Shown in pieces: positions 1 through 64,000 of a stretch of 64,000 nucleotides of DNA (the stretch's first letter is position 1; every line of letters begins with the position of its first letter). Below the pieces are notes generated by a model. It was not told the DNA's origin. It saw only the letters and a list, made by a program, of their open reading frames with translations, and did no database searches. Source of the stretch: Streptosporangium carneum. GTDB taxonomy: Bacteria > Actinomycetota > Actinomycetes > Streptosporangiales > Streptosporangiaceae. The stretch lies in contig NZ_BSEV01000008.1 of NCBI RefSeq assembly GCF_027922005.1, positions 124,001 through 188,000 on the forward strand, written 5' to 3'. A program made the position numbers and the translations under genes.

Positions 1-657
1 GCGATGGTCGCCTCCGCCTTCACCGCACCGCACGTGACCGAGTTCGTCACCGTCGACGTGACGAAGACCCTGGAACTGCGCGAGCTGGTCCAGCGGCGCC
101 GCGAGTTCCGCGACACCAAGCTCACGCCCCTGGCGTTCGTCGCCCGCGCCTACCTCCGCGCCCTGGCCCGGATCCCGACGGCGACCGCGCGCTGGGACGA
201 GGCCGCCCAGGAGATCGTCGTCCCCGCCGGCGTCAACCTCGGCTTCGCCGTCGCCACTCCACGTGGCTTGATGGTGCCGAACGTCAAGGACGCGCACACC
301 CTCGGCCTGCTCGACCTCGCCAACGCGATCAATGAGCTCGCCGCCACCGCCCGCGCCGGCAGGACCACGCCGGAGGCGATGGCGGGCGGCTCGACGACCA
401 TCACCAACGTCGGCGTCTTCGGCGTCGACACCGGCACCCCCATCCTCAACCCGGGCGAGACGGCGATCCTGGCCGTCGGCGCCATCCGTCGGCAGCCCTG
501 GGTCGTCGAGGACGCCGCCGGTGAGAGGATCGAGCCCCGCTCGATCCTCCAGCTCGCGCTCTCCTTCGACCACCGCGTGCTCGACGGCGCCGAAGGATCC
601 CAGGTCCTCGGCGACACCGCCGCCCTGCTCGCCGAGCCGGGACTGGCGGTGCTGTGA
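1..657 (+). CDS. 2-oxoacid dehydrogenase E2 acyltransferase, C-terminal part (5' end outside window)
   Basis: This is the catalytic domain of a dihydrolipoamide acyltransferase, the E2 core of a pyruvate or branched-chain 2-oxoacid dehydrogenase complex. It moves acyl groups from lipoate to CoA in the cytoplasm. The frame is open at the first base, so lipoyl and E1/E3-binding domains should lie upstream. The visible 218 residues hold the active-site segment FDHRVLDG (H-x-x-x-D-G) near the C-terminus and the TITNVGVFG strand typical of the family. An acyl-CoA dehydrogenase starts 60 bp downstream on the same strand, which favours a role in branched-chain amino acid or fatty acid breakdown over glycolysis. 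The exact substrate cannot be told from this fragment. Confidence 0.93.
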   Translation, partial: AMVASAFTAPHVTEFVTVDVTKTLELRELVQRRREFRDTKLTPLAFVARAYLRALARIPTATARWDEAAQEIVVPAGVNLGFAVATPRGLMVPNVKDAHTLGLLDLANAINELAATARAGRTTPEAMAGGSTTITNVGVFGVDTGTPILNPGETAILAVGAIRRQPWVVEDAAGERIEPRSILQLALSFDHRVLDGAEGSQVLGDTAALLAEPGLAVL

Positions 658-717
658 TGACGAACCAGGTCGCCGTCACCACCATCCACCACCCCCAGAA
701 CTCCAGGAGAACCGCCG

Positions 718-1893
718 ATGTCGGCCCGACGTACCTTCCGCTCGGCTGAGCACGCCGACCTGATCCAGCTCGTCCGCACGATCGCCGCCGACGAGCTCGC
801 GCCCCGAGCGGCGCAGGCCGAGGCCGACGAGGAGTTCCCCCGCGACGTCTTCCGCATGCTCGGCGAGGTCGGCATCCTCGGCCTGCCCTACCCGGAGGAG
901 GTCGGCGGGTCCGGTCTCCCGTACGAGGTCTACCTCCAGGTGCTGGAGGAGATCGGAGCGGTGTGGGCCTCAGTCGGTGTCGGCGTCTCCGTCCACGCGC
1001 TGTCCTGCTTCGGCCTCGCGACGCGCGGCACTCCGGAGCAACAACAGCGCTGGCTGCCCGAGATGCTCGGTGGCGAGCTCCTCGGCGCCTACTGCCTCTC
1101 CGAGGCGCACGCCGGCTCGGACCCCGCGGCCATGACCGCGACGGCCCGCCGCGACGGCGACGGCTACGTGCTCAACGGCGCCAAGGCCTGGGTCACCCAC
1201 GGCGGCCAGGCCGACTTCTACAAGATCATGGCGCGCACCGGCGCCGTCCAGGGCGACCGCCACGGCATCTCCTGTTTCCTCGTCCCCGCGGACACGCCCG
1301 GCCTGGTCGCGGACGTACCGGAGCGGAAGATGGGCCTCACCGGCTCGACCACCGCCGCCCTGCGGCTCGAAGGGGTCCGGGTGCCGGTGGAACGGCGGCT
1401 GGGCGCGGAGGGTGACGGTCTCAAGATCGCCCTCGCCGGTCTCGACGCGGGCAGGCTCGGCATCGCCGCGGTCGCGACCGGTCTCGCCCAGGGGGCTCTC
1501 GACGCCGCTCTCGCCTACGCCCAGCAGCGCCACACCTTCGGACGGCGGATCATCGACCACCAGGGACTCGGCTTCGTACTTGCCGACATGGAGGCCGCCG
1601 TCGTCTCCGCGCGTGCGACATTGCTGCACGCGGCACGGCTCAAGGACGCCGGCCTCCCGTTCGGCCGCGAGGCGTCGATCGCCAAGCTCGTGGCGACCGA
1701 CAACGCGATGAAGGTGACCACGGACGCCGTCCAGGTCCTCGGGGGTGCGGGCTACACCCGGGAGTTCCCGGTGGAGCGCTACATGCGCGAGGCCAAGGTC
1801 ATGCAGATCTTCGAGGGCACCAACCAGATCCAGCGCATGGTCATCGGACGGCACCTTGACCGCGACAACGCCGGCGCGATCACCCGGCTCTGA
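718..1893 (+). CDS. acyl-CoA dehydrogenase
   Basis: This is a FAD-dependent acyl-CoA dehydrogenase of 391 residues, the usual length, that makes the 2,3-enoyl-CoA and passes electrons to ETF. The family signatures are visible: CLSEAHAGSDP in the middle domain, the helix around QRHTFGRRI, and the C-terminal block YMREAKVMQIFEGTNQIQ. The glutamate in FEGTNQ sits where short- and branched-chain enzymes keep the catalytic base. The start has a good ribosome site (AGGAGA, 8 nt upstream). Position after the E2 gene suggests one operon for branched-chain acyl-CoA oxidation; isobutyryl-, isovaleryl- or short-chain substrates are all possible. It converges on the penicillin-binding protein gene. Confidence 0.93.
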   Translation: MSARRTFRSAEHADLIQLVRTIAADELAPRAAQAEADEEFPRDVFRMLGEVGILGLPYPEEVGGSGLPYEVYLQVLEEIGAVWASVGVGVSVHALSCFGLATRGTPEQQQRWLPEMLGGELLGAYCLSEAHAGSDPAAMTATARRDGDGYVLNGAKAWVTHGGQADFYKIMARTGAVQGDRHGISCFLVPADTPGLVADVPERKMGLTGSTTAALRLEGVRVPVERRLGAEGDGLKIALAGLDAGRLGIAAVATGLAQGALDAALAYAQQRHTFGRRIIDHQGLGFVLADMEAAVVSARATLLHAARLKDAGLPFGREASIAKLVATDNAMKVTTDAVQVLGGAGYTREFPVERYMREAKVMQIFEGTNQIQRMVIGRHLDRDNAGAITRL

Positions 1894-1926
1894 CCAGGAG
1901 ATCGGACCGTCGCCGACGGGTACTGC

Positions 1927-4182
1927 CTAGCCGCGGCCGTTCGAACGGCCGTTGCCGTTCGAACGGCCACGGTCACCGCCGGGACCGTTGTCGCCGTCAG
2001 GGCCGCCGCGGTCGGGGCCGTTGCGGCCCTGACCGGGGCCGTCGACGTCGGCGTTCCGGTCGGGGCCGCCGTCGTTCGACGGAGGCGGCGCGGGCTGGCA
2101 GCTCTGGCCGCAGCCGCCGAACCGCGCCGCGTTGATCGGGGTGAACGACGTCGGGCTGACGTTCTTCAGCGCCGCCAGCATCGTGTCCTTCCAGATCGGC
2201 CCCGGGATGCTGGCGCCGGCCACCACACCGTAATAGCGGCCGCCGATGGTGACGCCGGTCAGCTTGTGGTTCTGCGAGCCGCGCGGGTCACCGATGCTGA
2301 CGGCGCCGGCCAGGTCCGGGGTGAATCCGGCGAACCAGGCGGTGGCGTAGCTGTCGGTGGTGCCGGTCTTGCCCGCCGCGTCACGGCCGATGCCGCCGAC
2401 GCCGCGCATGGTGCCCTTGGTGAACACTCCGGACAGGACGTCGGCCGCCGCGTCGGCGACCTCGGGGTCGAGCGCCTGACGGCACTTGGGCCTGTAGGTG
2501 GTGGTCTTGCCGTCGCGATCGGTGATCTGGGCGATCGCCGTCGGCGCGCAGTACTTGCCGCGGGCGGCGATCGCGGCGTAGGCGTTGGCCACGGTCACCG
2601 GGTCCATCTCGTTGATGCCGAGCGTGAACGTCTCGTACTCCTGGAGCTTGTTCCCGTCGGAGCGGTGGATGCCCAGCGACTTGGCGATCTTGACCGTGTC
2701 GCAGAGCCCGACCTGCTGCTCCAGCGTCATGAAGAACGTGTTCACCGAACCCCACGTGCCCGTCTGCAGGGTCCGCCAGCCGGGAGAGCCCTCGTCGTTG
2801 GTGACGGTGTGGTTCGGGTCGCCGATGCTCTCGCCCTTGCAGTTCTTGAACGTCGAGTAGGCCGGCGCGCGGTAACCCGCGCCGACGGTGAAACCGTCGT
2901 TGATCTTCATGCCCTTGCTCAGGGCGGCGAGCAGGGTGAAGGTCTTGAAGGTGGATCCGGCCTGGAAGCCGATGCCGCCGCCGTGCGCGGCGTCCGCGAT
3001 GAGGTTGTAGGCCATCTCGTGCTTGGCCGCGTTCTGACCGTACGGCCGGCTGGCCGCCATGGCCCTGATGGCCCCGGTGCCCGGCTGGACCAGCGCCTCG
3101 GAGGCCACCGGGTTGTCGGAGGAGTGGACCCACTTGCTGATCGCCTTGTCCGCCGCCGCCTGCATGGCCGGGTCGATCGTGGTCCTGACCGTCAGGCCGC
3201 CGCGGTTGAGAAGCTTGAGACGATCCGCGGCCGTCTTCCCGAAGTCAGGATTTTTCAGGATGTCGTTGCGGACGTAGATGCAGAAGTACGGATACTTGCT
3301 GGACTCACAGCCGCCGGGCAGCTTCGTGCCCTTGTAGCCGAGGCCGGTGGCCTTCGCCTTAGCCGCCTCGTCCGTAGTGATCTTGCCCAGCTCGGCCATC
3401 CGGTCCAGCACGACGTTGCGCCGGCTCAGCAGCCGCTCACGCTGCTTCTTGCCCAGGTTGGGGTCGGTGGCGTTGGGGTTCTGCACGGCGCCCGCCAGCG
3501 TCGCCGCCTGCGGCAGGGTGAGCGCCTCCGCCTTGACGCCGAAGAATCGCTTGGCCGCCGCCTCGACCCCGTAGGCGCCCGCACCGAAGTAGGCGATGTT
3601 GAGGTACTTGCCCAGGATCTCGTCCTTGGGGTACTTCTTCTCCACCGCCATCGCGTACCGCAGCTCCTTGAGCTTGCGCGCGTAGCTGGCCTCAAGCGCC
3701 TTGTTCCGCTCGGCGTCGGTGTCGGCGGAGTTGAGCAGCACCTGCTTGACGTACTGCTGGGTGATGCTGGAGCCGCCCTGGGCCACCCCGCCCGCCTGCA
3801 GGTTCTTGGCGAACGCCCGGATCGTGCCCTCGACGTCGATCGGGCCGTGCTCGTAGAAGCGGTAGTCCTCGATCGAGACGATGGCCGTCTTCATGATCGG
3901 GGCGATCTGGTCGAGCTTGACGACCTCGCGGTACTGCTCGTAGAACCGCGCGATCTCGTTGCCCTTGACGTCCTGCACGACCGTGACCTCCGCAGGAGGC
4001 GGCTCGACCAGGTCCTCGGGCGCGAGGTTCACCTCGTTGGTCGCCGATATGAGACCGACGCCCACCCCTCCCACGGCCGGTAACGCGAGCCCGGCGACCA
4101 CCGCGCCCGCCGCCACCCCCGTGACTGCGAGAAGCCCGATCTTCGACACGACTCCCGGCTGGACCTCACCCCGTCTTGGCAT
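1927..4182 (-). CDS. bifunctional penicillin-binding protein (class A, transglycosylase/transpeptidase)
   Basis: This is a class A PBP of 751 residues that polymerises and crosslinks peptidoglycan outside the membrane. An N-terminal membrane anchor covers residues 12-45. The GT51 transglycosylase domain holds the catalytic glutamate in IEDYRFYEHG (E105) and the GGSSITQQ motif near 136-143. The transpeptidase domain shows all three motifs: S410-T-F-K413, S479-V-N481 and K605-T-G607. The last 55 residues are a Gly/Asn/Asp/Pro/Arg-rich tail of low complexity, a common actinobacterial ending. No ribosome site precedes the ATG, but TAGTCT lies 6 nt upstream, so the message may be leaderless. The gene stands alone and converges on the acyl-CoA dehydrogenase gene. 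Confidence 0.95.
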   Translation of the reverse strand: MPRRGEVQPGVVSKIGLLAVTGVAAGAVVAGLALPAVGGVGVGLISATNEVNLAPEDLVEPPPAEVTVVQDVKGNEIARFYEQYREVVKLDQIAPIMKTAIVSIEDYRFYEHGPIDVEGTIRAFAKNLQAGGVAQGGSSITQQYVKQVLLNSADTDAERNKALEASYARKLKELRYAMAVEKKYPKDEILGKYLNIAYFGAGAYGVEAAAKRFFGVKAEALTLPQAATLAGAVQNPNATDPNLGKKQRERLLSRRNVVLDRMAELGKITTDEAAKAKATGLGYKGTKLPGGCESSKYPYFCIYVRNDILKNPDFGKTAADRLKLLNRGGLTVRTTIDPAMQAAADKAISKWVHSSDNPVASEALVQPGTGAIRAMAASRPYGQNAAKHEMAYNLIADAAHGGGIGFQAGSTFKTFTLLAALSKGMKINDGFTVGAGYRAPAYSTFKNCKGESIGDPNHTVTNDEGSPGWRTLQTGTWGSVNTFFMTLEQQVGLCDTVKIAKSLGIHRSDGNKLQEYETFTLGINEMDPVTVANAYAAIAARGKYCAPTAIAQITDRDGKTTTYRPKCRQALDPEVADAAADVLSGVFTKGTMRGVGGIGRDAAGKTGTTDSYATAWFAGFTPDLAGAVSIGDPRGSQNHKLTGVTIGGRYYGVVAGASIPGPIWKDTMLAALKNVSPTSFTPINAARFGGCGQSCQPAPPPSNDGGPDRNADVDGPGQGRNGPDRGGPDGDNGPGGDRGRSNGNGRSNGRG
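1935..1967. repeat. two palindromes built on GCCGTTCGAACGGC
   Basis: A 16-bp perfect palindrome (GGCCGTTCGAACGGCC) is followed after 3 bp by a 14-bp copy (GCCGTTCGAACGGC). Both lie inside the last codons of the PBP gene, where they encode the RSNGNGRSNG tail, and about 40 bp past the stop of the convergent acyl-CoA dehydrogenase gene. They could act as terminator for that gene, or may only reflect the repeated codons. Confidence 0.55.
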
Positions 4183-4447
4183 GGGACAAGACTATGGGGC
4201 CCCAAGACGTCCCCCGTTACACAGCCGTTCCTCCGGAAAATTGGAAAACCTTCCCCATACCAAGCTCATCTGGGCGAACCACCCCATATCCCGGCGGTCC
4301 GCACACCTCACGGACAGGCGGAGCGCGCCCGGCATGGCACCGCCGGGGCCTGAGGCGGCCGCTCCTGTTCGCCGCTCGCCGGTGGGCGCCCCGCTCGACG
4401 CGGGGCCCGGCTAGCATGGATCGGCAAGTCCAGTCTGGAGGGCGGTC

Positions 4448-5053
4448 ATGCGCACTCTGACCCGCAAGGGGGCCGCGACGCGGCAGCGCATTCTCGAGGG
4501 CGCGGCGGCGCACATCCGGGAGCACGGCGTGGCCGACATGACGCTCGACGACGTGCTGGCCAGGACGGCGACGAGCAAGAGCCAGCTCTTCCACTACTTC
4601 CCGGACGGCCGGGAGGAGCTGCTGCTGGCCGTGGCCCGTTTCGAGGCCGACCGCGTGCTGGAGGACCAGCGACCCCAGCTCGGCGACCTCACCTCCTGGT
4701 CCGCCTGGCAGTCGTGGCGTGACAAGGTCGTCGACCGCTACCGGCGGCAGGGCCGCCTGTGTCCGCTCAACGCCGTCACGTCACAGCTGGGCATTCGCAC
4801 GCCCGGCGCCCAGGCCGTGGTCACCGAGCTGATGCACCGCTGGCAGGCCGAGATCGCCACCGGCGTGCGGCACATGCAGGACGCCGGCGAGATCGACCCG
4901 GCCCTGGACCCCGACCGTGCGGCGGCCGCCCTGCTCGCCGGCATCCAGGGCGGCGTGCTGATCCAGATGTCCACCGGTGAGACCGACCATCTGGAAGCCG
5001 CCCTGGACATGGGCATCGCCCATCTGCGCGCCGGCAGGCCCGCGCCGTCTTGA
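4448..5053 (+). CDS. TetR family transcriptional regulator
   Basis: This protein of 201 residues has an N-terminal TetR-type HTH at about 10-55 (the stretch around DMTLDDVLARTATSKSQLFH, with HYF closing it) and a helical ligand domain ending in a segment like the TetR C-terminal domain of the YxaF/LmrA type (ALLAGIQGGVLIQM). A GGAGGG ribosome site precedes the ATG. No target gene lies beside it: the PBP upstream is divergent and may be the target, but no operator was found in the 265 bp between them. Ligand unknown. Confidence 0.9.
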   Translation: MRTLTRKGAATRQRILEGAAAHIREHGVADMTLDDVLARTATSKSQLFHYFPDGREELLLAVARFEADRVLEDQRPQLGDLTSWSAWQSWRDKVVDRYRRQGRLCPLNAVTSQLGIRTPGAQAVVTELMHRWQAEIATGVRHMQDAGEIDPALDPDRAAAALLAGIQGGVLIQMSTGETDHLEAALDMGIAHLRAGRPAPS

Positions 5054-5122
5054 CAGGGGGCTCCGCCTCCAGGGGCGGCGGACGCGGCCTGTCGCCCCGC
5101 CCGCCGTCCGGCCTCTTCGCGC

Positions 5123-5209
5123 TCAGAACACGCCGGCGAAGCAGGCGATGACGACGGCCATCACGAGCACGGCCACCGACAACGCCTTCATGAGACTCGA
5201 TATGGACAA
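5123..5209 (-). CDS. small hydrophobic membrane peptide, 28 residues
   Basis: This short frame starts at TTG with GGGAG placed 7 nt upstream, and ends in TGA. It encodes a short polar start (MSISS) and then one hydrophobic segment, ALSVAVLVMAVVIACFAGVF, long enough to span a membrane. A start at the internal ATG (22 residues) is possible but lacks a spaced ribosome site. Single-segment peptides of this size are often unannotated in actinomycetes. It stands alone between the TetR gene and the DUF308 gene. I do not recognise a family, and chance cannot be excluded. Confidence 0.4.
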   Translation of the reverse strand: MSISSLMKALSVAVLVMAVVIACFAGVF

Positions 5210-5605
5210 CGGGATGCTCCCTTCCGTGGTGAAGCCCGCCGAAGCGGAACGGCGGCGTGTCAGGCGGCGGCGGTCGCCCGGACGGTGACCGGGATGTTGC
5301 CGCGAGTGGCCTGGAATGGGGTTCACGGATTCTCCGGAAAGGCCCAGAACCAGGTCGTACGGGCCGTGGCTCAAGGATCGTCCAGACGCGCCCGGGGCAG
5401 GAACAGTCGAATGACTCAATGCTCCTGCCCGCCTTGCGCAGCCGGTCCGGCGCGGCCTGCCGGGACGCTCTGCTCCGGAGAAGGGTGCGGACCGCCTATG
5501 ACGGACGCGATGTCCGGTCCACCGCCTGCGATGCCGAGACAGCCTGCCGGACGCGATCCGACAGGCTGTCGGTGTGTTCGTGGTCGTGTCGAGCTCAGAG
5601 TGCCG
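5210..5605. other. intergenic region with a terminator-like hairpin
   Basis: There is no supported gene in these 396 bp. A hairpin at 5538-5570 pairs GACAGCCTG with CAGGCTGTC, then has one mismatch and three more pairs around a 7-nt loop. It lies about 36 nt past the stop of the minus-strand DUF308 gene and probably ends that transcript, although no T-run follows. The part next to the small peptide gene is its likely promoter region. Confidence 0.5.
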
Positions 5606-6163
5606 TCAGACGGTCTGCGTCCGCGGCCGGCGGGCACGCCAGGCCAGCAGCCCGGCCTGGACGATGAAGAACACGCCGCCGCCTGTGGCATAGACCGACA
5701 GCACGTCGAGCGAGGCGTCGGCCCCGAGGGCCTGGATGTTGTAGAAGATGCCCACGAGGAACGACAGGCCACCCGCGATCAGTATCGGCCACTGCCTGCC
5801 CAGCTCCGGGCCGCGCCGCCGGATCCCGACCAGCGCCTGCGCCGCGCCGGAGACGACCGCCCAGGCGCCGAACACGTGCAGCACCGCCGCCACCCCGCTC
5901 GTCCCCGCCACGCCGACGCCGACGGCGGCCAGGGCGCTGAGCACCCCGTTGAACAGCGTCAGACGACGCTCCGATCCGTCAGGGAGCGCACGCAGGTCGA
6001 TCAACGACGACACCGCGTCGATCAGCGGATAGACGACCAGCAGGGTGATCGCGAGGGCGTCGACGGGGTTGTGGGCCACGGCGAACGCGGCGGCCCACGC
6101 CACGGCCAGCACTCCACGGCCCAGGTACAGCTTCAGCAGGGATGACGTCTTCGTGTTCGTCAT
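5606..6163 (-). CDS. DUF308/HdeD-like membrane protein
   Basis: This integral membrane protein of 185 residues has about six hydrophobic helices in pairs, matching the HdeD/DUF308 pattern of repeated two-helix units; the short loops hold charged residues such as LRALPDGSERR and GIRRRGPELGR. HdeD proteins are tied to acid or envelope stress in enterobacteria, but the actinobacterial members have no proven role. It follows the tannase-family gene after only 30 bp on the same strand, so the two are probably one transcript ending at the hairpin near 5550. Confidence 0.75.
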   Translation of the reverse strand: MTNTKTSSLLKLYLGRGVLAVAWAAAFAVAHNPVDALAITLLVVYPLIDAVSSLIDLRALPDGSERRLTLFNGVLSALAAVGVGVAGTSGVAAVLHVFGAWAVVSGAAQALVGIRRRGPELGRQWPILIAGGLSFLVGIFYNIQALGADASLDVLSVYATGGGVFFIVQAGLLAWRARRPRTQTV

Positions 6164-6193
6164 GAACGGCCTTTCCGGACGAGTGGATGGTTG

Positions 6194-7813
6194 TCAGCGC
6201 CGGACGGGGACGCAGCGGTGGCTTGCGGCGTCGGCCGGGTCGCCGTGGCCGGTGTAGCGGGAGACGGACGGGTAGGGGCACAGTTCGCGGGTGACCGTCG
6301 CGCCGGAGGCGTTCGTGATGGCGGCGCTCAGGGTCCGCGGGGCCTTGCCGCGTTCGACCCAGGCGGTCAGGGCGCCCAGGGCGTCGGTGGGCACGGGGCC
6401 GGTGCTCGTGGGGCCGGCGCAGTGGGCGACGCCCGGCGCCAGGAACAGCCGGTAGAAGTCGTCGAGGCGGCCGCCCGTGGCCCGCTGGGCGTGCTGGAAG
6501 TAGTTCACCGTGCCCTGGGCGGGGATGAGCTGGTCGGCCTGGCCGTGCCAGGTGAGCAGCTTGCCGCCGGACCTGCGGAAGGCCGACAGGTCGGGGTCGT
6601 CGGTGCCGATGATCGTGTCGTACTCGGCCTGGGACTGCGCGAACAGTTCGGCGAACTCGGCGTAGGTGATCGTCGACACGTCGAAGGAGGGCTGGCGCTT
6701 CAGGAACGTCGAGACCCAGGCGGCCGGGACGGGGAACGGCGCGCCCACGCGGTCGCCGTCGGCGTCGACGCGGGTGCCGGCCAGGTCGAAGCCGGCACCG
6801 ACCGGGACTCCTGCCCACAGCTTCCTGCCGGTCGGGGTGCGGGGGCCGTCCCAGATCCTGCGGACGACGGCCGCGTCGGCCGCGGTGATGGTCTCCTGCT
6901 TTCCGTCGCACTCGACCGTCTTGCCGATGAGCCGGCGCGGGTCGAAGGCGCATTTCGCGGGGTCGCCGATCAATCCGTCGGAGACGCCGTCGAGCCGGTC
7001 ACAGGCTTTGACGGCGGCCTGGGTGAAGGCGTCGAACTCGCACGGGGCGGGGAAGGTGTTCTCCTGGTTCATCACCACCTGGGGCCACAGGGTGGCGACC
7101 TCGAACTCGTCCCAGTTGACGGCGGGGGCGGTGGCGAGGATGCCGTCGTAGTCGCCGGGGTGGCGCTGGGCCTCCATGTAGCCCTGGCGACCGCCGGTCG
7201 AGCAGCCGTTCCAGTAGGAGTAGGCGGCGGGTCTGCCGTAGACCTTGGCGATGACCTGTTTGGCGAGAAGTGTCATCTCGTGCTGGGAGCGGTCGGCGAA
7301 GTTCTTCAGCAGTGGCGTGTTGACCTTGCCCTCGCCGGTCAGGGCCCAGGAGGTGTCGAGGTAGGGGCCGACGCCGGCGTCGGTGGTCGCGGCGGCGTAG
7401 CCGTTCTTGATCGCGGCGGCCAGGCCTGTGCCGTAGTCGCCGGCGGCGTAGGCGCTGCCGCCCACCGCCTGGAAGCGGCCGGTCCAACCTGTCTCGGGCA
7501 GCCAGACGCGTACTTTGGCGTGGTCGTCGGCGCCGGGGTGGGTGAGGGTGATCGTGACGTCGCAGTGGGCCGGGACGTCGGGGATCTCGACGGCGCCCAG
7601 CGGCGGCACCGCGGGGACGTGCACGGTCCCCGCCTCGCGGCGCGCGGCTGTCACGGCTTCCACGGTGGTGCCGACCGGGGCGTTCACGGAGACGGACGAG
7701 CACGTGAACGGGGCGGCGGCCAGGCTGCCGGTCTCCGCCGCGGCGCCGCTCGGCGCGTACAGCGCGGCGGCCAGCGGCACGGCGGCGGCCAGGACGGCCA
7801 GTATTCGTTTCAT
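6194..7813 (-). CDS. secreted tannase/feruloyl esterase family protein
   Basis: This is an exported alpha/beta hydrolase of 539 residues in the tannase family, which cleaves ester bonds of plant phenolics such as galloyl or feruloyl esters. A Sec signal covers residues 1-26 (MKRILAVLAAAVPLAAALYAP, ending near AAA-ET). The nucleophile is Ser205 in GCSTGG, next to Cys204; His464 is next to Cys465 (GVAHC). This CS...HC pairing, where a disulfide holds Ser and His together, is the mark of the family. The chosen ATG has AAGAGGA upstream; the frame runs further 5' but without a signal-like start. It is divergent from a hydrolase operon that shares a 23-bp element, so a common regulator is likely. 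True substrate unknown. Confidence 0.92.
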   Translation of the reverse strand: MKRILAVLAAAVPLAAALYAPSGAAAETGSLAAAPFTCSSVSVNAPVGTTVEAVTAARREAGTVHVPAVPPLGAVEIPDVPAHCDVTITLTHPGADDHAKVRVWLPETGWTGRFQAVGGSAYAAGDYGTGLAAAIKNGYAAATTDAGVGPYLDTSWALTGEGKVNTPLLKNFADRSQHEMTLLAKQVIAKVYGRPAAYSYWNGCSTGGRQGYMEAQRHPGDYDGILATAPAVNWDEFEVATLWPQVVMNQENTFPAPCEFDAFTQAAVKACDRLDGVSDGLIGDPAKCAFDPRRLIGKTVECDGKQETITAADAAVVRRIWDGPRTPTGRKLWAGVPVGAGFDLAGTRVDADGDRVGAPFPVPAAWVSTFLKRQPSFDVSTITYAEFAELFAQSQAEYDTIIGTDDPDLSAFRRSGGKLLTWHGQADQLIPAQGTVNYFQHAQRATGGRLDDFYRLFLAPGVAHCAGPTSTGPVPTDALGALTAWVERGKAPRTLSAAITNASGATVTRELCPYPSVSRYTGHGDPADAASHRCVPVRR

Positions 7814-8212
7814 GACGTTCCTCTTGCTGAAGTCGTCAGCTGTTGGGGTGTGTCCCACTGTCGTTCGCGGCCGGCACCGGCACATCAGTCAGTTGACGGT
7901 CAGCACCGGTGAGTCACTCCGGGCACAGGTCGGCGGCCTGCGTACGGGGCGTCCGCGCAGCGCCGCCCATACTCACGTCACTGACTGAAGAGTTGAATGG
8001 CTTAACGCGCCGAGGCGCGCACAGGCGCGTGGACGGCCGCCACACGAGGCCGGGCAGCCGACCGACCAGCGCCGTTGCGGTGCTGAGCGACGGCCCGGCC
8101 GACTCGTGATGACTGACCGTCAAGTGACCGATGTGACCGCGGTCCTTCCCGGACGACAGTGATGGCAGCAGATCCACCACCTTCGTCGGAAGCTTCTTGA
8201 AAGGGAAACATC
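7814..8212. promoter_or_regulatory. divergent control region of the tannase and hydrolase units
   Basis: These 399 bp hold no gene. Two near-identical 23-bp elements, at 7881-7903 and on the opposite strand at 8113-8135, match at 21 of 23 positions. Their shared core read toward each gene is CTGACCGTCAA. They lie 68 and 78 bp upstream of the two start codons and in the same orientation relative to their genes. This symmetry suggests two binding sites of one regulator, or a shared promoter type. No regulator gene is adjacent. Confidence 0.7.
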
Positions 8213-9040
8213 GTGGTCAGCATCAAGGGTGTACGCAGGCGGCGGCTCAGGCTGGGCGCCGTGTCGACGATCGCGATCGGTCTCCTCGCCACCGCCGCCG
8301 CCACGCCCGCCTTCGCGGCGGACAAGCCCGCCAAGCCGACCGTCGTGCTGGAACACGGCGCCTTCGCCGACGCCTCCAGCTGGAACGACGTGATCAAGGA
8401 ACTGCGCCGTGACGGCTACCCCGTCGTCGCCGCGGCCAACCCGCTGCGCGGACCGGCCAACGACGCCGCCGCACTGCGCAGCGTCCTCGACCACGTCGAA
8501 GGACCCAAGATCCTCGTCGGGCACTCCTACGGCGGCTCGGTCATCAGCGCGGCCGGCGCGAACGACCCCCAGGTCAAGGCCCTCGTCTACGTCGCCGCCT
8601 TCCTGCCCGCCCCCGGCGAGACCGCCCTGGAGCTGACGAACAAGTACCCCGGCTCCACCCTCCCCGACGCCCTCGACCCCGTCCCCTTCACCCTCCCCGG
8701 CGGCGCCACCGGAACCGACCTGTACATCAAGCCCGGCACGTTCCACCACCAGTTCGCCGCCGACGTCCCGGCCGGCACCGCCGCCCTCATGGCCGCCACC
8801 CAGCGGCCCATCGCCCAGTCCGCCCTGGAGGAGAAGGCCGAGGCCGCCGCCTGGCAGGACAAGCCCTCCTGGGCCGTCATCGCCACCCAGGACCTCAACA
8901 TCCCCGTCGACGCCCAGCGCTACATGGCCAAGCGCGCCCGCGCGCACGTCACCGAAGTCCGCGCCTCCCACTCCGTCGCCGTCTCCCACCCGAAGACCGT
9001 GGCCGACGTCATCGAGAAGGCCGCGCGCGCCACCCGCTAG
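8213..9040 (+). CDS. exported alpha/beta hydrolase
   Basis: This is an alpha/beta-fold hydrolase of 275 residues with a signal peptide (residues 1-36, twin Arg/Lys start, long Ala-rich core, cut near AFA-AD). The nucleophile elbow is G-H-S105-Y-G-G, the oxyanion motif is LEHGAFADASSW at 47-57, and the late ASHSVAVSHP supplies the histidine. This pattern matches the AB hydrolase group of small esterases and salicylate- or methylketone-type esterases. The start is GTG with GAAAGGGA upstream. It leads a three-gene run with a VOC protein and an FAD oxidoreductase (gaps of 23 and 41 bp). The set suggests uptake-independent breakdown or detoxification of an aromatic ester, but that is inference. 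Confidence 0.9.
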   Translation: MVSIKGVRRRRLRLGAVSTIAIGLLATAAATPAFAADKPAKPTVVLEHGAFADASSWNDVIKELRRDGYPVVAAANPLRGPANDAAALRSVLDHVEGPKILVGHSYGGSVISAAGANDPQVKALVYVAAFLPAPGETALELTNKYPGSTLPDALDPVPFTLPGGATGTDLYIKPGTFHHQFAADVPAGTAALMAATQRPIAQSALEEKAEAAAWQDKPSWAVIATQDLNIPVDAQRYMAKRARAHVTEVRASHSVAVSHPKTVADVIEKAARATR

Positions 9041-9063
9041 CCCCCGAAAGAAAGATCACGACC

Positions 9064-9510
9064 ATGGACATGAAGCTCGAAGTCGTCGTCCTGCCCGTCT
9101 CCGACGTCGACCGCGCCAAGGACTTCTACACCAGACAGCTGGGCTTCCGCCTCGACGCGGACTTCCCCATCAACGACGGCTACCGGATCATTCAGGTCAC
9201 CCCGCCCGGCTCCGCCTGCTCGATCATCTTCGGCGACGGTCTCACCGACGCCGGACCCGGCACCGTCCAGGGACTGCACCTGATCGTGTCCGACATCGAG
9301 CAGGCCCACAAGGAGCTGACCGGCCGCGGCGTCGACGTCACCGGCCCGTTCCACGACGTCACCGGCGCCTTCCACCAGGCCGGCGAGAACGGTCGCGTCC
9401 TGGGCCCGCACCCGCAGCGTGCCAGCTACGGCTCCTTCGCCGCGTTCTCCGACCCCGACGGCAACCGCTGGTTCCTGCAGGAGATCACCGAACGGCTGCC
9501 CGGCCGCTGA
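9064..9510 (+). CDS. VOC/glyoxalase family protein
   Basis: This single vicinal-oxygen-chelate protein of 148 residues starts MKLEVVVLPVSDVDRAKDFYTRQLGF and ends with FSDPDGNRWFLQEITERLP, the two beta-alpha-beta-beta-beta halves of the fold. Such proteins act as dioxygenases, glyoxalases or resistance proteins. The metal ligands usual for true enzymes are only partly visible, so function cannot be named. It sits between the hydrolase and the FAD oxidoreductase in one operon. Confidence 0.9.
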   Translation: MDMKLEVVVLPVSDVDRAKDFYTRQLGFRLDADFPINDGYRIIQVTPPGSACSIIFGDGLTDAGPGTVQGLHLIVSDIEQAHKELTGRGVDVTGPFHDVTGAFHQAGENGRVLGPHPQRASYGSFAAFSDPDGNRWFLQEITERLPGR

Positions 9511-9551
9511 CCGACGGCACCCCCGAGACACGGCCACACCATGGAGGACAA

Positions 9552-11030
9552 GTGACCACCGAAGACACCCGTACCTATGACGTGGTCGTGATCGGGGCCG
9601 GTCCGGTCGGCGAGAACGTCGCCGACCGGACCACCGCCGCCGGGCTGAGCACCGTCATCGTGGAGAGCGAACTCGTCGGCGGCGAATGCTCGTACTGGGC
9701 GTGCGAGCCGAGCAAAGCCCTGCTGCGGCCCGCACTCCTGCGGGCCGACGCGGGCCGGGTGCCCGGCCTGGCCCCGGCCGCCGCCGGACCGCTGGACACC
9801 GCCGCCGTGCTGGCGCATCGCGACCGCATGGCCGCCCACTGGAGCGATGACGACCAGGTCGAATGGCTCAAGTCGGCCGGCGTCGACCTCCAACGCGGCC
9901 ACGGCCGCCTCGACGGGCCACGACGCGTGGCCGTGACCACCCCCGACGGCGGCACCGTCCGTCTGCGGGCCCGCCACGCCGTGGCCGTGTGCACCGGCAG
10001 CGGCGCCGCCCTTCCCGCCCTTCCCGAGCTCACCGCCCTGCGTCCATGGACCAGCCGCGAAGCCACCAGCGCCCCACGGCCGCCCGGACGACTCGTCATC
10101 GTCGGCGCAGGCGTCGTGGGCACCGAGATGGCCACCGCCTGGCAGGCCCTCGGCAGCGAGGTCACCCTCCTCGCCCGTGACACCCGCCTGCTGTCCCAGA
10201 TGGAACCCTTCGTCGGCGAACTCGTGGCCGACCGCCTGCGCGAAGCGGGCGTCGACCTGCGGTTCGGCGTGACCGTCGCCGCCGCCGCCCGTACAGGCGG
10301 CGAGGTCCACATCATCCTTTCCGACGGTGGCCGGCTCACCGCGGACGAGGTCCTCTTCGCCACCGGCCGCGCACCCCGCACCGGCGACATCGGCCTCGAG
10401 ACCGTCGGCTTGATCCCCGGGGACTGGCTCACCGTCGACGACACCCTCACCGTCACCGCCGTCCCCGGCGACTGGCTCTACGCCGTGGGCGACGTCAACC
10501 GGCGGGCCCTGCTCACCCACCAGGGCAAGTACCAGGCCCGCATCGCCGGCGCCGTCATCGCCGCCCGAGCCTGCGGCACCCCGCTCGACACCGGACGCTG
10601 GAGCCCTCACGCCGCCACCGCCGACACCACTGCCGTGCCCCAGGTCGTCTTCACCGATCCCGAGATCGCCGGCGTCGGCCTCACCACCGTCGAAGCCCGG
10701 CGCACCGGCCGCCGCGTGCACGTCGTCGACTACGACCTCGGCCACGTCGCCGGCGCCCTCCAGCACACCCCGGACTATCGCGGCAGAGCCCGCGTCCTCA
10801 TCGACCCCGATCGCCGCACCGTCGTCGGCGCCACGTTCGCCGGACCAGGCGTCGCCGAGCTCCTCCACTCCGCCACCGTGGCCATCACCGGCGAAACCCC
10901 CATCGAACGCCTCTGGCACGCCGTGCCGCCCTTCCCCACCATCAGCGAGGTGTGGCTGCGGCTGCTCGAGGCGTACCGGGACCAGCACAGCCGGGGGAAC
11001 GGAAGTCCGCGCCACGAGCTGGAACCGTGA
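9552..11030 (+). CDS. FAD-dependent pyridine nucleotide-disulfide oxidoreductase
   Basis: This flavoenzyme of 492 residues belongs to the lipoamide dehydrogenase/mercuric reductase family. The FAD loop is VVIGAGPVGENVA (12-24). The redox disulfide is C46-x4-C51 in GGECSYWACEPSK. The NAD(P) loop is IVGAGVVGTEMA near 185, followed by FATGRAP, AVGDV and the dimerisation domain with VFTDPEIAGVGLT. The family's usual C-terminal His-x-x-x-x-Glu pair is weakly kept: HAVPPFPTISE near 457-467 has His and Glu in place. It starts at GTG with GGAGGACA upstream and ends the hydrolase-VOC operon. It is not next to any 2-oxoacid dehydrogenase subunits, so it is more likely a quinone, disulfide or metal reductase. 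Confidence 0.9.
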   Translation: MTTEDTRTYDVVVIGAGPVGENVADRTTAAGLSTVIVESELVGGECSYWACEPSKALLRPALLRADAGRVPGLAPAAAGPLDTAAVLAHRDRMAAHWSDDDQVEWLKSAGVDLQRGHGRLDGPRRVAVTTPDGGTVRLRARHAVAVCTGSGAALPALPELTALRPWTSREATSAPRPPGRLVIVGAGVVGTEMATAWQALGSEVTLLARDTRLLSQMEPFVGELVADRLREAGVDLRFGVTVAAAARTGGEVHIILSDGGRLTADEVLFATGRAPRTGDIGLETVGLIPGDWLTVDDTLTVTAVPGDWLYAVGDVNRRALLTHQGKYQARIAGAVIAARACGTPLDTGRWSPHAATADTTAVPQVVFTDPEIAGVGLTTVEARRTGRRVHVVDYDLGHVAGALQHTPDYRGRARVLIDPDRRTVVGATFAGPGVAELLHSATVAITGETPIERLWHAVPPFPTISEVWLRLLEAYRDQHSRGNGSPRHELEP

Positions 11031-11038
11031 GCCTGCCG

Positions 11039-11071
11039 CGCCCCTCGGTCACGGTGTGGACCGTAGGGGCG
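11039..11071. terminator. hairpin between convergent genes
   Basis: CGCCCCT-CGGTC pairs with GACCG-T-AGGGGCG, a 12-bp stem with one bulged base and a 7-nt loop. It starts 9 bp past the stop of the FAD oxidoreductase gene and runs into the last codons of the convergent pentapeptide gene, so it could stop transcription both ways. Confidence 0.6.
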
Positions 11072-12221
11072 GATGCTGCGTCGTTATCCCCGGCGGCTGG
11101 AGCAGGGGCGGGGGTTCGGGGCCGGGATCCTCGGTGAGGACGACGCCGGCGGCCGAGTGGTCGAAGCCGGCGGGCCAGCGGGTGCGCTCGCTGGCCACCG
11201 CGCCCGTCAGACGTGCCTGGAGAAGGTCGGCCGTGCGCAGGTCGGCCCCGCGCAGGTCGGCCAGGCGCAGGTCGGCGCGGCGGAAGACGGCGCCGCCCGC
11301 GTCGGCCTTGCGCAGGTTCGCCTCGCGCAGATCGGCCTCGGTGAAGTCCGCCTCGCGCAAGTCGGTTTCGACCAGCCGTGCGCCTCGCAGGTCGGCCAGA
11401 GCGAAGCGGGCACGGCGCAGGGTCGCGGTCTTGAGGTCGGCGTGCCGCAGGTTGACCGAGACGAGGGAGGTCTGCGTCAGGTTGGCGTGGTACAGGCCCG
11501 CCGCCTCCATGCAGGAGCGATCCAGGTTGACCCCGGGGAGCCAGAGCCCGTCGCAGTCGGCCCGGCGCAGGTCGGTGACGCTGAGGTTGACCCAGGACTG
11601 CTCCCGATGCCGGCACAGCACGCCGAGACCGGTCAGCGCCACCTGGGCGTCGGCCGCGCGGACCTCCAGTGGCGCGACGTCGTTGACGGGCGTGTCCGCC
11701 GCCGGCGCCTCCGGCCCGGTGGGCGGCCACGGCAGGTGTGTACGCAGGTAAGCGGCCTTGATGGAGATGACGGCCTCACGGTCGCGAGCGGAGTGCTCCG
11801 CGATCCGCCACAGCGCGTGCAGTCCGCCGATGCGTGTCTCCAGCTTGTCACTGCCGAGCTGGTCGACGGCCCGGCTGAACCTGTCGGTGACGTAGCCCTC
11901 CTGGGTGGCGCGCAAGCCGTCCTGGCTGACTCGCAGTTGCCGCCAGGTGGCGTACGCGCCGAACAGCAGGACCATGCCGCCGACGGCCTGCACGAGTGTC
12001 GTACGGACGTCGTTCACCGCTTTCAGCCGGTCCTGCGCGGCGACGCTCGCCCCGGCGAGGTCGTGGGCGACCAACTCACCCGGCAGGACGACGAGCACCG
12101 CGCCCAGAACGGCCAATCCCGTCGCCCCCGTCAACAGGGCTGTGATCGCACGACGCCTGACCAGTCGGTCGCGCCACGGCCGGCGGCCGCGGCCCGACCT
12201 TCCCGTCTCCCCCGTCTCCAC
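11049..12221 (-). CDS. membrane-anchored pentapeptide repeat protein
   Basis: This protein of 390 residues has two hydrophobic segments near the N-terminus (about 27-50 and 78-95). A linker follows (VTDRFSRAVDQLGSDKLETRIGGLHALWRIAEHSARD), common to this actinobacterial family. After about residue 215 it shows a long run of A(D/N)LxxA units such as ADLKTATLRRARFALADLRGARL and READFTEADLREANLRKADAGG. Such repeats fold as a four-sided right-handed beta helix. Cytoplasmic members can mimic DNA, but membrane-linked ones have no proven role. It carries no kinase or effector domain. Confidence 0.88.
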   Translation of the reverse strand: METGETGRSGRGRRPWRDRLVRRRAITALLTGATGLAVLGAVLVVLPGELVAHDLAGASVAAQDRLKAVNDVRTTLVQAVGGMVLLFGAYATWRQLRVSQDGLRATQEGYVTDRFSRAVDQLGSDKLETRIGGLHALWRIAEHSARDREAVISIKAAYLRTHLPWPPTGPEAPAADTPVNDVAPLEVRAADAQVALTGLGVLCRHREQSWVNLSVTDLRRADCDGLWLPGVNLDRSCMEAAGLYHANLTQTSLVSVNLRHADLKTATLRRARFALADLRGARLVETDLREADFTEADLREANLRKADAGGAVFRRADLRLADLRGADLRTADLLQARLTGAVASERTRWPAGFDHSAAGVVLTEDPGPEPPPLLQPPGITTQHPPLRSTP

Positions 12222-12271
12222 GGCATGAAAGCCTAGGCGTCGCCCAAAAGACGATCAAGATGCAACGTGTC

Positions 12272-13654
12272 CTACCCCTGAGCCGGACGCGAACCCCGCC
12301 ATCGGACGAACCTCAGGAGGGCGACCCCGCCGAAGTAGGCGACCAGCACTCTCACCGGCAGGCCCGTAGGTCCGTGATAGCCCATGCCCGCCAGTGCGAG
12401 GGCCAGCAGAGCGGCGAGCACGCCTCCGAGCCCGATGATCACCAGGGTGGTGGGCCACACGCCGGTCACCGTGCCCACAGGATCGATCCGTGACCTCGTA
12501 CGCTGCTCGAAACGGCCGAACACCGCGAGAAGAAGGGTGAGGATCAACGCCAGGCAGGCAAGCCAGGGAACGCGGAGAAGCAGCCAGGGCTCCGATCCGG
12601 GCGCGGCACCGGAAATCACCGCCGTTCCGTGGAGCACCAGGACGCCGATCACGACAGCGACCATGTGCCACAGGAAAAGCGACATGATCACCAGATTGAC
12701 CGCGACCACGACGCCCCACGGCCCCGGTCGCCGCAGCCACCGATTTCCCGCGCCGCGCATCCACAGGGCGACTCCCGTCTGCGTGACGGCCAGCGCCAGG
12801 AGAGCCAGCGTGGGCGGAGAGGTGTTGCGCACCTTCTCTCCTTCGAACGCCACCATGCTGACCGGATAGGGGCCGACCACCGTGAGGAGCACGAGAGCGA
12901 CGAACCCGCCCGCCGCCATCGACAGAGCCGCGCTCCGCCGGAGCGGCAGGCGTCCGTCCTGCCAGGCGAAGCCGAGTTGGTGTACGGCCAGCCAGGCGAG
13001 CAGGAAGTTCGCCTGCCCCACGTAGGGAACGGCCAGCACCAGACGGGCCAGGTCTCCCCCGGCGACCAGGGCCGCCAGGACGATCGGCACGGCCGGCCCC
13101 GCACGCCGGTGCAGCGCGTGCGTCCACGGGGTGAGGGCCATCACGGCGAGGTAGGCGACAAGGAACCACAACGGGATCGAGGCGAGCCAGACCGCCGCGC
13201 CGATCAGGGCGGGCTCGGCTCCCAGAACCCGGGCGGTCAGGGCTCCCACCGCCAGTCCCCCCAGCAGCACCGTCGTCGGGCGCAGGAGCCGGGTCGTCCG
13301 GCCCAGCACCCAGCCCCTGGCGTTGCCGCCCCGGTCGAGATGGGAGGTGAGGGACGCGGCGTTCGCGAAGCCCCCGACCAGGAAGAACAGGGGCATCACC
13401 TGGAACAGCCACGTCAGCGGGCGGGTCCACGGGAGGATCTCGAGAACGCTCCCCCCTTGGAAGCCTCCGCCGTCACGAGTCACATAGATCGCCAGCCAGT
13501 GGCCGACGACGACCGCCGTGATCGCTACGGCGCGCAGCAGGTCGACATAGCGCTCCCGCTGCGGCGGTGTGTGCCCGGCCAGCCACCGCACTCGCCGTGT
13601 CATCCGCTGAACGACCCGGACAGGGCGTGTCGCCATGCCACCGACGCTTGACAT
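12272..13654 (-). CDS. acyltransferase family 3 membrane protein
   Basis: This integral membrane acyltransferase of 460 residues (OafA/NodX type) has ten or more hydrophobic helices. It starts with ERYVDLLRAVAITAVVVGHWLA, where R-x-x-D-x-L-R-A and the membrane histidine of VGHW are the family's signature; FLVGGFANA and FLWHM follow. It probably moves an acyl group to a sugar or lipid across the membrane. The start used gives MSSVGG; a nearer ATG 18 bp downstream and a longer frame 5' are possible, and the ribosome site is not strong. No glycan cluster lies nearby. Confidence 0.87.
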   Translation of the reverse strand: MSSVGGMATRPVRVVQRMTRRVRWLAGHTPPQRERYVDLLRAVAITAVVVGHWLAIYVTRDGGGFQGGSVLEILPWTRPLTWLFQVMPLFFLVGGFANAASLTSHLDRGGNARGWVLGRTTRLLRPTTVLLGGLAVGALTARVLGAEPALIGAAVWLASIPLWFLVAYLAVMALTPWTHALHRRAGPAVPIVLAALVAGGDLARLVLAVPYVGQANFLLAWLAVHQLGFAWQDGRLPLRRSAALSMAAGGFVALVLLTVVGPYPVSMVAFEGEKVRNTSPPTLALLALAVTQTGVALWMRGAGNRWLRRPGPWGVVVAVNLVIMSLFLWHMVAVVIGVLVLHGTAVISGAAPGSEPWLLLRVPWLACLALILTLLLAVFGRFEQRTRSRIDPVGTVTGVWPTTLVIIGLGGVLAALLALALAGMGYHGPTGLPVRVLVAYFGGVALLRFVRWRGSRPAQG

Positions 13655-13994
13655 GATGAGAACATTCCCCGCCGTCCTCCATGTCGTCACGGACCACCGC
13701 CGTCGTGTCGCCGTTCGCGAGGCGAAGGGTCGCGCCGTTCTCGAATTCGACGCCGATTCTCCCAACAATTCACCGACCGCCTGTGTCTAACCAGTGACGG
13801 AAGGACCGCCCCGCCTGAGACGCGAAGGGATTGTTTCGTGCGCATCAGCGAACACGGGAGTCGGAATCGGTTTCTCTGAGCGGCGACGTCGCTTTCGGTC
13901 CCGATACATCGTGCGCGAAATCGGAGGTGATCACGGTGCATCCGATCTTGTGACAGCCCCACCCCGGGGCGTCGCGGAGCCGAAAGGTGACCGT
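13655..13994. other. intergenic region, divergent promoters
   Basis: These 340 bp lie between the acyltransferase gene (minus) and a small conserved gene (plus). Several short frames run through it, but none has a ribosome site or family-like content. No clear operator or hairpin is visible. Confidence 0.4.
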
Positions 13995-14297
13995 ATGAGC
14001 AAGACCGACAAGACCCGGCCCTGGTGGGTGCGGATGGCCGACACGCCGATGGTGACCTGCCTGCCCGCGCATGATCACCGGTTCGGGCCCTGCACGCTGC
14101 CGAACGAGATCACCGCCGACAGCGCCTCCCTGAGCCACCGCACGGGCGGCTGTCACTGGAGCGCCACCCCCTACGCGTACTACTGGTTCGGGTACGGCCA
14201 TGGGGGCTGGGAGGGTTCCTGCATCCGCCGCGAAGAGCGCCGCCGCGACCGTCACCGGGCACGCCGTGAGCTGCGCGCCTACCGCGGCGAAGAGTGA
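13995..14297 (+). CDS. conserved hypothetical protein, 100 residues
   Basis: This small soluble protein is rich in Trp, Tyr, His and Cys in its middle (RPWWVRMADTPMVTCLPAHD, then RTGGCHWSATPYAYYWFGYG), and ends in a strongly basic helix with RREERRRDRHRARRELRAYR. The ATG is preceded by AAAGGTG. Three or four cysteines with histidines could bind metal, but spacing does not match a zinc ribbon I know. It looks like a real actinobacterial orphan family; function unknown. Confidence 0.7.
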   Translation: MSKTDKTRPWWVRMADTPMVTCLPAHDHRFGPCTLPNEITADSASLSHRTGGCHWSATPYAYYWFGYGHGGWEGSCIRREERRRDRHRARRELRAYRGEE

Positions 14298-14403
14298 AGG
14301 AGGGCGAAGCCCCGGACATCAGCGGGCACCGCGCGCGTCGGCGTGCTGCTCGGTCGCCGGCGAGACGGCGTCGACGAGGGTGAGCAGACCGCCGACGGAC
14401 GCC

Positions 14404-15342
14404 TCAGGACGTGAGGGTGCAGTGTCTCTGGGTGTCGGTGCGGACCTTCCTGCCGGTGAACTCCTCCAGAATGGCGAGGTTCTCCGGGGCGTAGTTGGTC
14501 ACGGTGATCTTGTCGGCGTTGGGGCCGCCCAGCTTGCCCGTGTAGGGCGCCGACTTCTCCAGCCAGTAGGCCGTGCGCAGGAACTGGGTCAGGACCAGTT
14601 CGCGCAGCTTCGGCTCGTTCTTGATCTTCGCCCAGTAGGCGGGGTGCCGGTCCTTGGCCACGCGCAGGTAGAGCAGCAGGTAGCGCAGGTTGGTGGCGGC
14701 GATGTCGCGTGCGTTGCTGGCCCCGACGCCCTTGATGTACTCCTGGACCACCGTCACCGCGGGCAGGCCCGTCAGTCCTGCGTTCAACTCCGCCAGCACG
14801 CCCTGGAGGTGGTACTCGCCCTGGGTTTGGTCGCGCAGGTAGATGCCGTCCATGGAGTCGCTGAGCCGGTCCTTGATCAGCGGCAGGATCTCCTTGCGGG
14901 GGAAGCCGTCATGCAGCGGCACCGTCGTGTCCTGCCGGGAGGCGTTGATCCAGGCCGCGGTGTGCACGTTCCACCTGGTCCGCGCCGGGTCGAGATCCCA
15001 CATGTGGGTTTCCTCGTGGATCGCCACCATCATCGACTCGGCGAACGCCTCGAAGCTGTTCTTGCGCACGAACTGGTTCCAGTACTGGTCCTTGGCCTGG
15101 GCGATGGCCAGCGCCTGGCCGCTGGGCCACCGCCGCTGGTACATCGCCTGGAGGGTCTGCATCCAGTTCGAGGAGGTGAATCTCGCCTTGAGGTCGCTCA
15201 CGTCCGCGGTGGGCTGCGACGGTTCCTCATAACAGTAGGGCGCGGCGAGGCTCGTGACAGAGCCTGAGGCGGCGGTGGTCACCGCCACCGGCGGCAGCGC
15301 GAGGAGTACGGTCACGAGAGACAGAGCGCGCGTTCGACTCAC
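14404..15342 (-). CDS. secreted protein with HExxH zinc-binding motif
   Basis: This protein of 312 residues has a signal peptide (residues 1-25, LSLVTVLLALPPVAVTTAAS). A zincin-type motif H109-E-E-T-H113 lies in the stretch FAESMMVAIHEETHMWDLDP. The rest is mostly helical, with conserved-looking charged blocks (YLRDQTQGEYHLQGVLAELN). The E in LAELN could be a third metal ligand. I do not recognise the family, so protease activity is inference from the motif. The start is GTG with GAATGAGG upstream, and the frame continues 5' without a signal-like sequence. It stands alone. Confidence 0.8.
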   Translation of the reverse strand: MSRTRALSLVTVLLALPPVAVTTAASGSVTSLAAPYCYEEPSQPTADVSDLKARFTSSNWMQTLQAMYQRRWPSGQALAIAQAKDQYWNQFVRKNSFEAFAESMMVAIHEETHMWDLDPARTRWNVHTAAWINASRQDTTVPLHDGFPRKEILPLIKDRLSDSMDGIYLRDQTQGEYHLQGVLAELNAGLTGLPAVTVVQEYIKGVGASNARDIAATNLRYLLLYLRVAKDRHPAYWAKIKNEPKLRELVLTQFLRTAYWLEKSAPYTGKLGGPNADKITVTNYAPENLAILEEFTGRKVRTDTQRHCTLTS

Positions 15343-15550
15343 CGGAACCTCATTCCTGAGCGGACGTGCCGCCGGCAAGCAGGGCAGGGGCAGCCGCCGC
15401 TCTCTCGTCGTCACGGCGATCGTAATGACCGCCGTTTTATGACGCCTAATCCCACTTCGGCATAACTTCGGCGAACCCCCGAGCCCTGTGATCAGCCACT
15501 CCCCCGCCCCGAGCTCATCCCACGACCTGAAGTGCTCCGGCCGTCTCCGG

Positions 15551-17077
15551 TCAGTGCTGCTGCCTGTTGATGTCGGTGCCCTTCGGAGTGATCACGAAGA
15601 CGGCGATGCCCACGGCCAGCATCATGAGGCCGCCGAACAGGCTCGTCATCCGCATCGAGTCGGTGAACACGGCGCTCGCCCTGGCCGCGAGGTCGGGCAG
15701 GGCGAGCCTGTCGGCGATCGCCACGGCGGAGCCCAGCGACTCGCGTGCGGCGTCGGCGGCCGAGGATTCGAACATGCCCAGGTCGTTCAGACCGGCACGG
15801 TAGAAGAGGGCCGCGAGGCTGCCGAGGATCGCCACGCCGAGGACGTTGCCGAGGTCGTAGGAGGTCTCCTCGATCGCCGCCGCGTTGCCCGCCTTGTCGT
15901 CCGGGCTGCCGGACATGATCATCGCGGAGCCGATGGCGAGCGACCCGATGCCGGCTCCCACCAGGCACAGGGCGAGCAGGACGTGCACGTAGGTCAGATC
16001 ACCGGGCACGAGGAAGAGCACGAGCAGGCCGACGCCCGCCACGGCGAGTCCTCCGGCGAGCACGCTCCTCGCCCCCGTCCTCTGGGCGAGCCACGGCGCG
16101 AGCAGGGAGGCGAGGGTTCCGGCCGCGGCCACCGGGAGCAGCCGGACACCGGTCTGGATCGGGCCGAGCCCCTCGACGAGTTGCATCCACTGCGCGAGCA
16201 GCAGGAACGCGGCGGCAATCGCGAAGGTCGAGCCCAGCGCCGCGACCACGCCCGCCGTGAACTGCCGGCTCGTGAACAGCCGCATGTCCAGGAGCGGATC
16301 GGGGCGGCGCAGGCAGCGCACCACGAACAGCGTCAGCGCCGCCCCCGCCGCGACCAGCGCGATCCAGCCGTCGAGGACGGCAAGGCTCTCCTCCTTCGCG
16401 AAGCGCTTGAGCGCCCACACGAGCAGGACCATGCCGACGAGCGACAGCGACGCGCCGACGACGTCCCAGCGGCCGGGGCGCGAGCTGCGCGACTCGGGCA
16501 GGATGAGCGCGCCGGCGACCAGCGCGAGGACCATGAGGGGCACGTTCACGAGAAACGCCGCCTGCCAGGAGAAGTACTCGAGCAGGAGTCCGCCCACTAT
16601 CGGTCCGACGGCCGCGCCGAGCCCCGACACGGCGGCCCAGAGCCCGAGGGCCCTGGCGCGCTCGGCGGGGTCGGCGAAGACCGTACGGATCATGGACAAG
16701 GTGGTCGGCATGATCATCGCGCCGCCGACCCCCAGGGCGGCACGCAGGGCGATCGTCGTCTCGGCCGTCCCGGCGAGCAGCACGAGGACCGACGCGCCGC
16801 CGAAGACGGCATAGCCGGTCAGCAACATGCGCTTGCGTCCCCACCGGTCTCCGACGGCGCTCATCGACACCAGCAGGCCGGCGAGGACCAGGGAGTAGAC
16901 GTCGACGATCCACAGGAGCTGGTCCGAGGTCGGCCGCAGGGCGGCGGCCATGTCGGGGATCGCGATGTTGAGGATGGTCATGTCCATCGTGATGACCAGC
17001 AGACTCGCCGAAAGGACGACGGCGGACGCCCAGCGCCGTCGCGCGGAGACCGGGGGCGTGTGCGTGGCGAGGCTCAC
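15551..17077 (-). CDS. MFS drug efflux transporter (DHA2, 14 helices)
   Basis: This membrane transporter of 508 residues belongs to the DHA2 group of proton-coupled drug exporters (EmrB/QacA type). About 14 hydrophobic helices are visible, with motif A between helices 2 and 3 (MSAVGDRWGRKRML) and the antiporter motif C (GLGAAVGPIVGGLL) in helix 5. A TetR gene overlaps its start by 4 bp on the same strand, and the operator lies just before that gene. This is the classic layout of a ligand-induced efflux operon. The exported compound cannot be named. Confidence 0.94.
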   Translation of the reverse strand: MSLATHTPPVSARRRWASAVVLSASLLVITMDMTILNIAIPDMAAALRPTSDQLLWIVDVYSLVLAGLLVSMSAVGDRWGRKRMLLTGYAVFGGASVLVLLAGTAETTIALRAALGVGGAMIMPTTLSMIRTVFADPAERARALGLWAAVSGLGAAVGPIVGGLLLEYFSWQAAFLVNVPLMVLALVAGALILPESRSSRPGRWDVVGASLSLVGMVLLVWALKRFAKEESLAVLDGWIALVAAGAALTLFVVRCLRRPDPLLDMRLFTSRQFTAGVVAALGSTFAIAAAFLLLAQWMQLVEGLGPIQTGVRLLPVAAAGTLASLLAPWLAQRTGARSVLAGGLAVAGVGLLVLFLVPGDLTYVHVLLALCLVGAGIGSLAIGSAMIMSGSPDDKAGNAAAIEETSYDLGNVLGVAILGSLAALFYRAGLNDLGMFESSAADAARESLGSAVAIADRLALPDLAARASAVFTDSMRMTSLFGGLMMLAVGIAVFVITPKGTDINRQQH

Positions 17078-17667
17078 CGCTCCTCCTCCTGCGGCTCGGG
17101 GGCCGCGAAGAGGGCCGTGATGGCGTCGGCCAGGAGCCGCACGTCGAGGGGCTCGTCATGGAGCGCGGCGTGCCAGGTGGCGCCGTCCGCGAACACCGCG
17201 ACCGCCGTCGCCCGGCGGACCCCGATGTGCGCGGACAGGACGACGACCAGTTCGTCGAACCAGCGCAGGGCCAGCGAGCGCAGGTGAGGGTCGTGCACCG
17301 CGGCCCAGGACAGCGCGTTGTCCGCCTGGACGAGACGCATGTCCCGTAGAAACGCGTGCCACGCGGACGCGAGTGCGGCCGGCGCCGTGCTCATGTCCTC
17401 CATCGCCGCGCGCACGACCGCGAGCTCCGCGTCGATCTCGGCCGCGAGATGTTGCAGTGCCGCCTCGCGAAGATCCTCCAGAGTCGCGAAGTACTGCGTC
17501 GTGGACCCCAGCGGCACTTCCGCTCGCCCGGCGACCAGCCGATGCGTCAGCCCCTCCGAACCCACCTCGACGATCAGCGCGGCCGCGGCCTCCACGATCA
17601 CACGGCGACGCCCCTCAGGATCGCGTCGGCGACGGGACCTCTCCGGCGACGCGCTCTCATCGGACAT
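17074..17667 (-). CDS. TetR family regulator of the adjacent efflux pump
   Basis: This protein of 197 residues has a basic start (SPERSRRRRDPEGRR), a TetR HTH (EGLTHRLVAGRAEVPLGSTTQYFATLEDL) and a helical ligand domain of the TetR_C_6/TetR-like group. The ATG has GAGGGG upstream. Its stop overlaps the MFS start by 4 bp (ATGA type), so the two are translated together. A palindromic site 21 bp before the start makes self-repression likely. Confidence 0.93.
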   Translation of the reverse strand: MSDESASPERSRRRRDPEGRRRVIVEAAAALIVEVGSEGLTHRLVAGRAEVPLGSTTQYFATLEDLREAALQHLAAEIDAELAVVRAAMEDMSTAPAALASAWHAFLRDMRLVQADNALSWAAVHDPHLRSLALRWFDELVVVLSAHIGVRRATAVAVFADGATWHAALHDEPLDVRLLADAITALFAAPEPQEEER

Positions 17668-17687
17668 GATCCCCTCGTTAATGGACT

Positions 17688-17711
17688 GATGTACATGTAC
17701 AAAAGTACATC
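17688..17711. promoter_or_regulatory. probable TetR operator
   Basis: GATGTAC and GTACATC form 7-bp arms around 10 bp, and the nested palindrome TGTACATGTACA overlaps the left half. The site sits 21 bp upstream of the TetR start, in the expected promoter position of the TetR-MFS operon. Confidence 0.75.
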
Positions 17712-17719
17712 TTAGGGTC

Positions 17720-17860
17720 CAGGGGCACAACGCCGCCGAGCACCGTGACCCGCTTGACGCCCGACGCGGCGAGCGGCTCCACGACCTGCTCGCCGCACCG
17801 CGGGGGCGTCTCGTCGCCGGCGAAGTCGATCAGGTGGACGTCGACGGCCGACGCGGTCCG
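17720..17860 (-). pseudogene. fragment of an NmrA-type NAD(P)-binding protein
   Basis: On the minus strand a 40-residue run reads VDVHLIDFAGDE, then a stretch that continues into LAASGVKRVTVLGG. This matches the third and fourth strands of NmrA-like atypical short-chain dehydrogenases. There is no Rossmann GxxGxxG start upstream and no C-terminal part: the similarity stops about 20 bp before the TetR operator. It is a leftover, not a working gene. Confidence 0.6.
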
Positions 17861-17906
17861 GCGCCGGCCGACAGCGCCCGGACCGGAACAGGACAGTCGC
17901 TCTCCG

Positions 17907-18043
17907 TCACCGGGCCACGGCCAGTCGGTAGTTCTCGTCGCCGGCGAGGAGGTTCCGATGGGTGTCGTCCGCGGTGATGACGCCGCCGTCCAGGACGAGG
18001 ACGCGGTCGGCGACGTCCAGGAGGGCCGGAACACGCGAGCGGC
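17907..18043 (-). pseudogene. C-terminal fragment of an ABC transporter ATPase
   Basis: The minus strand reads a run that includes LLDVADRVLVLDGGVITADD and then NLLAGDENYRLAVAR before a TGA. This is the end of an exporter-type ABC ATPase just after the H-loop (usual form: AHRLST...ADRVLVLDGGRI...GTHDELL). Walker A, signature and Walker B parts are absent. The fragment begins within a perfect 12-bp inverted repeat, which may mark the break. Confidence 0.7.
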
Positions 18044-18059
18044 CACGGCTCGCGTGTTC
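18029..18059. repeat. perfect 12-bp inverted repeat at the ABC fragment edge
   Basis: GAACACGCGAGC and GCTCGCGTGTTC are exact complements around a 7-bp loop (GGCCACG). The repeat lies where the ABC ATPase reading ends upstream. No T-run follows, so it is either a strong hairpin terminator of the I-type or a rearrangement junction. Confidence 0.65.
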
Positions 18060-18088
18060 TCCGAACCGTGCCGTCTCGGCCCAATAAT

Positions 18089-18673
18089 TCAGGTAAGACT
18101 ATCCTTAGCTTTCGGCCGGGACGGAAGCGGAGCGGGTCTGCCGCCGAAGCGCCAGTGGTGCGTTTCCGTACGGCCTCCACCGTCGGCCGGCAGCAGCGTC
18201 GCGGCGGCTTCCCGGTCCGGCGCCTCCACCGCGGCCGCCCAGCCGAGCCGCGCCTCGCGGTCGAGAGCGAGCAACTCGCCGCACACGATCATGTGTTCCG
18301 ACGCGACCGGCGCAGGGGTGGACTCGCCCATGGTGATCACCAGGAACCGGCCGTAGCCGTCGACGGCCTCGGTGAAGTCCCACATGGTGCGGCCCAGGAT
18401 GTTGCGGAAGCGGCACAGCAGCACCGACTCGAAGACGCCGGCGCGGTGGTACGGCTCTTCGTAGGCGAACGCCCGGGCGGCCTCCGCGTCCGGAAGGTCG
18501 ACGATGTGCAGGCTGCCCGTCGACTCGGCCTCCTCTCCGTCGCCGGTCAGCGTGGGGCCGCGGGCGACCAGCAGTTCGCCGTATCCGTCCATGAAGGACC
18601 AGTGGTCGTCGTTCAGACTCATCTTGAGCCCGAAGGCGCCGGGGCGGTCACGTCCGTACACGAAATACTCCAC
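18089..18673 (-). CDS. YciI-like protein, two-part
   Basis: This cytoplasmic protein of 194 residues begins MEYFVYGRDRPG and holds a YCII fold: SFMDGYGELLVARGPTL, then LHIVDLPDAEAARAFAYEEPYHRAGVFESV, with a dyad like the His-Asp pair of the family. A second, weaker copy follows from GYGRFLVITM to the DREAAATLLP stretch, so the protein may be a fused dimer. Start is GTG; TAGGCT lies 8 nt upstream and no ribosome site is seen, so it may be leaderless. Function of this group is mostly unknown. Confidence 0.82.
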   Translation of the reverse strand: MEYFVYGRDRPGAFGLKMSLNDDHWSFMDGYGELLVARGPTLTGDGEEAESTGSLHIVDLPDAEAARAFAYEEPYHRAGVFESVLLCRFRNILGRTMWDFTEAVDGYGRFLVITMGESTPAPVASEHMIVCGELLALDREARLGWAAAVEAPDREAAATLLPADGGGRTETHHWRFGGRPAPLPSRPKAKDSLT

Positions 18674-18839
18674 GGTCGTTCAGCCTAGAAGATCATGACT
18701 GCCCCCCTCCTGACCGAGTCCGCCTCCCAGCCGGGACGCCCCGGGAGCCGGGCGAGTGGAGCCGCCTCGTGTGGCGGGAGCCGGGCAGGGTAGGGCGCCT
18801 GAGGTCCCCCACCGTCTTCTCCCGGAAGGAGTCGCCAGG

Positions 18840-21359
18840 ATGGTTGACCGAATCGCCGACCTCTGGGGGCGGCGCACGCCGTACGGCCCTCCTGTCCCGG
18901 CGGAGGCCGTGTCGCCCGCCGAGAGCACGCACGCCGTGCCCGGCGAGGAGCCGGGCCGACACGGCTCCTGGCCGGTGCGCGTGGACATGTTCCTCGACGA
19001 CGGTTTCGAGGAGTCCGACGTCGAGGCGTGGGTGCAGGCGGCCTCGATCCTGCACTCCAACGGCGACGCGATGGACATCGCCGTCGCCGGAGGCCGGATC
19101 GTGGGGGTGCGCGGCCGAGCCGGTGACAGGGTCAACCGCGGGCGGCTGGACCCCAAGGACCTGTACGGCTGGCAGGCCAACCACAGCCCCGAACGGCTCA
19201 GGCGTCCCCTGGTGCGTGAGGGCGGCCGGCTGGTCGAGACCAACTGGGACACCGCGATGGGCCGGATCGTGGCCCGCTCCAAGGAGCTGCTCGACGGGCC
19301 GGGCGGCTGGGGCCACTTCGGCTTCTACACCAGCGGCCAGCTGTTCCTCGAGGAGTACTACACCCTCGGCGTGATCGGCAAGGCGGGCATCGGCACCCCG
19401 CACATGGACGGCAACACCCGCCTGTGCACGGCCACCGCCGCCGCGGCGCTGAAGGAGAGCTTCGGCACCGACGGCCAGCCCGGCTCCTACACCGACGTCG
19501 ACCACTGCGACGCGATCGCGCTGTGGGGCCACAACGTCGCCGAGACGCAGACGGTGCTGTGGATGCGGATGCTGGACCGCCGCCGCGGCCCCCGGCCTCC
19601 CGCGATGATCGCCGTCGACCCTCGCGACACCCCGGTGGCGCGCGAGGCCGACGTGCACCTGGCCGTCCGGCCCGGCACGAACATGGCGCTGATGAACGCC
19701 CTGATCCACCGGCTGATCGACAGGGGCTGGTACGACGAGGAGTATGTCAGGGCGCACACGATCGGCTTCGACGAGCTGTGCGGGGTCGTACAGGACTGCC
19801 CGCCGGAGCGGGCGGCGGAGATCTGCGACGTGCCGCTGCGTTCCGTCGAGCACGCCGCGGACATCCTGGGGTCCAGCGAGCGGCTGCTGTCGACCGTGCT
19901 GCAGGGCTTCTACCAGTCCAACCAGGCCACCGCCGCCGCCTGCCAGGTCAACAACATCCACCTGCTGCGCGGCATGCTGGGCCGTCCCGGAGCCGGGCTG
20001 TACCAGATGAACGGCCAGCCCACCGCGCAGAACACCCGTGAGACCGGGGCCGACGGCGACCTGCCCGGGATGCGCAACTGGAACAACCCCGAGCACATCC
20101 GCGAGCTCGCCGAGCTGTGGAACGTCGAGCCCTCGATCATCCCGCACTGGGCTCCTCCGACGCACGCCATGCAGATCTTCCGTTACGCCGAGCAGGGCTC
20201 GATCAAGCTGCTGTGGGTCTCGGCGAGCAACCCCGCCGTCTCGCTGCCCGACCTCGCGCGCGTCCGCCGGATCCTCGCCAAGGAGGACCTGTTCCTCGTC
20301 GTGCAGGACGTCTTCCTGACCGAGACCGCGATGCTGGCCGACGTGGTGTTGCCGGCGGCCACCTGGGGTGAGAAGCAGGGCACGTTCACCAGCGTCGACC
20401 GCACCGTGCATCTGGCGGACAAGGCGGTCGAGCCACCCGGCCAGGCCCGCGCCGACCTGGACATCTTCCTCGACTACGCCCGCCGGATGGACTTCCGCGA
20501 CAAGGACGGCGCGCCGCTGGTCGCGTGGCACGACCCGGAGTCGGCGTTCGAGGCGTGGAAGGCCTGCTCGGCCGGGCGGCCGTGCGACTACACCGGCGTC
20601 ACCTACGGGCTCCTGCGCGGCGCCGGCGGCGTCCAGTGGCCGTGCACCCCCGCCGCGCCGCGCGGTACCGAGCGGTTGTACACCGACGGACGGTTCAACA
20701 CCGACCCCGACTTCTGCGAGGACTACGGGCACGACCTGGTCACCGGCGCCGCCTACGACGCGGAGCACCACCGTGCCCTGAACCCGGGGGGACGTGCCTT
20801 CCTGAAGGCCGCGGCGTACCAGCCCTCGCCCGAGGTGACCAGCGAGGACCACCCGATGCTGCTGACCACCGGCCGGACCGTGTACCACTTCCACACCCGC
20901 ACCAAGACCGCCCGCGCCCCCCAGCTGAACGACGCCGCCCCCGAGTCCTGGGTGGAGATCGCTCCCGGCGACGCCGCCGCGCTGGGCGTCGCCGAGGGAG
21001 ACCTGCTGCGCCTCGAATCTCCCCGGGGGACGCTCGAGGCCAGGGCCCGGGTGTGCGGAACCCGCCCCGGGGTGGTGTTCGTGCCGTTCCACTACGGCTA
21101 CTGGGACCACGACGACAGCGGCCCGCGGACCGGCGAGGCTCCCCGCGCCGCCAACGAGCTGACGATCACCAGCTGGGACCCGGTGTCCAAACAGCCGATC
21201 TTCAAGGTCGCCGCGGTCCGGGTGACCAGGGTGGCCGGCGGAGACGGCGTGCCGTCGGCCGCCCCCACCACCGGCGCCGCCGCCCCCGCCGACCCACAGG
21301 TCCCGGCGACGGCGGGCGGGCCCGCCGCGCGAGCCCGGCAGCACGTCGAGGAGGCGTGA
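18840..21359 (+). CDS. molybdopterin (bis-MGD) oxidoreductase without N-terminal Fe-S cysteines
   Basis: This protein of 839 residues belongs to the formate dehydrogenase/nitrate reductase family. The likely Mo ligand is Cys196 in GNTRLCTATAAAALKESFG, as in NasA and Nap enzymes. Blocks for molybdopterin binding follow (ALWGHNVAETQ, VDPRDTPVAREADVHL, VLPAATWGEKQGTFTS), and the C-terminal dinucleotide domain holds APGDAAALGVAEGDLL and FVPFHYGYWD. The N-terminus should hold a 4Fe-4S site, but the segment ASILHSNGDAMDIAV has no cysteine; Cys196 is the first in the protein. The ATG has AAGGAG 9 nt upstream. A small helical gene follows after 2 bp. Substrate and electron carrier are unknown; annotation as nitrate reductase would be premature. 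Confidence 0.88.
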   Translation: MVDRIADLWGRRTPYGPPVPAEAVSPAESTHAVPGEEPGRHGSWPVRVDMFLDDGFEESDVEAWVQAASILHSNGDAMDIAVAGGRIVGVRGRAGDRVNRGRLDPKDLYGWQANHSPERLRRPLVREGGRLVETNWDTAMGRIVARSKELLDGPGGWGHFGFYTSGQLFLEEYYTLGVIGKAGIGTPHMDGNTRLCTATAAAALKESFGTDGQPGSYTDVDHCDAIALWGHNVAETQTVLWMRMLDRRRGPRPPAMIAVDPRDTPVAREADVHLAVRPGTNMALMNALIHRLIDRGWYDEEYVRAHTIGFDELCGVVQDCPPERAAEICDVPLRSVEHAADILGSSERLLSTVLQGFYQSNQATAAACQVNNIHLLRGMLGRPGAGLYQMNGQPTAQNTRETGADGDLPGMRNWNNPEHIRELAELWNVEPSIIPHWAPPTHAMQIFRYAEQGSIKLLWVSASNPAVSLPDLARVRRILAKEDLFLVVQDVFLTETAMLADVVLPAATWGEKQGTFTSVDRTVHLADKAVEPPGQARADLDIFLDYARRMDFRDKDGAPLVAWHDPESAFEAWKACSAGRPCDYTGVTYGLLRGAGGVQWPCTPAAPRGTERLYTDGRFNTDPDFCEDYGHDLVTGAAYDAEHHRALNPGGRAFLKAAAYQPSPEVTSEDHPMLLTTGRTVYHFHTRTKTARAPQLNDAAPESWVEIAPGDAAALGVAEGDLLRLESPRGTLEARARVCGTRPGVVFVPFHYGYWDHDDSGPRTGEAPRAANELTITSWDPVSKQPIFKVAAVRVTRVAGGDGVPSAAPTTGAAAPADPQVPATAGGPAARARQHVEEA

Positions 21360-21361
21360 CC

Positions 21362-21820
21362 ATGCACCTGGCCCACTATCTGGGGTTGCTGCACCGTTCG
21401 CAGAACGAGTTGGCGAAGGCCTTCCGCGAGGTCGGGCGGGGCCACCTCGACGAGCCCGACGTCCATCACCTCTGTGAACGGCTGGCCGGGCAGTGCGACG
21501 AGCACGCCCGGAAGCTGGCGCCGTTCGTCCGGCGCTACTCCGAGGAGGCCCCGAAGGAGCCCGAGCGGCTGCACGCCACGCTGTTCTCCGGTACCCGCAC
21601 CGGCGGGCTGGGGCTGCTGCGGGATCTGCACGACCTGTATCTCATGGCCGCCGAGTGCGACATCTCCTGGACGCTGATCGGACAGGCCGCACAGGGAGCA
21701 CGGGACGAGGACCTGCTCGGCGTCGTCGGAGTCTGCGAAGGGGAGACCGCCACCCAGCTGTTGTGGCTGCGCACCCGCATGAAGCAGGCCGCCCCCCAGG
21801 CCCTGGTGGTCGCCTCATAG
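21362..21820 (+). CDS. conserved helical protein, probable partner of the molybdoenzyme
   Basis: This protein of 152 residues is all helical by eye, with His and Glu spread as in ferritin-like bundles (MHLAHYLGLLHRSQNELAKAF, then DEPDVHHLCERLAGQCDEHA, then LRDLHDLYLMAAECDISW). It starts 2 bp after the molybdopterin oxidoreductase stop with GGAGG overlapping the end of that gene, so it is coupled. I recall the same order in other actinomycetes, but cannot check. It may serve as metal-binding or cofactor chaperone, or as an electron-transfer helper. Confidence 0.8.
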   Translation: MHLAHYLGLLHRSQNELAKAFREVGRGHLDEPDVHHLCERLAGQCDEHARKLAPFVRRYSEEAPKEPERLHATLFSGTRTGGLGLLRDLHDLYLMAAECDISWTLIGQAAQGARDEDLLGVVGVCEGETATQLLWLRTRMKQAAPQALVVAS

Positions 21821-21892
21821 GCCCCGGGGTGAGGGAGACCTCGCGCGCTCGGCGGTCCGCCGAGGTCGAGGATGTCGCCGCCGAGCTCCGTG

Positions 21893-22843
21893 TCAGTGTC
21901 CGCCCGCGTAGCGGCCGGTGAGCTCGGCGCCGATCCGCGCCAGCTCGGCCTGGACGGATCGCGGTTCGACCACCTCCACCATCGCCCCCCAGCCGGCGAG
22001 GTTCCGGGCGACGTCCAACGGGGTGGGCGCGGCGAGGCGGACCCGGACTCGCCCGTCGTCGAGCTCGCCGTCGGTGTGACAGTGCCGACCGAACTGGTCG
22101 CGCAGCACCGGCACGTACCTGGCCGCGATGAGCACGGTCGCCCAGGTCTGCGAACGCCGCCGCTCCACCTCGCCGACGACCTGTTCCCACGCGGCGGCGA
22201 GCGTGAAGTCGTCCGGGCGCTCGGCGGGCCGGTCGGTCGGCTCGGCCTCGACGATCCGGTCGACCCGGAAGGTCCGCTGTCCTCGTTCGGTCCCGGCGAT
22301 CAGGTACCAGATGTCGTCCTTGTCGACCAGGCCCCACGGGTCGACCAGCCGTTCGGTCCGCTCCCGGGAGGCGTTGGCATAGGTCAGCCGGACCTTCCTG
22401 CGGCGGACCACGGCGGTCTGCAGCAGGTCGACCATCTCGGGCCTGCGGCGGTCGCGCTCGCCCCACCGGGTGGGGTCGATCATGGTGGCGTCGGCGGCGG
22501 CCTCGGCGTCGGCCCGGAAGGTCCGCGGCAGCGCTCTGACGAGTTTGCGCAGCGCCGCCTTGGCCTCGCCCGAGACGGCGGCGGCCGGGCCGACGAGAAG
22601 GAACAGCGCCTGCGCCTCGGTCGCCGACAGGCCGCTGAGGTCGGTGCGGGCGCCCCCGACGAGCGACCAGCCGCCGCCGCGTCCGGGCTGCGGGTACACC
22701 GGGACGCCCGCGGCGGACAGCGCCTCCAGGTCGCGGCGGGCGGTGGCGACGGACACCTCGAGCTCGTCGGCCAGCTCGGCGGCGGTCACCCGGCCACGGG
22801 CCTGCATGAGGAGGAGAACGGCAACGAGTCGATCAGCGCGCAT
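21893..22843 (-). CDS. WYL-domain transcriptional regulator
   Basis: This protein of 316 residues has an N-terminal HTH of the YafY/DeoR type (TAAELADELEVSVATARRDLEALSAAGV), a WYL domain (VRLTYANASRERTERLVDPWGLVDKDDIWYLIAGTERGQRTFRVDRI) and a C-terminal WCX-type extension. WYL proteins sense small molecules or nucleic acids. It is divergent from the VOC-YdeI operon, and a perfect palindrome sits between them, so it likely controls both. Confidence 0.93.
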   Translation of the reverse strand: MRADRLVAVLLLMQARGRVTAAELADELEVSVATARRDLEALSAAGVPVYPQPGRGGGWSLVGGARTDLSGLSATEAQALFLLVGPAAAVSGEAKAALRKLVRALPRTFRADAEAAADATMIDPTRWGERDRRRPEMVDLLQTAVVRRRKVRLTYANASRERTERLVDPWGLVDKDDIWYLIAGTERGQRTFRVDRIVEAEPTDRPAERPDDFTLAAAWEQVVGEVERRRSQTWATVLIAARYVPVLRDQFGRHCHTDGELDDGRVRVRLAAPTPLDVARNLAGWGAMVEVVEPRSVQAELARIGAELTGRYAGGH

Positions 22844-22861
22844 GTCCCCGGCTTCCCGCTA

Positions 22862-22886
22862 AAAGTGCTCAATTGATGAGCACTTT
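22862..22886. promoter_or_regulatory. probable operator of the WYL regulator
   Basis: AAAGTGCTCA and TGAGCACTTT are perfect 10-bp arms around ATTGA. The site starts 19 bp before the WYL start codon and ends 46 bp before the VOC start, in an AT-rich island of a GC-rich region. Confidence 0.8.
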
Positions 22887-22932
22887 AGGGCGGAGGATGG
22901 TCATTGTCACCGACCGAAGAGAGGGACCACCG

Positions 22933-23337
22933 ATGCTGCGGGGACTCACCACCGTCAACTTCTTCGCCGACGACGTCGCGGCCGCCCGGGACTGGTACGC
23001 CGAACTGTTCGGCGTCGAGCCGTACTTCGTGCGGCCGATCGAGGGAACGCCCGCGTACGTCGAGTTCCGTGTCGGCGACTACCAGCACGAGTTCGGCCTC
23101 GTCGACAGCCGTTTCGCCGCCCACAGCCGGTCTGACCGGGCCGGGGGCGCGGTGGTCTACTGGCACGTGGACGATGTCGAGGCCTGCTTCGAGCGGCTGC
23201 TGTCCATGGGCGCCACGGTGCACGACAAGCCGGTCGAGCGCGGCCCCGGATTCGTCACCGCGTCCGTCGTCGACCCGTTCGGGAACGTCCTCGGCGTGAT
23301 GTACAACCGGCACTACCTGGAGATCCTGGGCCGATGA
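22933..23337 (+). CDS. VOC/glyoxalase family protein
   Basis: This single-domain VOC protein of 134 residues runs from MLRGLTTVNFFADDVAAARDWYAELFGVEP to VDPFGNVLGVMYNRHY. GAGGG precedes the ATG. Its stop overlaps the YdeI start (ATGA). Proteins like this under WYL control are often targets in one-step resistance or detoxification, but no substrate can be named. Confidence 0.9.
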   Translation: MLRGLTTVNFFADDVAAARDWYAELFGVEPYFVRPIEGTPAYVEFRVGDYQHEFGLVDSRFAAHSRSDRAGGAVVYWHVDDVEACFERLLSMGATVHDKPVERGPGFVTASVVDPFGNVLGVMYNRHYLEILGR

Positions 23338-23876
23338 TGCACTTCGAGGACGCGGCCCAGTGGGAGTCGTGGCTGGCCGAGCATCATGGGACCGAGGGCG
23401 GCGTCTGGCTGCGGATCGCCAGGAAGGGGTCGGCCGAGGCGCTGATCACGATCGAGCAGGCGCTGGAGGTCGCGCTGTGCCACGGCTGGATCGACAGCCA
23501 CCGCAAGGCCTGCGACGAGCGCAGCTTCCTGCAGCGGTACTCGCGCCGCCGTAAGGGCAGCCCCTGGTCGCAGGTGAACATCGAGCGGGTGGAGGCGTTG
23601 ACCGCCGCCGGGCGCATGCGGCCGCCCGGCCTGGCGGAGGTCGCCGCCGCCCAGGCCGACGGCCGCTGGGCGGCGGCCTACGCCGCCCAGCGCGACGCCG
23701 CCGTCCCGCCCGATCTGGCCGAGGCGCTGGCGGCCCGCCCGGAGGCCGCCGCCCGCTTCGAGGCGCTCGGCAGGTCCGGCCGCTACCTGCTGGTCCTGCC
23801 GCTGCTGAAGGCCAGGACCCCGGCCGGACGCGCCGCCCGCCTGCGGAAGACGATCTCCGGCCTGCTGGACCGGTGA
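23334..23876 (+). CDS. YdeI/OmpD-associated family protein
   Basis: This protein of 180 residues matches the YdeI family: FEDAAQWESWLAEHHGTEGGVWLRIARKGS at the start, CHGWIDSHRKACDERSFLQRYSRRRKGSPWSQVN in the middle, and the C-terminal helical part with the LRKTISGLL ending. Members are linked to antimicrobial peptide or bacteriocin tolerance in enterics; no proof exists here. It is translated from an ATGA overlap with the VOC gene. Confidence 0.9.
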   Translation: MMHFEDAAQWESWLAEHHGTEGGVWLRIARKGSAEALITIEQALEVALCHGWIDSHRKACDERSFLQRYSRRRKGSPWSQVNIERVEALTAAGRMRPPGLAEVAAAQADGRWAAAYAAQRDAAVPPDLAEALAARPEAAARFEALGRSGRYLLVLPLLKARTPAGRAARLRKTISGLLDR

Positions 23877-23928
23877 AAGCCGGCGGTCGAGAGCCGTACG
23901 GCCTCGCCGCCGGTTTCGGGCAGGCGGG

Positions 23929-24015
23929 CGTCGCCGAGCGCGCCTGGCGAACACCCCGCCGTCACAGCAGACGGCCGTCGCCGAGCGCCTGGCGAACACC
24001 CCGCCGTCACAGCAG
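23929..24015. repeat. tandem duplication of a 40-bp segment
   Basis: Two copies, 42 and 40 bp, identical except for a 2-bp GC insertion in the first, are separated by 5 bp. Each contains CTGGCGAACACCCCGCCGTC. The right copy runs into the last three codons of the HTH regulator gene on the minus strand; the left copy lies in its 3' flank. Confidence 0.85.
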
Positions 24016-24690
24016 GAGATCGCGCCAGCGCTCGGCGGAGACCAGCATGTCCAGACTGATCCGCTCCAGGAAGGCCCCGCCCGCGAACAGCCGGCGCCCC
24101 ACCGGCGTGTCGAGCCCGAAGTCCTCCGCCGCCCTCTTCGTGACCTCGGCCACCTCCAGCGTCCGCCGTGAGCTGTGCACCGCCGAGCTGTACCACGCGT
24201 CGTCGTCCATCACGTAGATGTCGCGCCGCCGCCGCGGATCGCGCTCGCGTCTGATCACCCCCTGGTCCGTCAGATAGCCGACAGCCGTGGAGACCGACGC
24301 CGGGCTGACCCTGAGCCTGCGGACCAGCTCGGCCGCGGTGAGTCTGCCGTCGTCGGTCAGCAACAGGCAGATGAGCACGCGCGCCGTCATCCTCGGCAGG
24401 CCCATCCTGACGGCCATCGTCACGGCCTCGTCGCCCACCTCGCCCGCCGCGCCGCCCGGCTCTCCGGCCACGAGCGGGGAAGCGGGCGTGCCGCGCCGTG
24501 CCCGCCGCTCCGTCGCCTGGTGCGCCTGCTCGGGCAGGTAACCGCCCGGGCCGCCGTTGCGGTGGATCTCCCGGCTGATCGTCGAGGTCGGCCGGTCAAG
24601 CCGCCGGGCGATCTCGGCATAGGAGAGACCGTCCGCGAGCCCCACCGCGATGCGCTGACGGTCCCGCTGGGTCAACCTTCCTCCTGGCAT
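24007..24690 (-). CDS. two-HTH regulator: IS30-type HTH fused to a GbsR/MarR-like winged helix
   Basis: This protein of 227 residues starts with an HTH like that of IS30 transposases (RLTQRDRQRIAVGLADGLSYAEIARRLDRPTSTISREI, residues 4-40) and, after a linker, has a MarR/GbsR winged helix (LTDDGRLTAAELVRRLRVSPASVSTAVGYLTDQGVIRRE) with a helical C-terminus. No transposase catalytic residues follow, so it is a regulator. The ATG at MPGGRLTQ lacks a clear ribosome site; a TTG 39 bp upstream is another choice. It is divergent from the P450 gene, which carries a perfect operator over its start. Confidence 0.87.
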   Translation of the reverse strand: MPGGRLTQRDRQRIAVGLADGLSYAEIARRLDRPTSTISREIHRNGGPGGYLPEQAHQATERRARRGTPASPLVAGEPGGAAGEVGDEAVTMAVRMGLPRMTARVLICLLLTDDGRLTAAELVRRLRVSPASVSTAVGYLTDQGVIRRERDPRRRRDIYVMDDDAWYSSAVHSSRRTLEVAEVTKRAAEDFGLDTPVGRRLFAGGAFLERISLDMLVSAERWRDLLL

Positions 24691-24801
24691 GGCGCCATTG
24701 TTGCGTTCGCCTTCATTCCATTGCAACACGAAATTGCATTTGGATCCATCGTCATTGCATCAGTTTTCCGGCTTCTACCTGGAGTTTCACGTATTCATCG
24801 A

Positions 24802-24838
24802 TTGACGATTGTTTTGAACGCAACGTAGCGTTCAAAAT
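24802..24838 (+). promoter_or_regulatory. P450 promoter with overlapping operator
   Basis: TTGACG (24802-24807) and TAGCGT (24826-24831) form -35 and -10 boxes 18 bp apart, which puts the transcription start at or next to the ATG. TTTTGAACGC and GCGTTCAAAA (24812-24837) are perfect 10-bp arms around AACGTA and cover the -10 box. A bound regulator would block polymerase directly. Confidence 0.75.
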
Positions 24839-26038
24839 ATGACGAACGCGTACTATCGCGAACATGAGCCGGTCATGCCGTCGTTCGACCGCCCCACCGG
24901 CTGCCCCTTCGACCCGTCCCCGGAGCTCACCGCGCTGCGCGGTGAGCTGCCGATCGCGCGCCTGGCCGCGCCCGAGGGCGCACCGGGCGTCTGGCTGGTC
25001 ACCGGCTACGAGCTGGTCCGCAAGATCTTCGCCGACCCACGCTTCAGCTCCCGCTACGAGACGCAGTACCACCCGCTCATGGACGCGCACATGCCGCCCG
25101 CTCCGCTCGGCGACCTGACCGGCATGGACGCGCCCGAGCACACCCGCATCCGCAAGATGCTGGCGGGCAAGTTCACCGTCCGCAGGATGAACCAGCTCAC
25201 CGAGCGGGTCACCGAGGTCACCCGGGCCCAGCTCGACGAGATGGAGAGGCAGGGGCCGCCGACCGACCTGGTTCAGGCCTTCGCCCATCCTGTCCCGGCT
25301 CAGATGATCTGCGAGCTGCTCGGCGTGCCGTACGACGAGCGCGCGGACTTCGCGGGCTTCACCCAGTCCGTCTCCAACGACGACGACCCCGAAGCGCAGC
25401 TCGCGGCCTTCACCCGGCTCGGCGAGTACCTGCGGGACCTCGCCCGGGCCAAGCGCGCCGACCCCACCGACGACCTGCTCAGCGACCTGACCGCGAGCGA
25501 CCTGACCGAAGACGAGCTCGGTGGCGTGGCCGCCTTCCTGCTCAGCGCCGGCCTGGACACCACGGCCAACATGCTGGCGCTCGGGACCTTCGCGCTGCTG
25601 CGGCACCCCTCGCAGCTCGCAGCCCTGCGCGACGACCCGAGCCTGGTCGACGGCGCGGTCGAGGAACTGCTGCGTCACCTTTCCATCGCCACCACCGGCA
25701 TGCGCGGCGTGCTGGAGGACGTCGAGCTCGGCGGCGCACCGCTCAGGGCCGGCGACACGGTCATCATCGCGGTCAACGCCGCCAACCGGGACCCGGCCAA
25801 GTTCTCCGACCCCGACGTGCTGGACATCCGCCGCTCGACCGCCGGGCACCTGGCCTTCGGCCACGGCGTCCACCAGTGCCTCGGCCAGCAACTCGCCCGT
25901 GTCGAGATGCGCGTCGCCTTCCCGGCACTGCTGACCCGCTTCCCGTCGCTGCGGCTTGCCGTACCGGCCGAAGAGGTGCCGCTGCGCGACCCCGTCCAGA
26001 TCTACGGCGTGCGCAGCCTGCCGGTCACCTGGGAGTGA
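24839..26038 (+). CDS. cytochrome P450
   Basis: This is a soluble class I P450 of 399 residues, as in actinomycete CYP105/107-type enzymes. The I-helix motif is AGLDTT (237-242), the K-helix ExxR is E276-L-L-R279, and the heme loop is FGHGVHQCLG with Cys347. No ferredoxin or reductase gene is next to it. There is no ribosome site; an operator ends 1 bp before the ATG and the promoter predicts a leaderless transcript. It is divergent from the two-HTH regulator, which is its likely repressor. Substrate unknown; a stand-alone detoxifying role is as likely as biosynthesis. Confidence 0.96.
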   Translation: MTNAYYREHEPVMPSFDRPTGCPFDPSPELTALRGELPIARLAAPEGAPGVWLVTGYELVRKIFADPRFSSRYETQYHPLMDAHMPPAPLGDLTGMDAPEHTRIRKMLAGKFTVRRMNQLTERVTEVTRAQLDEMERQGPPTDLVQAFAHPVPAQMICELLGVPYDERADFAGFTQSVSNDDDPEAQLAAFTRLGEYLRDLARAKRADPTDDLLSDLTASDLTEDELGGVAAFLLSAGLDTTANMLALGTFALLRHPSQLAALRDDPSLVDGAVEELLRHLSIATTGMRGVLEDVELGGAPLRAGDTVIIAVNAANRDPAKFSDPDVLDIRRSTAGHLAFGHGVHQCLGQQLARVEMRVAFPALLTRFPSLRLAVPAEEVPLRDPVQIYGVRSLPVTWE

Positions 26039-26218
26039 ACCTCGCGCGGATCAGCGCACCGGCGACAGGGCCTGTCCCGGCGGAGGCGCTCCGGCGTAGG
26101 CTTCGCGTCGGAGTGTCCCGCGCCGGATAACTCATGAAAATCCTTCGGATTGGACCTGGGCGCACGGCCGCCCGTGGTGAGATCTTGGCCACAGGACCTC
26201 TCACCGAAGGAGGCGCCG

Positions 26219-27040
26219 ATGCGCGAGGACGGGTCGGACGGTCGGCTCGACGAAGACCTCCACTTCGCCTGGTCCTACGCGGTCGACGCGGCTCCCACCG
26301 GAGACGAGGCGGCAGGCGGCCCGGCCTCCGAGCGCTTCAGAACCTACGCCCGCTTCGTCCTCGACGAGTTCCGCGCGGATCCGGAGCGGATCTCCGCCAT
26401 AGCCGCGGCGGCGAGAGCCCGCCTCGCGGAGCGGGAGGCGGGCGGCGGCAACACCCGCGGCTGGCTCGAAACCGCCAGGCTGGCCGAGATGGCCCTGGAG
26501 ATGCTCCGCCAGGCGGGCGACGACGTCACCGCGGGTCCGGGAGAGCCGTGCCCGCGGAGAGCTGAGGCCGAAAATGCCCGAAAACCAACCGCATACCGGC
26601 ATATAGCCGCATATCGCAGAAGGCTGCGGCGCCTCACCCCGCGGTACTGGTTACGCCGCCGATGGGCGCGGAGGAAGGTTCGCTTCGTCCATCGGCCACC
26701 GGCGACCGACCAGCCCTGCGACGTCCAGCGGATCGACATCCTCCTGGGCGAACGGGAGATCGGCCGCGTTACCTACCAGGTCTGCGACAGCTGCGAGCTG
26801 GGATACATCGCCAGGATCTCGCTCGACCCGAAGCTGCGGGGACGGGGAATCGGCGCACGCGCGCTCGACCTGACCCGCCGGAGATCCCCCGGATTCCGCT
26901 GGTGCGCGAGCGGCCGACACGACACGGACCGGACGTTCTGGCACCGGGTGTCCCGCCGGACAGGAGGTGCTCACACCCGGGCGAGCGCCGATCCTGTCCC
27001 CTGCGAACACATGCGCGGAGACCGGAACCGGCGCGTCTGA
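26219..27040 (+). CDS. protein with C-terminal GNAT-like domain and novel N-terminal part
   Basis: This protein of 273 residues has an acidic helical N-terminus (residues 1-115, with FAWSYAVDAAPTGDEAA and RTYARFVLDEFRADPERISA), a basic Arg/Tyr-rich linker (around YRRRLRRLTPRYWLRRRWAR), and a domain with IGRVTYQVCDSC and LDPKLRGRGIGARAL. The last stretch fits the acetyl-CoA loop R-x-x-G-x-G/A of GNAT enzymes. The ATG has GAAGGAGG 5 nt upstream. The N-terminal part is not one I recognise. It is not an evident operon member. Confidence 0.78.
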   Translation: MREDGSDGRLDEDLHFAWSYAVDAAPTGDEAAGGPASERFRTYARFVLDEFRADPERISAIAAAARARLAEREAGGGNTRGWLETARLAEMALEMLRQAGDDVTAGPGEPCPRRAEAENARKPTAYRHIAAYRRRLRRLTPRYWLRRRWARRKVRFVHRPPATDQPCDVQRIDILLGEREIGRVTYQVCDSCELGYIARISLDPKLRGRGIGARALDLTRRRSPGFRWCASGRHDTDRTFWHRVSRRTGGAHTRASADPVPCEHMRGDRNRRV

Positions 27041-27200
27041 CCCCGTTCTCAGGGTTCTCGGGTCTCCGTCCGATCCCCCGGGAACCCACGGCAGGCCGCC
27101 CGGCGGCCTCGGCTGGACGCGGGACGGTTCGCGGGTGGTGGGCGGCGCGCGGGGGAAGGCTCCCGTTGGATCACCCGGACGACGTCATGGAGGAGAGACG

Positions 27201-28106
27201 ATGTGCCGCGTCATGTCCGTCGCCATCGGATCGGTCGCGCTTGTCCTGCTCGGCGGCCACCGAGCCTGTCCTGCCCGCGTGGAGACGGAGGACGCCTCGG
27301 CCGTGTCGGGCACGGGCGGGCGGCAGCCGGTGGAGCGGCTGCGGGTCAAGGTCCTCCAGAGCCTGCCGCACGATCCCCGCGCCGTCACCCAGGGACTGGA
27401 GATGGCCGGCGGCAGGCTGTACGAGAGCACCGGCGAGTACGGCGAGTCGGTGGTCATGGCCGGGCCCGCGGGGAAGCCGCCCACCGCCCGCGCGCGACTG
27501 TCGGCCCGGCTGTTCGGGGAGGGGATCACCGTCCTGGGGCCGACGCTGTGGCAGATCACCTGGCGCGAGGGCGTCGCCGTCGAACGGGACAGCCGCACCC
27601 TCGCCGAACGCCGCCGCGTCGCCTACACCGGGGAAGGCTGGGGGCTGTGCCACCAGCGACAGGGCGACCGGCTGGTGATGAGCGACGGTTCCGCCCGCCT
27701 CACGTTTCGCGACCCCGTCACGTTCGCCGCGACCGGCACGCTCACCGTGACCGAGCACGGCCAGGCCGTCCCACAGCTCAACGAGCTCGAATGCGTGGGC
27801 CCCGACACCGTCTACGCCAACGTCTACTGGACCGACCGGATCGTGCGGATCGACACCGGCACCGGCGCGGTGACCGGCAGCGTCGACGCCGCCGGCCTGC
27901 TCACCCCGGCGGAAGCCAGGAAGGCGAGCGTCCTGAACGGCATCGCGGCCGTCCCCGGAACCGATGAGTTCCTGCTGACCGGCAAGTCGTGGCCCAGGAT
28001 GTTCCGCGTGCGGTTCGTCCCCGAGGTCGAAGCCGACCGCGGAGACCGCCGGGGTGGCCTTTCGCGAGTTTCACGAGGGCGCGTCCCTGTGGGGCCGGTC
28101 CGCTAG
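27201..28106 (+). CDS. glutaminyl-peptide cyclotransferase-like propeller protein, exported
   Basis: This protein of 301 residues starts with a signal sequence (SVAIGSVALVLLGGHRACPA) and then matches the plant-type glutaminyl cyclotransferase family (five-bladed propeller): LPHDPRAVTQGLEMAGGRLYESTGEYGES, then LWQITWREGVAVERD, and LNELECVGPDTVYANVYWTDRIVRID. These enzymes convert N-terminal Gln to pyroglutamate. ALLGG-x-x-A-C is close to a lipobox (cysteine at about 23), so it could be membrane-tethered. GGAGGAGA precedes the ATG. The stop overlaps the last codon of a small minus-strand frame. Confidence 0.85.
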   Translation: MCRVMSVAIGSVALVLLGGHRACPARVETEDASAVSGTGGRQPVERLRVKVLQSLPHDPRAVTQGLEMAGGRLYESTGEYGESVVMAGPAGKPPTARARLSARLFGEGITVLGPTLWQITWREGVAVERDSRTLAERRRVAYTGEGWGLCHQRQGDRLVMSDGSARLTFRDPVTFAATGTLTVTEHGQAVPQLNELECVGPDTVYANVYWTDRIVRIDTGTGAVTGSVDAAGLLTPAEARKASVLNGIAAVPGTDEFLLTGKSWPRMFRVRFVPEVEADRGDRRGGLSRVSRGRVPVGPVR

Positions 28107-28198
28107 TGACGCCGAGCCCGCCCAGCGGCCATCGCCGCGAGGACCAGTGTGATCGAGACGAGTGCTCCTGAGATCATCGTGACGAGCACCGCGAACAT
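28103..28198 (-). CDS. small single-span membrane peptide, 31 residues
   Basis: This frame starts at ATG with GAGGG 7 nt upstream (an ATG two codons earlier is too close to it). It encodes MFAVLVTMISGALVSITLVL and then a short Ala-rich stretch with a basic end, GRARRH, as in a one-pass peptide with its C-terminus inside. Its stop overlaps the convergent cyclotransferase-like gene. No family recognised. Confidence 0.45.
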   Translation of the reverse strand: MFAVLVTMISGALVSITLVLAAMAAGRARRH

Positions 28199-28495
28199 AC
28201 GCATTCCCTCAAAAAATCGAAACCATAGGCATACGCTCTGCCATGAACGCAGCTCACGGCATAGGTAACGCGAAACACCTCCTCTACCATTCCGTGACCT
28301 GACAACTCCCGCCGCCGCGGAACGGTCCCCGAGCACGGACGCCCCAGTCGCCCGGCGACGCACACCCCCGGCCGTGCCGGAGGAGGCCCGGCGCGAGAAC
28401 GGCCCGCGAGGCCGTTCCGTCCCCGCGAGGAACGACGCTCACCCCGTCGCGGCGCGGGCGGGACGGTGCACCCGGGCGCCCGCCGTCTCGTGGAG
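28199..28495. other. intergenic region
   Basis: These 297 bp lie upstream of the small membrane peptide and downstream of the phosphatase gene. The first 60 bp are AT-richer (TCGAAACCATAGGCATAC) and should hold the peptide's promoter. No gene or hairpin is supported in the rest. Confidence 0.35.
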
Positions 28496-29761
28496 TCATG
28501 GTCGATTCTCCGCCGCCGTGATTTCGCCGGTCAGCAGGGAGCGCGGGTCCAGCCGGTGGCGGATGACGGGGCTGTGCCATTCGGCGATCAGGACGGTGGC
28601 GTCGTCCTGAAGCTGCCCGTTGTGATACTCCATCACGGCGTGGATCAGCCGGCGCAGCGTCTCGGGAACGGGCAGACCGTCGGCGTGGCGGCGGATGACG
28701 AAGTCGACGAAGCGCTCCAGGCCGAACTCCTGGGCGCCGGGGCGGCGCGCCTCGGTGATGCCGTCGGTGTACAGCAGCACCCGGTCACCGGGTTCGAGCT
28801 GCTCCTGGCACATGTGGACCGGCAGGCTCAGGTTCAGCCCCATGGGATGGGCGGGCGGGCACTGCAGGAGGGCGACCCAGCGGCCGTGGCGGATCACCAC
28901 CGGCGGGTGGTGGCCGCGGTTGACCCACCTGAGCCGGCCGGTGGTCATGTCCAGGTCGGCCATGATCGCGGTGACGAAGCGGGTGCTCCTGCCGAACTCG
29001 GTGATCAGAACCCGCTCGATCGCCTCGCTGTTGTCGACCAGGCTCATGCCCTGGCGGCGGTGGTTGCGGCAGGCGGCCATCGCCAGGTTGGCGGTCAGCC
29101 CCGCGGAGGTGTCGTGGCCCATCGCGTCGAAGACGGCCAGGTGCAGCACGTCGCCGGCGATGGCGTAGTCGAAGGCGTCCCCGCCGACCTCGTAGGCCGG
29201 CTCGACGGCCGCGCTGACGGTCACCCTGTGGTTGGCGAAGGTCAGCGGCGGCGTCAGGTTCCACTGCATCTCCGCGGCCACGTTCATCGGCTGGGTGCGC
29301 ACCAGCCGGGCATAGGAGTCGCTGTAGTCGCGCACGCTGACCAGCAGCAACGCCACCATCGAAGCCAGGTGCCACATGCTGCCCCGGGCGACTTGACCGT
29401 TTTCCGCGGAACGGACGCGCAGCACCCCCAGACGGCCGGTGCCGTTCAGCAACGGCACCCACCACTGCTCCGCCTGACCGTCGGCACCCGACCTGGCCAG
29501 CGTGCGCACCTCCTGGTAGGCCCGTCCCGCCAGGGTGCCGTCGATGCGCAGCACGGCCGACTCCTCGCCGGGTCTCTCCCCGTGCCCGGCCAGCGGGCGC
29601 AGCACGTTCTGCTGCAGGTCGGCCAGATAGATCGACACGCCGTGCAGACCCACGCGGGCGGCGTACTCGTCGACCAGGGCAGGCAGTTCCTCCAGCGTCG
29701 TCAGGTGACTGGCCTCCAGCAACCCGACCAGCATCGACTCGACACCGTGAGAGGAGGACAT
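28496..29761 (-). CDS. GAF-domain PP2C/SpoIIE family phosphatase
   Basis: This protein of 421 residues has an N-terminal GAF-like sensor (about 15-150, VDEYAARVGLHGVSIYLADLQQNVLRPL) and a SpoIIE-type phosphatase domain (about 175-400). Acid metal ligands appear in EPAYEVGGDAFDY, FDAMGHDTSAGL and the DDATVLI end. RsbU-like enzymes of this kind dephosphorylate anti-anti-sigma factors in partner-switching systems. No anti-sigma or antagonist gene sits next to it, so its partner lies elsewhere. Confidence 0.93.
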   Translation of the reverse strand: MSSSHGVESMLVGLLEASHLTTLEELPALVDEYAARVGLHGVSIYLADLQQNVLRPLAGHGERPGEESAVLRIDGTLAGRAYQEVRTLARSGADGQAEQWWVPLLNGTGRLGVLRVRSAENGQVARGSMWHLASMVALLLVSVRDYSDSYARLVRTQPMNVAAEMQWNLTPPLTFANHRVTVSAAVEPAYEVGGDAFDYAIAGDVLHLAVFDAMGHDTSAGLTANLAMAACRNHRRQGMSLVDNSEAIERVLITEFGRSTRFVTAIMADLDMTTGRLRWVNRGHHPPVVIRHGRWVALLQCPPAHPMGLNLSLPVHMCQEQLEPGDRVLLYTDGITEARRPGAQEFGLERFVDFVIRRHADGLPVPETLRRLIHAVMEYHNGQLQDDATVLIAEWHSPVIRHRLDPRSLLTGEITAAENRP

Positions 29762-29942
29762 CGGTCACCCCCGTCCGCGTCGTGACCGCCAGGGTGGGCC
29801 GTGAACCACTCGACCGGCCGTCGCCTCCTACCCAGGCATTGCCCATCTCCTCAGATCGAAACACGCCCTCGACCACCACGGCGGCGAGCACAGCGGGAGG
29901 AGGGAGCCTTCCTGCGGCGCTCCCGGGAAAGGCGACGCCCGC

Positions 29943-30008
29943 GAAAAGACGCCTCCGGAAAAGACGTCCAGAAAAAGACGCTCCCGAAAAGACGCTCCGG
30001 AAAAGACG
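29943..30008. repeat. five-copy 14-15 bp tandem repeat
   Basis: GAAAAGACG recurs at 29943, 29958, 29972 (with one extra A), 29986 and 30000, joined by CTCCG-like spacers. On the chitinase strand each copy gives a CGTCTTTTC T-run, right after the chitinase terminator hairpin. Confidence 0.85.
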
Positions 30009-30039
30009 AGAGGGGACGGGTGATGACCCGTCCCCTCTC
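30008..30039 (-). terminator. chitinase transcription terminator
   Basis: GAGAGGGGACGGGT and ACCCGTCCCCTCTC form a perfect 14-bp stem around GATG. It lies 41 nt past the chitinase stop and is followed, on the minus strand, by GTCTTTT and four more T-runs. This is a classical intrinsic terminator, rare in such GC-rich DNA. Confidence 0.88.
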
Positions 30040-30080
30040 CTCCGCGGCTGTCAGAGGTCCGCGGTTCCCCTACGCGGCTG

Positions 30081-31736
30081 TCAGAAGCCCGCGGTGATCT
30101 TGGTGAACTCCCACTCGGCCTGCGGGACGCCGCCGCCGTTGACCCGGTCACGGTTGACCGCCCAGAAGGAGAACCTGGTCAGCCCCTTGGCGATGGCCCA
30201 GTCACGGATCTTGGTCCACTGGGCCGGGGTGGTCGTCTCGTTGTTGTCGGACTTACCGTTCATGCCGGAGATGCCCATGTGAGCGTAGGCCTCGGCGTCG
30301 CTCCAGCCGAACGCGCTCTTCAGCGAGCTCTTCAGCCCCTCGGAGGCGTTGACCGTGTCCTGGTACATCTCGGTGCCGCTGAAGTTGAACGGCATGATCG
30401 TGTAGTTGTCGATCGGGACGTTCAGTTCCTTGGCCCGGTTGACCAGCCGGACACCCGCGGCGCTCAGGGCCGTCTTGAACGTCGGGATCGTGACGACGAT
30501 CTTCACGTTCGGGTTGTTCTGCCGGACGATCTTCAGACCGTTGAGGATGCGGTCCTGGACGGTGTAGTTCTCGAACTCGTCGGTGTTCTCGATGTCGAAG
30601 TCGACCACCGCCGGGCCGAGCGCGGTGATGACCTTCTGCACGGCGCCGGCGAAGGCCTCAGGGGTGGAGCAGTTCGGGCCGAGCTTGTTGCCGCTCCAGC
30701 CGCCGAAGGAGATCTCGACGCTGCCGCCCTTGGACTTGATCGTGTTGATCGCGGTCTGGTCGGAGCCGCCGGTCAGCGGACGCTGGCCGTCCCACGCCGG
30801 GTTGCAGCCGTTCTGGGCGAGGATGAAGGCCATCGTGAAGGCCTTGACGCCGGTCGCGTCCATCACCGTGCCGGGGTTGGGCGGGTTGCCCCAGCCCATG
30901 TACAGGTACGGGGCGCCGGGCAGCCTGGGCGACTGGGGGCAGCCGGTGGTGGTGGCGCTCACGTCGCGGCCCGCCGACTCGCCGTTGGAGTTGTAGGCCT
31001 TGATCGTGTAGGTGTGCGTCTCGCAGGCGCCGAGACTCGAGATGGTGGCGTTGGTCCCGGTGACCTGCGTCCGCTGCGTGGCGCCCTCGTAGACGCGGTA
31101 GCCGGTCACGGTGCCGCTGGAAGCGCCCCAGGTCAGGATGATGCTGCTGCTGGTCGTGGTCGCCGAGGCCGTGCCGGGCTGGCCGGGCGCGCCGTTGTCG
31201 CCCTGCGTGGTCCCGGTGACCGGCGCGCTGGGCTCCGAACGGTTGCCTGCGGCGTCACGGGCGCGCACGGTGTAGGTGTAGCTCGTCGAGGCGGCCAGAC
31301 CCGAGTCGGTGTGGCTGGTGCCGGTGACGGTGGTCACCAGGGTCGTGCCGCGGTACACCTCGTAGCCGGTCACGCCGACGTTGTCGGTGGAGGCGTCCCA
31401 GGCCAGCGAGACGCTGCTGGAGGTGGTTCCGGTGACGCGCAGGTTGCCCGGGGTCGAGGGGGGCGTGGGGTCGGTCGGGCCGCCCGTGCTGACCTTCCAC
31501 AGGGCCGGGACCCGGTCGGGCTCCCAGCCGGGCAGAGAGGTGTGGCTCTGCAGGCACTGGTAGTTGACGCCGTTGTGGGTGACCACGGTGCCCGCCGTGT
31601 AGGCGGTGTAGGGGGCCCACGCGGCCGCGGCGGCTTGGACGCTCGCCTGCCGCGCGCCGGCTTCGGCCAGCGCCGGGGCGCCCGCGCCCGTCACGAAGAC
31701 GGCTAAGAGCGCGAGGATGAGGACACGAAATCTCAC
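30081..31736 (-). CDS. secreted modular GH18 chitinase
   Basis: This endo-type chitinase has 551 residues. Modules in order: signal peptide (1-30), a CBM5/12 chitin-binding module (about 41-81, WAPYTAYTAGTVVTHNGVNY...LPGWEPDRVPALWK), two fibronectin III modules (about 95-177 and 185-265), and a GH18 barrel (274-551). The catalytic motif is D379-F-D381-I-E383 (general form DxDxE), with E383 as acid. Start is GTG with GGAAGTG upstream. The palindrome 230 bp upstream probably controls it by an amino-sugar signal. The strong terminator and repeats mark the 3' end. Confidence 0.96.
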   Translation of the reverse strand: MRFRVLILALLAVFVTGAGAPALAEAGARQASVQAAAAAWAPYTAYTAGTVVTHNGVNYQCLQSHTSLPGWEPDRVPALWKVSTGGPTDPTPPSTPGNLRVTGTTSSSVSLAWDASTDNVGVTGYEVYRGTTLVTTVTGTSHTDSGLAASTSYTYTVRARDAAGNRSEPSAPVTGTTQGDNGAPGQPGTASATTTSSSIILTWGASSGTVTGYRVYEGATQRTQVTGTNATISSLGACETHTYTIKAYNSNGESAGRDVSATTTGCPQSPRLPGAPYLYMGWGNPPNPGTVMDATGVKAFTMAFILAQNGCNPAWDGQRPLTGGSDQTAINTIKSKGGSVEISFGGWSGNKLGPNCSTPEAFAGAVQKVITALGPAVVDFDIENTDEFENYTVQDRILNGLKIVRQNNPNVKIVVTIPTFKTALSAAGVRLVNRAKELNVPIDNYTIMPFNFSGTEMYQDTVNASEGLKSSLKSAFGWSDAEAYAHMGISGMNGKSDNNETTTPAQWTKIRDWAIAKGLTRFSFWAVNRDRVNGGGVPQAEWEFTKITAGF

Positions 31737-32195
31737 GTCACACTTCCGGGGGTTGGGGGGTGAAAGCTCTGGCAGGCCTGCGGCTGCCCTCGCGAGCGAA
31801 AGCGGCCACAGACCGGGGTGCACATCCGCCGGGCCCTGCCGCACCGAGATCACGTCGGCACCGCTTGGCCGGCATGTGGAACGAATGAGGCCGCGTTTAC
31901 ACGAGCACAGGGAGCGGCCTCGTTGAGTGTGAGGGAGCAGGATGACGCCCCCACACCTCCTTTTCCATTAGGAAACTTTCCTAATAGATTCGGATTGTAA
32001 TCTCGCCTTCAGGAGCCCGCAAGAGCCCACGGCGACCCCGTTCACAAGACTCCTTCGCCGTTCTCGACAACAGGAGTAAAGCAGGCGGCCCGCGACCAGC
32101 CGGACGTCCTCGCCTCGGTCGGCGTCACCGGCGTGAACACCCCGACGGCCGGCGCGCGCTTCGACCATCAAGCACGCGCCGGCCGAAGAAACAGG
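31737..32195. promoter_or_regulatory. chitinase upstream region
   Basis: These 459 bp hold no supported gene. The AT-rich section at 31960-32000 carries the 19-bp palindrome described separately and is the best promoter site. The 230 bp between it and the chitinase start would be a long leader. Confidence 0.45.
31967..31985. promoter_or_regulatory. palindromic operator upstream of the chitinase
   Basis: ATTAGGAAACTTTCCTAAT is a perfect palindrome with 9-bp arms around one C. From memory it resembles operators of chitosan- and chitin-related genes bound by ROK-family repressors of the CsnR kind in Streptomyces; this match needs checking. Confidence 0.7.
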
Positions 32196-32777
32196 TCAGG
32201 AGGACTGACCGGTCCCCTGCTCCGCGCCGTTGCCGGTGCCGCCGAAACCCCTGTGGCCGCCTCGCGGCCCGCCGCCGAGCAGCCCCGCGCGCTGCGCCTT
32301 GAGGACGGCGTCGGCCTCGGCCTGGGTGAGGGTGCCCGCGGAGACGGCCGCCTTGAGCCGCTCACTCAGGGCGGACTCGGCCTCGGTCGCACGCTGCTGC
32401 CGCAGCGTGTTCAGGGCCGTGGTGACCTTCTCCGCGGTGACGCCGAGCTTGGCGGCCAGGGCCTGGGCCAGCTGCCCCTGGTCGCCCCGCCGCCCGTCTC
32501 CGGACGGGCGGCCGCCGGCCGTACGGATCTCCTCCAGGGCCGTGGTGATCTTCTGCTCGTCGACGCCGAGCAGTTCGGCGAGCTTGGCGGCCATCTGGCC
32601 GCGGTCGCCGCCGTGCGGCCCGCGCCGCCCGGCGTCGGACGGAGCGTCGGGACCGGTGGAGGCGGTCGCGGACGGCGCGGGCGTCGGGTCGGCCCAGGCC
32701 ACCACCGGGGCGAGCAGTCCGCCGGCCACGGCGGCGCCGATCCCGGCGACGACGGCAAGACGCTTGGTGCGGTTCAT
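32196..32777 (-). CDS. small secreted protein with two helical repeats
   Basis: This protein of 193 residues has a signal peptide (KRLAVVAGIGAAVAGGLLAPVVAWA). Two related units follow, LAELLGVDEQKITTALEEI and LAAKLGVTAEKVTTALNTL, each in a Gly/Arg-rich setting, then a coiled stretch (ESALSERLKAAVSAGTLTQ...AVLKAQR) and a Gly-rich tail. The layout recalls periplasmic or cell-wall helical proteins of actinobacteria. The ATG has AAGGAG 6 nt upstream. Function unknown. Confidence 0.8.
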   Translation of the reverse strand: MNRTKRLAVVAGIGAAVAGGLLAPVVAWADPTPAPSATASTGPDAPSDAGRRGPHGGDRGQMAAKLAELLGVDEQKITTALEEIRTAGGRPSGDGRRGDQGQLAQALAAKLGVTAEKVTTALNTLRQQRATEAESALSERLKAAVSAGTLTQAEADAVLKAQRAGLLGGGPRGGHRGFGGTGNGAEQGTGQSS

Positions 32778-32888
32778 GGCACTCCTTCGGTCGATTCTCG
32801 ATGGATCCGCCACCGAGAATCGGCCGACCTCATGAGACGTCCCTGGTGCCGAACTGAGAATCCGATGAGGAAGCGCGGCCGGGCACGC

Positions 32889-33773
32889 TCAGACGATCGG
32901 GGGGCGACCGGCGCGGGTCAGCCGCAGCACGGTGGTCCAGGACATCGGCCGGCGCTGTCCGTGTCCGCCCTTGATGCCCTCCCACAGTCCACGGGCCCAG
33001 ACGGCGAGGTTCGCACGGGACCGGATCCGAACGACGCTGAGCAGCGTCCAGGTCGCCAGGTACACGGGGACCAGGGGGGCGGGCAGGCGGCGGTAGGCGA
33101 GCCAGACGCGGTTGCGGGCGACGAGGCGGTAGAAGGTGGCGTGCCGGGCGGGGTCGGTGGCCGGATGGTGGATGACGATGTCGGGCGCGTACCAGCCGGT
33201 GCGTCCGAGGTCCCACAGCCTCCAGCTCAGGTCGATGCCCTCGTGGAAGAGGAAGAAGCGGCCGGGCCAGCCGCCGGCCCGCTCGTAGTCGGCGCGGCGT
33301 ACGAGGATCACGCCTTCGGCCATGACGGTGATGGTGCCGGGCCGGGTGGCGTCGCCCGCGCGCAGGCGCGGGACCCAACGGCGCAGGGTGACGCCGGTGT
33401 CGGGGTCGGCGATGCGGGGTTGGATGTAGGCGGCCTCGGGGTGACGGCGGGCTTCGGCGACGAGCCTGGCGAGAATGTCGGGAGCGGGCAGGACGGCGTC
33501 GTTGTCGAAGAAGAACACGAACTCGCCGCAGCCCGGACCGGACAGCGCGTCGGCGCCGACGTTGCGGCCCTGGGGAATGCCTTCGTTGACGGGCAGGGTC
33601 ACGGTGCGCACGCCGGCGGGCACATGGTCGGGTTCGACCCCGTTGCCCACGACGACCACACGCAGGTCGACGTCCTGCTGGGCGAGGAGGGAGTCCATCG
33701 CCTGCGGGAACGCGACAGGCCGATCGTTCATGGTGAGGACCACCACGTCGACGGTGGTCTTCGGGCTGGTCAT
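32889..33773 (-). CDS. glycosyltransferase family 2
   Basis: This GT-A glycosyltransferase of 294 residues starts TVDVVVLTMNDRPVAFPQAMDSLLAQ, with the nucleotide-binding FFFDNDAVLPAP (DxD-like DND) and the acceptor-site region FLFHEGIDLSWRLWDLGR. A C-terminal helix could lie on the membrane. GGGAG precedes the ATG; a start 102 bp upstream in frame is possible. It stands alone, so the glycan cannot be named. Confidence 0.9.
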   Translation of the reverse strand: MTSPKTTVDVVVLTMNDRPVAFPQAMDSLLAQQDVDLRVVVVGNGVEPDHVPAGVRTVTLPVNEGIPQGRNVGADALSGPGCGEFVFFFDNDAVLPAPDILARLVAEARRHPEAAYIQPRIADPDTGVTLRRWVPRLRAGDATRPGTITVMAEGVILVRRADYERAGGWPGRFFLFHEGIDLSWRLWDLGRTGWYAPDIVIHHPATDPARHATFYRLVARNRVWLAYRRLPAPLVPVYLATWTLLSVVRIRSRANLAVWARGLWEGIKGGHGQRRPMSWTTVLRLTRAGRPPIV

Positions 33774-34111
33774 CACGTCTCCCGTACGGGTGAGGCGCTC
33801 GGCGCGCAGGAGCGGTGCCGTCTGCCGGGGGACGGGCAAAGTGCTCTTGTCACGTTCCGTTCGTCTTGACGTCATGCGCTCGCCGTCTTCCCGGCCTACC
33901 TTAGCGCCGCTTCAACCGCACGATCGCCCAGACCGCCTCCGAGGCCGTGCCCGCCCTCACCTCGGCGTCCTCGCCATCGGCGTCAGCGCGCTCGTGCCGC
34001 CGCCGAACAGGAACTCCACCAGCCGCCTGCGCCTCCTCGCGGGGACGCCGGCGGCCGGAGTTCACGGACGGCGCGGGGTTCCGTCCGCCCGCCGCGCGCG
34101 GCGGCGCACCG
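33774..34111. other. intergenic region, possible decayed sequence
   Basis: These 338 bp have no supported gene. Some short frames look protein-like, for example a minus-strand end reading SEAVWAIVRLKRR before TAA, but none has a start or a known domain. Confidence 0.35.
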
Positions 34112-34975
34112 TCATGGCCGCGTCCTCACCACCGCGCGGACCAGGCGGCACGCGTCGGCGCACTGCAGCGCGTCGTGCCGCCGCCAGAGCGCGGGGTCTA
34201 CCGCCTCCTGCTCCCGGACGTGCTCGGCCACGTCCAGGTGGTGGTCCGCCAGCTTCGCCGACAGCTCCTCGGGGGCGAAGAGACTCAGCCAGGGCTCACC
34301 CCGCTCGGCCGCCGCGGCCATGGCCATCTGGGCGTAGGCCTCCCCCTTCTCGTCACGGAGAACGGGCGAGAGCGCGTACTCCATGATCAGCTCGGTGCCG
34401 GGGGCCAGACGGCCGATCTCCGCGAGCGTGGCGACGACGGCCTGGTCGGTCAGGTACATGCTGACGCCCAGCCAGCTCACCAGGGCGGGCTTGGCGGGGT
34501 CGAACCCGCAGGCGACGAGCCGGTCGACGAGGGCGTCGGTCTCGAAGTCGACCCCGACGAAGGCCAGCGCCTCCGGCGGGGTGATCCCCGCCTCCGCCAG
34601 CAGGCCGCGCTTCCAGCGCTGGGTGGCCGGATGGTCGACTTCGAAAACGGCGACCTGACCGGTCAGCGGGGAACGGTGGGCGAAGGTGTCCAGTCCCGCG
34701 CCGAGGATCACGTACTGGGTCACGCCCAGTCCGGCCAGCTCCGTCAGGCGGCGTTCGGCGTAGTGGCTGCGGATGGTGACCTGCGCCCGGACGCCCGACA
34801 GGATGAGGTGGTCGCCGTAGGCACGGTGGTAGCCGATCAGCTCCTCGGCGCCGTCCCCCAGCAGCGCGTGCGCGACGGTGTCCTCGAAGATGAAGGGTTC
34901 GCGGTCCACCAGCAGGTGTGCCGCGCGGCCTGCCGCCGCCATGAGCGCGGTCCGGCTGGGCTCTTCGTCATTCAT
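34112..34975 (-). CDS. SAM-dependent methyltransferase (leucine carboxyl methyltransferase type)
   Basis: This class I methyltransferase of 287 residues fits the actinobacterial O-methyltransferase group of the LCMT family: SRTALMAAAGRAAHLLVDREPFIFEDTVA at the start, the SAM loop VTQYVILGAGLDTFAHRSP, then VFEVDHPATQRWKR and the LVSWLGVSMYLT block. The substrate is often a carboxyl or hydroxyl group of a secondary metabolite. It is not in an evident cluster. Confidence 0.92.
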   Translation of the reverse strand: MNDEEPSRTALMAAAGRAAHLLVDREPFIFEDTVAHALLGDGAEELIGYHRAYGDHLILSGVRAQVTIRSHYAERRLTELAGLGVTQYVILGAGLDTFAHRSPLTGQVAVFEVDHPATQRWKRGLLAEAGITPPEALAFVGVDFETDALVDRLVACGFDPAKPALVSWLGVSMYLTDQAVVATLAEIGRLAPGTELIMEYALSPVLRDEKGEAYAQMAMAAAAERGEPWLSLFAPEELSAKLADHHLDVAEHVREQEAVDPALWRRHDALQCADACRLVRAVVRTRP

Positions 34976-35357
34976 CGGCTGATTTCCTTTCGCAACTTTC
35001 AGGCCGTGTGAATGACGATGCTAATCGCACAAAAATATTACCTTCGGCATCTTATCAGACGGAAATAAATTTCCAATAACGCACAGATGAAAACAAGGAC
35101 TCATTGCGTCGCCGGAATTCGTTCACCCCGTCGCCCCGGCGTGGGAACCCGGTCCATGTCGAGACAGCCGAGGTCGCAGGACCTGACGTCCTCGGCCGGG
35201 TCCGTGCCGACCGAACCGCGGCGAAACGGGCCGCCCGTTTCGCCGCGGTCGCGCGCTTCCCGCCGGAGACGACCGGGATCGACGCCGTCAGGGAGGGGAG
35301 CCCCCGTGACCTGCCTCGCTCATCCGTCCGGTCCCGCGGCGCGCCCGTCCACAACGG
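34976..35357. other. intergenic region with strong hairpin
   Basis: These 382 bp contain the AT-rich promoter side of the methyltransferase gene (34980-35100), and the hairpin listed separately. I see no gene. Confidence 0.4.
35215..35249 (-). terminator. 16-bp perfect stem hairpin
   Basis: ACCGCGGCGAAACGGG pairs exactly with CCCGTTTCGCCGCGGT around CCG. It lies 109 bp past the stop of the beta-helix gene. There is no T-run; such I-shaped terminators are common in actinomycetes. Confidence 0.65.
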
Positions 35358-36419
35358 TCACGGCGTCACCTGGATGTTCGTGAGGCCCTTTCCTCCCGTC
35401 ACCGTGTTGCCGCTGTGGACCGTCGTCTCGCAGCCCGGGCCGTGGTTGGTGACGTTGATCGCCAGTTGCCTCGCGCCGGTCGCGCCCGTCAGATCCGAGG
35501 TGTTGTCGCGGAAGACGGTCCCGCACCCCCAGCCGGGCTGCTGGGTGTGAGTCTCGTAACCGTTGTTGCTGGTGTTCCTGCCCTTGTTGTCCCTGACGAG
35601 GACGTCGTTGCCCTTCACGTCGACCCAGGAGTCGTCGTAGTTGGCGCCGGTGAGCCCGCCGCCGTCGAAGGTGTTGCCGATGATCTGCGCGCCCGTGGTG
35701 CCCTCCTTGATGTCGACGTTCTCACCGCCGACGTCCGGGCCGATGGTGTTGCCGATGATCTGGATGCGATCGCTGTTGTCGGAGAGCGTGTTGGCGGTGC
35801 CGACGTACACGCCCTCGCCCATGCCTCGACCGTCGTTCCCGGTGTCGTAGATCGTCGAGTTCCTGATGACGCCGTCGGTGCTGGACCTGCGGAAGTGGAC
35901 GCCCTCCATGTCGAGGTCGTGGACGGTGACCGTGTCGATGACGACGCCCTTCGCCGAGTCGACCATGATGCCCTTCTGCCCGCCGGTGACGGTGACGCCC
36001 CTGACGGTCCAGTACGAGGCGCCGTCCAGGTGCAGGCCGTAACCGCCGCCGGTCGTGAGGACCGCCCTGGAGGAGCCGGTGAGTGTGATGCGGGAGCCGG
36101 GCGTCGCCGCCGTGTAGGCCTTGAAGTTGCCCCTGTAGGTGCCGTCGGCGAGATGGATCGTGTCGCCCGGGACGGCCGCGCCGAGCGCCGACTTGAGCGC
36201 CGCGGCCGTGGACACCTCGATGACGCCGGGCGACGTCCTGGAGGCCGGTGACGACGCCGAAGCGGGAGAGGAGGCGCCGGCGAAGGCGGTTCCGCCGGCG
36301 TTGACGCGGATCGGGACGGCGGTCGCGGCGTTCGCGTTCTGCGTGACCGCCGTCGTGCCCAGCGGAAGCAGCAGGGCTCCCGCTGCGGCCAGGGCTTTGG
36401 AGAGAAGTTCACGTCGCAT
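35358..36419 (-). CDS. secreted right-handed parallel beta-helix protein
   Basis: This protein of 353 residues has a signal peptide (1-31, ALAAAGALLLPLGTTAVTQNANA) and a Thr/Ser/Gly/Asn-rich body with beta-helix rungs: ITLTGSSRAVLTTGGG, WTVRGVTVTGGQKGIMVDSAKGV, IRNSTIYDTG, IQIIGNTIGPD. VSTAAALKSALGAAVPGDTIHLADGTYRG is the usual start of pectate-lyase- or chondroitinase-B-like folds. It probably binds or cuts a polysaccharide; catalytic residues cannot be assigned. The start has AAGGACG further upstream than ideal. Confidence 0.85.
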   Translation of the reverse strand: MRRELLSKALAAAGALLLPLGTTAVTQNANAATAVPIRVNAGGTAFAGASSPASASSPASRTSPGVIEVSTAAALKSALGAAVPGDTIHLADGTYRGNFKAYTAATPGSRITLTGSSRAVLTTGGGYGLHLDGASYWTVRGVTVTGGQKGIMVDSAKGVVIDTVTVHDLDMEGVHFRRSSTDGVIRNSTIYDTGNDGRGMGEGVYVGTANTLSDNSDRIQIIGNTIGPDVGGENVDIKEGTTGAQIIGNTFDGGGLTGANYDDSWVDVKGNDVLVRDNKGRNTSNNGYETHTQQPGWGCGTVFRDNTSDLTGATGARQLAINVTNHGPGCETTVHSGNTVTGGKGLTNIQVTP

Positions 36420-36651
36420 GTGATGTCTCACGTCCTTCGGGCTGGTGTGGGGGGTGGTGAGGACGTATTCCTGCGCCGGACCGGCGACTCGCGGGGAGAG
36501 CCGGTACGGGCGCAGGAGCGATGTGAGCACACTAGCGCCGGCCGCTGCGACAAAAATGGGGAGATCAGACCCCGAACAGGGCCTGTGACCGTTTTATAGG
36601 CCCGTATTTGACACGCCGGTTTCAGGGGGTCCCGGCGGTGGGGAAGACCGC

Positions 36652-37140
36652 TCAGACCCGCCTGCCGGGAGCCTCGGCGGTGACGCCGGCCACCCGGTGG
36701 ACGTGGGGGGCGGTCGTGATCCGGACACTCCCGCGAGGGACGGCCGTGATCCGGACACTCCCCTGGGAGCCCGCCGACAGCCCGGCGTTCGCGTCGGCCG
36801 CCGCCCCTCCTGCGGTGGGCGCCCGTCCCGCCTCGCTCCCGGCCTTGTCCCCGTCACCCGCCTCGGGGACCTTCCGGTCTCCGGCGGCCAGGACGAGGGG
36901 CACGGCGTGTCCGGCGGGTTCGGCCGCGCCGCGCGGACCGGCGACGGCCAGGAGGCCGCAGACGCAGACGAGCGCCGCGGCGTAGCGCAGGAACGTGCTC
37001 TTGCCCGGCCCCGAAGGACCCGTCACGGCGGCGAAGCCGCCACGAGGGGTACCGATCGACACCTCACGCAGGGCGAACACCGTGTTCCGTCCCCTGCCGT
37101 AGACATTGCTGACCGTGTCCAAACGCACCACATCGTTCAT
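36652..37140 (-). pseudogene. MacB-like ABC ATPase truncated after Walker A and joined to unrelated sequence
   Basis: The first 50 residues match MacB/LolD-type ATPases: VVRLDTVSNVYGRGRNTVFALREVSIGTPRGGFAAVTGPSGPGKSTFLRY, where the usual GPSGSGKST has Pro for Ser. Then similarity stops within the Walker A helix and the frame goes into AALVCVCGLLAVAGP and a Gly/Ala-rich tail with repeated SVRIT. Nothing of the Q-loop, signature or Walker B remains. It faces away from the NarL response regulator, a usual neighbour of such transporters. The fused product may be made, but it cannot be an ATPase. Confidence 0.8.
36716..36762. repeat. two direct copies of a 17-bp sequence, 30 bp apart
   Basis: GTGATCCGGACACTCCC occurs twice with a period of 30 bp inside the tail of the truncated ATPase frame, giving the repeated amino acids GSVRIT. 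A period of exactly 10 codons fits a coding repeat, but two helical-phase sites of a DNA-binding protein (30 bp) are also possible. Confidence 0.7.
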
Positions 37141-37194
37141 GGAGACCAGTCTTCTGACCCTGGGGTCACACGGGCCAGGGATACGATCACCAAT

Positions 37195-37217
37195 CACTCA
37201 TGACGTCGTCATGGGTG
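37195..37217. promoter_or_regulatory. palindrome upstream of the NarL response regulator
   Basis: The core ATGACGTCGTCAT is a perfect 13-bp palindrome, and the arms extend to CACTCATGACG/CGTCATGGGTG with one mispair in 11. It is centred 33 bp before the GTG start, over the expected -35 region, and suits self-control by the dimeric regulator. Confidence 0.65.
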
Positions 37218-37238
37218 TGTCCTGATAGACATAGGGGT

Positions 37239-37847
37239 GTGATCCGGATCTTGATCGCGGAGGACCAGCGGGTGGTACGAGGCGCGCTGGTCGCTCTCCT
37301 GGAGTTGGAGTCCGACCTCACGGTCGTCGCCGAGGTCGGTTCCGGTGACGAGGTCGTGCCCGCCGCCCTCAGGCACGGTCCGGACGTCGCCGTGCTCGAC
37401 ATCGACATGCCCGGCGACATCGACGGCCTCGACGCCGCCGCCGAGCTGAGCCGGCGGGTTCCGGGGTGCCGCACGCTGGTGCTGACCGGACAGGGCCGAG
37501 CCGGTCATCTGCGCCGCGCCCAGAGAGCGCACGTGACCGGTTTCCTGCTGAAGACCGCGCCGGTGGACGAGCTGATCACCGCGGTCCGCGCCGTCGCGGC
37601 GGGCAGGCGGGTGCTCGATCCCAACCTCGCCGTCACCGCCTGGAACCTGGGTGACGACCCCCTCACCCCTCGCGAGACCGACGTGCTGCGGCTGACCGCC
37701 GAGGGCGCCGACGTCGCGGAGATCGCCACCAGGCTCTTCCTGTCGGCCGGCACGGTGCGCAACCACCTCACCGCGATCGTGGGCAAGCTGAACGCGAGGA
37801 GCAGAACGGACGCGGTCCGCATCGCCCGCGACGCGGGCTGGATCTGA
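37239..37847 (+). CDS. NarL/LuxR-family response regulator
   Basis: This regulator has 202 residues. The receiver has acidic residues E8 and D9 and phospho-acceptor D54 (VAVLDIDMPGD), then LVLTGQ and the K of FLLKTAPVDEL. The LuxR HTH follows: LTPRETDVLRLTAEGADVAEIATRLFLSAGTVRNHL. The GTG at VIRILIAEDQ is preferred over an ATG 39 bp upstream, because that ATG lies inside the palindrome and the receiver normally starts here. TAGACA lies 7 nt upstream, so it may be leaderless. It converges on a large histidine kinase 32 bp away, its likely partner. Confidence 0.92.
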   Translation: MIRILIAEDQRVVRGALVALLELESDLTVVAEVGSGDEVVPAALRHGPDVAVLDIDMPGDIDGLDAAAELSRRVPGCRTLVLTGQGRAGHLRRAQRAHVTGFLLKTAPVDELITAVRAVAAGRRVLDPNLAVTAWNLGDDPLTPRETDVLRLTAEGADVAEIATRLFLSAGTVRNHLTAIVGKLNARSRTDAVRIARDAGWI

Positions 37848-37879
37848 CGGCCTGCCCGAGCCCCGCCTCCCCGGACGGG

Positions 37880-40048
37880 TCATGCCCCGTCTCTCGTCAG
37901 GTCCGGCGAGAGACGGGCCAGGTCCAGCACGACCCGCAGCCGGAACCAGCCGTCCTCCTCCGGGGCCGCGGTGAGCCGTCCCCCGACGATGGCCAGCCGA
38001 GCGGTGAGGTTGCCGAGCCCGGAACCCGCCGGAGACCGTACGGCGTCGTGGGGGAGCCCGTCGTTGGCGACGATGAGCCGGAACAGCCCCTGCGCGTACC
38101 CGGTCTCGATCCGGCACCGCCGGGCGCTGCTGTGCCGCAGCACGTTGGTGACGGCCTCCCTGAGGACGGCGCTCAGCACCGTGTTGACCGCGGGGTCGTC
38201 GAACGCCGGCGGCGGACCGTGGTCCAGGTCGATCCTGACCTCGATCCCGGCCGTGGTGAGGATCGCCCTGGCGGAGGCCGCCTCCTCCTCGAGTGACAGC
38301 TCCAGGTGGCCTCCGGAGACGGCTCTCATGTCGGCGCGCGCCCGTTCGGAGATCACGACGATGTCGGCGAGCTCCGCCCGCGCCCGGCCGGGATCCCGGT
38401 CGAGCAGCCTGCGGACCAGCTCGCACTTGAGCAGGATGGCCGCGAGGTTGTGGCCGAGCAGATCGTGCAGGTCACGGGCGACCCGGAGCCGCTCCTGGGC
38501 GATCGCGGTCCGCGCGGGCTCCTCCCTCGTGGCCTGAAGCTCCTTGATCAACCGGGTGAGCCTGGCCAGGCCGGAGACCACGAGCCCGGTCACGAGCACG
38601 CCGATCGTCAGATTGACGACCACGGTCACGCCCAGCGAGAGCAGCACTCCCGCCGTCGCCACACCCGCCATCGCGAGCACGGTGAGCGGCCAGGACAGCG
38701 CCGGAGGAAGGACCAGCAGGAGGGAGCCGACCATGAAACCGGGAACGTTCAGCCATCCCCGCCCGAACCAGAGGATGGGCAGGAAGCTCAGGACCGCCTG
38801 GACGGACAGGGAGAGCAGGGGCCGGTCCCGTGTGCCGCGGAGTTGCAGGACGGCCATCACGGCCAGGCAGGCGGCGGCTCCCGCCAGCGCCCGCACCGGG
38901 ACGTAGAGCAGGACCTTGGCGGCGAAGCCGGCGAGCACCACCACCAGGAGCGTGACCGACAGGCTGTAGGCCGAGCCGGGCAGCGACGCGGCCGGTTTCG
39001 AGCACACCGGAATGGTCGCCTTCACCACGGAGCAGCCGTCGGCCTCGGAACCGGCGGTGAGACGCCCGCCCGCGTCCTGGAACTGGCCGACCAGACCGTC
39101 GAGACATCCGACGTCCAGGGCTCCGTCGCTGACGACGCGAAGCCCCACGAGGCCGTTGTCCTCGGTGGTCTCGACGACGCACCGCCGCGCCTGTCCGAGA
39201 TCGACGATCCCGGTGACCGCCTCCCTGAGCACGGCCCCGAGCAGAACGCCCGGCGGACCGAGAGGTTCGGTGTGGCGGGTCCGCCCCTCCACCTCGACCC
39301 CGGCCGTCGACAGCAGCGCCCGTGCCCGCGCGATCTCGGGGGACAGGGACATGCTGCGGTAGTCGACCGCCGCGGCGCGCGCGTCCGCGAGGGAACGCCG
39401 GGCGACCTCCAGCACCTCGTCGATCACCTCGTCCGGCGGCTCGACCGTGAGGCGGTTGACGGCGTCCAGCCCGACGCCGATCTTCTCGTTCAGCTCGGTG
39501 GCGACGCGCAGCCGTTCCTCGGCCACCGCGGCCATGGCGAGCGCGAGCCTGGCCGCGGACAGGTCCTCGACCCGGTCGGCGAGCTGGGCGAGACCGTAGA
39601 TCACCAGACCGGTCAGGACGGTGCCGATGGTGATGCTGACCGTGGCGGCCAGATCCGGCGCCCGGGTCGTCTCGACGAGGACGGCGCTCCCCACGACGAC
39701 CATCGCCACCGGCCACGCCGAGCTCAGCAGCAGCGAACCCACGAGGAAACCGAGCATTCCCACCGACGTTCCCAGCGGGATCACCGCCAGGTAGACGAGG
39801 ACCGCCTGGAGGGCGAGCAGCCGCACGCCCAGACGCCGTTTCAGGTTGGGGTACACGTAGGCGAGCTGGATCCCGAAGATCGCCGCCGCGACCACCGCCG
39901 CGGCGAGAAGCTGGAGCGCCCCGGACTGCCGGCTGTTGATCGCCAGGACGTACACGGCGGCGAATCCCGCCAGGATGGCGGCGACGGTCCCTCGCGCGAT
40001 GTGCGGCGCCAGATCGGTTCCGCGCGGACACGTCGATTTTTTAAACAA
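37880..40048 (-). CDS. tandem-duplicated NarX/DesK-type histidine kinase, first copy degenerate
   Basis: This protein of 722 residues contains two membrane-sensor plus kinase units in a row. Each has about six hydrophobic helices, a dimerisation helix and an ATPase domain. The second copy is complete: ERLRVARDLHDLLGHNL with phospho-acceptor His528, the N-box LREAVTNVLRH with Asn635, and the G-box SGLGNL. The first copy keeps the frame but lost them: ERLRVATELNEKIGVGL has Asn187 for His, LREAVTGIVDL has Gly for Asn, and the GxGLxxL box is gone. GGAGGT lies 3-4 nt before the TTG chosen; an earlier ATG-like start adds 25 residues. It is the likely partner of the convergent response regulator. 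Confidence 0.9.
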   Translation of the reverse strand: MFKKSTCPRGTDLAPHIARGTVAAILAGFAAVYVLAINSRQSGALQLLAAAVVAAAIFGIQLAYVYPNLKRRLGVRLLALQAVLVYLAVIPLGTSVGMLGFLVGSLLLSSAWPVAMVVVGSAVLVETTRAPDLAATVSITIGTVLTGLVIYGLAQLADRVEDLSAARLALAMAAVAEERLRVATELNEKIGVGLDAVNRLTVEPPDEVIDEVLEVARRSLADARAAAVDYRSMSLSPEIARARALLSTAGVEVEGRTRHTEPLGPPGVLLGAVLREAVTGIVDLGQARRCVVETTEDNGLVGLRVVSDGALDVGCLDGLVGQFQDAGGRLTAGSEADGCSVVKATIPVCSKPAASLPGSAYSLSVTLLVVVLAGFAAKVLLYVPVRALAGAAACLAVMAVLQLRGTRDRPLLSLSVQAVLSFLPILWFGRGWLNVPGFMVGSLLLVLPPALSWPLTVLAMAGVATAGVLLSLGVTVVVNLTIGVLVTGLVVSGLARLTRLIKELQATREEPARTAIAQERLRVARDLHDLLGHNLAAILLKCELVRRLLDRDPGRARAELADIVVISERARADMRAVSGGHLELSLEEEAASARAILTTAGIEVRIDLDHGPPPAFDDPAVNTVLSAVLREAVTNVLRHSSARRCRIETGYAQGLFRLIVANDGLPHDAVRSPAGSGLGNLTARLAIVGGRLTAAPEEDGWFRLRVVLDLARLSPDLTRDGA

Positions 40049-40322
40049 CGCACCTCCGCAGCAACAGATGAAACGATTGTTCCACTCGCTGAACTTTCCG
40101 GCCGTGCTCCTTTCGCAAAGCAAGATCGTCTGCGTGCCCGTACGCGCACCGGCTCGGCAAGAACCGGCAGAACCCTCGCGCCCGTTTCAATCCGATCATC
40201 ACCGGCGGTGAAATCGGCGGACCCACGGGTGGGAAACCTCTTACCCGTCTTCGATTTCCGTCATCCGTTCCGAGCGCGAACGTCCGGCGCCGTGAGAGCC
40301 TGACGGACGGAGGCGGCCCCGT

Positions 40323-42305
40323 TCACCGAAGGCGTCGGAGGGCGGCGGCGAGGTCCTCCAGGTGTTCCGAGACCGGCCCCAGGGTGAGCAGGCCGCTGCC
40401 CGCCCCGGCCAGTTCCGCCGCCGCGGGGGCGAGCTCGGCGTGGGCGCGCCGCATCGTCTCCTGGTCGCCGACGGCGACGGCCGCGTGCGCGGCAAGGCAC
40501 CACAGAGCCTCGAACAACAGGTCGCGGGGCGGATCCGGGACCTCTCGCAGCGCCGTCGCGGCCTCGCCGCGGCGGTCCTGGGCCAGCAGCACCAGGGGGC
40601 GGGCCCAGGGATCGTACGGTCCCCAGTCGGTGTGCTCCTCCACCTGGACGACCTGGAGGGGCCGCGCCCGCCGCACGCGCAGGCACAGCAGCGCGAGCGG
40701 CAGCAGGCCGCGCTCCAGTCCGGGCATGCCGACGCCGTCCAGCCGCGCGGCGGCCGCCCGGTAGGCGGCCTCCACCTCGGCCGCGGGCGCCTGGCCGGTC
40801 GCGGCGAGCCGCAGCGCCCGGTACCACTGGGTGAACACCCCCACCAGCGGCAGCTCGTTGCGCTCGGCCAAGCGCTCCGCGGCCGCCGCGTGGCGGTCGG
40901 CCGCGGAGAAGTCCGCGAGCGCGCTGCGGGCCTGGAGGCGGATGAGATGCCCGAGCACCTCGAAGGCGAACAGGCCGTGCCGGGCGGACAGGGCGATCAG
41001 CTCGGCGCCGGTCTCGTCCCGGCGCGGGGCCAGACCCGCCCGGTGGAAGCTCTGCATGAACACTCCGTTGAGGGTGAACGCCAGCAGCGCGGGATCGTCG
41101 AGGCCACGGGCGAGCCGCTCCGCCCGCCGGGCGGCCTGGGGCCCGCGCTCCGAACGGTCGCCTCTCGACTCCAGGGCGATCGTGGCCAGCAGCCGCGCCC
41201 GCGCCGCCTCGTGCCCGCCGGGCGGGAGAGCGGCCAGGGTGCGTTCGGCCGCCGCGAGCACCCGCGCGGCCTGCTCCGGGTCGTCGACACGGGTCCAGAT
41301 CGCGGGGACGTCGTAGGCGCCGATCACGCGGGCGGTCAGTTCCGCGTCGCCCAGCTCCTCGGCCGCCGCGACGGCCGCCACACGGTGTCGGCGGGCCGCT
41401 TCCAGACCGCCGCCTCCGGTCACCGCGAGATTGCGCAGCAGGCCCACCGTCGACTCCAGCCGCGCCCGCGCGCCGGACGCCACGGTGCGGTCGTAGTCGG
41501 CGGCCGCCTGCGCCCACACCTGGGCCGCGCCCGCCGGTCCCGAGGCGGGGTCGAGGTGGCGGGCGTGGGCGAGGACGTCCGCCTCGAGTCGGCGTAGCCG
41601 CGGGCCCGGATCCAGCCCGAGCTGCTCCGCCAAGAGTGCTCGTGCCCGGCGCAGCACCGCGAGGGCGTCCCCCTGACGGCCGGTGCGGTACAGGGCGAGG
41701 GCCAGCAGCCGCCAGGCGTCCTCACGCCAGGGGTGCTCGGCCACGTGCGCGTCCAGATCCGGCACGGCCTCGGCCGCCAGGCCCAGGGCCAGGCGTGCCT
41801 CGGCCCGGCGCTCGACGGCGTGCAGCCGCAGCTCCGCCAGGCGCGAGCGCTCGGCGTGGGCCCAGGGCTCGTCGGCGAACTCGGCGTAGGCGGGCCCGCG
41901 CCACCATCCCAGCGCCTCCTCAAGCCGCGCCAGCCCCTCGGCGGGAGAAGACGTCGCGTCGGCGGCCGTCACCCGCTCGAAGCGCCAGGCGTCCACCGCG
42001 TCCCGCTCGGCGCGCAGCGCGTACCCCGGCCCCTCGGTGACCAGCAGCCGAGCCGGAGCCCGGGGCGGCCTCTGCGGTTCCAGCGCGCGGCGCAGCGCGG
42101 CCACGAAGGTGCGCACCGCGCCCACCGCGTCGGAGGGCGGATCCGTCCACAGATCCTCGACCAGGCGGGTGACCGGGACGACACGGCCGCGGGCGACGAT
42201 CAGCCGGGCCAGCACCGCGCGATGCCGCGGCCCCTTCAGGGCGATCGCGTCCCCGGCGGCGTCCCAGGCCGCCACCGGCCCCAGCACCCCGAACGCGACC
42301 CGCAC
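40323..42305 (-). CDS. SARP/AfsR-type regulator with BTAD domain and TPR-like region
   Basis: This regulator of 660 residues starts with an OmpR-like winged helix (LKGPRHRAVLARLIVARGRVVPVTRLVEDLW, then VRTFVAALRRALEP) and a bacterial transcriptional activation domain (FADEPWAHAERSRLAELRLHAVERRAEARLALG). The rest, 245-660, is Ala/Leu/Arg-rich helical repeats of the TPR kind, with no NB-ARC ATPase between. SARPs switch on biosynthetic genes from direct heptamers. Such heptamers occur in the promoter region it shares with a divergent hydrolase gene. Confidence 0.92.
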   Translation of the reverse strand: MRVAFGVLGPVAAWDAAGDAIALKGPRHRAVLARLIVARGRVVPVTRLVEDLWTDPPSDAVGAVRTFVAALRRALEPQRPPRAPARLLVTEGPGYALRAERDAVDAWRFERVTAADATSSPAEGLARLEEALGWWRGPAYAEFADEPWAHAERSRLAELRLHAVERRAEARLALGLAAEAVPDLDAHVAEHPWREDAWRLLALALYRTGRQGDALAVLRRARALLAEQLGLDPGPRLRRLEADVLAHARHLDPASGPAGAAQVWAQAAADYDRTVASGARARLESTVGLLRNLAVTGGGGLEAARRHRVAAVAAAEELGDAELTARVIGAYDVPAIWTRVDDPEQAARVLAAAERTLAALPPGGHEAARARLLATIALESRGDRSERGPQAARRAERLARGLDDPALLAFTLNGVFMQSFHRAGLAPRRDETGAELIALSARHGLFAFEVLGHLIRLQARSALADFSAADRHAAAAERLAERNELPLVGVFTQWYRALRLAATGQAPAAEVEAAYRAAAARLDGVGMPGLERGLLPLALLCLRVRRARPLQVVQVEEHTDWGPYDPWARPLVLLAQDRRGEAATALREVPDPPRDLLFEALWCLAAHAAVAVGDQETMRRAHAELAPAAAELAGAGSGLLTLGPVSEHLEDLAAALRRLR

Positions 42306-42350
42306 CCTCGACCGTCCTCTCCCCGGCGTCGTCCCACGTCACGCTAGCGC

Positions 42351-42400
42351 GCTCATCGGATGCTCATCCGCGCCCGGCAGGCTTGGGACATCTCCTCATC
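42351..42400. promoter_or_regulatory. SARP-like direct repeats
   Basis: GCTCATC occurs at 42351 and 42362, exactly 11 bp apart, and CCTCATC at 42394, about three turns further. SARPs bind heptamers spaced by 11 bp or its multiples. The site lies between the divergent SARP gene and the hydrolase gene. Confidence 0.55.
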
Positions 42401-42426
42401 CGGTCACCCGTGGAAAGGGCGGAACC

Positions 42427-43299
42427 ATGACACCTGCCATCACCGGCTTCGACTACCGGCGCGTCCCCGTCGCCGAGGGCGTGTCCCTGAACGTCGCCGT
42501 CGCGGGCTCGGGCAGTCCGATCGTGCTGTTGCACGGCTTCCCGCAGACCCACCTGATGTGGCGGCACGTCGCCGCCGACCTCGCGACCGACCACACCGTC
42601 ATCTGTCCCGACCTGCGCGGGTACGGCGCCAGCGACAAGCCCGCGGAGACCGGTCCCGCCGTCTACGCCAAGCGCACCATGGCCGCCGACGTCGTCGCCC
42701 TGGCCCGCGCGCTGGGGCACGAGCGCTTCGCGCTGGCCGGGCACGACCGCGGCGCCCTGGTCGCCTTCCGCGCCGGCCTCGACCATCCCGCCGCGATCAC
42801 CCGCCTCACCTGCCTCGACGTGCTGCCGACCCTGGACATGTGGGAGGTGATGCACGGCACCGCCGCCGCCGTCGGCTTCCACCTCTACCTGATGGCCCAG
42901 CCTCCCGGCCTGCCGGAGCAGATGATCGCCGCCAGCCCTGACGCCTTCTTCGGCCACTTCCTCGACATCTGGACCGGCGACCCGCGGGCCGTCCCCGCCA
43001 ACGTCCGCGCCGCCTACCTGGACGCCTGCCGCGAGGCGGTGCCCTCGATCGTCGCCGACTACCGCGCCTCCGCGGGTGTCGACGTCGACCACGACCGGGC
43101 CGACCGGGCCGCGGGCAACCGGTTGCGGATGCCGGTCACCGTGCTCCAGCAGGACTGGGGCGCCGCCCTCGGCTTCGACGCCGCCGCGCTGTGGAGCGCC
43201 TGGGCGCCCGACCTGCGGCACACCACCGTCGCCTACGGCCACTTCATGGCCGAGGAGGCCCCCGCCGCGATCGCCGGGGTCCTGCGGGCCGGAGGATGA
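42427..43299 (+). CDS. alpha/beta hydrolase, haloacetate dehalogenase-like
   Basis: This enzyme of 290 residues has the fluoroacetate dehalogenase pattern: oxyanion HGFPQTHLMWR, substrate arginines in CPDLRGYGASDKP, and an aspartate nucleophile in GHDRGA (instead of GxSxG). The late histidine is in YGHFMAEEAP. Asp-nucleophile enzymes of this type are dehalogenases or epoxide hydrolases; the Arg pair after CPD favours the former. GAAAGGG precedes the ATG. The divergent SARP is its probable regulator. Confidence 0.9.
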   Translation: MTPAITGFDYRRVPVAEGVSLNVAVAGSGSPIVLLHGFPQTHLMWRHVAADLATDHTVICPDLRGYGASDKPAETGPAVYAKRTMAADVVALARALGHERFALAGHDRGALVAFRAGLDHPAAITRLTCLDVLPTLDMWEVMHGTAAAVGFHLYLMAQPPGLPEQMIAASPDAFFGHFLDIWTGDPRAVPANVRAAYLDACREAVPSIVADYRASAGVDVDHDRADRAAGNRLRMPVTVLQQDWGAALGFDAAALWSAWAPDLRHTTVAYGHFMAEEAPAAIAGVLRAGG

Positions 43300-43350
43300 C
43301 GAGCCGGCGCGTCGTGGGCTCCTCCACGCCGCCCGCGCACGGCCCGGACG

Positions 43351-44556
43351 TCAGGTGCTGATGCCGGCCGAGCGCAGGCGTCGGCTCACCGCGTCCCAGG
43401 TGGGTTCGACCGCCTCGGGACCGTGCGAACCGACCGCGAGGTCCTTGAAGCCGCTGGAGGTCGAGATGCAGACCACCGGCCCGTCGACGACGCCGTGGCG
43501 TCGCAGTCCCGCCAGACCCGCGGCGCCGGACAACTCCGTCCACATCCCCTGACGGGACAACTCGGCCTGGGCCGCGGCCATCTCCTCGTCGCTCACCAGC
43601 AGGGCCTCGCCGCCGCTCTCCCTGATCGCCACGAGGCCGCGATGGCCGCCGACGGCGCAGGCGATCCCGTACGCGGAGGTGGGGCCGACAGGGACGACCG
43701 CGGCCGGCAGTCCCTGCCGGACGGCGGCGGCGAGCGGGCCTCCGGCGGCGGGCTCGCAGGCGTACATCCGCGGGACGCGCTGTGCGAGGCCGAGGCGCCG
43801 CAGCTCGGCGAAGCCCTTCCAGACGCCGAACAGCAGTTCGCCGTAGCCGACGGGCATGAACACGGCCGCCGGGACGCCGATGTCGGTGAAGATCTCGTAG
43901 GCGATGGTCTTGTAGCCCTCGGGGCCGAAGGCGTGCCCGGTGTGCGTGACCGTGAGGTTGCTGACGGGGTGGTAGCCCAGCCGGTCGACGATCTGCCGCA
44001 TCAGGGGCCAGCGCGACTCCCACGGCACCGGCAGCACCACCGCGCCGTAGGCGTTCACGAACGACCGGACGGCCGGGGGCGCGCCCGCCGAGGCCAGGAC
44101 GACGCAGCGCAGGCCCGCCCGGGCGGCGAAGGCCGCCGCGGACGCGCCGTGGTTGCCGGAGGAGGCCACCACCACTCCTTCGGCCTCCACGCCCACCGCG
44201 GCGCTGACGGCGCAGCGGTTCAGCCGGTCCTTGTGGCTCCAGGTGGGGTTGCGGGACTCGTCCTTGAGGTAGACCCCGTCGCCGATCTCGACGAGCGGGG
44301 TGCCGCCCTCGCCCAGGGTGGGGACGGCCAGCGGCGGCAGCAGGGACGCCCACCGGTCGAGGCCGGCCTTTCGCGTCCGGCCCCGGCTGAACAGGTCGTC
44401 CGGCGTCCTGTCGTAGGCGTAGTCGACCTCGACGGGGTAGGCGAGCTCGGCTGTGCTGGTGCGCGGGCATCCGCTGGTCAGCGGCGGCCACAGCGGGTAC
44501 GTGACGGACGGGTCTCCCAGGGAGCGCTGACCGGTCGCGAGCGAGTCTCCTGTCAT
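43351..44556 (-). CDS. PLP-dependent threonine synthase-like enzyme
   Basis: This fold-type II PLP enzyme of 401 residues binds the cofactor through Lys109 in NPTWSHKDR. SSGNHGASAAA is the phosphate-facing loop and LGEGGTPLVE the start of the core. It looks like threonine synthase, but primary threonine synthase normally lies next to hom and thrB. The lone location and the N-terminal Cys/Thr-rich start (PLTSGCPRTSTAE) suggest a paralogue such as a diaminopropionate- or cysteate-type synthase or a degradative enzyme. ATG preferred with GGGGA upstream. Confidence 0.88.
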   Translation of the reverse strand: MTGDSLATGQRSLGDPSVTYPLWPPLTSGCPRTSTAELAYPVEVDYAYDRTPDDLFSRGRTRKAGLDRWASLLPPLAVPTLGEGGTPLVEIGDGVYLKDESRNPTWSHKDRLNRCAVSAAVGVEAEGVVVASSGNHGASAAAFAARAGLRCVVLASAGAPPAVRSFVNAYGAVVLPVPWESRWPLMRQIVDRLGYHPVSNLTVTHTGHAFGPEGYKTIAYEIFTDIGVPAAVFMPVGYGELLFGVWKGFAELRRLGLAQRVPRMYACEPAAGGPLAAAVRQGLPAAVVPVGPTSAYGIACAVGGHRGLVAIRESGGEALLVSDEEMAAAQAELSRQGMWTELSGAAGLAGLRRHGVVDGPVVCISTSSGFKDLAVGSHGPEAVEPTWDAVSRRLRSAGIST

Positions 44557-44659
44557 GATCCCCAACCATAGGCCGCCCGCCCGGCCCGGACGAGCCCGTC
44601 AAGACCGCCGGGTCAAGGCCGCCGGGGCCGGAACCGTGTGACGGGCCGTACGTCACGGT

Positions 44660-45223
44660 GAGGGCGGCGTCGTGCGGGCTCGTCTCCGGCGGCTGGGGGC
44701 ACGAGCAGGCCGCCGCCAACCCGCTGATCGTCGCCCACGTCCGGCGGATCGCGCGGGAGAGCCGGCGGATCGCGTCGGTGTGCACGGGTGCGAGCATCCT
44801 CGCCGCCGCGGGACTGCTGGACGGCCGGCGCGTCACCACCCACTGGCGGTGGGCCGGCAAACTCGCCGCCCGCCACCCCTCGGTCACCGTCGACCCCCGC
44901 CCCATCTACATCCGGGACGGGAATCTGACCACCTCGGCGACGACCTGTCCACCACCGCCCTCGCGGCGCGGGCGGGGATCAGCGTCCGGCACCTGACCCG
45001 GCTGTTCCTGACCCACCTGGGACAGTCTCCCGGCCACTTCGTACGGCACGCCCGCCTCGAGGCCGCCGCCCACCTCCTGGCCGGCACCTCACTGCCGATG
45101 CCCAGCGTGGCGGCCCGCTGCGGCTTCGGCTCCGCCGAGACCCTGCGCCAGGCGTTCACCGGGAGGTACGGCATCGCGCCCTCCCGCTACCGCAACGCCC
45201 ACACCCGCAGCCACGCCGGCTGA
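44660..45223 (+). pseudogene. GlxA/AraC-type regulator, frameshifted with internal deletion
   Basis: The first half (ending near 44940) reads like the DJ-1/PfpI domain of GlxA regulators: NPLIVAHVRRIARE, SVCTGASILAAAGLLDGRRV, THWRWAGKLA, PIYIRDGNLTTSA. The AraC HTH is in another frame: LSTTALAARAGISVRHLTRLF to GIAPSRYRN. Between TTSA and DLSTTAL about 100 residues of the usual protein are gone and the frame changes. The N-terminal strand with the domain start is also missing. It cannot give a working regulator as one chain. An intact relative is at 58.4 kb. Confidence 0.85.
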
Positions 45224-45329
45224 CGGAGGCGGGCACGGCGGGGCCGCGACCGGGCGGCGTGCCCGCCGACCGGCCGTGGCCGACACCGCCCGCGACCGAC
45301 CGCGACCGGCCGCGTTCGCGGCGCTCGTG

Positions 45330-45911
45330 TCAGGCGGACCAGTGGGGGTCCCGGCCGAGGAGACCGAGGACGCGGTGCTGGAGCGGGGCGTCGTCGGGAA
45401 CCTCGACCTCCGGACCGAAGACGACGATGCCGGGTCCGAAGGCTCCGGGGACGCGCATCTCGTCGGGAATCCGCTGGACGTCGGGCCACATCGCCTCGAG
45501 CTCGGCCGGGTCGATCGTGTCGTCCTGACCGGTGGCGCGGGCGAGGTCCCAGCCGTGCAGCACCATGTCGGCGCTGACCACCTGGTCGACGTGCAGCTCG
45601 ACGGACAGGCGCCCCGCCGGGGTGTCGACCTGGCGCGCGGCGGTGGCCGGGTCGGCGAGCAGGGCCTCGACGTCGGCACGCGCCGCGGCGAAGGCGGCGA
45701 GCGGGTCCTCCTCGACGACGGGCGCGGGGCTGAGCGACCCGCCGAGCGGACGGAGCATCGCGGCGTGCATGTCGACGATGTGACCGACGACGTCCCTGGC
45801 GGTCCACCCCTCGCACGGGGACGGGCTGGACCACTGGCCGGGCCTGACGGCGGTGACCTTGGCCGCGAAGATGTCCGCACGAATTCGATAGCGGGCGGCG
45901 ACATCGCTCAT
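45330..45911 (-). CDS. TIGR03086-type metal-binding protein (mycothiol maleylpyruvate isomerase-like)
   Basis: This protein of 193 residues belongs to the DinB/MDMPI superfamily: the SSPSPCEGWTARDVVGHIVDMHAAML block with the first histidine, SADMVLHGWDLARATGQD with the second, and the VFGPEVEVPDDAPLQHRVLGLLGRDPHW ending typical of TIGR03086. Members bind Zn or Ni by three His and may use mycothiol. GGAGC precedes the ATG. It stands alone. Confidence 0.9.
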   Translation of the reverse strand: MSDVAARYRIRADIFAAKVTAVRPGQWSSPSPCEGWTARDVVGHIVDMHAAMLRPLGGSLSPAPVVEEDPLAAFAAARADVEALLADPATAARQVDTPAGRLSVELHVDQVVSADMVLHGWDLARATGQDDTIDPAELEAMWPDVQRIPDEMRVPGAFGPGIVVFGPEVEVPDDAPLQHRVLGLLGRDPHWSA

Positions 45912-46005
45912 GAGCGCTCCTTTTTCGCGTCGGCTTCGCCCAGGACGGTACGACATGCCTACGACAGGACCGGCCCTTCCTCCTCGCGCTCCGGATCCGT
46001 CGCCG

Positions 46006-47322
46006 TCAGGGGACGAGCCGCACCTCGGGGTGGCGTCTGGAGGGGCCGTCGAACAGGCGGGTGGGCCGTCCCCTCAGGTGCCGGTCGAAGAACGCGGTGA
46101 CGTACGCCCGTTGGGCGGAGATCGAACGCGTGGGATCGATCGTTCCGACGAACTCGGCGGCGAGCGGGCTCTTCAGCTCTCCGGTGAGCTGGGGAAGCAG
46201 CGCCTGCAGGTCGGTGAACGAGCCGTGCCTGGCTCCGATGAGACGCAGTTCGCGTTTCCAGCCGGTCGACGCGTCCCAGAAGGACTTCCAGGTGGGTTCG
46301 GTCCTGCGGGTGTGCGACTCCGACGCCATCTGCAGGAACGGCTTGGCGACCCCGGTCCGGGCGACCGGCCCGACGTACCCTCCGTCGAGGTTGACCCCGG
46401 CGTCGACGCGGGAGTCGTCGTGGAGGAGCTGCGCGGCCACGGAACCTCCCATGGACTGGCCGAGCATCCCCACCCGGGTCAGGTCCGCCGATCCGGGCAG
46501 TCCGGCAGGCAGCGGGGTGGACTCCGCGTCGGGGTTGCGTCCACGGCTGAGCCCCGCGAGCTGGTCGAGGACGAACCTCATGTCCGCCAGGCGCGCCTTC
46601 GAGTGCTTGTCGAGCAGCCGGGCGACGACGTCCTCGGTCAGTTTCTTCGGCAACGGGACGGCGCGCTCGACGCGGCCGCCGGGGAACTCGACCTGGTCCG
46701 CCTCGTAGGTGTGGTCGACGCTGACCACGAGGTAGCCGCGGCTGGCGAGTTCCTCGACCAGCACGGTGCCGAGCGTGCGCGGACCGCCGTCCCCCGAGGA
46801 GAACACCACGACCGGGAGCCCTCCGGCCCGCCGGTCCACCGGCGCGCCGACCCGGGCGTGCGTCGGCGTGGCCGCCCAGTCCACCGTGCCCGGCTTGACG
46901 CCCATCGGGGGCGCGGAGCGCTTGTCCCAGTCGGCGGCGGCCCGTCGTGACATCTGCGGCGCCAGGGGGAGGTTCGGCGCCTTCTTCGCCGGATACCAGA
47001 GGCTCACCATGAGCTCGCGGTGGGGTTTCGACCTCACCAGGGGGTCCGGGCGGGTCCGGTCCACCAGGTGCAGGGCGACCGTGCCGATCGGGTGGCCTCC
47101 CGTGGGGGCGGGCAGGGACAGGGTGAGGCCCGTGCGGGCCGTGGCGGGCAGTCCGGCGGGCAGTCCGGCGGACGCCGCGACGGGCACGACCGCGGGATAC
47201 GGGGCCTCGGCGGTGACGACGGCAGCGGTGGCGAGGGTGACGGCGACGACGGTGGCGGCGGTCGCCGGCCCTGCCGTGGTCCGCCGGCGGCGGAAACGAG
47301 AATCAGGTGTCGCGGTGCGCAT
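46006..47322 (-). CDS. secreted PAF-acetylhydrolase-like esterase
   Basis: This exported alpha/beta hydrolase of 438 residues has an N-terminal signal (TTAGPATAATVVAVTLATAA), then the PAF-AH pattern: LMVSLWYPAKK, the loop VVVFSSGDGG, nucleophile GQSMGG, and a late histidine in ARHGSFTD. Such enzymes cut short acyl groups from phospholipids or break down polyesters; the Streptomyces cutinase group is shorter. GAGGAGA precedes the ATG. Confidence 0.88.
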   Translation of the reverse strand: MRTATPDSRFRRRRTTAGPATAATVVAVTLATAAVVTAEAPYPAVVPVAASAGLPAGLPATARTGLTLSLPAPTGGHPIGTVALHLVDRTRPDPLVRSKPHRELMVSLWYPAKKAPNLPLAPQMSRRAAADWDKRSAPPMGVKPGTVDWAATPTHARVGAPVDRRAGGLPVVVFSSGDGGPRTLGTVLVEELASRGYLVVSVDHTYEADQVEFPGGRVERAVPLPKKLTEDVVARLLDKHSKARLADMRFVLDQLAGLSRGRNPDAESTPLPAGLPGSADLTRVGMLGQSMGGSVAAQLLHDDSRVDAGVNLDGGYVGPVARTGVAKPFLQMASESHTRRTEPTWKSFWDASTGWKRELRLIGARHGSFTDLQALLPQLTGELKSPLAAEFVGTIDPTRSISAQRAYVTAFFDRHLRGRPTRLFDGPSRRHPEVRLVP

Positions 47323-47500
47323 GCGGCGTCTCCTCACGGGTGGTCTGTGCACACCTGAGAAGCCTTTCAGCGCCTCCAGGCTCCGACCAGCGGATGAGGG
47401 ACGATTCGACGGTCAGCCGACGGGCTGACAGGAGGCGGACCGTCATCCGGCGGGATTACCCGGCCCCGCGCCCGGGGTATGGCTCTCAGCCCGACAACGT

Positions 47501-47619
47501 CCGGCCCGAGAATCCGTCCGGCCCGAGAATCCGTCCGGCCCGAGAATCCGTCCGGCCCGAGAATCCGTCCGGCCCGAGAATCCGTCCGGCCCGAGAATCC
47601 GTCCGGCTCAAGAAGCCGT
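47501..47619. repeat. 17-bp tandem repeat, six perfect copies plus one degenerate
   Basis: CCGGCCCGAGAATCCGT repeats exactly six times (47501-47602) and a seventh copy has four changes. It lies between the start of the PAF-AH-like gene and the end of the PAS gene. The unit is not a multiple of three and each frame is open by chance, so it is not coding. It would vary in copy number by slippage. Confidence 0.95.
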
Positions 47620-47705
47620 CCGGGGCGGGTCTCGGAGGCGGGCGGGGCTGACGGCGAGGTCGCCGACGTCGCCGACGCCCATGGGCGGAGCCGGCCTGCC
47701 CCGGT

Positions 47706-49073
47706 TCAGGAGGCGTCGAGGAAGTCGGTGGCCTCGGCTCGGATCCTGGCCACCTGCGCCCCCAGCGCCTCGACGTCGAACGACACCGCCGAGGACTCGA
47801 ACTCCCAGCCGAGCGCGCGCAGCATGTCCATGCCGTCCCAGCTCGCGGCGAACTCCTCGTCGATCGGCCGCACCAGGTCGCCGAGCACGTTCTCCGCCCC
47901 ATGGCGGAGCACGAGGACCCGCCACTGCCCGAGGAAGCGCCGGAACGCCGTCAGCCGCTCGCCCGCCTCGGCGACCCCGGCGACGATCTCACGCAGCGCC
48001 TGGTTCACCTGCTGCGCCCTGGCCGACATCTCCAGCACGTTCTCGTGCACGGCGTCGCAGAGCAGGGGCACCTCAACCAGCGAGGTCGGCGGCGCGACGC
48101 CGTCCACGACCTCGGCGGCGAACGCGGCGACCATGTCGTTGTGCAGGCTCGCCAGCGCGATCCGGAAGCGCAGGTCCGTGACGTCCGAGCGCAGCGCGGC
48201 GAGCTTGGGCACCAGCTGTTCCAGCGCGACCACCGCGGCGCGCGTCGGTGTGGCCATCACCCGGGCGACGTTGCGCAGCACCGGAGCGGTGTCGGCGACC
48301 ATCTCGGAGGCGGCCTGGGCGGCGACGACCGCGTGGTCGAGCCGCCGTGCGACGTCGAGCACCCGGGCAGACGACCGCACGAGCCGGTCGCTGAACGCCC
48401 GATAACCCTCCAGCCGCCTCACCAGGTCGGCCAGCAGGGCCTCCAACGCCTCCGTGCCGGCCAGCACCCCCGCGATCGGCCCCTGCGCCCACGGGCGGGC
48501 GTAGGTCGCGGAGGCCAGCCTGCCGCGCGCCGCGACCTCGGCGGCCAGCGCCTCGGTCAGGAAGTCGTCGTGTGAGCCGAACCCGAGTTCGCCCAGCAGC
48601 TGTTCGAGCTGCTCCATGCCGGCCAGCGCGGCTTCGCGCCGGTTCATCCCGCCGTACTCGACCGCCTCGCGTTCGACGTCGGCCACGTACCGGTACGCCT
48701 GCCTGACCGCCTCGAACAGCCGGCTTCGCGGAGCCATCCGGACCGAGAGAAAGCCTTCCGCCAGGGGCGTCATGGTGGCGAAGACCCAGTAGTCGCTGCC
48801 GTCCTTGGCCAGGTTCCGCACGTAGGCGCCCGCCGGGCGTCCGGTGAGCAGGCGGTCCCACATCAGCCGGAAGACCCCGGCGGGCATGTCGGGGTGGCGC
48901 ACGACGTTGTGCGGGGCGCCGGTGAGCTCGTCGACGGAGAACCGGGAGGTCCGGACGAAGACCGAGTTGCCGCTGCGGATCAGCCCATGCCTGTCGGTCG
49001 TCGAGAAGAAGAGCTCCTCCGAGCCGATGGCCTGTTCCACGCCCTCGGACAGACTCAACTCGCCGAGGCTCAT
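47706..49073 (-). CDS. PAS-domain protein with long helical C-terminus
   Basis: This cytoplasmic protein of 455 residues has an N-terminal Aer-like PAS domain (DRHGLIRSGNSVFVRTSRFS, then NVVRHPDMPAGVFRLMWDRLL, then NLAKDGSDYWVFATMTPL). In Aer this fold binds FAD and reads redox state. From about 130 to the end are long helices with little sequence complexity. No HAMP, chemotaxis signalling, kinase or cyclase domain is visible. GGGAGG precedes the ATG. Function unknown; it may pass a redox or light signal by protein contact. Confidence 0.82.
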   Translation of the reverse strand: MSLGELSLSEGVEQAIGSEELFFSTTDRHGLIRSGNSVFVRTSRFSVDELTGAPHNVVRHPDMPAGVFRLMWDRLLTGRPAGAYVRNLAKDGSDYWVFATMTPLAEGFLSVRMAPRSRLFEAVRQAYRYVADVEREAVEYGGMNRREAALAGMEQLEQLLGELGFGSHDDFLTEALAAEVAARGRLASATYARPWAQGPIAGVLAGTEALEALLADLVRRLEGYRAFSDRLVRSSARVLDVARRLDHAVVAAQAASEMVADTAPVLRNVARVMATPTRAAVVALEQLVPKLAALRSDVTDLRFRIALASLHNDMVAAFAAEVVDGVAPPTSLVEVPLLCDAVHENVLEMSARAQQVNQALREIVAGVAEAGERLTAFRRFLGQWRVLVLRHGAENVLGDLVRPIDEEFAASWDGMDMLRALGWEFESSAVSFDVEALGAQVARIRAEATDFLDAS

Positions 49074-49218
49074 CGCCCACCTCCCGATCGGCCGAGAGGG
49101 TACCCGGCGGGCGCTGTGGGCCCTGACGTGACTGGCTGCGGTGAAAGCGTAGATCATCCGTAAGGTCACGAACAACACGGAGCCGAGGCGTCGTACGGCA
49201 GGTCACCGGGCCCGCCGG

Positions 49219-50733
49219 TCACGCCCGGTCAGGCCGTCGCGGTCGTCGTGGCGCCGCCTTGAGGGCGGCGGGTCCCTCGCGAACGGGCTCCCGGCGGAGG
49301 GAGGCGGCAGACCCGCCGCCGCGGCTCTCGAAGCAGCGGGCGAGGAGCCGCAGCCCGTCGGCGACCTGTTCCGCGCGGACGGCGCCGTACCCGATCACCA
49401 GTCCTGAAGGCGTCGCGTCGTCGGCGCGGTAGGCCGCCAGGCTCTCCACGGCGACGCCCAGCTCGCGCGCCCTGTCCAGGTCGACGGACACGTCCGGTCT
49501 GAACAGGGCGCACAGGTGCAGACCGGCGACCGACGGCACCGGGTCGAGCCAGTCGGCGAGGTCGTCGCGCAGCGTCGTGAGGACGCGTTCGCGGCGGGCG
49601 GCGTACACCCGGGTCGCCCTGCGGACGTGTCGCGACAGCTCGCCGGAGTCGATGAAGCGGGCGAGCGCCGCCTGGGCGACGTGGTCGCCGTGCCAGTCGG
49701 TGAGCCGCCTGGCCGCGCGCAGCGCCGGCTGCAGCGAGGCGGGGGCGACCAGGAAGCCGAGCCGCAGCATCGGCAGCAGCGTCTTGGAGAACGTGCCGAC
49801 GTAGACGACACGGCCGTCGCGGTCGAGGCTCTGCAGGGGTTCGAGAGGACGGTCGCAGAAGCGGAACTCGCTGTCGTAGTCGTCTTCGACGATCACCGCG
49901 CCGCGGCGCGAGGCCCATTCGAGCAGCGCGGCCCGCCGGGTCGGCGACATCGGCGTGCCCAGCGGGAACTGGTGCGACGGCGTGACGTACACCAGCCGGG
50001 CGGCGTCCGGGAGCGCGCTCACGTCGAGCCCCTCCTCGTCGACGGGCACCCCCGCGACCCGGGCTCCGAAGGAGCCGAACAGCGCTCGCGCCGGTGGATA
50101 ACCGGGTTCCTCGACGGCCACGCAGTCACCGGGTTCGATCAGGATCCGGCCGACGAGGTCGAGGGCCTGCTGGGCGCCCTGGGTGACGAGCACGTCCTCG
50201 GCGCGCGCGCGGACCGAACGGGAGATCCCGACGTGCCGGGCGACGGCCTCGCGCAGGCCCTCGTGCCCGGCGGAGTCTCCGTAACCGGCTGACCCGACCG
50301 TCGAGGCGCGCAGCTCTCCGGCGACGAGCCGACGCCACGTGGCGAGCGGGAACAGCTCTCCGTCGGGCCTGCCGATCCGGAAGTCGTGGACGGGCGGCGT
50401 CCCGGCGGGCAGGCCGGGGGCGACGGAGTCCCAGAACGGCCGGGGACGCACGTCGTGGCCCGGCGGCGCGGTCCGGGGACCGGCGCGGGCGACCGGTGGG
50501 GCCCCCACGAAAGTGCCGGCCCCGACACGGGCGACGAGGAAGCCCTCGGCCGTCAGGCGCTCGTAGGCGACGCAGACCGTGTTGCGGGCCACGTCGAGCC
50601 TGCGGGCGAGCTCTCTGGTGGACGGCAGGCGCTCTCCTGGGCGGAGCCTGCCGTCCAGGATCGCGTCGCGCAGCTGCCGGTGGATGCGGAAGGCGAGGTC
50701 TCCCGGGCCTCCCAGGCTGACGTGCAGGTCCAC
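49219..50733 (-). CDS. MocR/PdxR-type GntR regulator with aminotransferase domain
   Basis: This protein of 504 residues has a GntR winged helix (AFRIHRQLRDAILDGRLRPGERLPSTRELARRLDVARNTV) joined to a fold-type I aminotransferase domain. TPSHQFPLGTPMS and YVGTFSKTLLPMLRLGFL hold the PLP lysine (FSK-T). PdxR members control vitamin B6 genes and others respond to GABA or taurine. No pdxST or aminotransferase target lies beside it. The GTG start has TAGTGT 6 nt upstream and no ribosome site, so it is probably leaderless. Confidence 0.93.
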   Translation of the reverse strand: MDLHVSLGGPGDLAFRIHRQLRDAILDGRLRPGERLPSTRELARRLDVARNTVCVAYERLTAEGFLVARVGAGTFVGAPPVARAGPRTAPPGHDVRPRPFWDSVAPGLPAGTPPVHDFRIGRPDGELFPLATWRRLVAGELRASTVGSAGYGDSAGHEGLREAVARHVGISRSVRARAEDVLVTQGAQQALDLVGRILIEPGDCVAVEEPGYPPARALFGSFGARVAGVPVDEEGLDVSALPDAARLVYVTPSHQFPLGTPMSPTRRAALLEWASRRGAVIVEDDYDSEFRFCDRPLEPLQSLDRDGRVVYVGTFSKTLLPMLRLGFLVAPASLQPALRAARRLTDWHGDHVAQAALARFIDSGELSRHVRRATRVYAARRERVLTTLRDDLADWLDPVPSVAGLHLCALFRPDVSVDLDRARELGVAVESLAAYRADDATPSGLVIGYGAVRAEQVADGLRLLARCFESRGGGSAASLRREPVREGPAALKAAPRRPRRPDRA

Positions 50734-50768
50734 GCCCCGACACTACAAGCGCGGCCGTACCGTATATC

Positions 50769-50827
50769 CCGCGTCATCTCCCCGCGTCTCCCCGCACTTC
50801 CCGCGTCATCTCCCCCGCGTCATCTCC
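50769..50827. repeat. imperfect tandem repeat of CCGCGTCATCTCC
   Basis: Three exact copies of this 13-mer, at 50769, 50801 and 50815, are mixed with shortened copies (CCGCGTCTCC, CCGCACTTCC). They lie just upstream of the MocR promoter and downstream of the NHL protein gene. This looks like a simple-sequence array. Confidence 0.8.
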
Positions 50828-50858
50828 CCGCGTCGACCGACCGCACGGGCGGGAGCGC

Positions 50859-52016
50859 TCATCGCGGAGCCCAGCGCCACAGGGGTGGGCCGTTGAGCGC
50901 AGCGACGTAGAGTTCGCCTCCCGGACCGACCGCGAGTTGGTGGGGATCGGCCGTCTGGTCGCTCAGGGCCCAGCGCCGTGCCACCGATCCGTCCGCCGTG
51001 AGAGCGACGACGTAGCCTCTGCGCTGCCCGCCGTCCTCGTCGAGGGAGTCTCCGCCGTCGAGCACGTGGAGCACGTCGCCCGGCCCCACCGCGACGTCGT
51101 AGGGCCTGCCGATCTCCGCCGAGGAGTGGGTCGCCAGATGCCTGCCGTCGGCGGAGAAGACCTGGACGCGCGCGTTGCGCCGGTCCGCGACCACGACGTC
51201 GCCGTTGCCGCGCAGCGCGATCCCGTGGGGGATGTGGAACTCGCCGTCGCCGTCGCCGAGCGCGCCCCACGATCTGATGATCTTCCCGGCGGCGTCGAAG
51301 GCTCCCACCCGGGAGTTGCGGTAGCCGTCCGACACGTAGACCCGTCCCGTCGGGGAGAACACGGCGTCGGTCGGCCGGGCGAAGATGTAGGGGTCGCCGG
51401 TGCAGGGCAGGTTGGTCAGCTCGTTCCTGACGGCGAGACAGGTGTCCAGCCCGGCGCCGTAGTCGTGCCCGATCCTCCGCTCGAGCCGCCCGTCGGGAGC
51501 GAACACCGTGACGTGGTTGGTCATCACGTCCGTGGTCCACACCCGGCCCCGTTCGTCGACCGAGACGCCGTGCGGCGACTTGAACATCCCCGCTCCCCAG
51601 GAGCGTCTGAACCCGCCGGTGGCCGCGTCGAGCACGACGACCGGGTCCACGCCCATCACCTGGTCTCCGGCGAACGCCCTGCCTCCGCGGTGCAGCAGCA
51701 GCACCTCGCCCGAGCCGGTCACCGCCACCCCTGACCCGATCCTGGCCTCCGCGGGGAGCCGCCCCCACGGGGACAGCGTCATGCCCCTCGCGGCCCTGCG
51801 GTCGACGTCCTCCGAGACCACGGCGGCGGAGGGCGGATCGCCCCGCAGCGCCAGTCCGGCCATTCCCACGGCCACGACCGGGACGCCCGCCAGCAGCGAA
51901 CGCCGCGTGATCCCGGCCCCGCGTGACCGCGACGCCCCGTCCCGCCGGGCCGCCTCGTCGAGGCGTTCCTCTCCGGCGCCCTCGGCGTCGTGGTCGTTCC
52001 GGGACAGCTTCCCCAT
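50859..52016 (-). CDS. Tat-exported NHL/six-bladed propeller protein
   Basis: This protein of 385 residues has a charged start, a twin-arginine signal (GITRRSLLAGVPVVAVGMAGLA at about 35-56), then NHL-like blades, each of the type FKSPHGVSVDERGRVWTTD, FSPTGRVYVSDGYRNSRV, HIPHGIALRGNGDVVVADRRN and PYDVAVGPGDVLHVLDGG. This resembles peptidyl-alpha-hydroxyglycine lyase propellers and Vgb-type proteins. The enzyme's metal residues cannot be assigned by eye. It follows a GH39-like gene on the same strand but with a terminator between them. Confidence 0.87.
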   Translation of the reverse strand: MGKLSRNDHDAEGAGEERLDEAARRDGASRSRGAGITRRSLLAGVPVVAVGMAGLALRGDPPSAAVVSEDVDRRAARGMTLSPWGRLPAEARIGSGVAVTGSGEVLLLHRGGRAFAGDQVMGVDPVVVLDAATGGFRRSWGAGMFKSPHGVSVDERGRVWTTDVMTNHVTVFAPDGRLERRIGHDYGAGLDTCLAVRNELTNLPCTGDPYIFARPTDAVFSPTGRVYVSDGYRNSRVGAFDAAGKIIRSWGALGDGDGEFHIPHGIALRGNGDVVVADRRNARVQVFSADGRHLATHSSAEIGRPYDVAVGPGDVLHVLDGGDSLDEDGGQRRGYVVALTADGSVARRWALSDQTADPHQLAVGPGGELYVAALNGPPLWRWAPR

Positions 52017-52143
52017 CGCCTGGATCTCACTTCGGGTAGGACCGACGTCTCACACGGAGCCGCACGTTCCCGACGGCCGACGGCGCGCGGGCCCGGTCAC
52101 GTGTGCGTCCAGTGTCGGTCCTGACCTCCGGGGCCGCCATCCG

Positions 52144-52175
52144 GGACTTCCCCGATCATTCGATCAGGGAAGTCC
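52144..52175 (-). terminator. terminator of the GH39-like gene
   Basis: GGACTTCCC pairs with GGGAAGTCC, then after one C/A mismatch GATC pairs with GATC around ATTC. It lies 25 bp past the stop of the glycoside hydrolase gene and upstream of the NHL gene, and separates their transcripts. Confidence 0.7.
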
Positions 52176-52199
52176 TGAGGCGTGCCCCCCGCCGGAAGG

Positions 52200-53582
52200 T
52201 CAGCGGTCGCTCCACCTGATCTCGTAGGGCTTGAGGGCGAACTCCTTGCCGTCCACGGTCGTGGTGACCTTCGTGTCGGCGGTGTTGACCATCACCAGCC
52301 GCCGCGGCTGCGCCAACACCCTGACCTTGGGGTCGGAGGAGGCGACCTGCTCCAGCTCGGCTCCGGCGGGGAACCACCTGGCGAAGTCGCTCACCAGCCG
52401 CCCCGTCGGCAGCAGGGCGCCGGTCCGCGGGTCCCACATGCAGGCCTGGCAGGCGCCCTCCTTGGTCTGCGGATTCCAGTACAACGCCGTGGCGGCGCCG
52501 CTCCTGGCGAACTCGATCATCGAGGCGGCCTGGACGGCGATCCGCTTGGCTTCGGGCCACGTGGTGCCGTCCTCGGGGACGAAGTACCACTCCGACCACC
52601 AGACCGGCAGGTCGCCGGCCTTCGCCCGCAACCAGGCGGTGACCGCGCTGAACTTGCCCAGCGCTCCGAAGGCGTCGGGCAGCAGCTCGTGGGCGTCGGT
52701 CAGCGACGCGCCGTCGACCACGATGAAGTCGGCGCCCTTCTTGTTCTTGAACCAGTACTCGAAGGCGTCCAGGGCGTTCTGGTTGACGACTCCCCACGGG
52801 CCCCGCAGCTCGGAGTCGCCGGTCCTGTTGCTGTCGAAGCCGATGTAGGGGCCGCCGATCTCGGCGTCGGGCCTGACCGCCTTCACCGCGTCGTAGACCT
52901 TGTTGTAGAGCTCGGTGTAGCCCTTGAAGTCCGCCGGCTTGGAGTGGTCCTTCCAGAAGCCCTTGAGCTCGTTCCAGACCATGAAGTACTTGACGTCCGG
53001 GTACCTCGTCGCGACGGCGGCCGACAGCTTGGCGAAGTCGTCGAAGTGCTCGGGGTAGGGGGCGTCCTCCAGGTGCTCGGCCCAGGCCGACTCCTCTGTC
53101 GGCCCCTCTGGCCCCCCCTTCATCCAGTCAGGGGCGCAGCAGAGCGTGATGACCGGCGTGCCTCCGGACTGCCTCATGAGGTTCGTCCGGCTGTCGAGGT
53201 CCTCCCAGAAGAACTCTCCCGGGCGGGGTTCGGGGTTGAGGGCGCCGAACCCCATGATGTGCTGGTTCTGCAGCATCGGGGTCTGGGCGAGCGCGCGGGA
53301 GGCGTCCCGCTCGAACCGCTCGGTGACGTTGTTGGCGCTGACCCCCGTGTGGGTGAACCCCCAGCGAGGCCACGCGGGGTCCACCGCCGGCGGCTTCTGG
53401 ATCCCGGTGCCGGACGCCGCCGGTGAGGAGGCGGTGGACGGTTGCGCGACGGGGGCCGCCCTGTCCGGGGCGCCGCCGGCGGAACAGCCGGCCATGACCA
53501 GCGCCATGGTGACGGCCCCCGCGGCTGAGGCGACCGCCCGACCGGAACGCCTCCATGCCGATCGCTCACTACTCGACGACAC
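52200..53582 (-). CDS. GH39-like glycoside hydrolase lipoprotein
   Basis: This protein of 460 residues starts with a lipoprotein signal whose lipobox is LVMAGC (Cys33), so it would be fixed to the outer face of the membrane. After a Ser/Pro/Ala linker the clan-A barrel follows. The acid/base is Glu205 in MVWNELKGFW and the nucleophile Glu331 in PVWWSEWYF, in the spacing of GH39 and GH5-like enzymes. PVITLCCAPDW and ALYWNP are further barrel strands. Xylosidase or iduronidase activity is possible. GTG start with GGTGGAG upstream. Confidence 0.87.
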   Translation of the reverse strand: MSSSSERSAWRRSGRAVASAAGAVTMALVMAGCSAGGAPDRAAPVAQPSTASSPAASGTGIQKPPAVDPAWPRWGFTHTGVSANNVTERFERDASRALAQTPMLQNQHIMGFGALNPEPRPGEFFWEDLDSRTNLMRQSGGTPVITLCCAPDWMKGGPEGPTEESAWAEHLEDAPYPEHFDDFAKLSAAVATRYPDVKYFMVWNELKGFWKDHSKPADFKGYTELYNKVYDAVKAVRPDAEIGGPYIGFDSNRTGDSELRGPWGVVNQNALDAFEYWFKNKKGADFIVVDGASLTDAHELLPDAFGALGKFSAVTAWLRAKAGDLPVWWSEWYFVPEDGTTWPEAKRIAVQAASMIEFARSGAATALYWNPQTKEGACQACMWDPRTGALLPTGRLVSDFARWFPAGAELEQVASSDPKVRVLAQPRRLVMVNTADTKVTTTVDGKEFALKPYEIRWSDR

Positions 53583-53714
53583 CTGATCTCCACCTGATTC
53601 TCATCATCCGCTTTGCTCAGAGCGTTCCATGGGCGATGCGAAAGCGGTGAATTAGGGGCATGGTTGACAGACAAGCGTTATCGCGACCGATTCGCGACGC
53701 CTGAAACGGCGGCG

Positions 53715-54416
53715 TCACCCCTCTCCGCGAAGCCCGCCGATGCTCCGGACGGTCGCGTCGACGACGGCGTCCAGCGGCTGGCGCGCGTCGATCGTGATCC
53801 ATCCCGGCCGGGCCGCCCACCTGCCGAGCACCTCGTGGATCTTCCGCTGGTGACCGATGAAACTGGGCCTGGCACAGCTCAGATCCATCGCGCACTCGTA
53901 GGGCACCGCCCGGTCCCCCATCCGGTCCCAGGCCGTCTCCGGGTCCGACTGGAGATAGATCACCGCGTCGACGCCCGGCAGCCCGGCCACGACCTGCTCC
54001 ACCCACGCCTGGTCCAGCCCGTAGGCGATCTCGCTCGCGGCGTGTTTCATCCAGTAACCGTCGAGCAGCAGCACCGACTCCGGCGTTTCCACGCCCTGCC
54101 CATCCCACTGCCCATCCCCCTGCCCGCTCCACCGCTCATCCCGCCGCTCATCCGTGTGTCCCTCCGTCCGCCCGTCCACGACGGACGCGACGGAGGTCCA
54201 GAGCAGGAAGAGCAGACGCGACACCGGCGACATCAGCGCGGTGCGGGCACGGACGTGGCGAACGTCGGCCCCGATGAAGTCGGCCGTCGGATACTCCGGG
54301 CTGCCGACGATGTCCCACCGGTCGATCACCTTCGCGTGGTGACCGAGGAGTTCGCAGACCGCGTGGGCCACCGTCGACTTTCCCGCGCCGTCGGCGCCGA
54401 CGATCGCGGCGATCAC
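53715..54416 (-). CDS. thymidylate-kinase-like P-loop kinase
   Basis: This protein of 233 residues starts VIAAIVGADGAGKSTVAHAV, with the Walker A loop of TMPK-like kinases, and has the LLLDGYWMKHAASEIAYGLD segment (lid/LID-like part) and IYLQSDPETAWDRM. An acidic Gly/Gln/Arg-rich insert (about 85-115, DERRDERWSGQGDGQWDGQG) is unusual. The GTG start overlaps the TGA of the nucleotidyltransferase gene (GTGA), so both are translated together. A normal tmk is an essential lone gene, so this paralogue probably phosphorylates something else. Confidence 0.82.
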   Translation of the reverse strand: MIAAIVGADGAGKSTVAHAVCELLGHHAKVIDRWDIVGSPEYPTADFIGADVRHVRARTALMSPVSRLLFLLWTSVASVVDGRTEGHTDERRDERWSGQGDGQWDGQGVETPESVLLLDGYWMKHAASEIAYGLDQAWVEQVVAGLPGVDAVIYLQSDPETAWDRMGDRAVPYECAMDLSCARPSFIGHQRKIHEVLGRWAARPGWITIDARQPLDAVVDATVRSIGGLRGEG

Positions 54417-55573
54417 GAGGCCGCCTTTGGATGGCAGCCGAACCGTGGCGACCTCCGGATGATCAGCTCGTCGGGTTCCTCTCCCCCCGCCGAACCCCCC
54501 TCGACCGCGCCGAAGGCGGCCAGGCTGGCCACCGCCGCCCCGACGTCCTTGACGTCGTCCGGCAGGTCCTCGCGCGGCACCGCGGACAACGCGCGCCCGT
54601 CGAGCTCGCGCCACAGGCGGACGGTGCGCTCGGCGACCTCGTAACCGTCCTCGGGTCCGACGAACGCCCAGCCGTCGGCGAACCGCAGCGGTGCGAAGTA
54701 CACGCTCCTGCGCGGGCCCGTGCCGCTCGGCCGTGACGGCGCGGGCAGCCTGTCGAGCGGTTCGTGCCACCCCTCGACGACACTCCACGACAACAGCAGC
54801 CCACCGGCCCAGAGACGCTCCTCGGCGATGGCCCGGACCTCGTCCGGCCACCCGCCGGACTCCGGATGGAGCTCGCGGTGGGTCAGCCGCCAGACGTGGT
54901 CGCACCATGACGCCGTCGCCGAGGTCCTCGCCAACCGCCGGAACAGGAACTTCGGCCCGAAGTACACGTCACCGGCCGCGGCGAGGACCGCCTCGCAACC
55001 GGCCTGCAGCGCGAGGTCGGACGCGGTCGCCGCGGTGAGCAGGTCACCGACGTCCAGCGCGCCGTAGACGTCCTCCGCGTACGCCGAGAAGACGTTGGCG
55101 TTACGGGTGATGAGAATCTGCCTGACCACGTTCGGGTCGAGCGTGTCGAGCAGTTCGCGCCAGCGCCGGTCGGCGTGCAGGATCTGCCCGGTGGACAGCC
55201 GCACCAACGCGTTCAGTGTCTTCAGCTCGGTCGCGATCTGCGTGCGGTCCGCACCCGTGGTGCGGTACTCCGCGCCGAGTTCGACAAGCTCGCGGACCTT
55301 GCCTGCGGGCACCGGGTTGACGTGCACCTGGATGCCGTCGTGTTCGAAGACGATGTCGCTGCCGGGCAGGCCGGACCCGACCGCGTAGAGATCGATGTCG
55401 GAGGTCCCGTGCCCCAGGCCGACCGCGAAGCTGCCGCCGAGGAACGCCAGCTCGATCCGGGCCGCCCCGCCGAGCCGACGCTCCAGCACGGCCTCCGCGG
55501 CTCTCGTTTCCTCGGGGGTGAAACCACGGTCCCGAACGTTCCAGGACGACACCGAACCACGGGCGTTCACCAT
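54413..55573 (-). CDS. nucleotidyltransferase-fold protein with PqqD-like C-terminal segment
   Basis: This protein of 386 residues has a Pol-beta-type nucleotidyltransferase motif: G46-G47-S48, then D59-I-D61 in GHGTSDIDLY. A helical middle follows (RQILITRNANVFSAYAEDVYGALDV). The segment around 290-357 (FADGWAFVGPEDGYEVAERT, then VRLWRELDGR, later VKDVGAAVASLAAFGAVE) resembles a PqqD/RRE winged helix that holds RiPP precursors. Two starts are possible: this ATG with GAGG, or an ATG 198 bp upstream with AGGAG at ideal distance, giving a 66-residue Arg/Ser/Pro-rich extension. Its end overlaps the P-loop kinase start. Confidence 0.78.
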   Translation of the reverse strand: MVNARGSVSSWNVRDRGFTPEETRAAEAVLERRLGGAARIELAFLGGSFAVGLGHGTSDIDLYAVGSGLPGSDIVFEHDGIQVHVNPVPAGKVRELVELGAEYRTTGADRTQIATELKTLNALVRLSTGQILHADRRWRELLDTLDPNVVRQILITRNANVFSAYAEDVYGALDVGDLLTAATASDLALQAGCEAVLAAAGDVYFGPKFLFRRLARTSATASWCDHVWRLTHRELHPESGGWPDEVRAIAEERLWAGGLLLSWSVVEGWHEPLDRLPAPSRPSGTGPRRSVYFAPLRFADGWAFVGPEDGYEVAERTVRLWRELDGRALSAVPREDLPDDVKDVGAAVASLAAFGAVEGGSAGGEEPDELIIRRSPRFGCHPKAAS

Positions 55574-55977
55574 GCTGTTCCTCATCGGGTCAGGGAGTAA
55601 GCCGTCCGGCAGACTCCTGGCGGCGGCCGGTGGCAGGGGGGCGCTCCGGGTTCCCTGACGTCGAGTCCCGGGGAAGGACCGTGCTCCTGACGGTTGGCCG
55701 GAAGGGCTGATCGCCACTGGAATGTCGTGCCCGCCTGGTCGCGTCACGCGGAGTCGCCTGCGACCTGACATCTAAGCTCCTGAGTTATCGTTCAGTGCGC
55801 TTTTGGGATGTCTTTCGGGGTTTTCTACGGCGTCAGCCAGCTTCCAGCTTATTGATCCATTCCCCGACGTCCATATCCAATTCCTTGCGGTCTGAGACGC
55901 CGTCAGCGAGGCCCGACGACCGGACAGGGCCCGTCCCCTTCCCTGAGCGTCCGGCCCGCCGGTTCGAAAGGCGTGGT
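55574..55977. other. region upstream of the nucleotidyltransferase gene, possible short frame
   Basis: These 404 bp include an AT-richer part (55770-55900). On the minus strand a frame ends SDRKELDMDVGEWINKLEAG before a TGA at 55833-55835, with codon use unlike the region. It has no clear start. A short lost gene or a peptide precursor is possible. An AGGAG-ATG pair at 55771 could start the nucleotidyltransferase gene earlier. Confidence 0.35.
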
Positions 55978-56754
55978 TCAGGGCGTCCAGACATAGGGCG
56001 TGGTCGTGGTGACGGCCTGGAACCCGAGCCTGGCCAGGATGGGGCGGCTGTCGTCGGAGGCGTCCACGTGCAGCCAGCGGACGCCGCGCGCGAACGCGCG
56101 ACGGGCCCGTTCGGCGACCAGTGCCCGGTAGATCCCTCTCCCGCGCCAGGCGGCGAGCGTCGAGCCGCCCCACAGTGACGCGAACTCGGTGCCCGGCCGA
56201 TACGCCAGCCACGCCGCCGACACCACCCGCCCGTCCGCCTCGGCGACCAGCACGGTCAGATCGTCCGGCGCGGCGGCGAGTCTCACCGCCAGGTCGTCGG
56301 CCAGCCATCCCATGTCGGCGTCCCAGACCTGTGACTCCATCGCGGCGATCCGCCTCAGGTCCTCCGGCGCGTCGACCTCCCGCAGCGTCACCCCCGCGGG
56401 CAGGACCGGCTCGGCGACGACGTCGGCCACCAGGCCGATCATGACGGTCTCGGTCTCCTCGGCGGTGAATCCGGCCTTCAGCAGGCGTCGCGCGATGTCA
56501 CCCGGGTGGTCGTGCGCCCGAGTCTTCCACTCCACGGACTCGCCGCGCGCCGCGAAGAAGTCCCGTTGCCGTGCGATCAGCGCGTCCAGCGCCGCGCCCT
56601 CCACCCCCAGGTCGCGGGGGCCGGTCACCAGACCCCGGTGCTCGCCGACGACCCGCAGCACCGGCCCGTCCCACTCGTGGGTGACCCCGGCCGCGGGCTT
56701 GGGCGGCACTCCGCGCATCTGCTGGTCATAGGCGTGCAAAAGGTCCGTGATCAT
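55978..56754 (-). CDS. GNAT family N-acetyltransferase
   Basis: This protein of 258 residues has a GNAT domain in its C-terminal two-thirds: VTLREVDAPEDLRRIAAMESQVW, VLVAEADGRVVSAAWLAYR, and the acetyl-CoA loop STLAAWRGRGIYRALVAERARR (R-x-x-G-x-G-like). The N-terminal part (1-110) is another, degenerate GNAT-like half. The ATG has TAGCCT 6 nt upstream and no good ribosome site, so a leaderless start is likely. Acceptor unknown. Confidence 0.9.
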   Translation of the reverse strand: MITDLLHAYDQQMRGVPPKPAAGVTHEWDGPVLRVVGEHRGLVTGPRDLGVEGAALDALIARQRDFFAARGESVEWKTRAHDHPGDIARRLLKAGFTAEETETVMIGLVADVVAEPVLPAGVTLREVDAPEDLRRIAAMESQVWDADMGWLADDLAVRLAAAPDDLTVLVAEADGRVVSAAWLAYRPGTEFASLWGGSTLAAWRGRGIYRALVAERARRAFARGVRWLHVDASDDSRPILARLGFQAVTTTTPYVWTP

Positions 56755-56862
56755 GACCTGAGGCTACCCGGCGGGCGGAAGGAACACGGGGCGCGGAACG
56801 GCCCCGCGTCCCGTGACATCACGGCGGCGGCCGGAGTGCCCCTGGGGTCGGGCGAGGCCGCG

Positions 56863-57666
56863 CTAGCGGCCCGAAGCCGCGGGCAGCAGGCCCGCCTCCT
56901 GGGCGCGCAGCACCGTGCCGAGCCTGTCGACGGTGTCGAGCTTGCGGTAGAGGTTCTGCAGGTGCTTGTGGATCGTCCGTACGGAGATGCCCAGGCGGCG
57001 GGCCATGCCGACGGCGGGAAGCCCCTCGGCCAGCATCAGCAGCACGGCGACCTCACGTGGCGTCAGGCCGTACCCGGTGGCCCGTTCGAGGGGTTCGTGC
57101 GGACGGGAGGGCTGCACGGTCGCCTGCCAGCGCGCCAGAAGACCGCGCTGCGCGGCGGCGCCCGCCAGCAAGGGCTGGACGCGCGCGGCGTAGAGGAGGT
57201 CACGCGCTCTGAAGTCTCCTCCCGCGCGGTGGACGATGAACCCCCGGACGTGACCGTCGGCGTCGGGGAGCGGTACGCCGAGCATGTGGCGGGTGCCGAA
57301 GGACTCACGCGTCGCGCTGGCCGTCTCACTGTGCAGCCACGCGCGTCCTCCGACGAGTTGCGCGGCCGTGCGCGGGCTGCGATCCGCGTGGGAGCCGTAG
57401 TGGGCCGCGAACGGGTATCCGCCCCGGACGTGCTCCACCCCCGGGCCCGCGAGCACGGACGCCTGCCGGGCGTCCCGGTGCCAGGCGCCGACCACACCGC
57501 TGGACGGAGTCCACTCCACGTCCTTTGTGATCACGACGGCGCTGTCCAGCGCGCGCAGCAATTCCTGGACGACCATTTCCCAGAGTTGGTCGGACTGCCT
57601 GGCTTCCAACACTCCCACAGCCAGGCCGAGCATTCTTTCGTAGTCGCCTCTCCGCAGGTATGACAC
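56863..57666 (-). CDS. LuxR-family transcriptional regulator
   Basis: This regulator of 267 residues has an N-terminal sensor-like part of the GAF type, and a C-terminal LuxR HTH (YGLTPREVAVLLMLAEGLPAVGMARRLGISVRTIHKHLQNLYRKLD). It has no receiver. GTG with GGAGGG 6 nt upstream is preferred over an upstream ATG in frame. It is divergent from a region with operator sites that leads to a GlxA regulator. Confidence 0.9.
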   Translation of the reverse strand: MSYLRRGDYERMLGLAVGVLEARQSDQLWEMVVQELLRALDSAVVITKDVEWTPSSGVVGAWHRDARQASVLAGPGVEHVRGGYPFAAHYGSHADRSPRTAAQLVGGRAWLHSETASATRESFGTRHMLGVPLPDADGHVRGFIVHRAGGDFRARDLLYAARVQPLLAGAAAQRGLLARWQATVQPSRPHEPLERATGYGLTPREVAVLLMLAEGLPAVGMARRLGISVRTIHKHLQNLYRKLDTVDRLGTVLRAQEAGLLPAASGR

Positions 57667-58062
57667 GGCCCCCTCCGTTGTCCATACGCAGTTGTGCCCA
57701 TGGCGGGCCCACCGCCGAACTGCCATCGTAGGCATGTCTTTGATCGGCTGCCGGGCGGAAAAAGCCGGCCCCGGACGCCGTGCCTGCCGCGACCGGCCAA
57801 GGAAAACGCCCTGTCACAGACCAGCGCCTTTTCGTGCACACACCGATCCCGTGACGGTGCCGCACGGTCACCTCGCCGTCGCCCGCCGTACGGGACTCGG
57901 CCGACCCGGCGGGAAAGGCCGCGCCCGCGTGCGCGGGAAACTCCGCTACGCCGTTGTCCTGATCTTTCGCGTCCCGAATCCCCCATCCGACGACAGGAGC
58001 GGACGGCGACAATTATTGGGTCACTTCACCACTCCAGGGCGCGTGGCGATGACACGCCCCGC

Positions 58063-58094
58063 ATTGTCTGACAATATTCGTATTGTCAGACAAC
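58063..58094. promoter_or_regulatory. two GntR/FCD-like operators
   Basis: ATTGTCTGACAAT is a perfect 13-bp palindrome, and ATTGTCAGACAAC, 19 bp on, is its near-copy. Together they also form a 13-bp inverted repeat around TTCG. The form TTGTCnGACAA is typical of FadR-family GntR sites. No GntR gene is adjacent. Confidence 0.7.
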
Positions 58095-58228
58095 ATTCGC
58101 CGGAAAAACCTGATCCTGCGCCTTTACCCGCCCCGAACGCGGACCTGACCAGGCCATTTGTATCACCGCGCAGCCGATGCCCCCGTCATCCCCTCCTGCC
58201 CCACGAATCACAGGAGACAAATTACGGC

Positions 58229-58279
58229 ATGAAATCCGTGAACATTATTCGAAGTGACGACCGCGACAGTCGTCATTGA
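58229..58279 (+). CDS. possible leader peptide, 16 residues
   Basis: MKSVNIIRSDDRDSRH is preceded by AGGAGA 11 nt upstream. Its last codons overlap a small hairpin (TGACGAC and GTCGTCA with a 7-nt loop). It ends 75 bp before the GlxA/AraC start. The arrangement suggests translation-linked attenuation, but no run of regulatory codons is seen. Confidence 0.35.
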   Translation: MKSVNIIRSDDRDSRH

Positions 58280-58354
58280 GATTAAATTGTCTTATGCGAA
58301 TCACTCGAAAGGTCGCAGTGTCATCCGTCCTCACAGAATTGGCTGGCTGACGAG

Positions 58355-59416
58355 GTGTCTGTTTTTCGCTCAGTGATGACCTTCGTCACGCAAGGTGTGA
58401 GCACCTTCGATCTCGGAGGGATAGGACATGTGTTCGCCGACCGTACCGCTCTGGGACTGCCCGCCTTCGACTTCGCGGTGTGCGCCGAGGAACCCGGCCC
58501 GATGCGCACCGACCTGGGCCTGTCGTTGCACGTGGAGTTCGGCCTGGACCACCTGGCCAAGGCCGATCTGATCATCCTGATGCCCTACGGGGAGGAGAGC
58601 CCGCCTCCTTTCTCCCCCGCGGTGGTGACCGCGCTGCGCTCCGCCCACCGGCACGGCGCGATCATCGCCGGTTTCTGCACCGGCTCCTTTCTCCTGGCCG
58701 CCACCGGCCTGCTCGACGGCCGCCGGGCCACCACCCACTGGTGTCTCGCCAAGGATCTCGCCGCCGCCTACCCCGAGGTCACCGTGGTCGCCGACGCGCT
58801 CTACATCGACGAAGGATCCGTGATCACCGGCGCCGGGGCCGCCTCGAGCGTCGACATGTGCCTGTACCTGCTGCGCCGCGAGTACGGCGCGTCGGTGGCC
58901 AACGCCGTCGCCCGCGAGATGGTGGTGGCCCCGCACCGCGACGGCGGCCAGGCCCAGTACATCGCCCGGCCGGTGCCCGCCGACGACGACGAGCGGTTCA
59001 CCAGCGCCATCGACTGGGCCCGCTCCAACCTGGACGAGCCCATGTCGGTCAACGACCTGGCCACCCACGCCCTGATGAGCCCGCGCACCTTCACCCGCCG
59101 GTTCAGGGACACCATGGGCACCACTCCGCACTCCTGGCTGCTGTCCCAACGCCTCAACCACGCAGAGGAGCTCCTCGAGACCACGGGTCTGCAGATCGAG
59201 GAGATCGCCCACCGCGTCGGCTACAACTCCGTGGCCGTCTTCCGCGAGCAGTTCGTCAAGCGGCGCGGCCTCTCTCCTCGCGCCTACCGCCAGAGGTTCG
59301 GCCACCACGACGACATGGCCGCGCGGGCGCCGCGGGAACAGAAGTCGGCGGGACGGGTGCAGGAGAAACCCGGGCGGCTGCACGACAGGAGAGGGCCCGT
59401 CTGCCGGGGAGGCTGA
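58355..59416 (+). CDS. GlxA-family regulator (DJ-1/PfpI plus AraC HTH)
   Basis: This regulator of 353 residues has an N-terminal DJ-1/PfpI-like domain with the Cys in AGFCTGSFLLAATGLLDGRRATTHW, followed by the AraC-type double HTH (MSVNDLATHALMSPRTFTRRFRDTMGTTP and LQIEEIAHRVGYNSVAVFREQF). The start is GTG by frame; an ATG seven codons downstream (MTFVTQ) is another choice, and neither has a strong ribosome site. The last 30 residues are basic and low-complexity. It ends before a strong terminator shared with the convergent secreted protein gene. Confidence 0.92.
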   Translation: MSVFRSVMTFVTQGVSTFDLGGIGHVFADRTALGLPAFDFAVCAEEPGPMRTDLGLSLHVEFGLDHLAKADLIILMPYGEESPPPFSPAVVTALRSAHRHGAIIAGFCTGSFLLAATGLLDGRRATTHWCLAKDLAAAYPEVTVVADALYIDEGSVITGAGAASSVDMCLYLLRREYGASVANAVAREMVVAPHRDGGQAQYIARPVPADDDERFTSAIDWARSNLDEPMSVNDLATHALMSPRTFTRRFRDTMGTTPHSWLLSQRLNHAEELLETTGLQIEEIAHRVGYNSVAVFREQFVKRRGLSPRAYRQRFGHHDDMAARAPREQKSAGRVQEKPGRLHDRRGPVCRGG

Positions 59417-59466
59417 TCCGGACCTCCACCGGCGCGGTCCCGGCGCGGCTGCGGCGCGCCGGGACC

Positions 59467-59511
59467 GCCCATGCCCGGTCACGGCGTGTCCAGCCGTGAC
59501 CGGGCATGGGC
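59467..59511. terminator. 19-bp perfect hairpin between convergent genes
   Basis: GCCCATGCCCGGTCACGGC pairs without mismatch with the copy at 59493-59511 around GTGTCCA. It lies 50 bp past the GlxA/AraC stop and 36 bp past the stop of the convergent secreted protein gene, so it can end both transcripts. Confidence 0.85.
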
Positions 59512-59546
59512 CGTTCGTCACAGGTGACGCCGGGCGATCAGCGACG

Positions 59547-59840
59547 TCAGGGCGCGACCTGGATGTACAGGTCGACCCAGCTGTCACCGGCCCTGCACTG
59601 GAAGTCGTACCACTCGCCGTTGCTGACCCCCTGGTTGCCGCGCTGGGTGCACGACCACCAGGGGTTGGGACCGTAGAACGTCGTGTAGTAGCGCAGAGGC
59701 GTCAGCAGGGCCGAACCGGCCTGGGCGCCGACAGCCGCCTCGGCCTGTGAGGAGGCCGCCTGAGCGGGAGCGGCCGTGGCGAGACCGGCGGCCAGCGCCG
59801 CGCCCGCGCCGACCAGTGCGAGCATTCCCTTAATACGCAT
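59547..59840 (-). CDS. small secreted protein, 97 residues
   Basis: A signal peptide (residues 1-29, MRIKGMLALVGAGAALAAGL, cut near AQA-AS) leads to a mature part of about 68 residues with two cysteines (WWSCTQRG and DFQCRAGDS) that probably form a disulfide. Aromatic residues are many (RYYTTFYGPNPWW), as in small extracellular inhibitor or adhesive proteins. AAAGGAAA precedes the ATG. Family not recognised. Confidence 0.8.
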   Translation of the reverse strand: MRIKGMLALVGAGAALAAGLATAAPAQAASSQAEAAVGAQAGSALLTPLRYYTTFYGPNPWWSCTQRGNQGVSNGEWYDFQCRAGDSWVDLYIQVAP

Positions 59841-60164
59841 GTCTTTCCTTTCGACGAAGCGGTCGTTCATTGCTTCACGAGAAAGTCCTGCCGATTAACG
59901 GCAGCACGAACATGCTCTTCTCGCACCCTGTCCGAAAACAGCGGAAATCCAGTCATCAATCGCATGATTCACGCCGGCCGCAGCTGGCGGCGGGTGACGT
60001 GCCCGCGAAATTCATCCACCGGCAACCCGCCGTTGCAGATGTCGCCCTCATGTTTTCACGAAACAAGCAGAGCGCGGAGGAGAACCTTTTTCTTCCCGAA
60101 GGCGGCTCCGACGGACACGGCCCGCGCGGGTGCTCGCCTCGGCGCGGCCCCGCTCCTCGACGGG
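59841..60164. other. intergenic region
   Basis: These 324 bp separate two minus-strand genes and hold an AT-rich section (59870-59970) that fits the promoter of the small secreted protein. No gene is supported. Confidence 0.4.
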
Positions 60165-60782
60165 TCAGGGCGTGAAGCTGTTTCTGTGCAGCCAGTACCG
60201 CGTCCTCGTGCCCGTGGAGGCGGTGTGGGTGTACGGGGTCGCGTCCGGGTAACCGTACACCGTCGTGATCCCCTGCCGGGGCAGCTGCCTGTGCGCCTGA
60301 GAGGTGTCGTAGACGCTGTCGACGACGACCGGAACCTTGCTCCCGAACAGCTCGACGACGTCGCCCAGGAAGTAGTTCAGCCGGGCCTTGCACCCGTCGC
60401 ACGGCCCGATGTTGCCCACCAGCACGACGCGGACGCCGCTGACGTTCAGCGTGACGCCCTGGCCGTCGAGCCAATCGTAGGCGTCCTGCAGGGTGGCGAC
60501 CTCGCTGTCGCGCTGCGACAGCCTGGCCTCGTCCTCGCTCACGTGGTCGGGGCGGGGATGGCCGTGCCCCTCTCTGGCCGTCAGGGAGTAGTACGCCTCA
60601 CCGCCGGAGCCGGCCGAGTTGACCGCGGTTCTGTAGCCGTTGACGTCGTCGAACGTGACGTCGTCGTTGACGATCACCAGGGCCTGGGAGAACAGGCCGT
60701 CCCCCCGCGCGTGGACGTCGGCCAGCGCCTGCACGACGGCCTGCTCGACCGGGTCATGGTGGTGATGGGAGAAAGTGGACAT
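60165..60782 (-). CDS. possible cytidine-deaminase-fold protein
   Basis: This protein of 205 residues has a natural HHHH run at 6-9. The zinc-site half of deaminase folds seems present: GNIGPCDGC (P127-C128-x2-C131) after RDSEVATLQDAYDWL, where D92-S-E94 matches the H/C-x-E motif but with Asp in place of His. The order fits toxin-type deaminases (SCP1.201 or XOO_2897-like). No secretion module or immunity gene is next to it. AAGGAAGG precedes the ATG. The Asp may mean a different metal site or loss of activity. Confidence 0.5.
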   Translation of the reverse strand: MSTFSHHHHDPVEQAVVQALADVHARGDGLFSQALVIVNDDVTFDDVNGYRTAVNSAGSGGEAYYSLTAREGHGHPRPDHVSEDEARLSQRDSEVATLQDAYDWLDGQGVTLNVSGVRVVLVGNIGPCDGCKARLNYFLGDVVELFGSKVPVVVDSVYDTSQAHRQLPRQGITTVYGYPDATPYTHTASTGTRTRYWLHRNSFTP

Positions 60783-60956
60783 CTAGGCCTTCCTTGACGA
60801 CCGGAAGACTTCAACGTCTCACCCGGGCCGACGCTGTCAAGGGGGCTTCGGCGGTTCGGCGCCGAGGCCGGCGCGCCTGCCAGCGCGGCCGCGAGCCGGC
60901 CGCGGAACGGGCGCGCCGGCGCCGGTCCGGCGGGCCGGGACGCGGCCGCCGTGAGA

Positions 60957-61457
60957 TCAGTCCTTGGAGTGGTCGCCGGTCTCGCCGTCGAGGAGCTCTC
61001 GCACGATGTCCATGTGACCCGCGTGCCGGGCCGTCTCCTCGATCATGTGGATGAGCACCCAGCGCAGCGACACCGTGTCGCCGAACCATGCCGTGCCGAC
61101 GTCCTCGACCTCAAGCTCGTCGATCACCCGGTCGGCCGCGGCCCTGGCCCGGCCGTAGAACTCCACGATGTCAGCGGTGGTCTCGTGCGGCTCCACCCGC
61201 AGGTCGGCGTTCTCGTCCTCCTCGTCGAACGGGAGCGGCTCGGTCTCGCGTCCGAAGGTCTGGCAGAACCAGCCGTACTCGACGGCCGCCAGGTGCTTCA
61301 CCAGGCCCAGCAGGTTGGTCCCGGACGGGGTCATCGGCCGCCGCAACCGCTCGTCGTCAAGGCCTTCGAGCTTCCACAGGACCGCGTCACGGTGCCGGTC
61401 CAGGCTGACGCGCAGGCTCTGCTTCTCATCGCCCAGGAACGGCACCCGTCTGATCAC
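60957..61457 (-). CDS. DinB/DUF664 family protein
   Basis: This four-helix-bundle protein of 166 residues has the pattern of DUF664: LGDEKQSLRVSLDRHRDAVLWKLEGL, NLLGLVKHLAAVEYGWF with one His, and SLRWVLIHMIEETARHAGHMDIVRELLDG with two more. The three His make a metal site. The GTG has TATGCT 6 nt upstream and no ribosome site, so it is probably leaderless. Confidence 0.9.
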   Translation of the reverse strand: MIRRVPFLGDEKQSLRVSLDRHRDAVLWKLEGLDDERLRRPMTPSGTNLLGLVKHLAAVEYGWFCQTFGRETEPLPFDEEDENADLRVEPHETTADIVEFYGRARAAADRVIDELEVEDVGTAWFGDTVSLRWVLIHMIEETARHAGHMDIVRELLDGETGDHSKD

Positions 61458-61730
61458 GAGCGGAGCATAACAGCCGATTCCGGCGGCCCTTCCCCGGCAG
61501 GATCTCCCCTCCCGCACGGCTTCTCCTGTCGTCGCGATCCGCGAGTCACGCGGTCGCCTCACCGCGCGGAGCGATCGTCCGCGACAGCCGGTGGTCGCCT
61601 CCCGGGTGGGGTTCGCCGCCGGACCGTTGACGAAAGTCAAGGTCTGCCGGCGACGATCGGCGACTGTGTGCCGTACCTCCTGATTTTTACCTTCATAGGG
61701 TCACTGACCAGGAGGAACACGGAGGCCGAC

Positions 61731-62372
61731 GTGGACGGCGGGTTGTATCGGGACATCGTGGAGATCGCCGCGAGCACACCGGAGTGGGTGCGAGGGCTGG
61801 TGGGGGTGGGCACCGACGGGGTGCTGGCGGTGTTCGCCGCGCTGTTCCTGGGCGCGTGGTGGCGGGCCAGGAGGGGGCGGGCCTCCGGGATGGCGCTGGC
61901 GTTGCTCGCACCGGTGGCGATGGTGGCGTCCTACGCGGTCAGCGAGGTCGTCAAGGAGCTGCTGCGGGAGGACCGGCCGTGCCGGCTGCTGACCGAGGTG
62001 GCCACCATCGTGCCGTGCCCGCCGTACGGGGACTGGTCGCTGCCGAGCAATCACGCGGCGCTCGTGGCCGCGGCGGCCGCGGGGCTGGTGCTCGCCTGGC
62101 CCGCGTCGACGCCGTATGTGATCGTGCTGGCCCTGCTGGGCGGGATGTCACGGGTGTTCGTCGGCGTCCACTACCCGCACGACGTGGCGGCGGGACTGCT
62201 GCTGGGCGGGGCGCTCGCGCCGATGGTGTCGCTCGCGCTGAACAGGCCGACGACCGCGCTGGTCGAACGGCTGCGCGGGCTGCCGGTGCTGCGCCCGCTG
62301 CTGCTCGCTCCCGCCGCGCCCGAGCGGGAACGGCTCACTCTCGCCGCACCAGACCGGCGTCGTGGGCGATGA
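61731..62372 (+). CDS. PAP2-family membrane phosphatase
   Basis: This membrane protein of 213 residues has the three PAP2 motifs: KELLREDRP (K-x6-R-P), PSNHAA (PSGH form with Asn) and SRVFVGVHYPHDVAAG (S-R-x5-H-x3-D). It probably removes phosphate from undecaprenyl-PP or phosphatidate at the outer side. GGAGG precedes the GTG start. Its end overlaps the convergent response regulator gene by 38 bp. Confidence 0.92.
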   Translation: MDGGLYRDIVEIAASTPEWVRGLVGVGTDGVLAVFAALFLGAWWRARRGRASGMALALLAPVAMVASYAVSEVVKELLREDRPCRLLTEVATIVPCPPYGDWSLPSNHAALVAAAAAGLVLAWPASTPYVIVLALLGGMSRVFVGVHYPHDVAAGLLLGGALAPMVSLALNRPTTALVERLRGLPVLRPLLLAPAAPERERLTLAAPDRRRGR

Positions 62373-62988
62373 CGGCGGCCTGGACGCGGTTGCGCACGTC
62401 CAGACGGCCCAGGATCGTGCTGGTGTAGGTCTTGACGCTGCCCTCAGCCAGGTGGAGCCGACGAGCGATCTCGGCGTTGGACAGTCCGGCGCCGACCAGC
62501 GCCAGCACCTCCCGCTCGCGGTTGGTCAGCACCGCGACACGGTCGCGGGCCGCCGCCGCCCTGGCCAGTTGCTCGCCGGTCAGCTCGCTGACCACCCGGG
62601 CCGCCACGCTGGGCGAGAGGTAGACCCCGCCCTCGGCCACCGCCCGCACCCCCAGCAGGAACTCGCGCGGGTCCCCGGTCTTGAGCAGGAATCCCGCGGC
62701 CCCGTCACCGAGGGCCCGGGAGATGTAGGAGTCCCTGCCGAACGTCGTCATGATCAGCACAGCCGTGGCGGGCGCGACGGCGCGCAGCTCGGCGGTGGCG
62801 CCCAGGCCGTCCAGGTGTGGCATGCGGATGTCGACCAGCGCCACGTCGGGCCGGTGCGCGCGCACCGCCTCGACCAGCGCCCGCCCGTCGGCGACCTCGG
62901 CGACCACCTCGATCTCCGGGTCCGCCGACAGGATCATCCGCACCCCGGCGCGGATCACCGCCTCGTCGTCGGCCAGCACCACTCGCAC
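62335..62988 (-). CDS. NarL/LuxR-family response regulator
   Basis: This regulator of 217 residues has a receiver with D7-D8, phospho-acceptor D53 (VALVDIRMPHLDG) and the K of FLLKTGDP, then a LuxR HTH (LTNREREVLALVGAGLSNAEIARRLHLAEGSVKTYTSTILGRLDVRNRVQA). A GTG start is favoured over the TTG one codon upstream, since GGGGAGA is then well spaced. It is 30 bp downstream of the histidine kinase gene on the same strand, which is its partner. Confidence 0.95.
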   Translation of the reverse strand: MRVVLADDEAVIRAGVRMILSADPEIEVVAEVADGRALVEAVRAHRPDVALVDIRMPHLDGLGATAELRAVAPATAVLIMTTFGRDSYISRALGDGAAGFLLKTGDPREFLLGVRAVAEGGVYLSPSVAARVVSELTGEQLARAAAARDRVAVLTNREREVLALVGAGLSNAEIARRLHLAEGSVKTYTSTILGRLDVRNRVQAAVIAHDAGLVRRE

Positions 62989-63018
62989 CAAGGTCTCTCC
63001 CCTTCTCGCGGGTGAACT

Positions 63019-64000
63019 CTACGGAACCCGGTCGGCGGGCAGGAAATCCTTGCTCACCAGGCGGCCCTCCATGAAGCAGAGCCGGAACAGCTCGCGGTGC
63101 GTCTCGTCGAAGGGGTTGGGATGGGTGCCGTAGTAACGGCAGCTCGTCCCGGGCTGCCTGGGCGGCTCGCCGGGCACCGGTCCGTCGATGCGGGTGCGGC
63201 CGGGGAGAACCCGTTCCACGGCCGCCTGCTGCTGGCCGACGCGCAGCCCCTGGAAAACCGCGGGCGGCAGCACCGAGGTGGCGGCGTCGTAGACCATGAA
63301 GGCCGCCACCACCACTGTCACCGCCGTGCCCGCCGTGACGGCGGTGACGATCGCGGTGACGCGCGTACGGCGGGCCCGCCGCTGCGCCCTGGCCAGGTGC
63401 GCCGCGGAGACCGAGGGCGGGCTCGGCTCGGCTATCGGACCCGGCACGCGCGGCAGCCGCGCGCTCATCTCGAATCCCTCCCCGCGTGGTCCGGCCCGCA
63501 GCGATCCGCCGCACAACCGGACCCTCTCCCCGAGCCCCTCCAGCCCGTACCCGCCGCCCTGCCCGGCGGCCCCCTCACGCCCCCGCCCGTCCCCGTGGGC
63601 GCGCCGGCTCACCGCGTCCGCCGTCACCGCGCCCGCCGTCACCGCGCCCGTGGTCACCGTGACCACGCTCTCGGAGTCCAGGTGCTCGACCGTGACCGTC
63701 ACCGGGGCGCCCGGGGCGTGCTTGGCGGAGTTGGTCAGACCCTCCTGCACCACCCGCCGCAGCGCCCGCTCGGCCATGGCCGTCGGAGGAGGGCCCTGGC
63801 CCAGGGTGCGCGACTCCACCCGCATGCCCGCCGCCCTGGCACGCTCGACCAGCTCCGGGACGCTCTCCTGCGAGGGCACGGTGTCCTGGTGCAGCATGTC
63901 CACGATCTCCTGCAACCGCTTCGAGGCGGACGTCACCGCCCTGCGCGCCTCACCCGCCGCCTCCCGGTAGCGCTCGTCGAGACCGGGGGCCACCTCCAGC
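63019..64000 (-). CDS. NarX-type histidine kinase with extra C-terminal membrane and outer domain (5' end outside window)
   Basis: The visible 327 residues start within the dimerisation part (RYREAAGEARRAVTSASKRLQEIVDML) and give the ATPase domain: N-box VVQEGLTNSAKHAPGAPV and G-box GGGYGLEGLGERVR, with a Gly/Arg/Ala-rich insert in between. After the ATPase domain comes an Arg-rich stretch, a single membrane helix (VTAIVTAVTAGTAVTVVVAAFMVYDA) and an outer domain with two Cys (SCRYYGT and RLCFMEG). This order, a sensor behind the kinase, is unusual. The acceptor His lies beyond the window. Confidence 0.88.
   Translation of the reverse strand, partial: LEVAPGLDERYREAAGEARRAVTSASKRLQEIVDMLHQDTVPSQESVPELVERARAAGMRVESRTLGQGPPPTAMAERALRRVVQEGLTNSAKHAPGAPVTVTVEHLDSESVVTVTTGAVTAGAVTADAVSRRAHGDGRGREGAAGQGGGYGLEGLGERVRLCGGSLRAGPRGEGFEMSARLPRVPGPIAEPSPPSVSAAHLARAQRRARRTRVTAIVTAVTAGTAVTVVVAAFMVYDAATSVLPPAVFQGLRVGQQQAAVERVLPGRTRIDGPVPGEPPRQPGTSCRYYGTHPNPFDETHRELFRLCFMEGRLVSKDFLPADRVP

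Follow-up and report, generated by a model that had tools for sequence, protein, structure and literature searches.

What would a nucleotidyltransferase (NTase) and a P-loop kinase act on when their genes overlap and stand apart from any AfsA or dikinase gene? In this work, we have addressed this question for a gene pair present in the window, which is the whole stretch of 64,000 nucleotides of Streptosporangium carneum DNA that was analysed. The initial annotation had suggested that the pair may modify a peptide or a small molecule. Our preferred reading, to which we give a probability of about 0.42, is that the two proteins are a two-enzyme module working on the phosphate of a small lipid-like lactone of the AfsA type.

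The NTase and kinase genes

The two genes are coupled by a GTGA overlap, as had been described at first, and the coordinates assigned to them were exact (Table 1). The 4-base overlap is also found in both other full-length relatives, those of Streptomyces durmitorensis plasmid p1 (L022), where it again reads GTGA, and of the Streptosporangiaceae strain NEAU-GS5 (L002), where it reads ATGA. A candidate ribosome site, GAGGAA, is placed 4 bases ahead of the NTase ATG. The third-position GC of the two genes is 0.902 and 0.897, for a window mean of 0.905 (SD 0.042) that was obtained from 44 ORFs of a simple gene caller, GC being one of its own criteria. Both signature motifs, the G-[GS]...D-x-D of the NTase and the GADGAGKST of the kinase, are intact, which agrees with the initial annotation.

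Table 1. Position of the NTase–kinase pair and of its main features in the window
Feature	Position	Strand	Remarks
NTase, 386 aa	54413..55573	-	ATG start; pol-beta-type NTase domain, middle region, PqqD-like tail
P-loop kinase, thymidylate-kinase type, 233 aa	53715..54416	-	GTG start; PF02223 27.8 bits, cut-off 27
GTGA shared by the NTase stop and the kinase start	54413..54416	-	4-base overlap also in L002 and L022
NTase motif GGSFAVGLGHGTSDIDLY, residues 46-63	55385..55438	-	Intact
PqqD-like C-terminal domain, NTase residues 288-358	54500..54712	-	Predicted by profile comparison
Walker A GADGAGKST, kinase residues 7-15	54372..54398	-	Intact
YECAMDLSC, kinase residues 173-181	53874..53900	-	YEC and second Cys in 7/7 subfamily members
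Low-complexity kinase insertion, ~residues 83-113	54078..54170	-	Partly a 12/24-bp repeat; missing in 6/6 relatives
Stretch unlike congener G013	53682..55977		In G013 the two flanking genes enclose an unrelated plus-strand gene

The NTase and its wider family

The pol-beta NTase signature is present in the window protein as GGSFAVGLGHGTSDID, and its Pfam NTase matches are all below the cut-off. Pol-beta nucleotidyltransferases normally carry a third acidic residue. At this position the window protein has His84 and no acidic residue; a histidine is also found in L002, L022 and L010, whereas 7 of the 11 aligned NTases have Asp. Because His84 replaces the third acid, nucleotidyl transfer by the window NTase is uncertain. 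The histidine would be compatible with an acceptor for which no general base is required, for instance a phosphate, and equally with a changed or lost activity.

Over most of its length, the window NTase has the same domain order as a family of NTase–PqqD fusions (L010, L011, L012, L013, L023 and L052), with which it shares 20–26% identity. This family differs from the window NTase in that Asp, not His, occupies the third acidic position in all members but L010, and in that its loci hold no member of the window kinase subfamily, just ordinary TMK-like kinases in L010 and L013. These two loci were considered as further NTase–kinase pairs; their kinases carry a DRF/DRY motif, score 21.6 and 40.2 bits against the kinase profile, and were excluded from the subfamily.

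The link between such NTases and RiPP clusters, to which the initial annotation had drawn attention, reappears in distant relatives. In L052 (7117-10208) the NTase–PqqD protein comes directly after a RiPP-maturation radical SAM C-methyltransferase (TIGR03975, 617.5 bits, cut-off 281.85). In L012 (5175-9358) an asparagine synthase, a tail-less NTase of 259 aa, then a separate PqqD frame and an AurF-like gene lie side by side, and a second NTase, with a fused tail, is encoded 2.4 kb further on the minus strand (11761-12948).

A PqqD-like tail at the level of the family

The end of the NTase had been read as a PqqD winged helix. This reading found support at the level of family profiles, though the Pfam and NCBIfam PqqD models gave no match to the window NTase, nor to its tail alone. 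With hhalign, in one-to-one profile comparisons and not library searches, eight C-termini of the family matched 13 PqqD domains at 92.5% (30 column shuffles, at most 0.2%), and the window and L022 tails alone matched the same domains at 61.4% (30 column shuffles, at most 0.9%). Of the 11 NTases, eight supplied the C-termini, and those of L002 and L014 and the short one of L012 were omitted because they have no full wing; the PqqD set comprised 13 of the 15 matches fetched by PF05402, two below the cut-off being left out. Among the distant relatives, PF05402 was recognized at the C-terminus in three of seven (L010, E 0.0012; L011, E 0.0042; L052, E 0.079), in all of them below the cut-off. A PDB search with the tail profile returned acyl-carrier-protein synthases (E 0.047) ahead of the lasso RRE TbiB1, which reached no better than E 0.12. 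The L002 NTase is without 17 residues of the wing. The profile comparisons thus predict a PqqD-like tail for the family, and because the family profiles match while the window protein goes unmatched by the models and the L002 wing is shortened, this tail is probably a real but fading domain.

A kinase subfamily of the thymidylate-kinase type

Thymidylate kinases phosphorylate a phosphate (a monophosphate) and carry a DRY motif. The window kinase, with its Walker A motif and a PF02223 score just over the cut-off, belongs by sequence to the same fold family, and its nearest solved structures by sequence are thymidylate kinases. In place of DRY, however, it has DGY, and its relatives have DGY, DGH, DSY or DGG. 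DxxWxKH and YEC-x5-C are invariant in seven of seven kinases, and these motifs mark a subfamily comprising those of the window, L002, L022, S. cadmiisoli (L090), Rhizobium leguminosarum (L091), R. rhizoryzae (L092) and Pantoea agglomerans (L093).

Three of these kinases (window, L002, L022) came to light via the NTase and so give no independent evidence of an NTase–kinase association. The other four members were found via the kinase alone: two have an NTase of the wide family in the same stretch (L091 and L092), one has an NTase of another family, NTP_transf_5 (L093), and one has none (L090). In this last locus the profiles detected no NTase, and the only annotated nucleotidyl transferase is a TOPRIM protein ~10 kb away. 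A second R. leguminosarum plasmid, whose kinase protein is 100% identical, was left out of the count. The Rhizobium NTases are distant relatives of the window NTase: they match the wider-family profile at 98 and 93 bits and are unmatched by the three-sequence NTase profile of the window group (E limit 0.1); by direct profile comparison they reach 63.5% against the window group and 98.9% against the other family members. A PqqD tail was suspected in them by eye and was discarded, the profile comparison giving 0.1% and 0.4%.

Both Rhizobium loci (L091, 1-10552; L092, 3351-14848) are plasmid clusters in which PEP mutase and phosphonopyruvate decarboxylase genes accompany the subfamily kinase and the NTase. 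L091 also holds TauD, an asparagine synthase and a 71-aa frame, a possible precursor. The Pantoea plasmid cluster (L093, 4254-15666) combines NTP_transf_5 and the subfamily kinase with a stand-alone PEP-utiliser C domain and a 69-aa frame, and its FAD/NAD(P)-binding protein also adjoins the S. cadmiisoli kinase (38% identity).

A second group of kinases (LxGxDxAGKS...DSYxYK) was set aside as related but separate. It includes those of L036 and L037, which are AfsA/dikinase/UbiA clusters, and those of L095, L096 and L097, in which just a kinase was matched among the reference genes.

Rarity of the pair

Matches to the NTase were found in 6 of 149 related genomes (E 0.001), close and full length in the window genome and G065 alone, and in 4 of 394 class-sample genomes (1e-6), where only that of the own genome is close. 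The kinase gave a similar picture, with matches in 6 of the 149 related genomes (E 0.001), close in the own genome and G065 alone, and in 1 of 296 phylum-sample genomes (1e-15), the own one. A pattern-based scan of genome contigs, sensitive to close relatives only, returned one NTase locus, that of NEAU-GS5, and a search of plasmids with the NTase returned two records, one of them full length, namely the S. durmitorensis plasmid p1 (59%). NTase orthologues that lack the kinase, which the initial annotation had named as evidence against its reading, were not found among the close relatives: the window and two of the two other full-length relatives keep it. Scans of viral contigs confirmed no relative of the pair. 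Anti-phage defence was considered and dropped, as two PADLOC candidate models matched just weakly (18.9 and 18.0 bits).

The operon of the full-length relatives

It is well supported that the pair of the relatives lies within an AfsA/dikinase operon. In L022 and L002, ten genes with 47–73% identity follow one another in identical order: AfsA, ICMT, nitroreductase, PEP-synthase-like dikinase, P450, SnoaL, NTase, kinase and two KASIII. The Pfam assignments in L022 are AfsA, ICMT, nitroreductase, PPDK_N with PEP-utilizers, P450, SnoaL_2, NTase (below cut-off), thymidylate kinase and two KASIII. The genes are tightly packed, with intergenic gaps of at most 6 bases in L002 and at most 11 in L022, except for the 110 bases between the two KASIII genes of L022. 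In both operons the SnoaL, NTase, kinase and first KASIII genes overlap, the SnoaL gene being the one that precedes the NTase and overlaps its start. The layout may resemble that of AfsA-type gamma-butyrolactone clusters, above all those of the salinipostin (spt) kind; in the clusters compared below, an AfsA hotdog protein stands beside a PEP-synthase-like dikinase, with KASIII in some.

This context speaks against a peptide as the substrate, one of the two possibilities first put forward, as both other full-length relatives sit in the AfsA/dikinase operon and no small frame common to them was found. When the frames of L002 and L022 that are not operon genes were compared, nothing convincing emerged, the best match (E 0.007 over 21 residues) being at non-corresponding places. 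It had also been suspected that a short precursor is encoded in the 400 bp ahead of the window pair, and this expectation was not borne out. The search took in ORFs of at least 20 aa in those 400 bp and was based on similarity, so that an unrelated, non-conserved precursor escapes it; neither the 404 upstream bases (best E 0.34) nor a 53-aa minus-strand frame (55833-55994; best E 0.38) had a convincing match in 15 comparison loci.

The pair or a UbiA-like gene in the dikinase clusters compared

The dikinase had matches in 11 of the 149 related genomes (1e-40), in 6 of the 394 class-sample genomes (1e-100) and in 17 plasmid records (1e-80), 16 of these being S. clavuligerus. A gene-by-gene comparison took in the eleven dikinase clusters for which a wide stretch (11.7 to 32 kb) had been retrieved. 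In nine of them a UbiA-like gene comes directly after the dikinase, and the other two carry the NTase–kinase pair. In the clusters compared, pair and UbiA-like gene are mutually exclusive (Fisher P 0.018, a value that ignores kinship, the two pair-bearing clusters being close kin), and the NTase profiles found no NTase in the nine UbiA-bearing clusters. Because the UbiA profile was built from six of the nine, the hits in these are by construction, and those in L038, L050 and L051 are independent. The UbiA-like gene of the S. clavuligerus cluster matches PF01040 at E 0.0006, below the cut-off. AfsA was detected at E 1e-5 in 8 of the 11 clusters, in L036 by tblastn over 74 residues and in L094 by annotation, and in L051 by none of these means. 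One of the 16 S. clavuligerus plasmids was used (L094). The clusters of G444 (same genus as G385) and of G021, G030, G096 and G123 (30-33%) were left out, and that of G088 (L053; 30-32% identity, no AfsA match) was dropped after fetching.

The pair-bearing clusters have no UbiA-like gene and do carry ICMT, nitroreductase, P450 and SnoaL, by which they may be set apart from the salinipostin (spt) kind. Two of the UbiA-bearing sister clusters, L049 and L050, have AfsA, ICMT, nitroreductase, dikinase, P450 and KASIIIa in common with L022; among the reference genes, the difference is made by UbiA there and by NTase, kinase, SnoaL and KASIIIb in L022.

A free-standing pair in the window genome

In L002 and L022 the pair is surrounded by AfsA and dikinase genes. 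The window genome has it alone on contig C8, and a cluster of AfsA, ICMT, nitroreductase, dikinase, UbiA and P450 is found on another contig, C29 (L034, 6567-13767). Besides the pair itself, the only relative of the operon in the window is a P450 at 24884-26032, which has 36% identity and is 28 kb away, and two more stretches of contig C8, of 20 kb each, yielded no relative of the operon. KASIIIa had no match in the window genome, an empty answer that alone proves little. The congener G013 has the same UbiA-type cluster (L035) but no close copy of the pair. Its DNA aligns to the flanks of the pair in the window at 83% (52202-53681 and 55978-56787), and between them there is an unrelated plus-strand gene, not the pair. 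The site could be compared in this one of five fetched congeners; in the other four the first flank alone matches beside the site. Since G013 has the same flanks with another gene between them, the pair behaves as a two-gene cassette, gained in the window genome or lost in G013.

Proposed function of the pair

AfsA enzymes are known for making butenolide phosphates and PEP synthase for phosphorylating an enol; IspD, IspE and IspF make a cyclic diphosphate via a nucleotidylated intermediate. We propose that in the operon of the relatives AfsA would couple a glycerol-type phosphate with a beta-ketoacyl chain, giving a butenolide phosphate, and that the PEP-synthase-like dikinase would put phosphate on an enol. 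The kinase resembles a nucleoside-monophosphate kinase in its build and would next phosphorylate the lactone or the lactone phosphate, and the NTase would move a nucleotidyl group (or a sugar, as proposed for PsmN) onto that phosphate. This transfer may activate the phosphate so that it closes into a cyclic enol phosphate, or the ester may be the end product. The pair would stand in for the UbiA-like membrane protein of the sister clusters, and the free-standing cassette of the window may serve the AfsA-dikinase-UbiA cluster elsewhere in its genome. We infer all the substrates, the order of the steps, the action in trans and the role of the pair in the window genome. The proposal draws on the operon of the relatives, on the exclusion of UbiA in the clusters compared, on the NTases and phosphonate genes that accompany members of the kinase subfamily, on the thymidylate kinases as nearest structures and on the PsmK/PsmN precedent described below. 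It is weakened by the window pair not being beside AfsA or a dikinase, by G013, which has the same UbiA-type cluster and no close copy of the pair, by the distance of the Rhizobium NTases and by His84.

Passages of the literature describe cyclophostin, the cyclipostins and the salinipostins as bicyclic enol phosphates, structurally related to A-factor (PMC6681047), and give spt as a butyrolactone cluster for salinipostin (PMC7888443). The literature searched, to which the primary papers on salinipostin biosynthesis did not belong, contains no description of this pair in an AfsA operon, nor of how the phosphate ring is formed in lactones of the cyclophostin/salinipostin kind. If the pair belongs to cyclic enol-phosphate lactone chemistry, two small enzymes would replace a membrane protein at one step, and a RiPP-type recognition domain would have survived, though decaying, in a pathway for which no peptide is known.

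A more far-reaching version of this proposal, which we hold to be rather unlikely, would have an NTase with a tail resembling RiPP leader-binding domains leave peptide maturation and become, with a YEC-x5-C kinase, a portable phosphate-activating module. The kinase would generate a phosphoanhydride, the NTase would provide NMP as the leaving group, and the phosphate would close on the enol, following the logic of IspD, IspE and IspF. Such a module would replace the UbiA-like step in AfsA hormone pathways, recur with the phosphonate pathways of Rhizobium and act in trans in the window genome.

Alternative explanations

Could the pair work on a peptide after all? The tail, PqqD-like by profile, would then bind a leader peptide, and kinase and NTase would decorate a ribosomal peptide encoded elsewhere. 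The distant relative L052 is in a clear RiPP locus, and the L012 and L014 loci suggest peptide maturation. There is also a precedent, again a kinase with an annotated nucleotidyltransferase: according to passages of two papers on the lasso peptide pseudomycoidin, the kinase PsmK attaches a phosphate group, which is then the target of PsmN (PMC9266682, PMC8498205). We consider a peptide substrate quite improbable, however, given the operon in which both other full-length relatives lie, the small-frame searches described above, in the relatives and upstream in the window, the shortened wing of L002 and a window protein that the PqqD models do not match. The window pair also differs from PsmN, which we take to be a member of PF14907, and from PsmK, presumably of the HPr kinase family, in that, up to E 1, its NTase has no PF14907 match and its kinase no HPr kinase match, and in that no peptide precursor was found.

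The isolation of the pair in the window invites two other explanations. It might be a modification or self-protection unit that inactivates a phospho-lactone or another compound by phosphorylation and nucleotidylation, independently of biosynthesis, and some distant NTases (L011, L012, L013 and L014) adjoin genes that by eye resemble MFS/ABC transporters; we find this unlikely, as in both other full-length relatives the pair is mid-operon, among tightly packed biosynthetic genes and with no transporter. Alternatively, the rest of an L022-like operon may have been lost, or may never have arrived, and the pair may now be inactive. Apart from the 36% P450, the remainder of the operon is indeed missing from the window and from the two further stretches of the contig, and the kinase carries an in-frame, repeat-rich insertion of ~30 residues that none of the six aligned relatives has. 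It seems improbable, though, that we are looking at a relic: neither frame is interrupted or short of a motif, the overlap and a ribosome site persist, and the third-position GC equals the mean of the 44 ORFs, within the limits set by a gene caller that uses GC. Finally, a PF02223 match just above the cut-off would suit ordinary nucleotide metabolism, the kinase then being one of dTMP and the NTase a tRNA or housekeeping enzyme. We see hardly any chance of this, since the pair is very rare, its DRY motif is replaced and its relatives belong to an operon of another kind.

Elsewhere in the window, at 47498-47623, a 17-bp unit is repeated in tandem (7.4 copies, 97% matches) between two predicted minus-strand genes.
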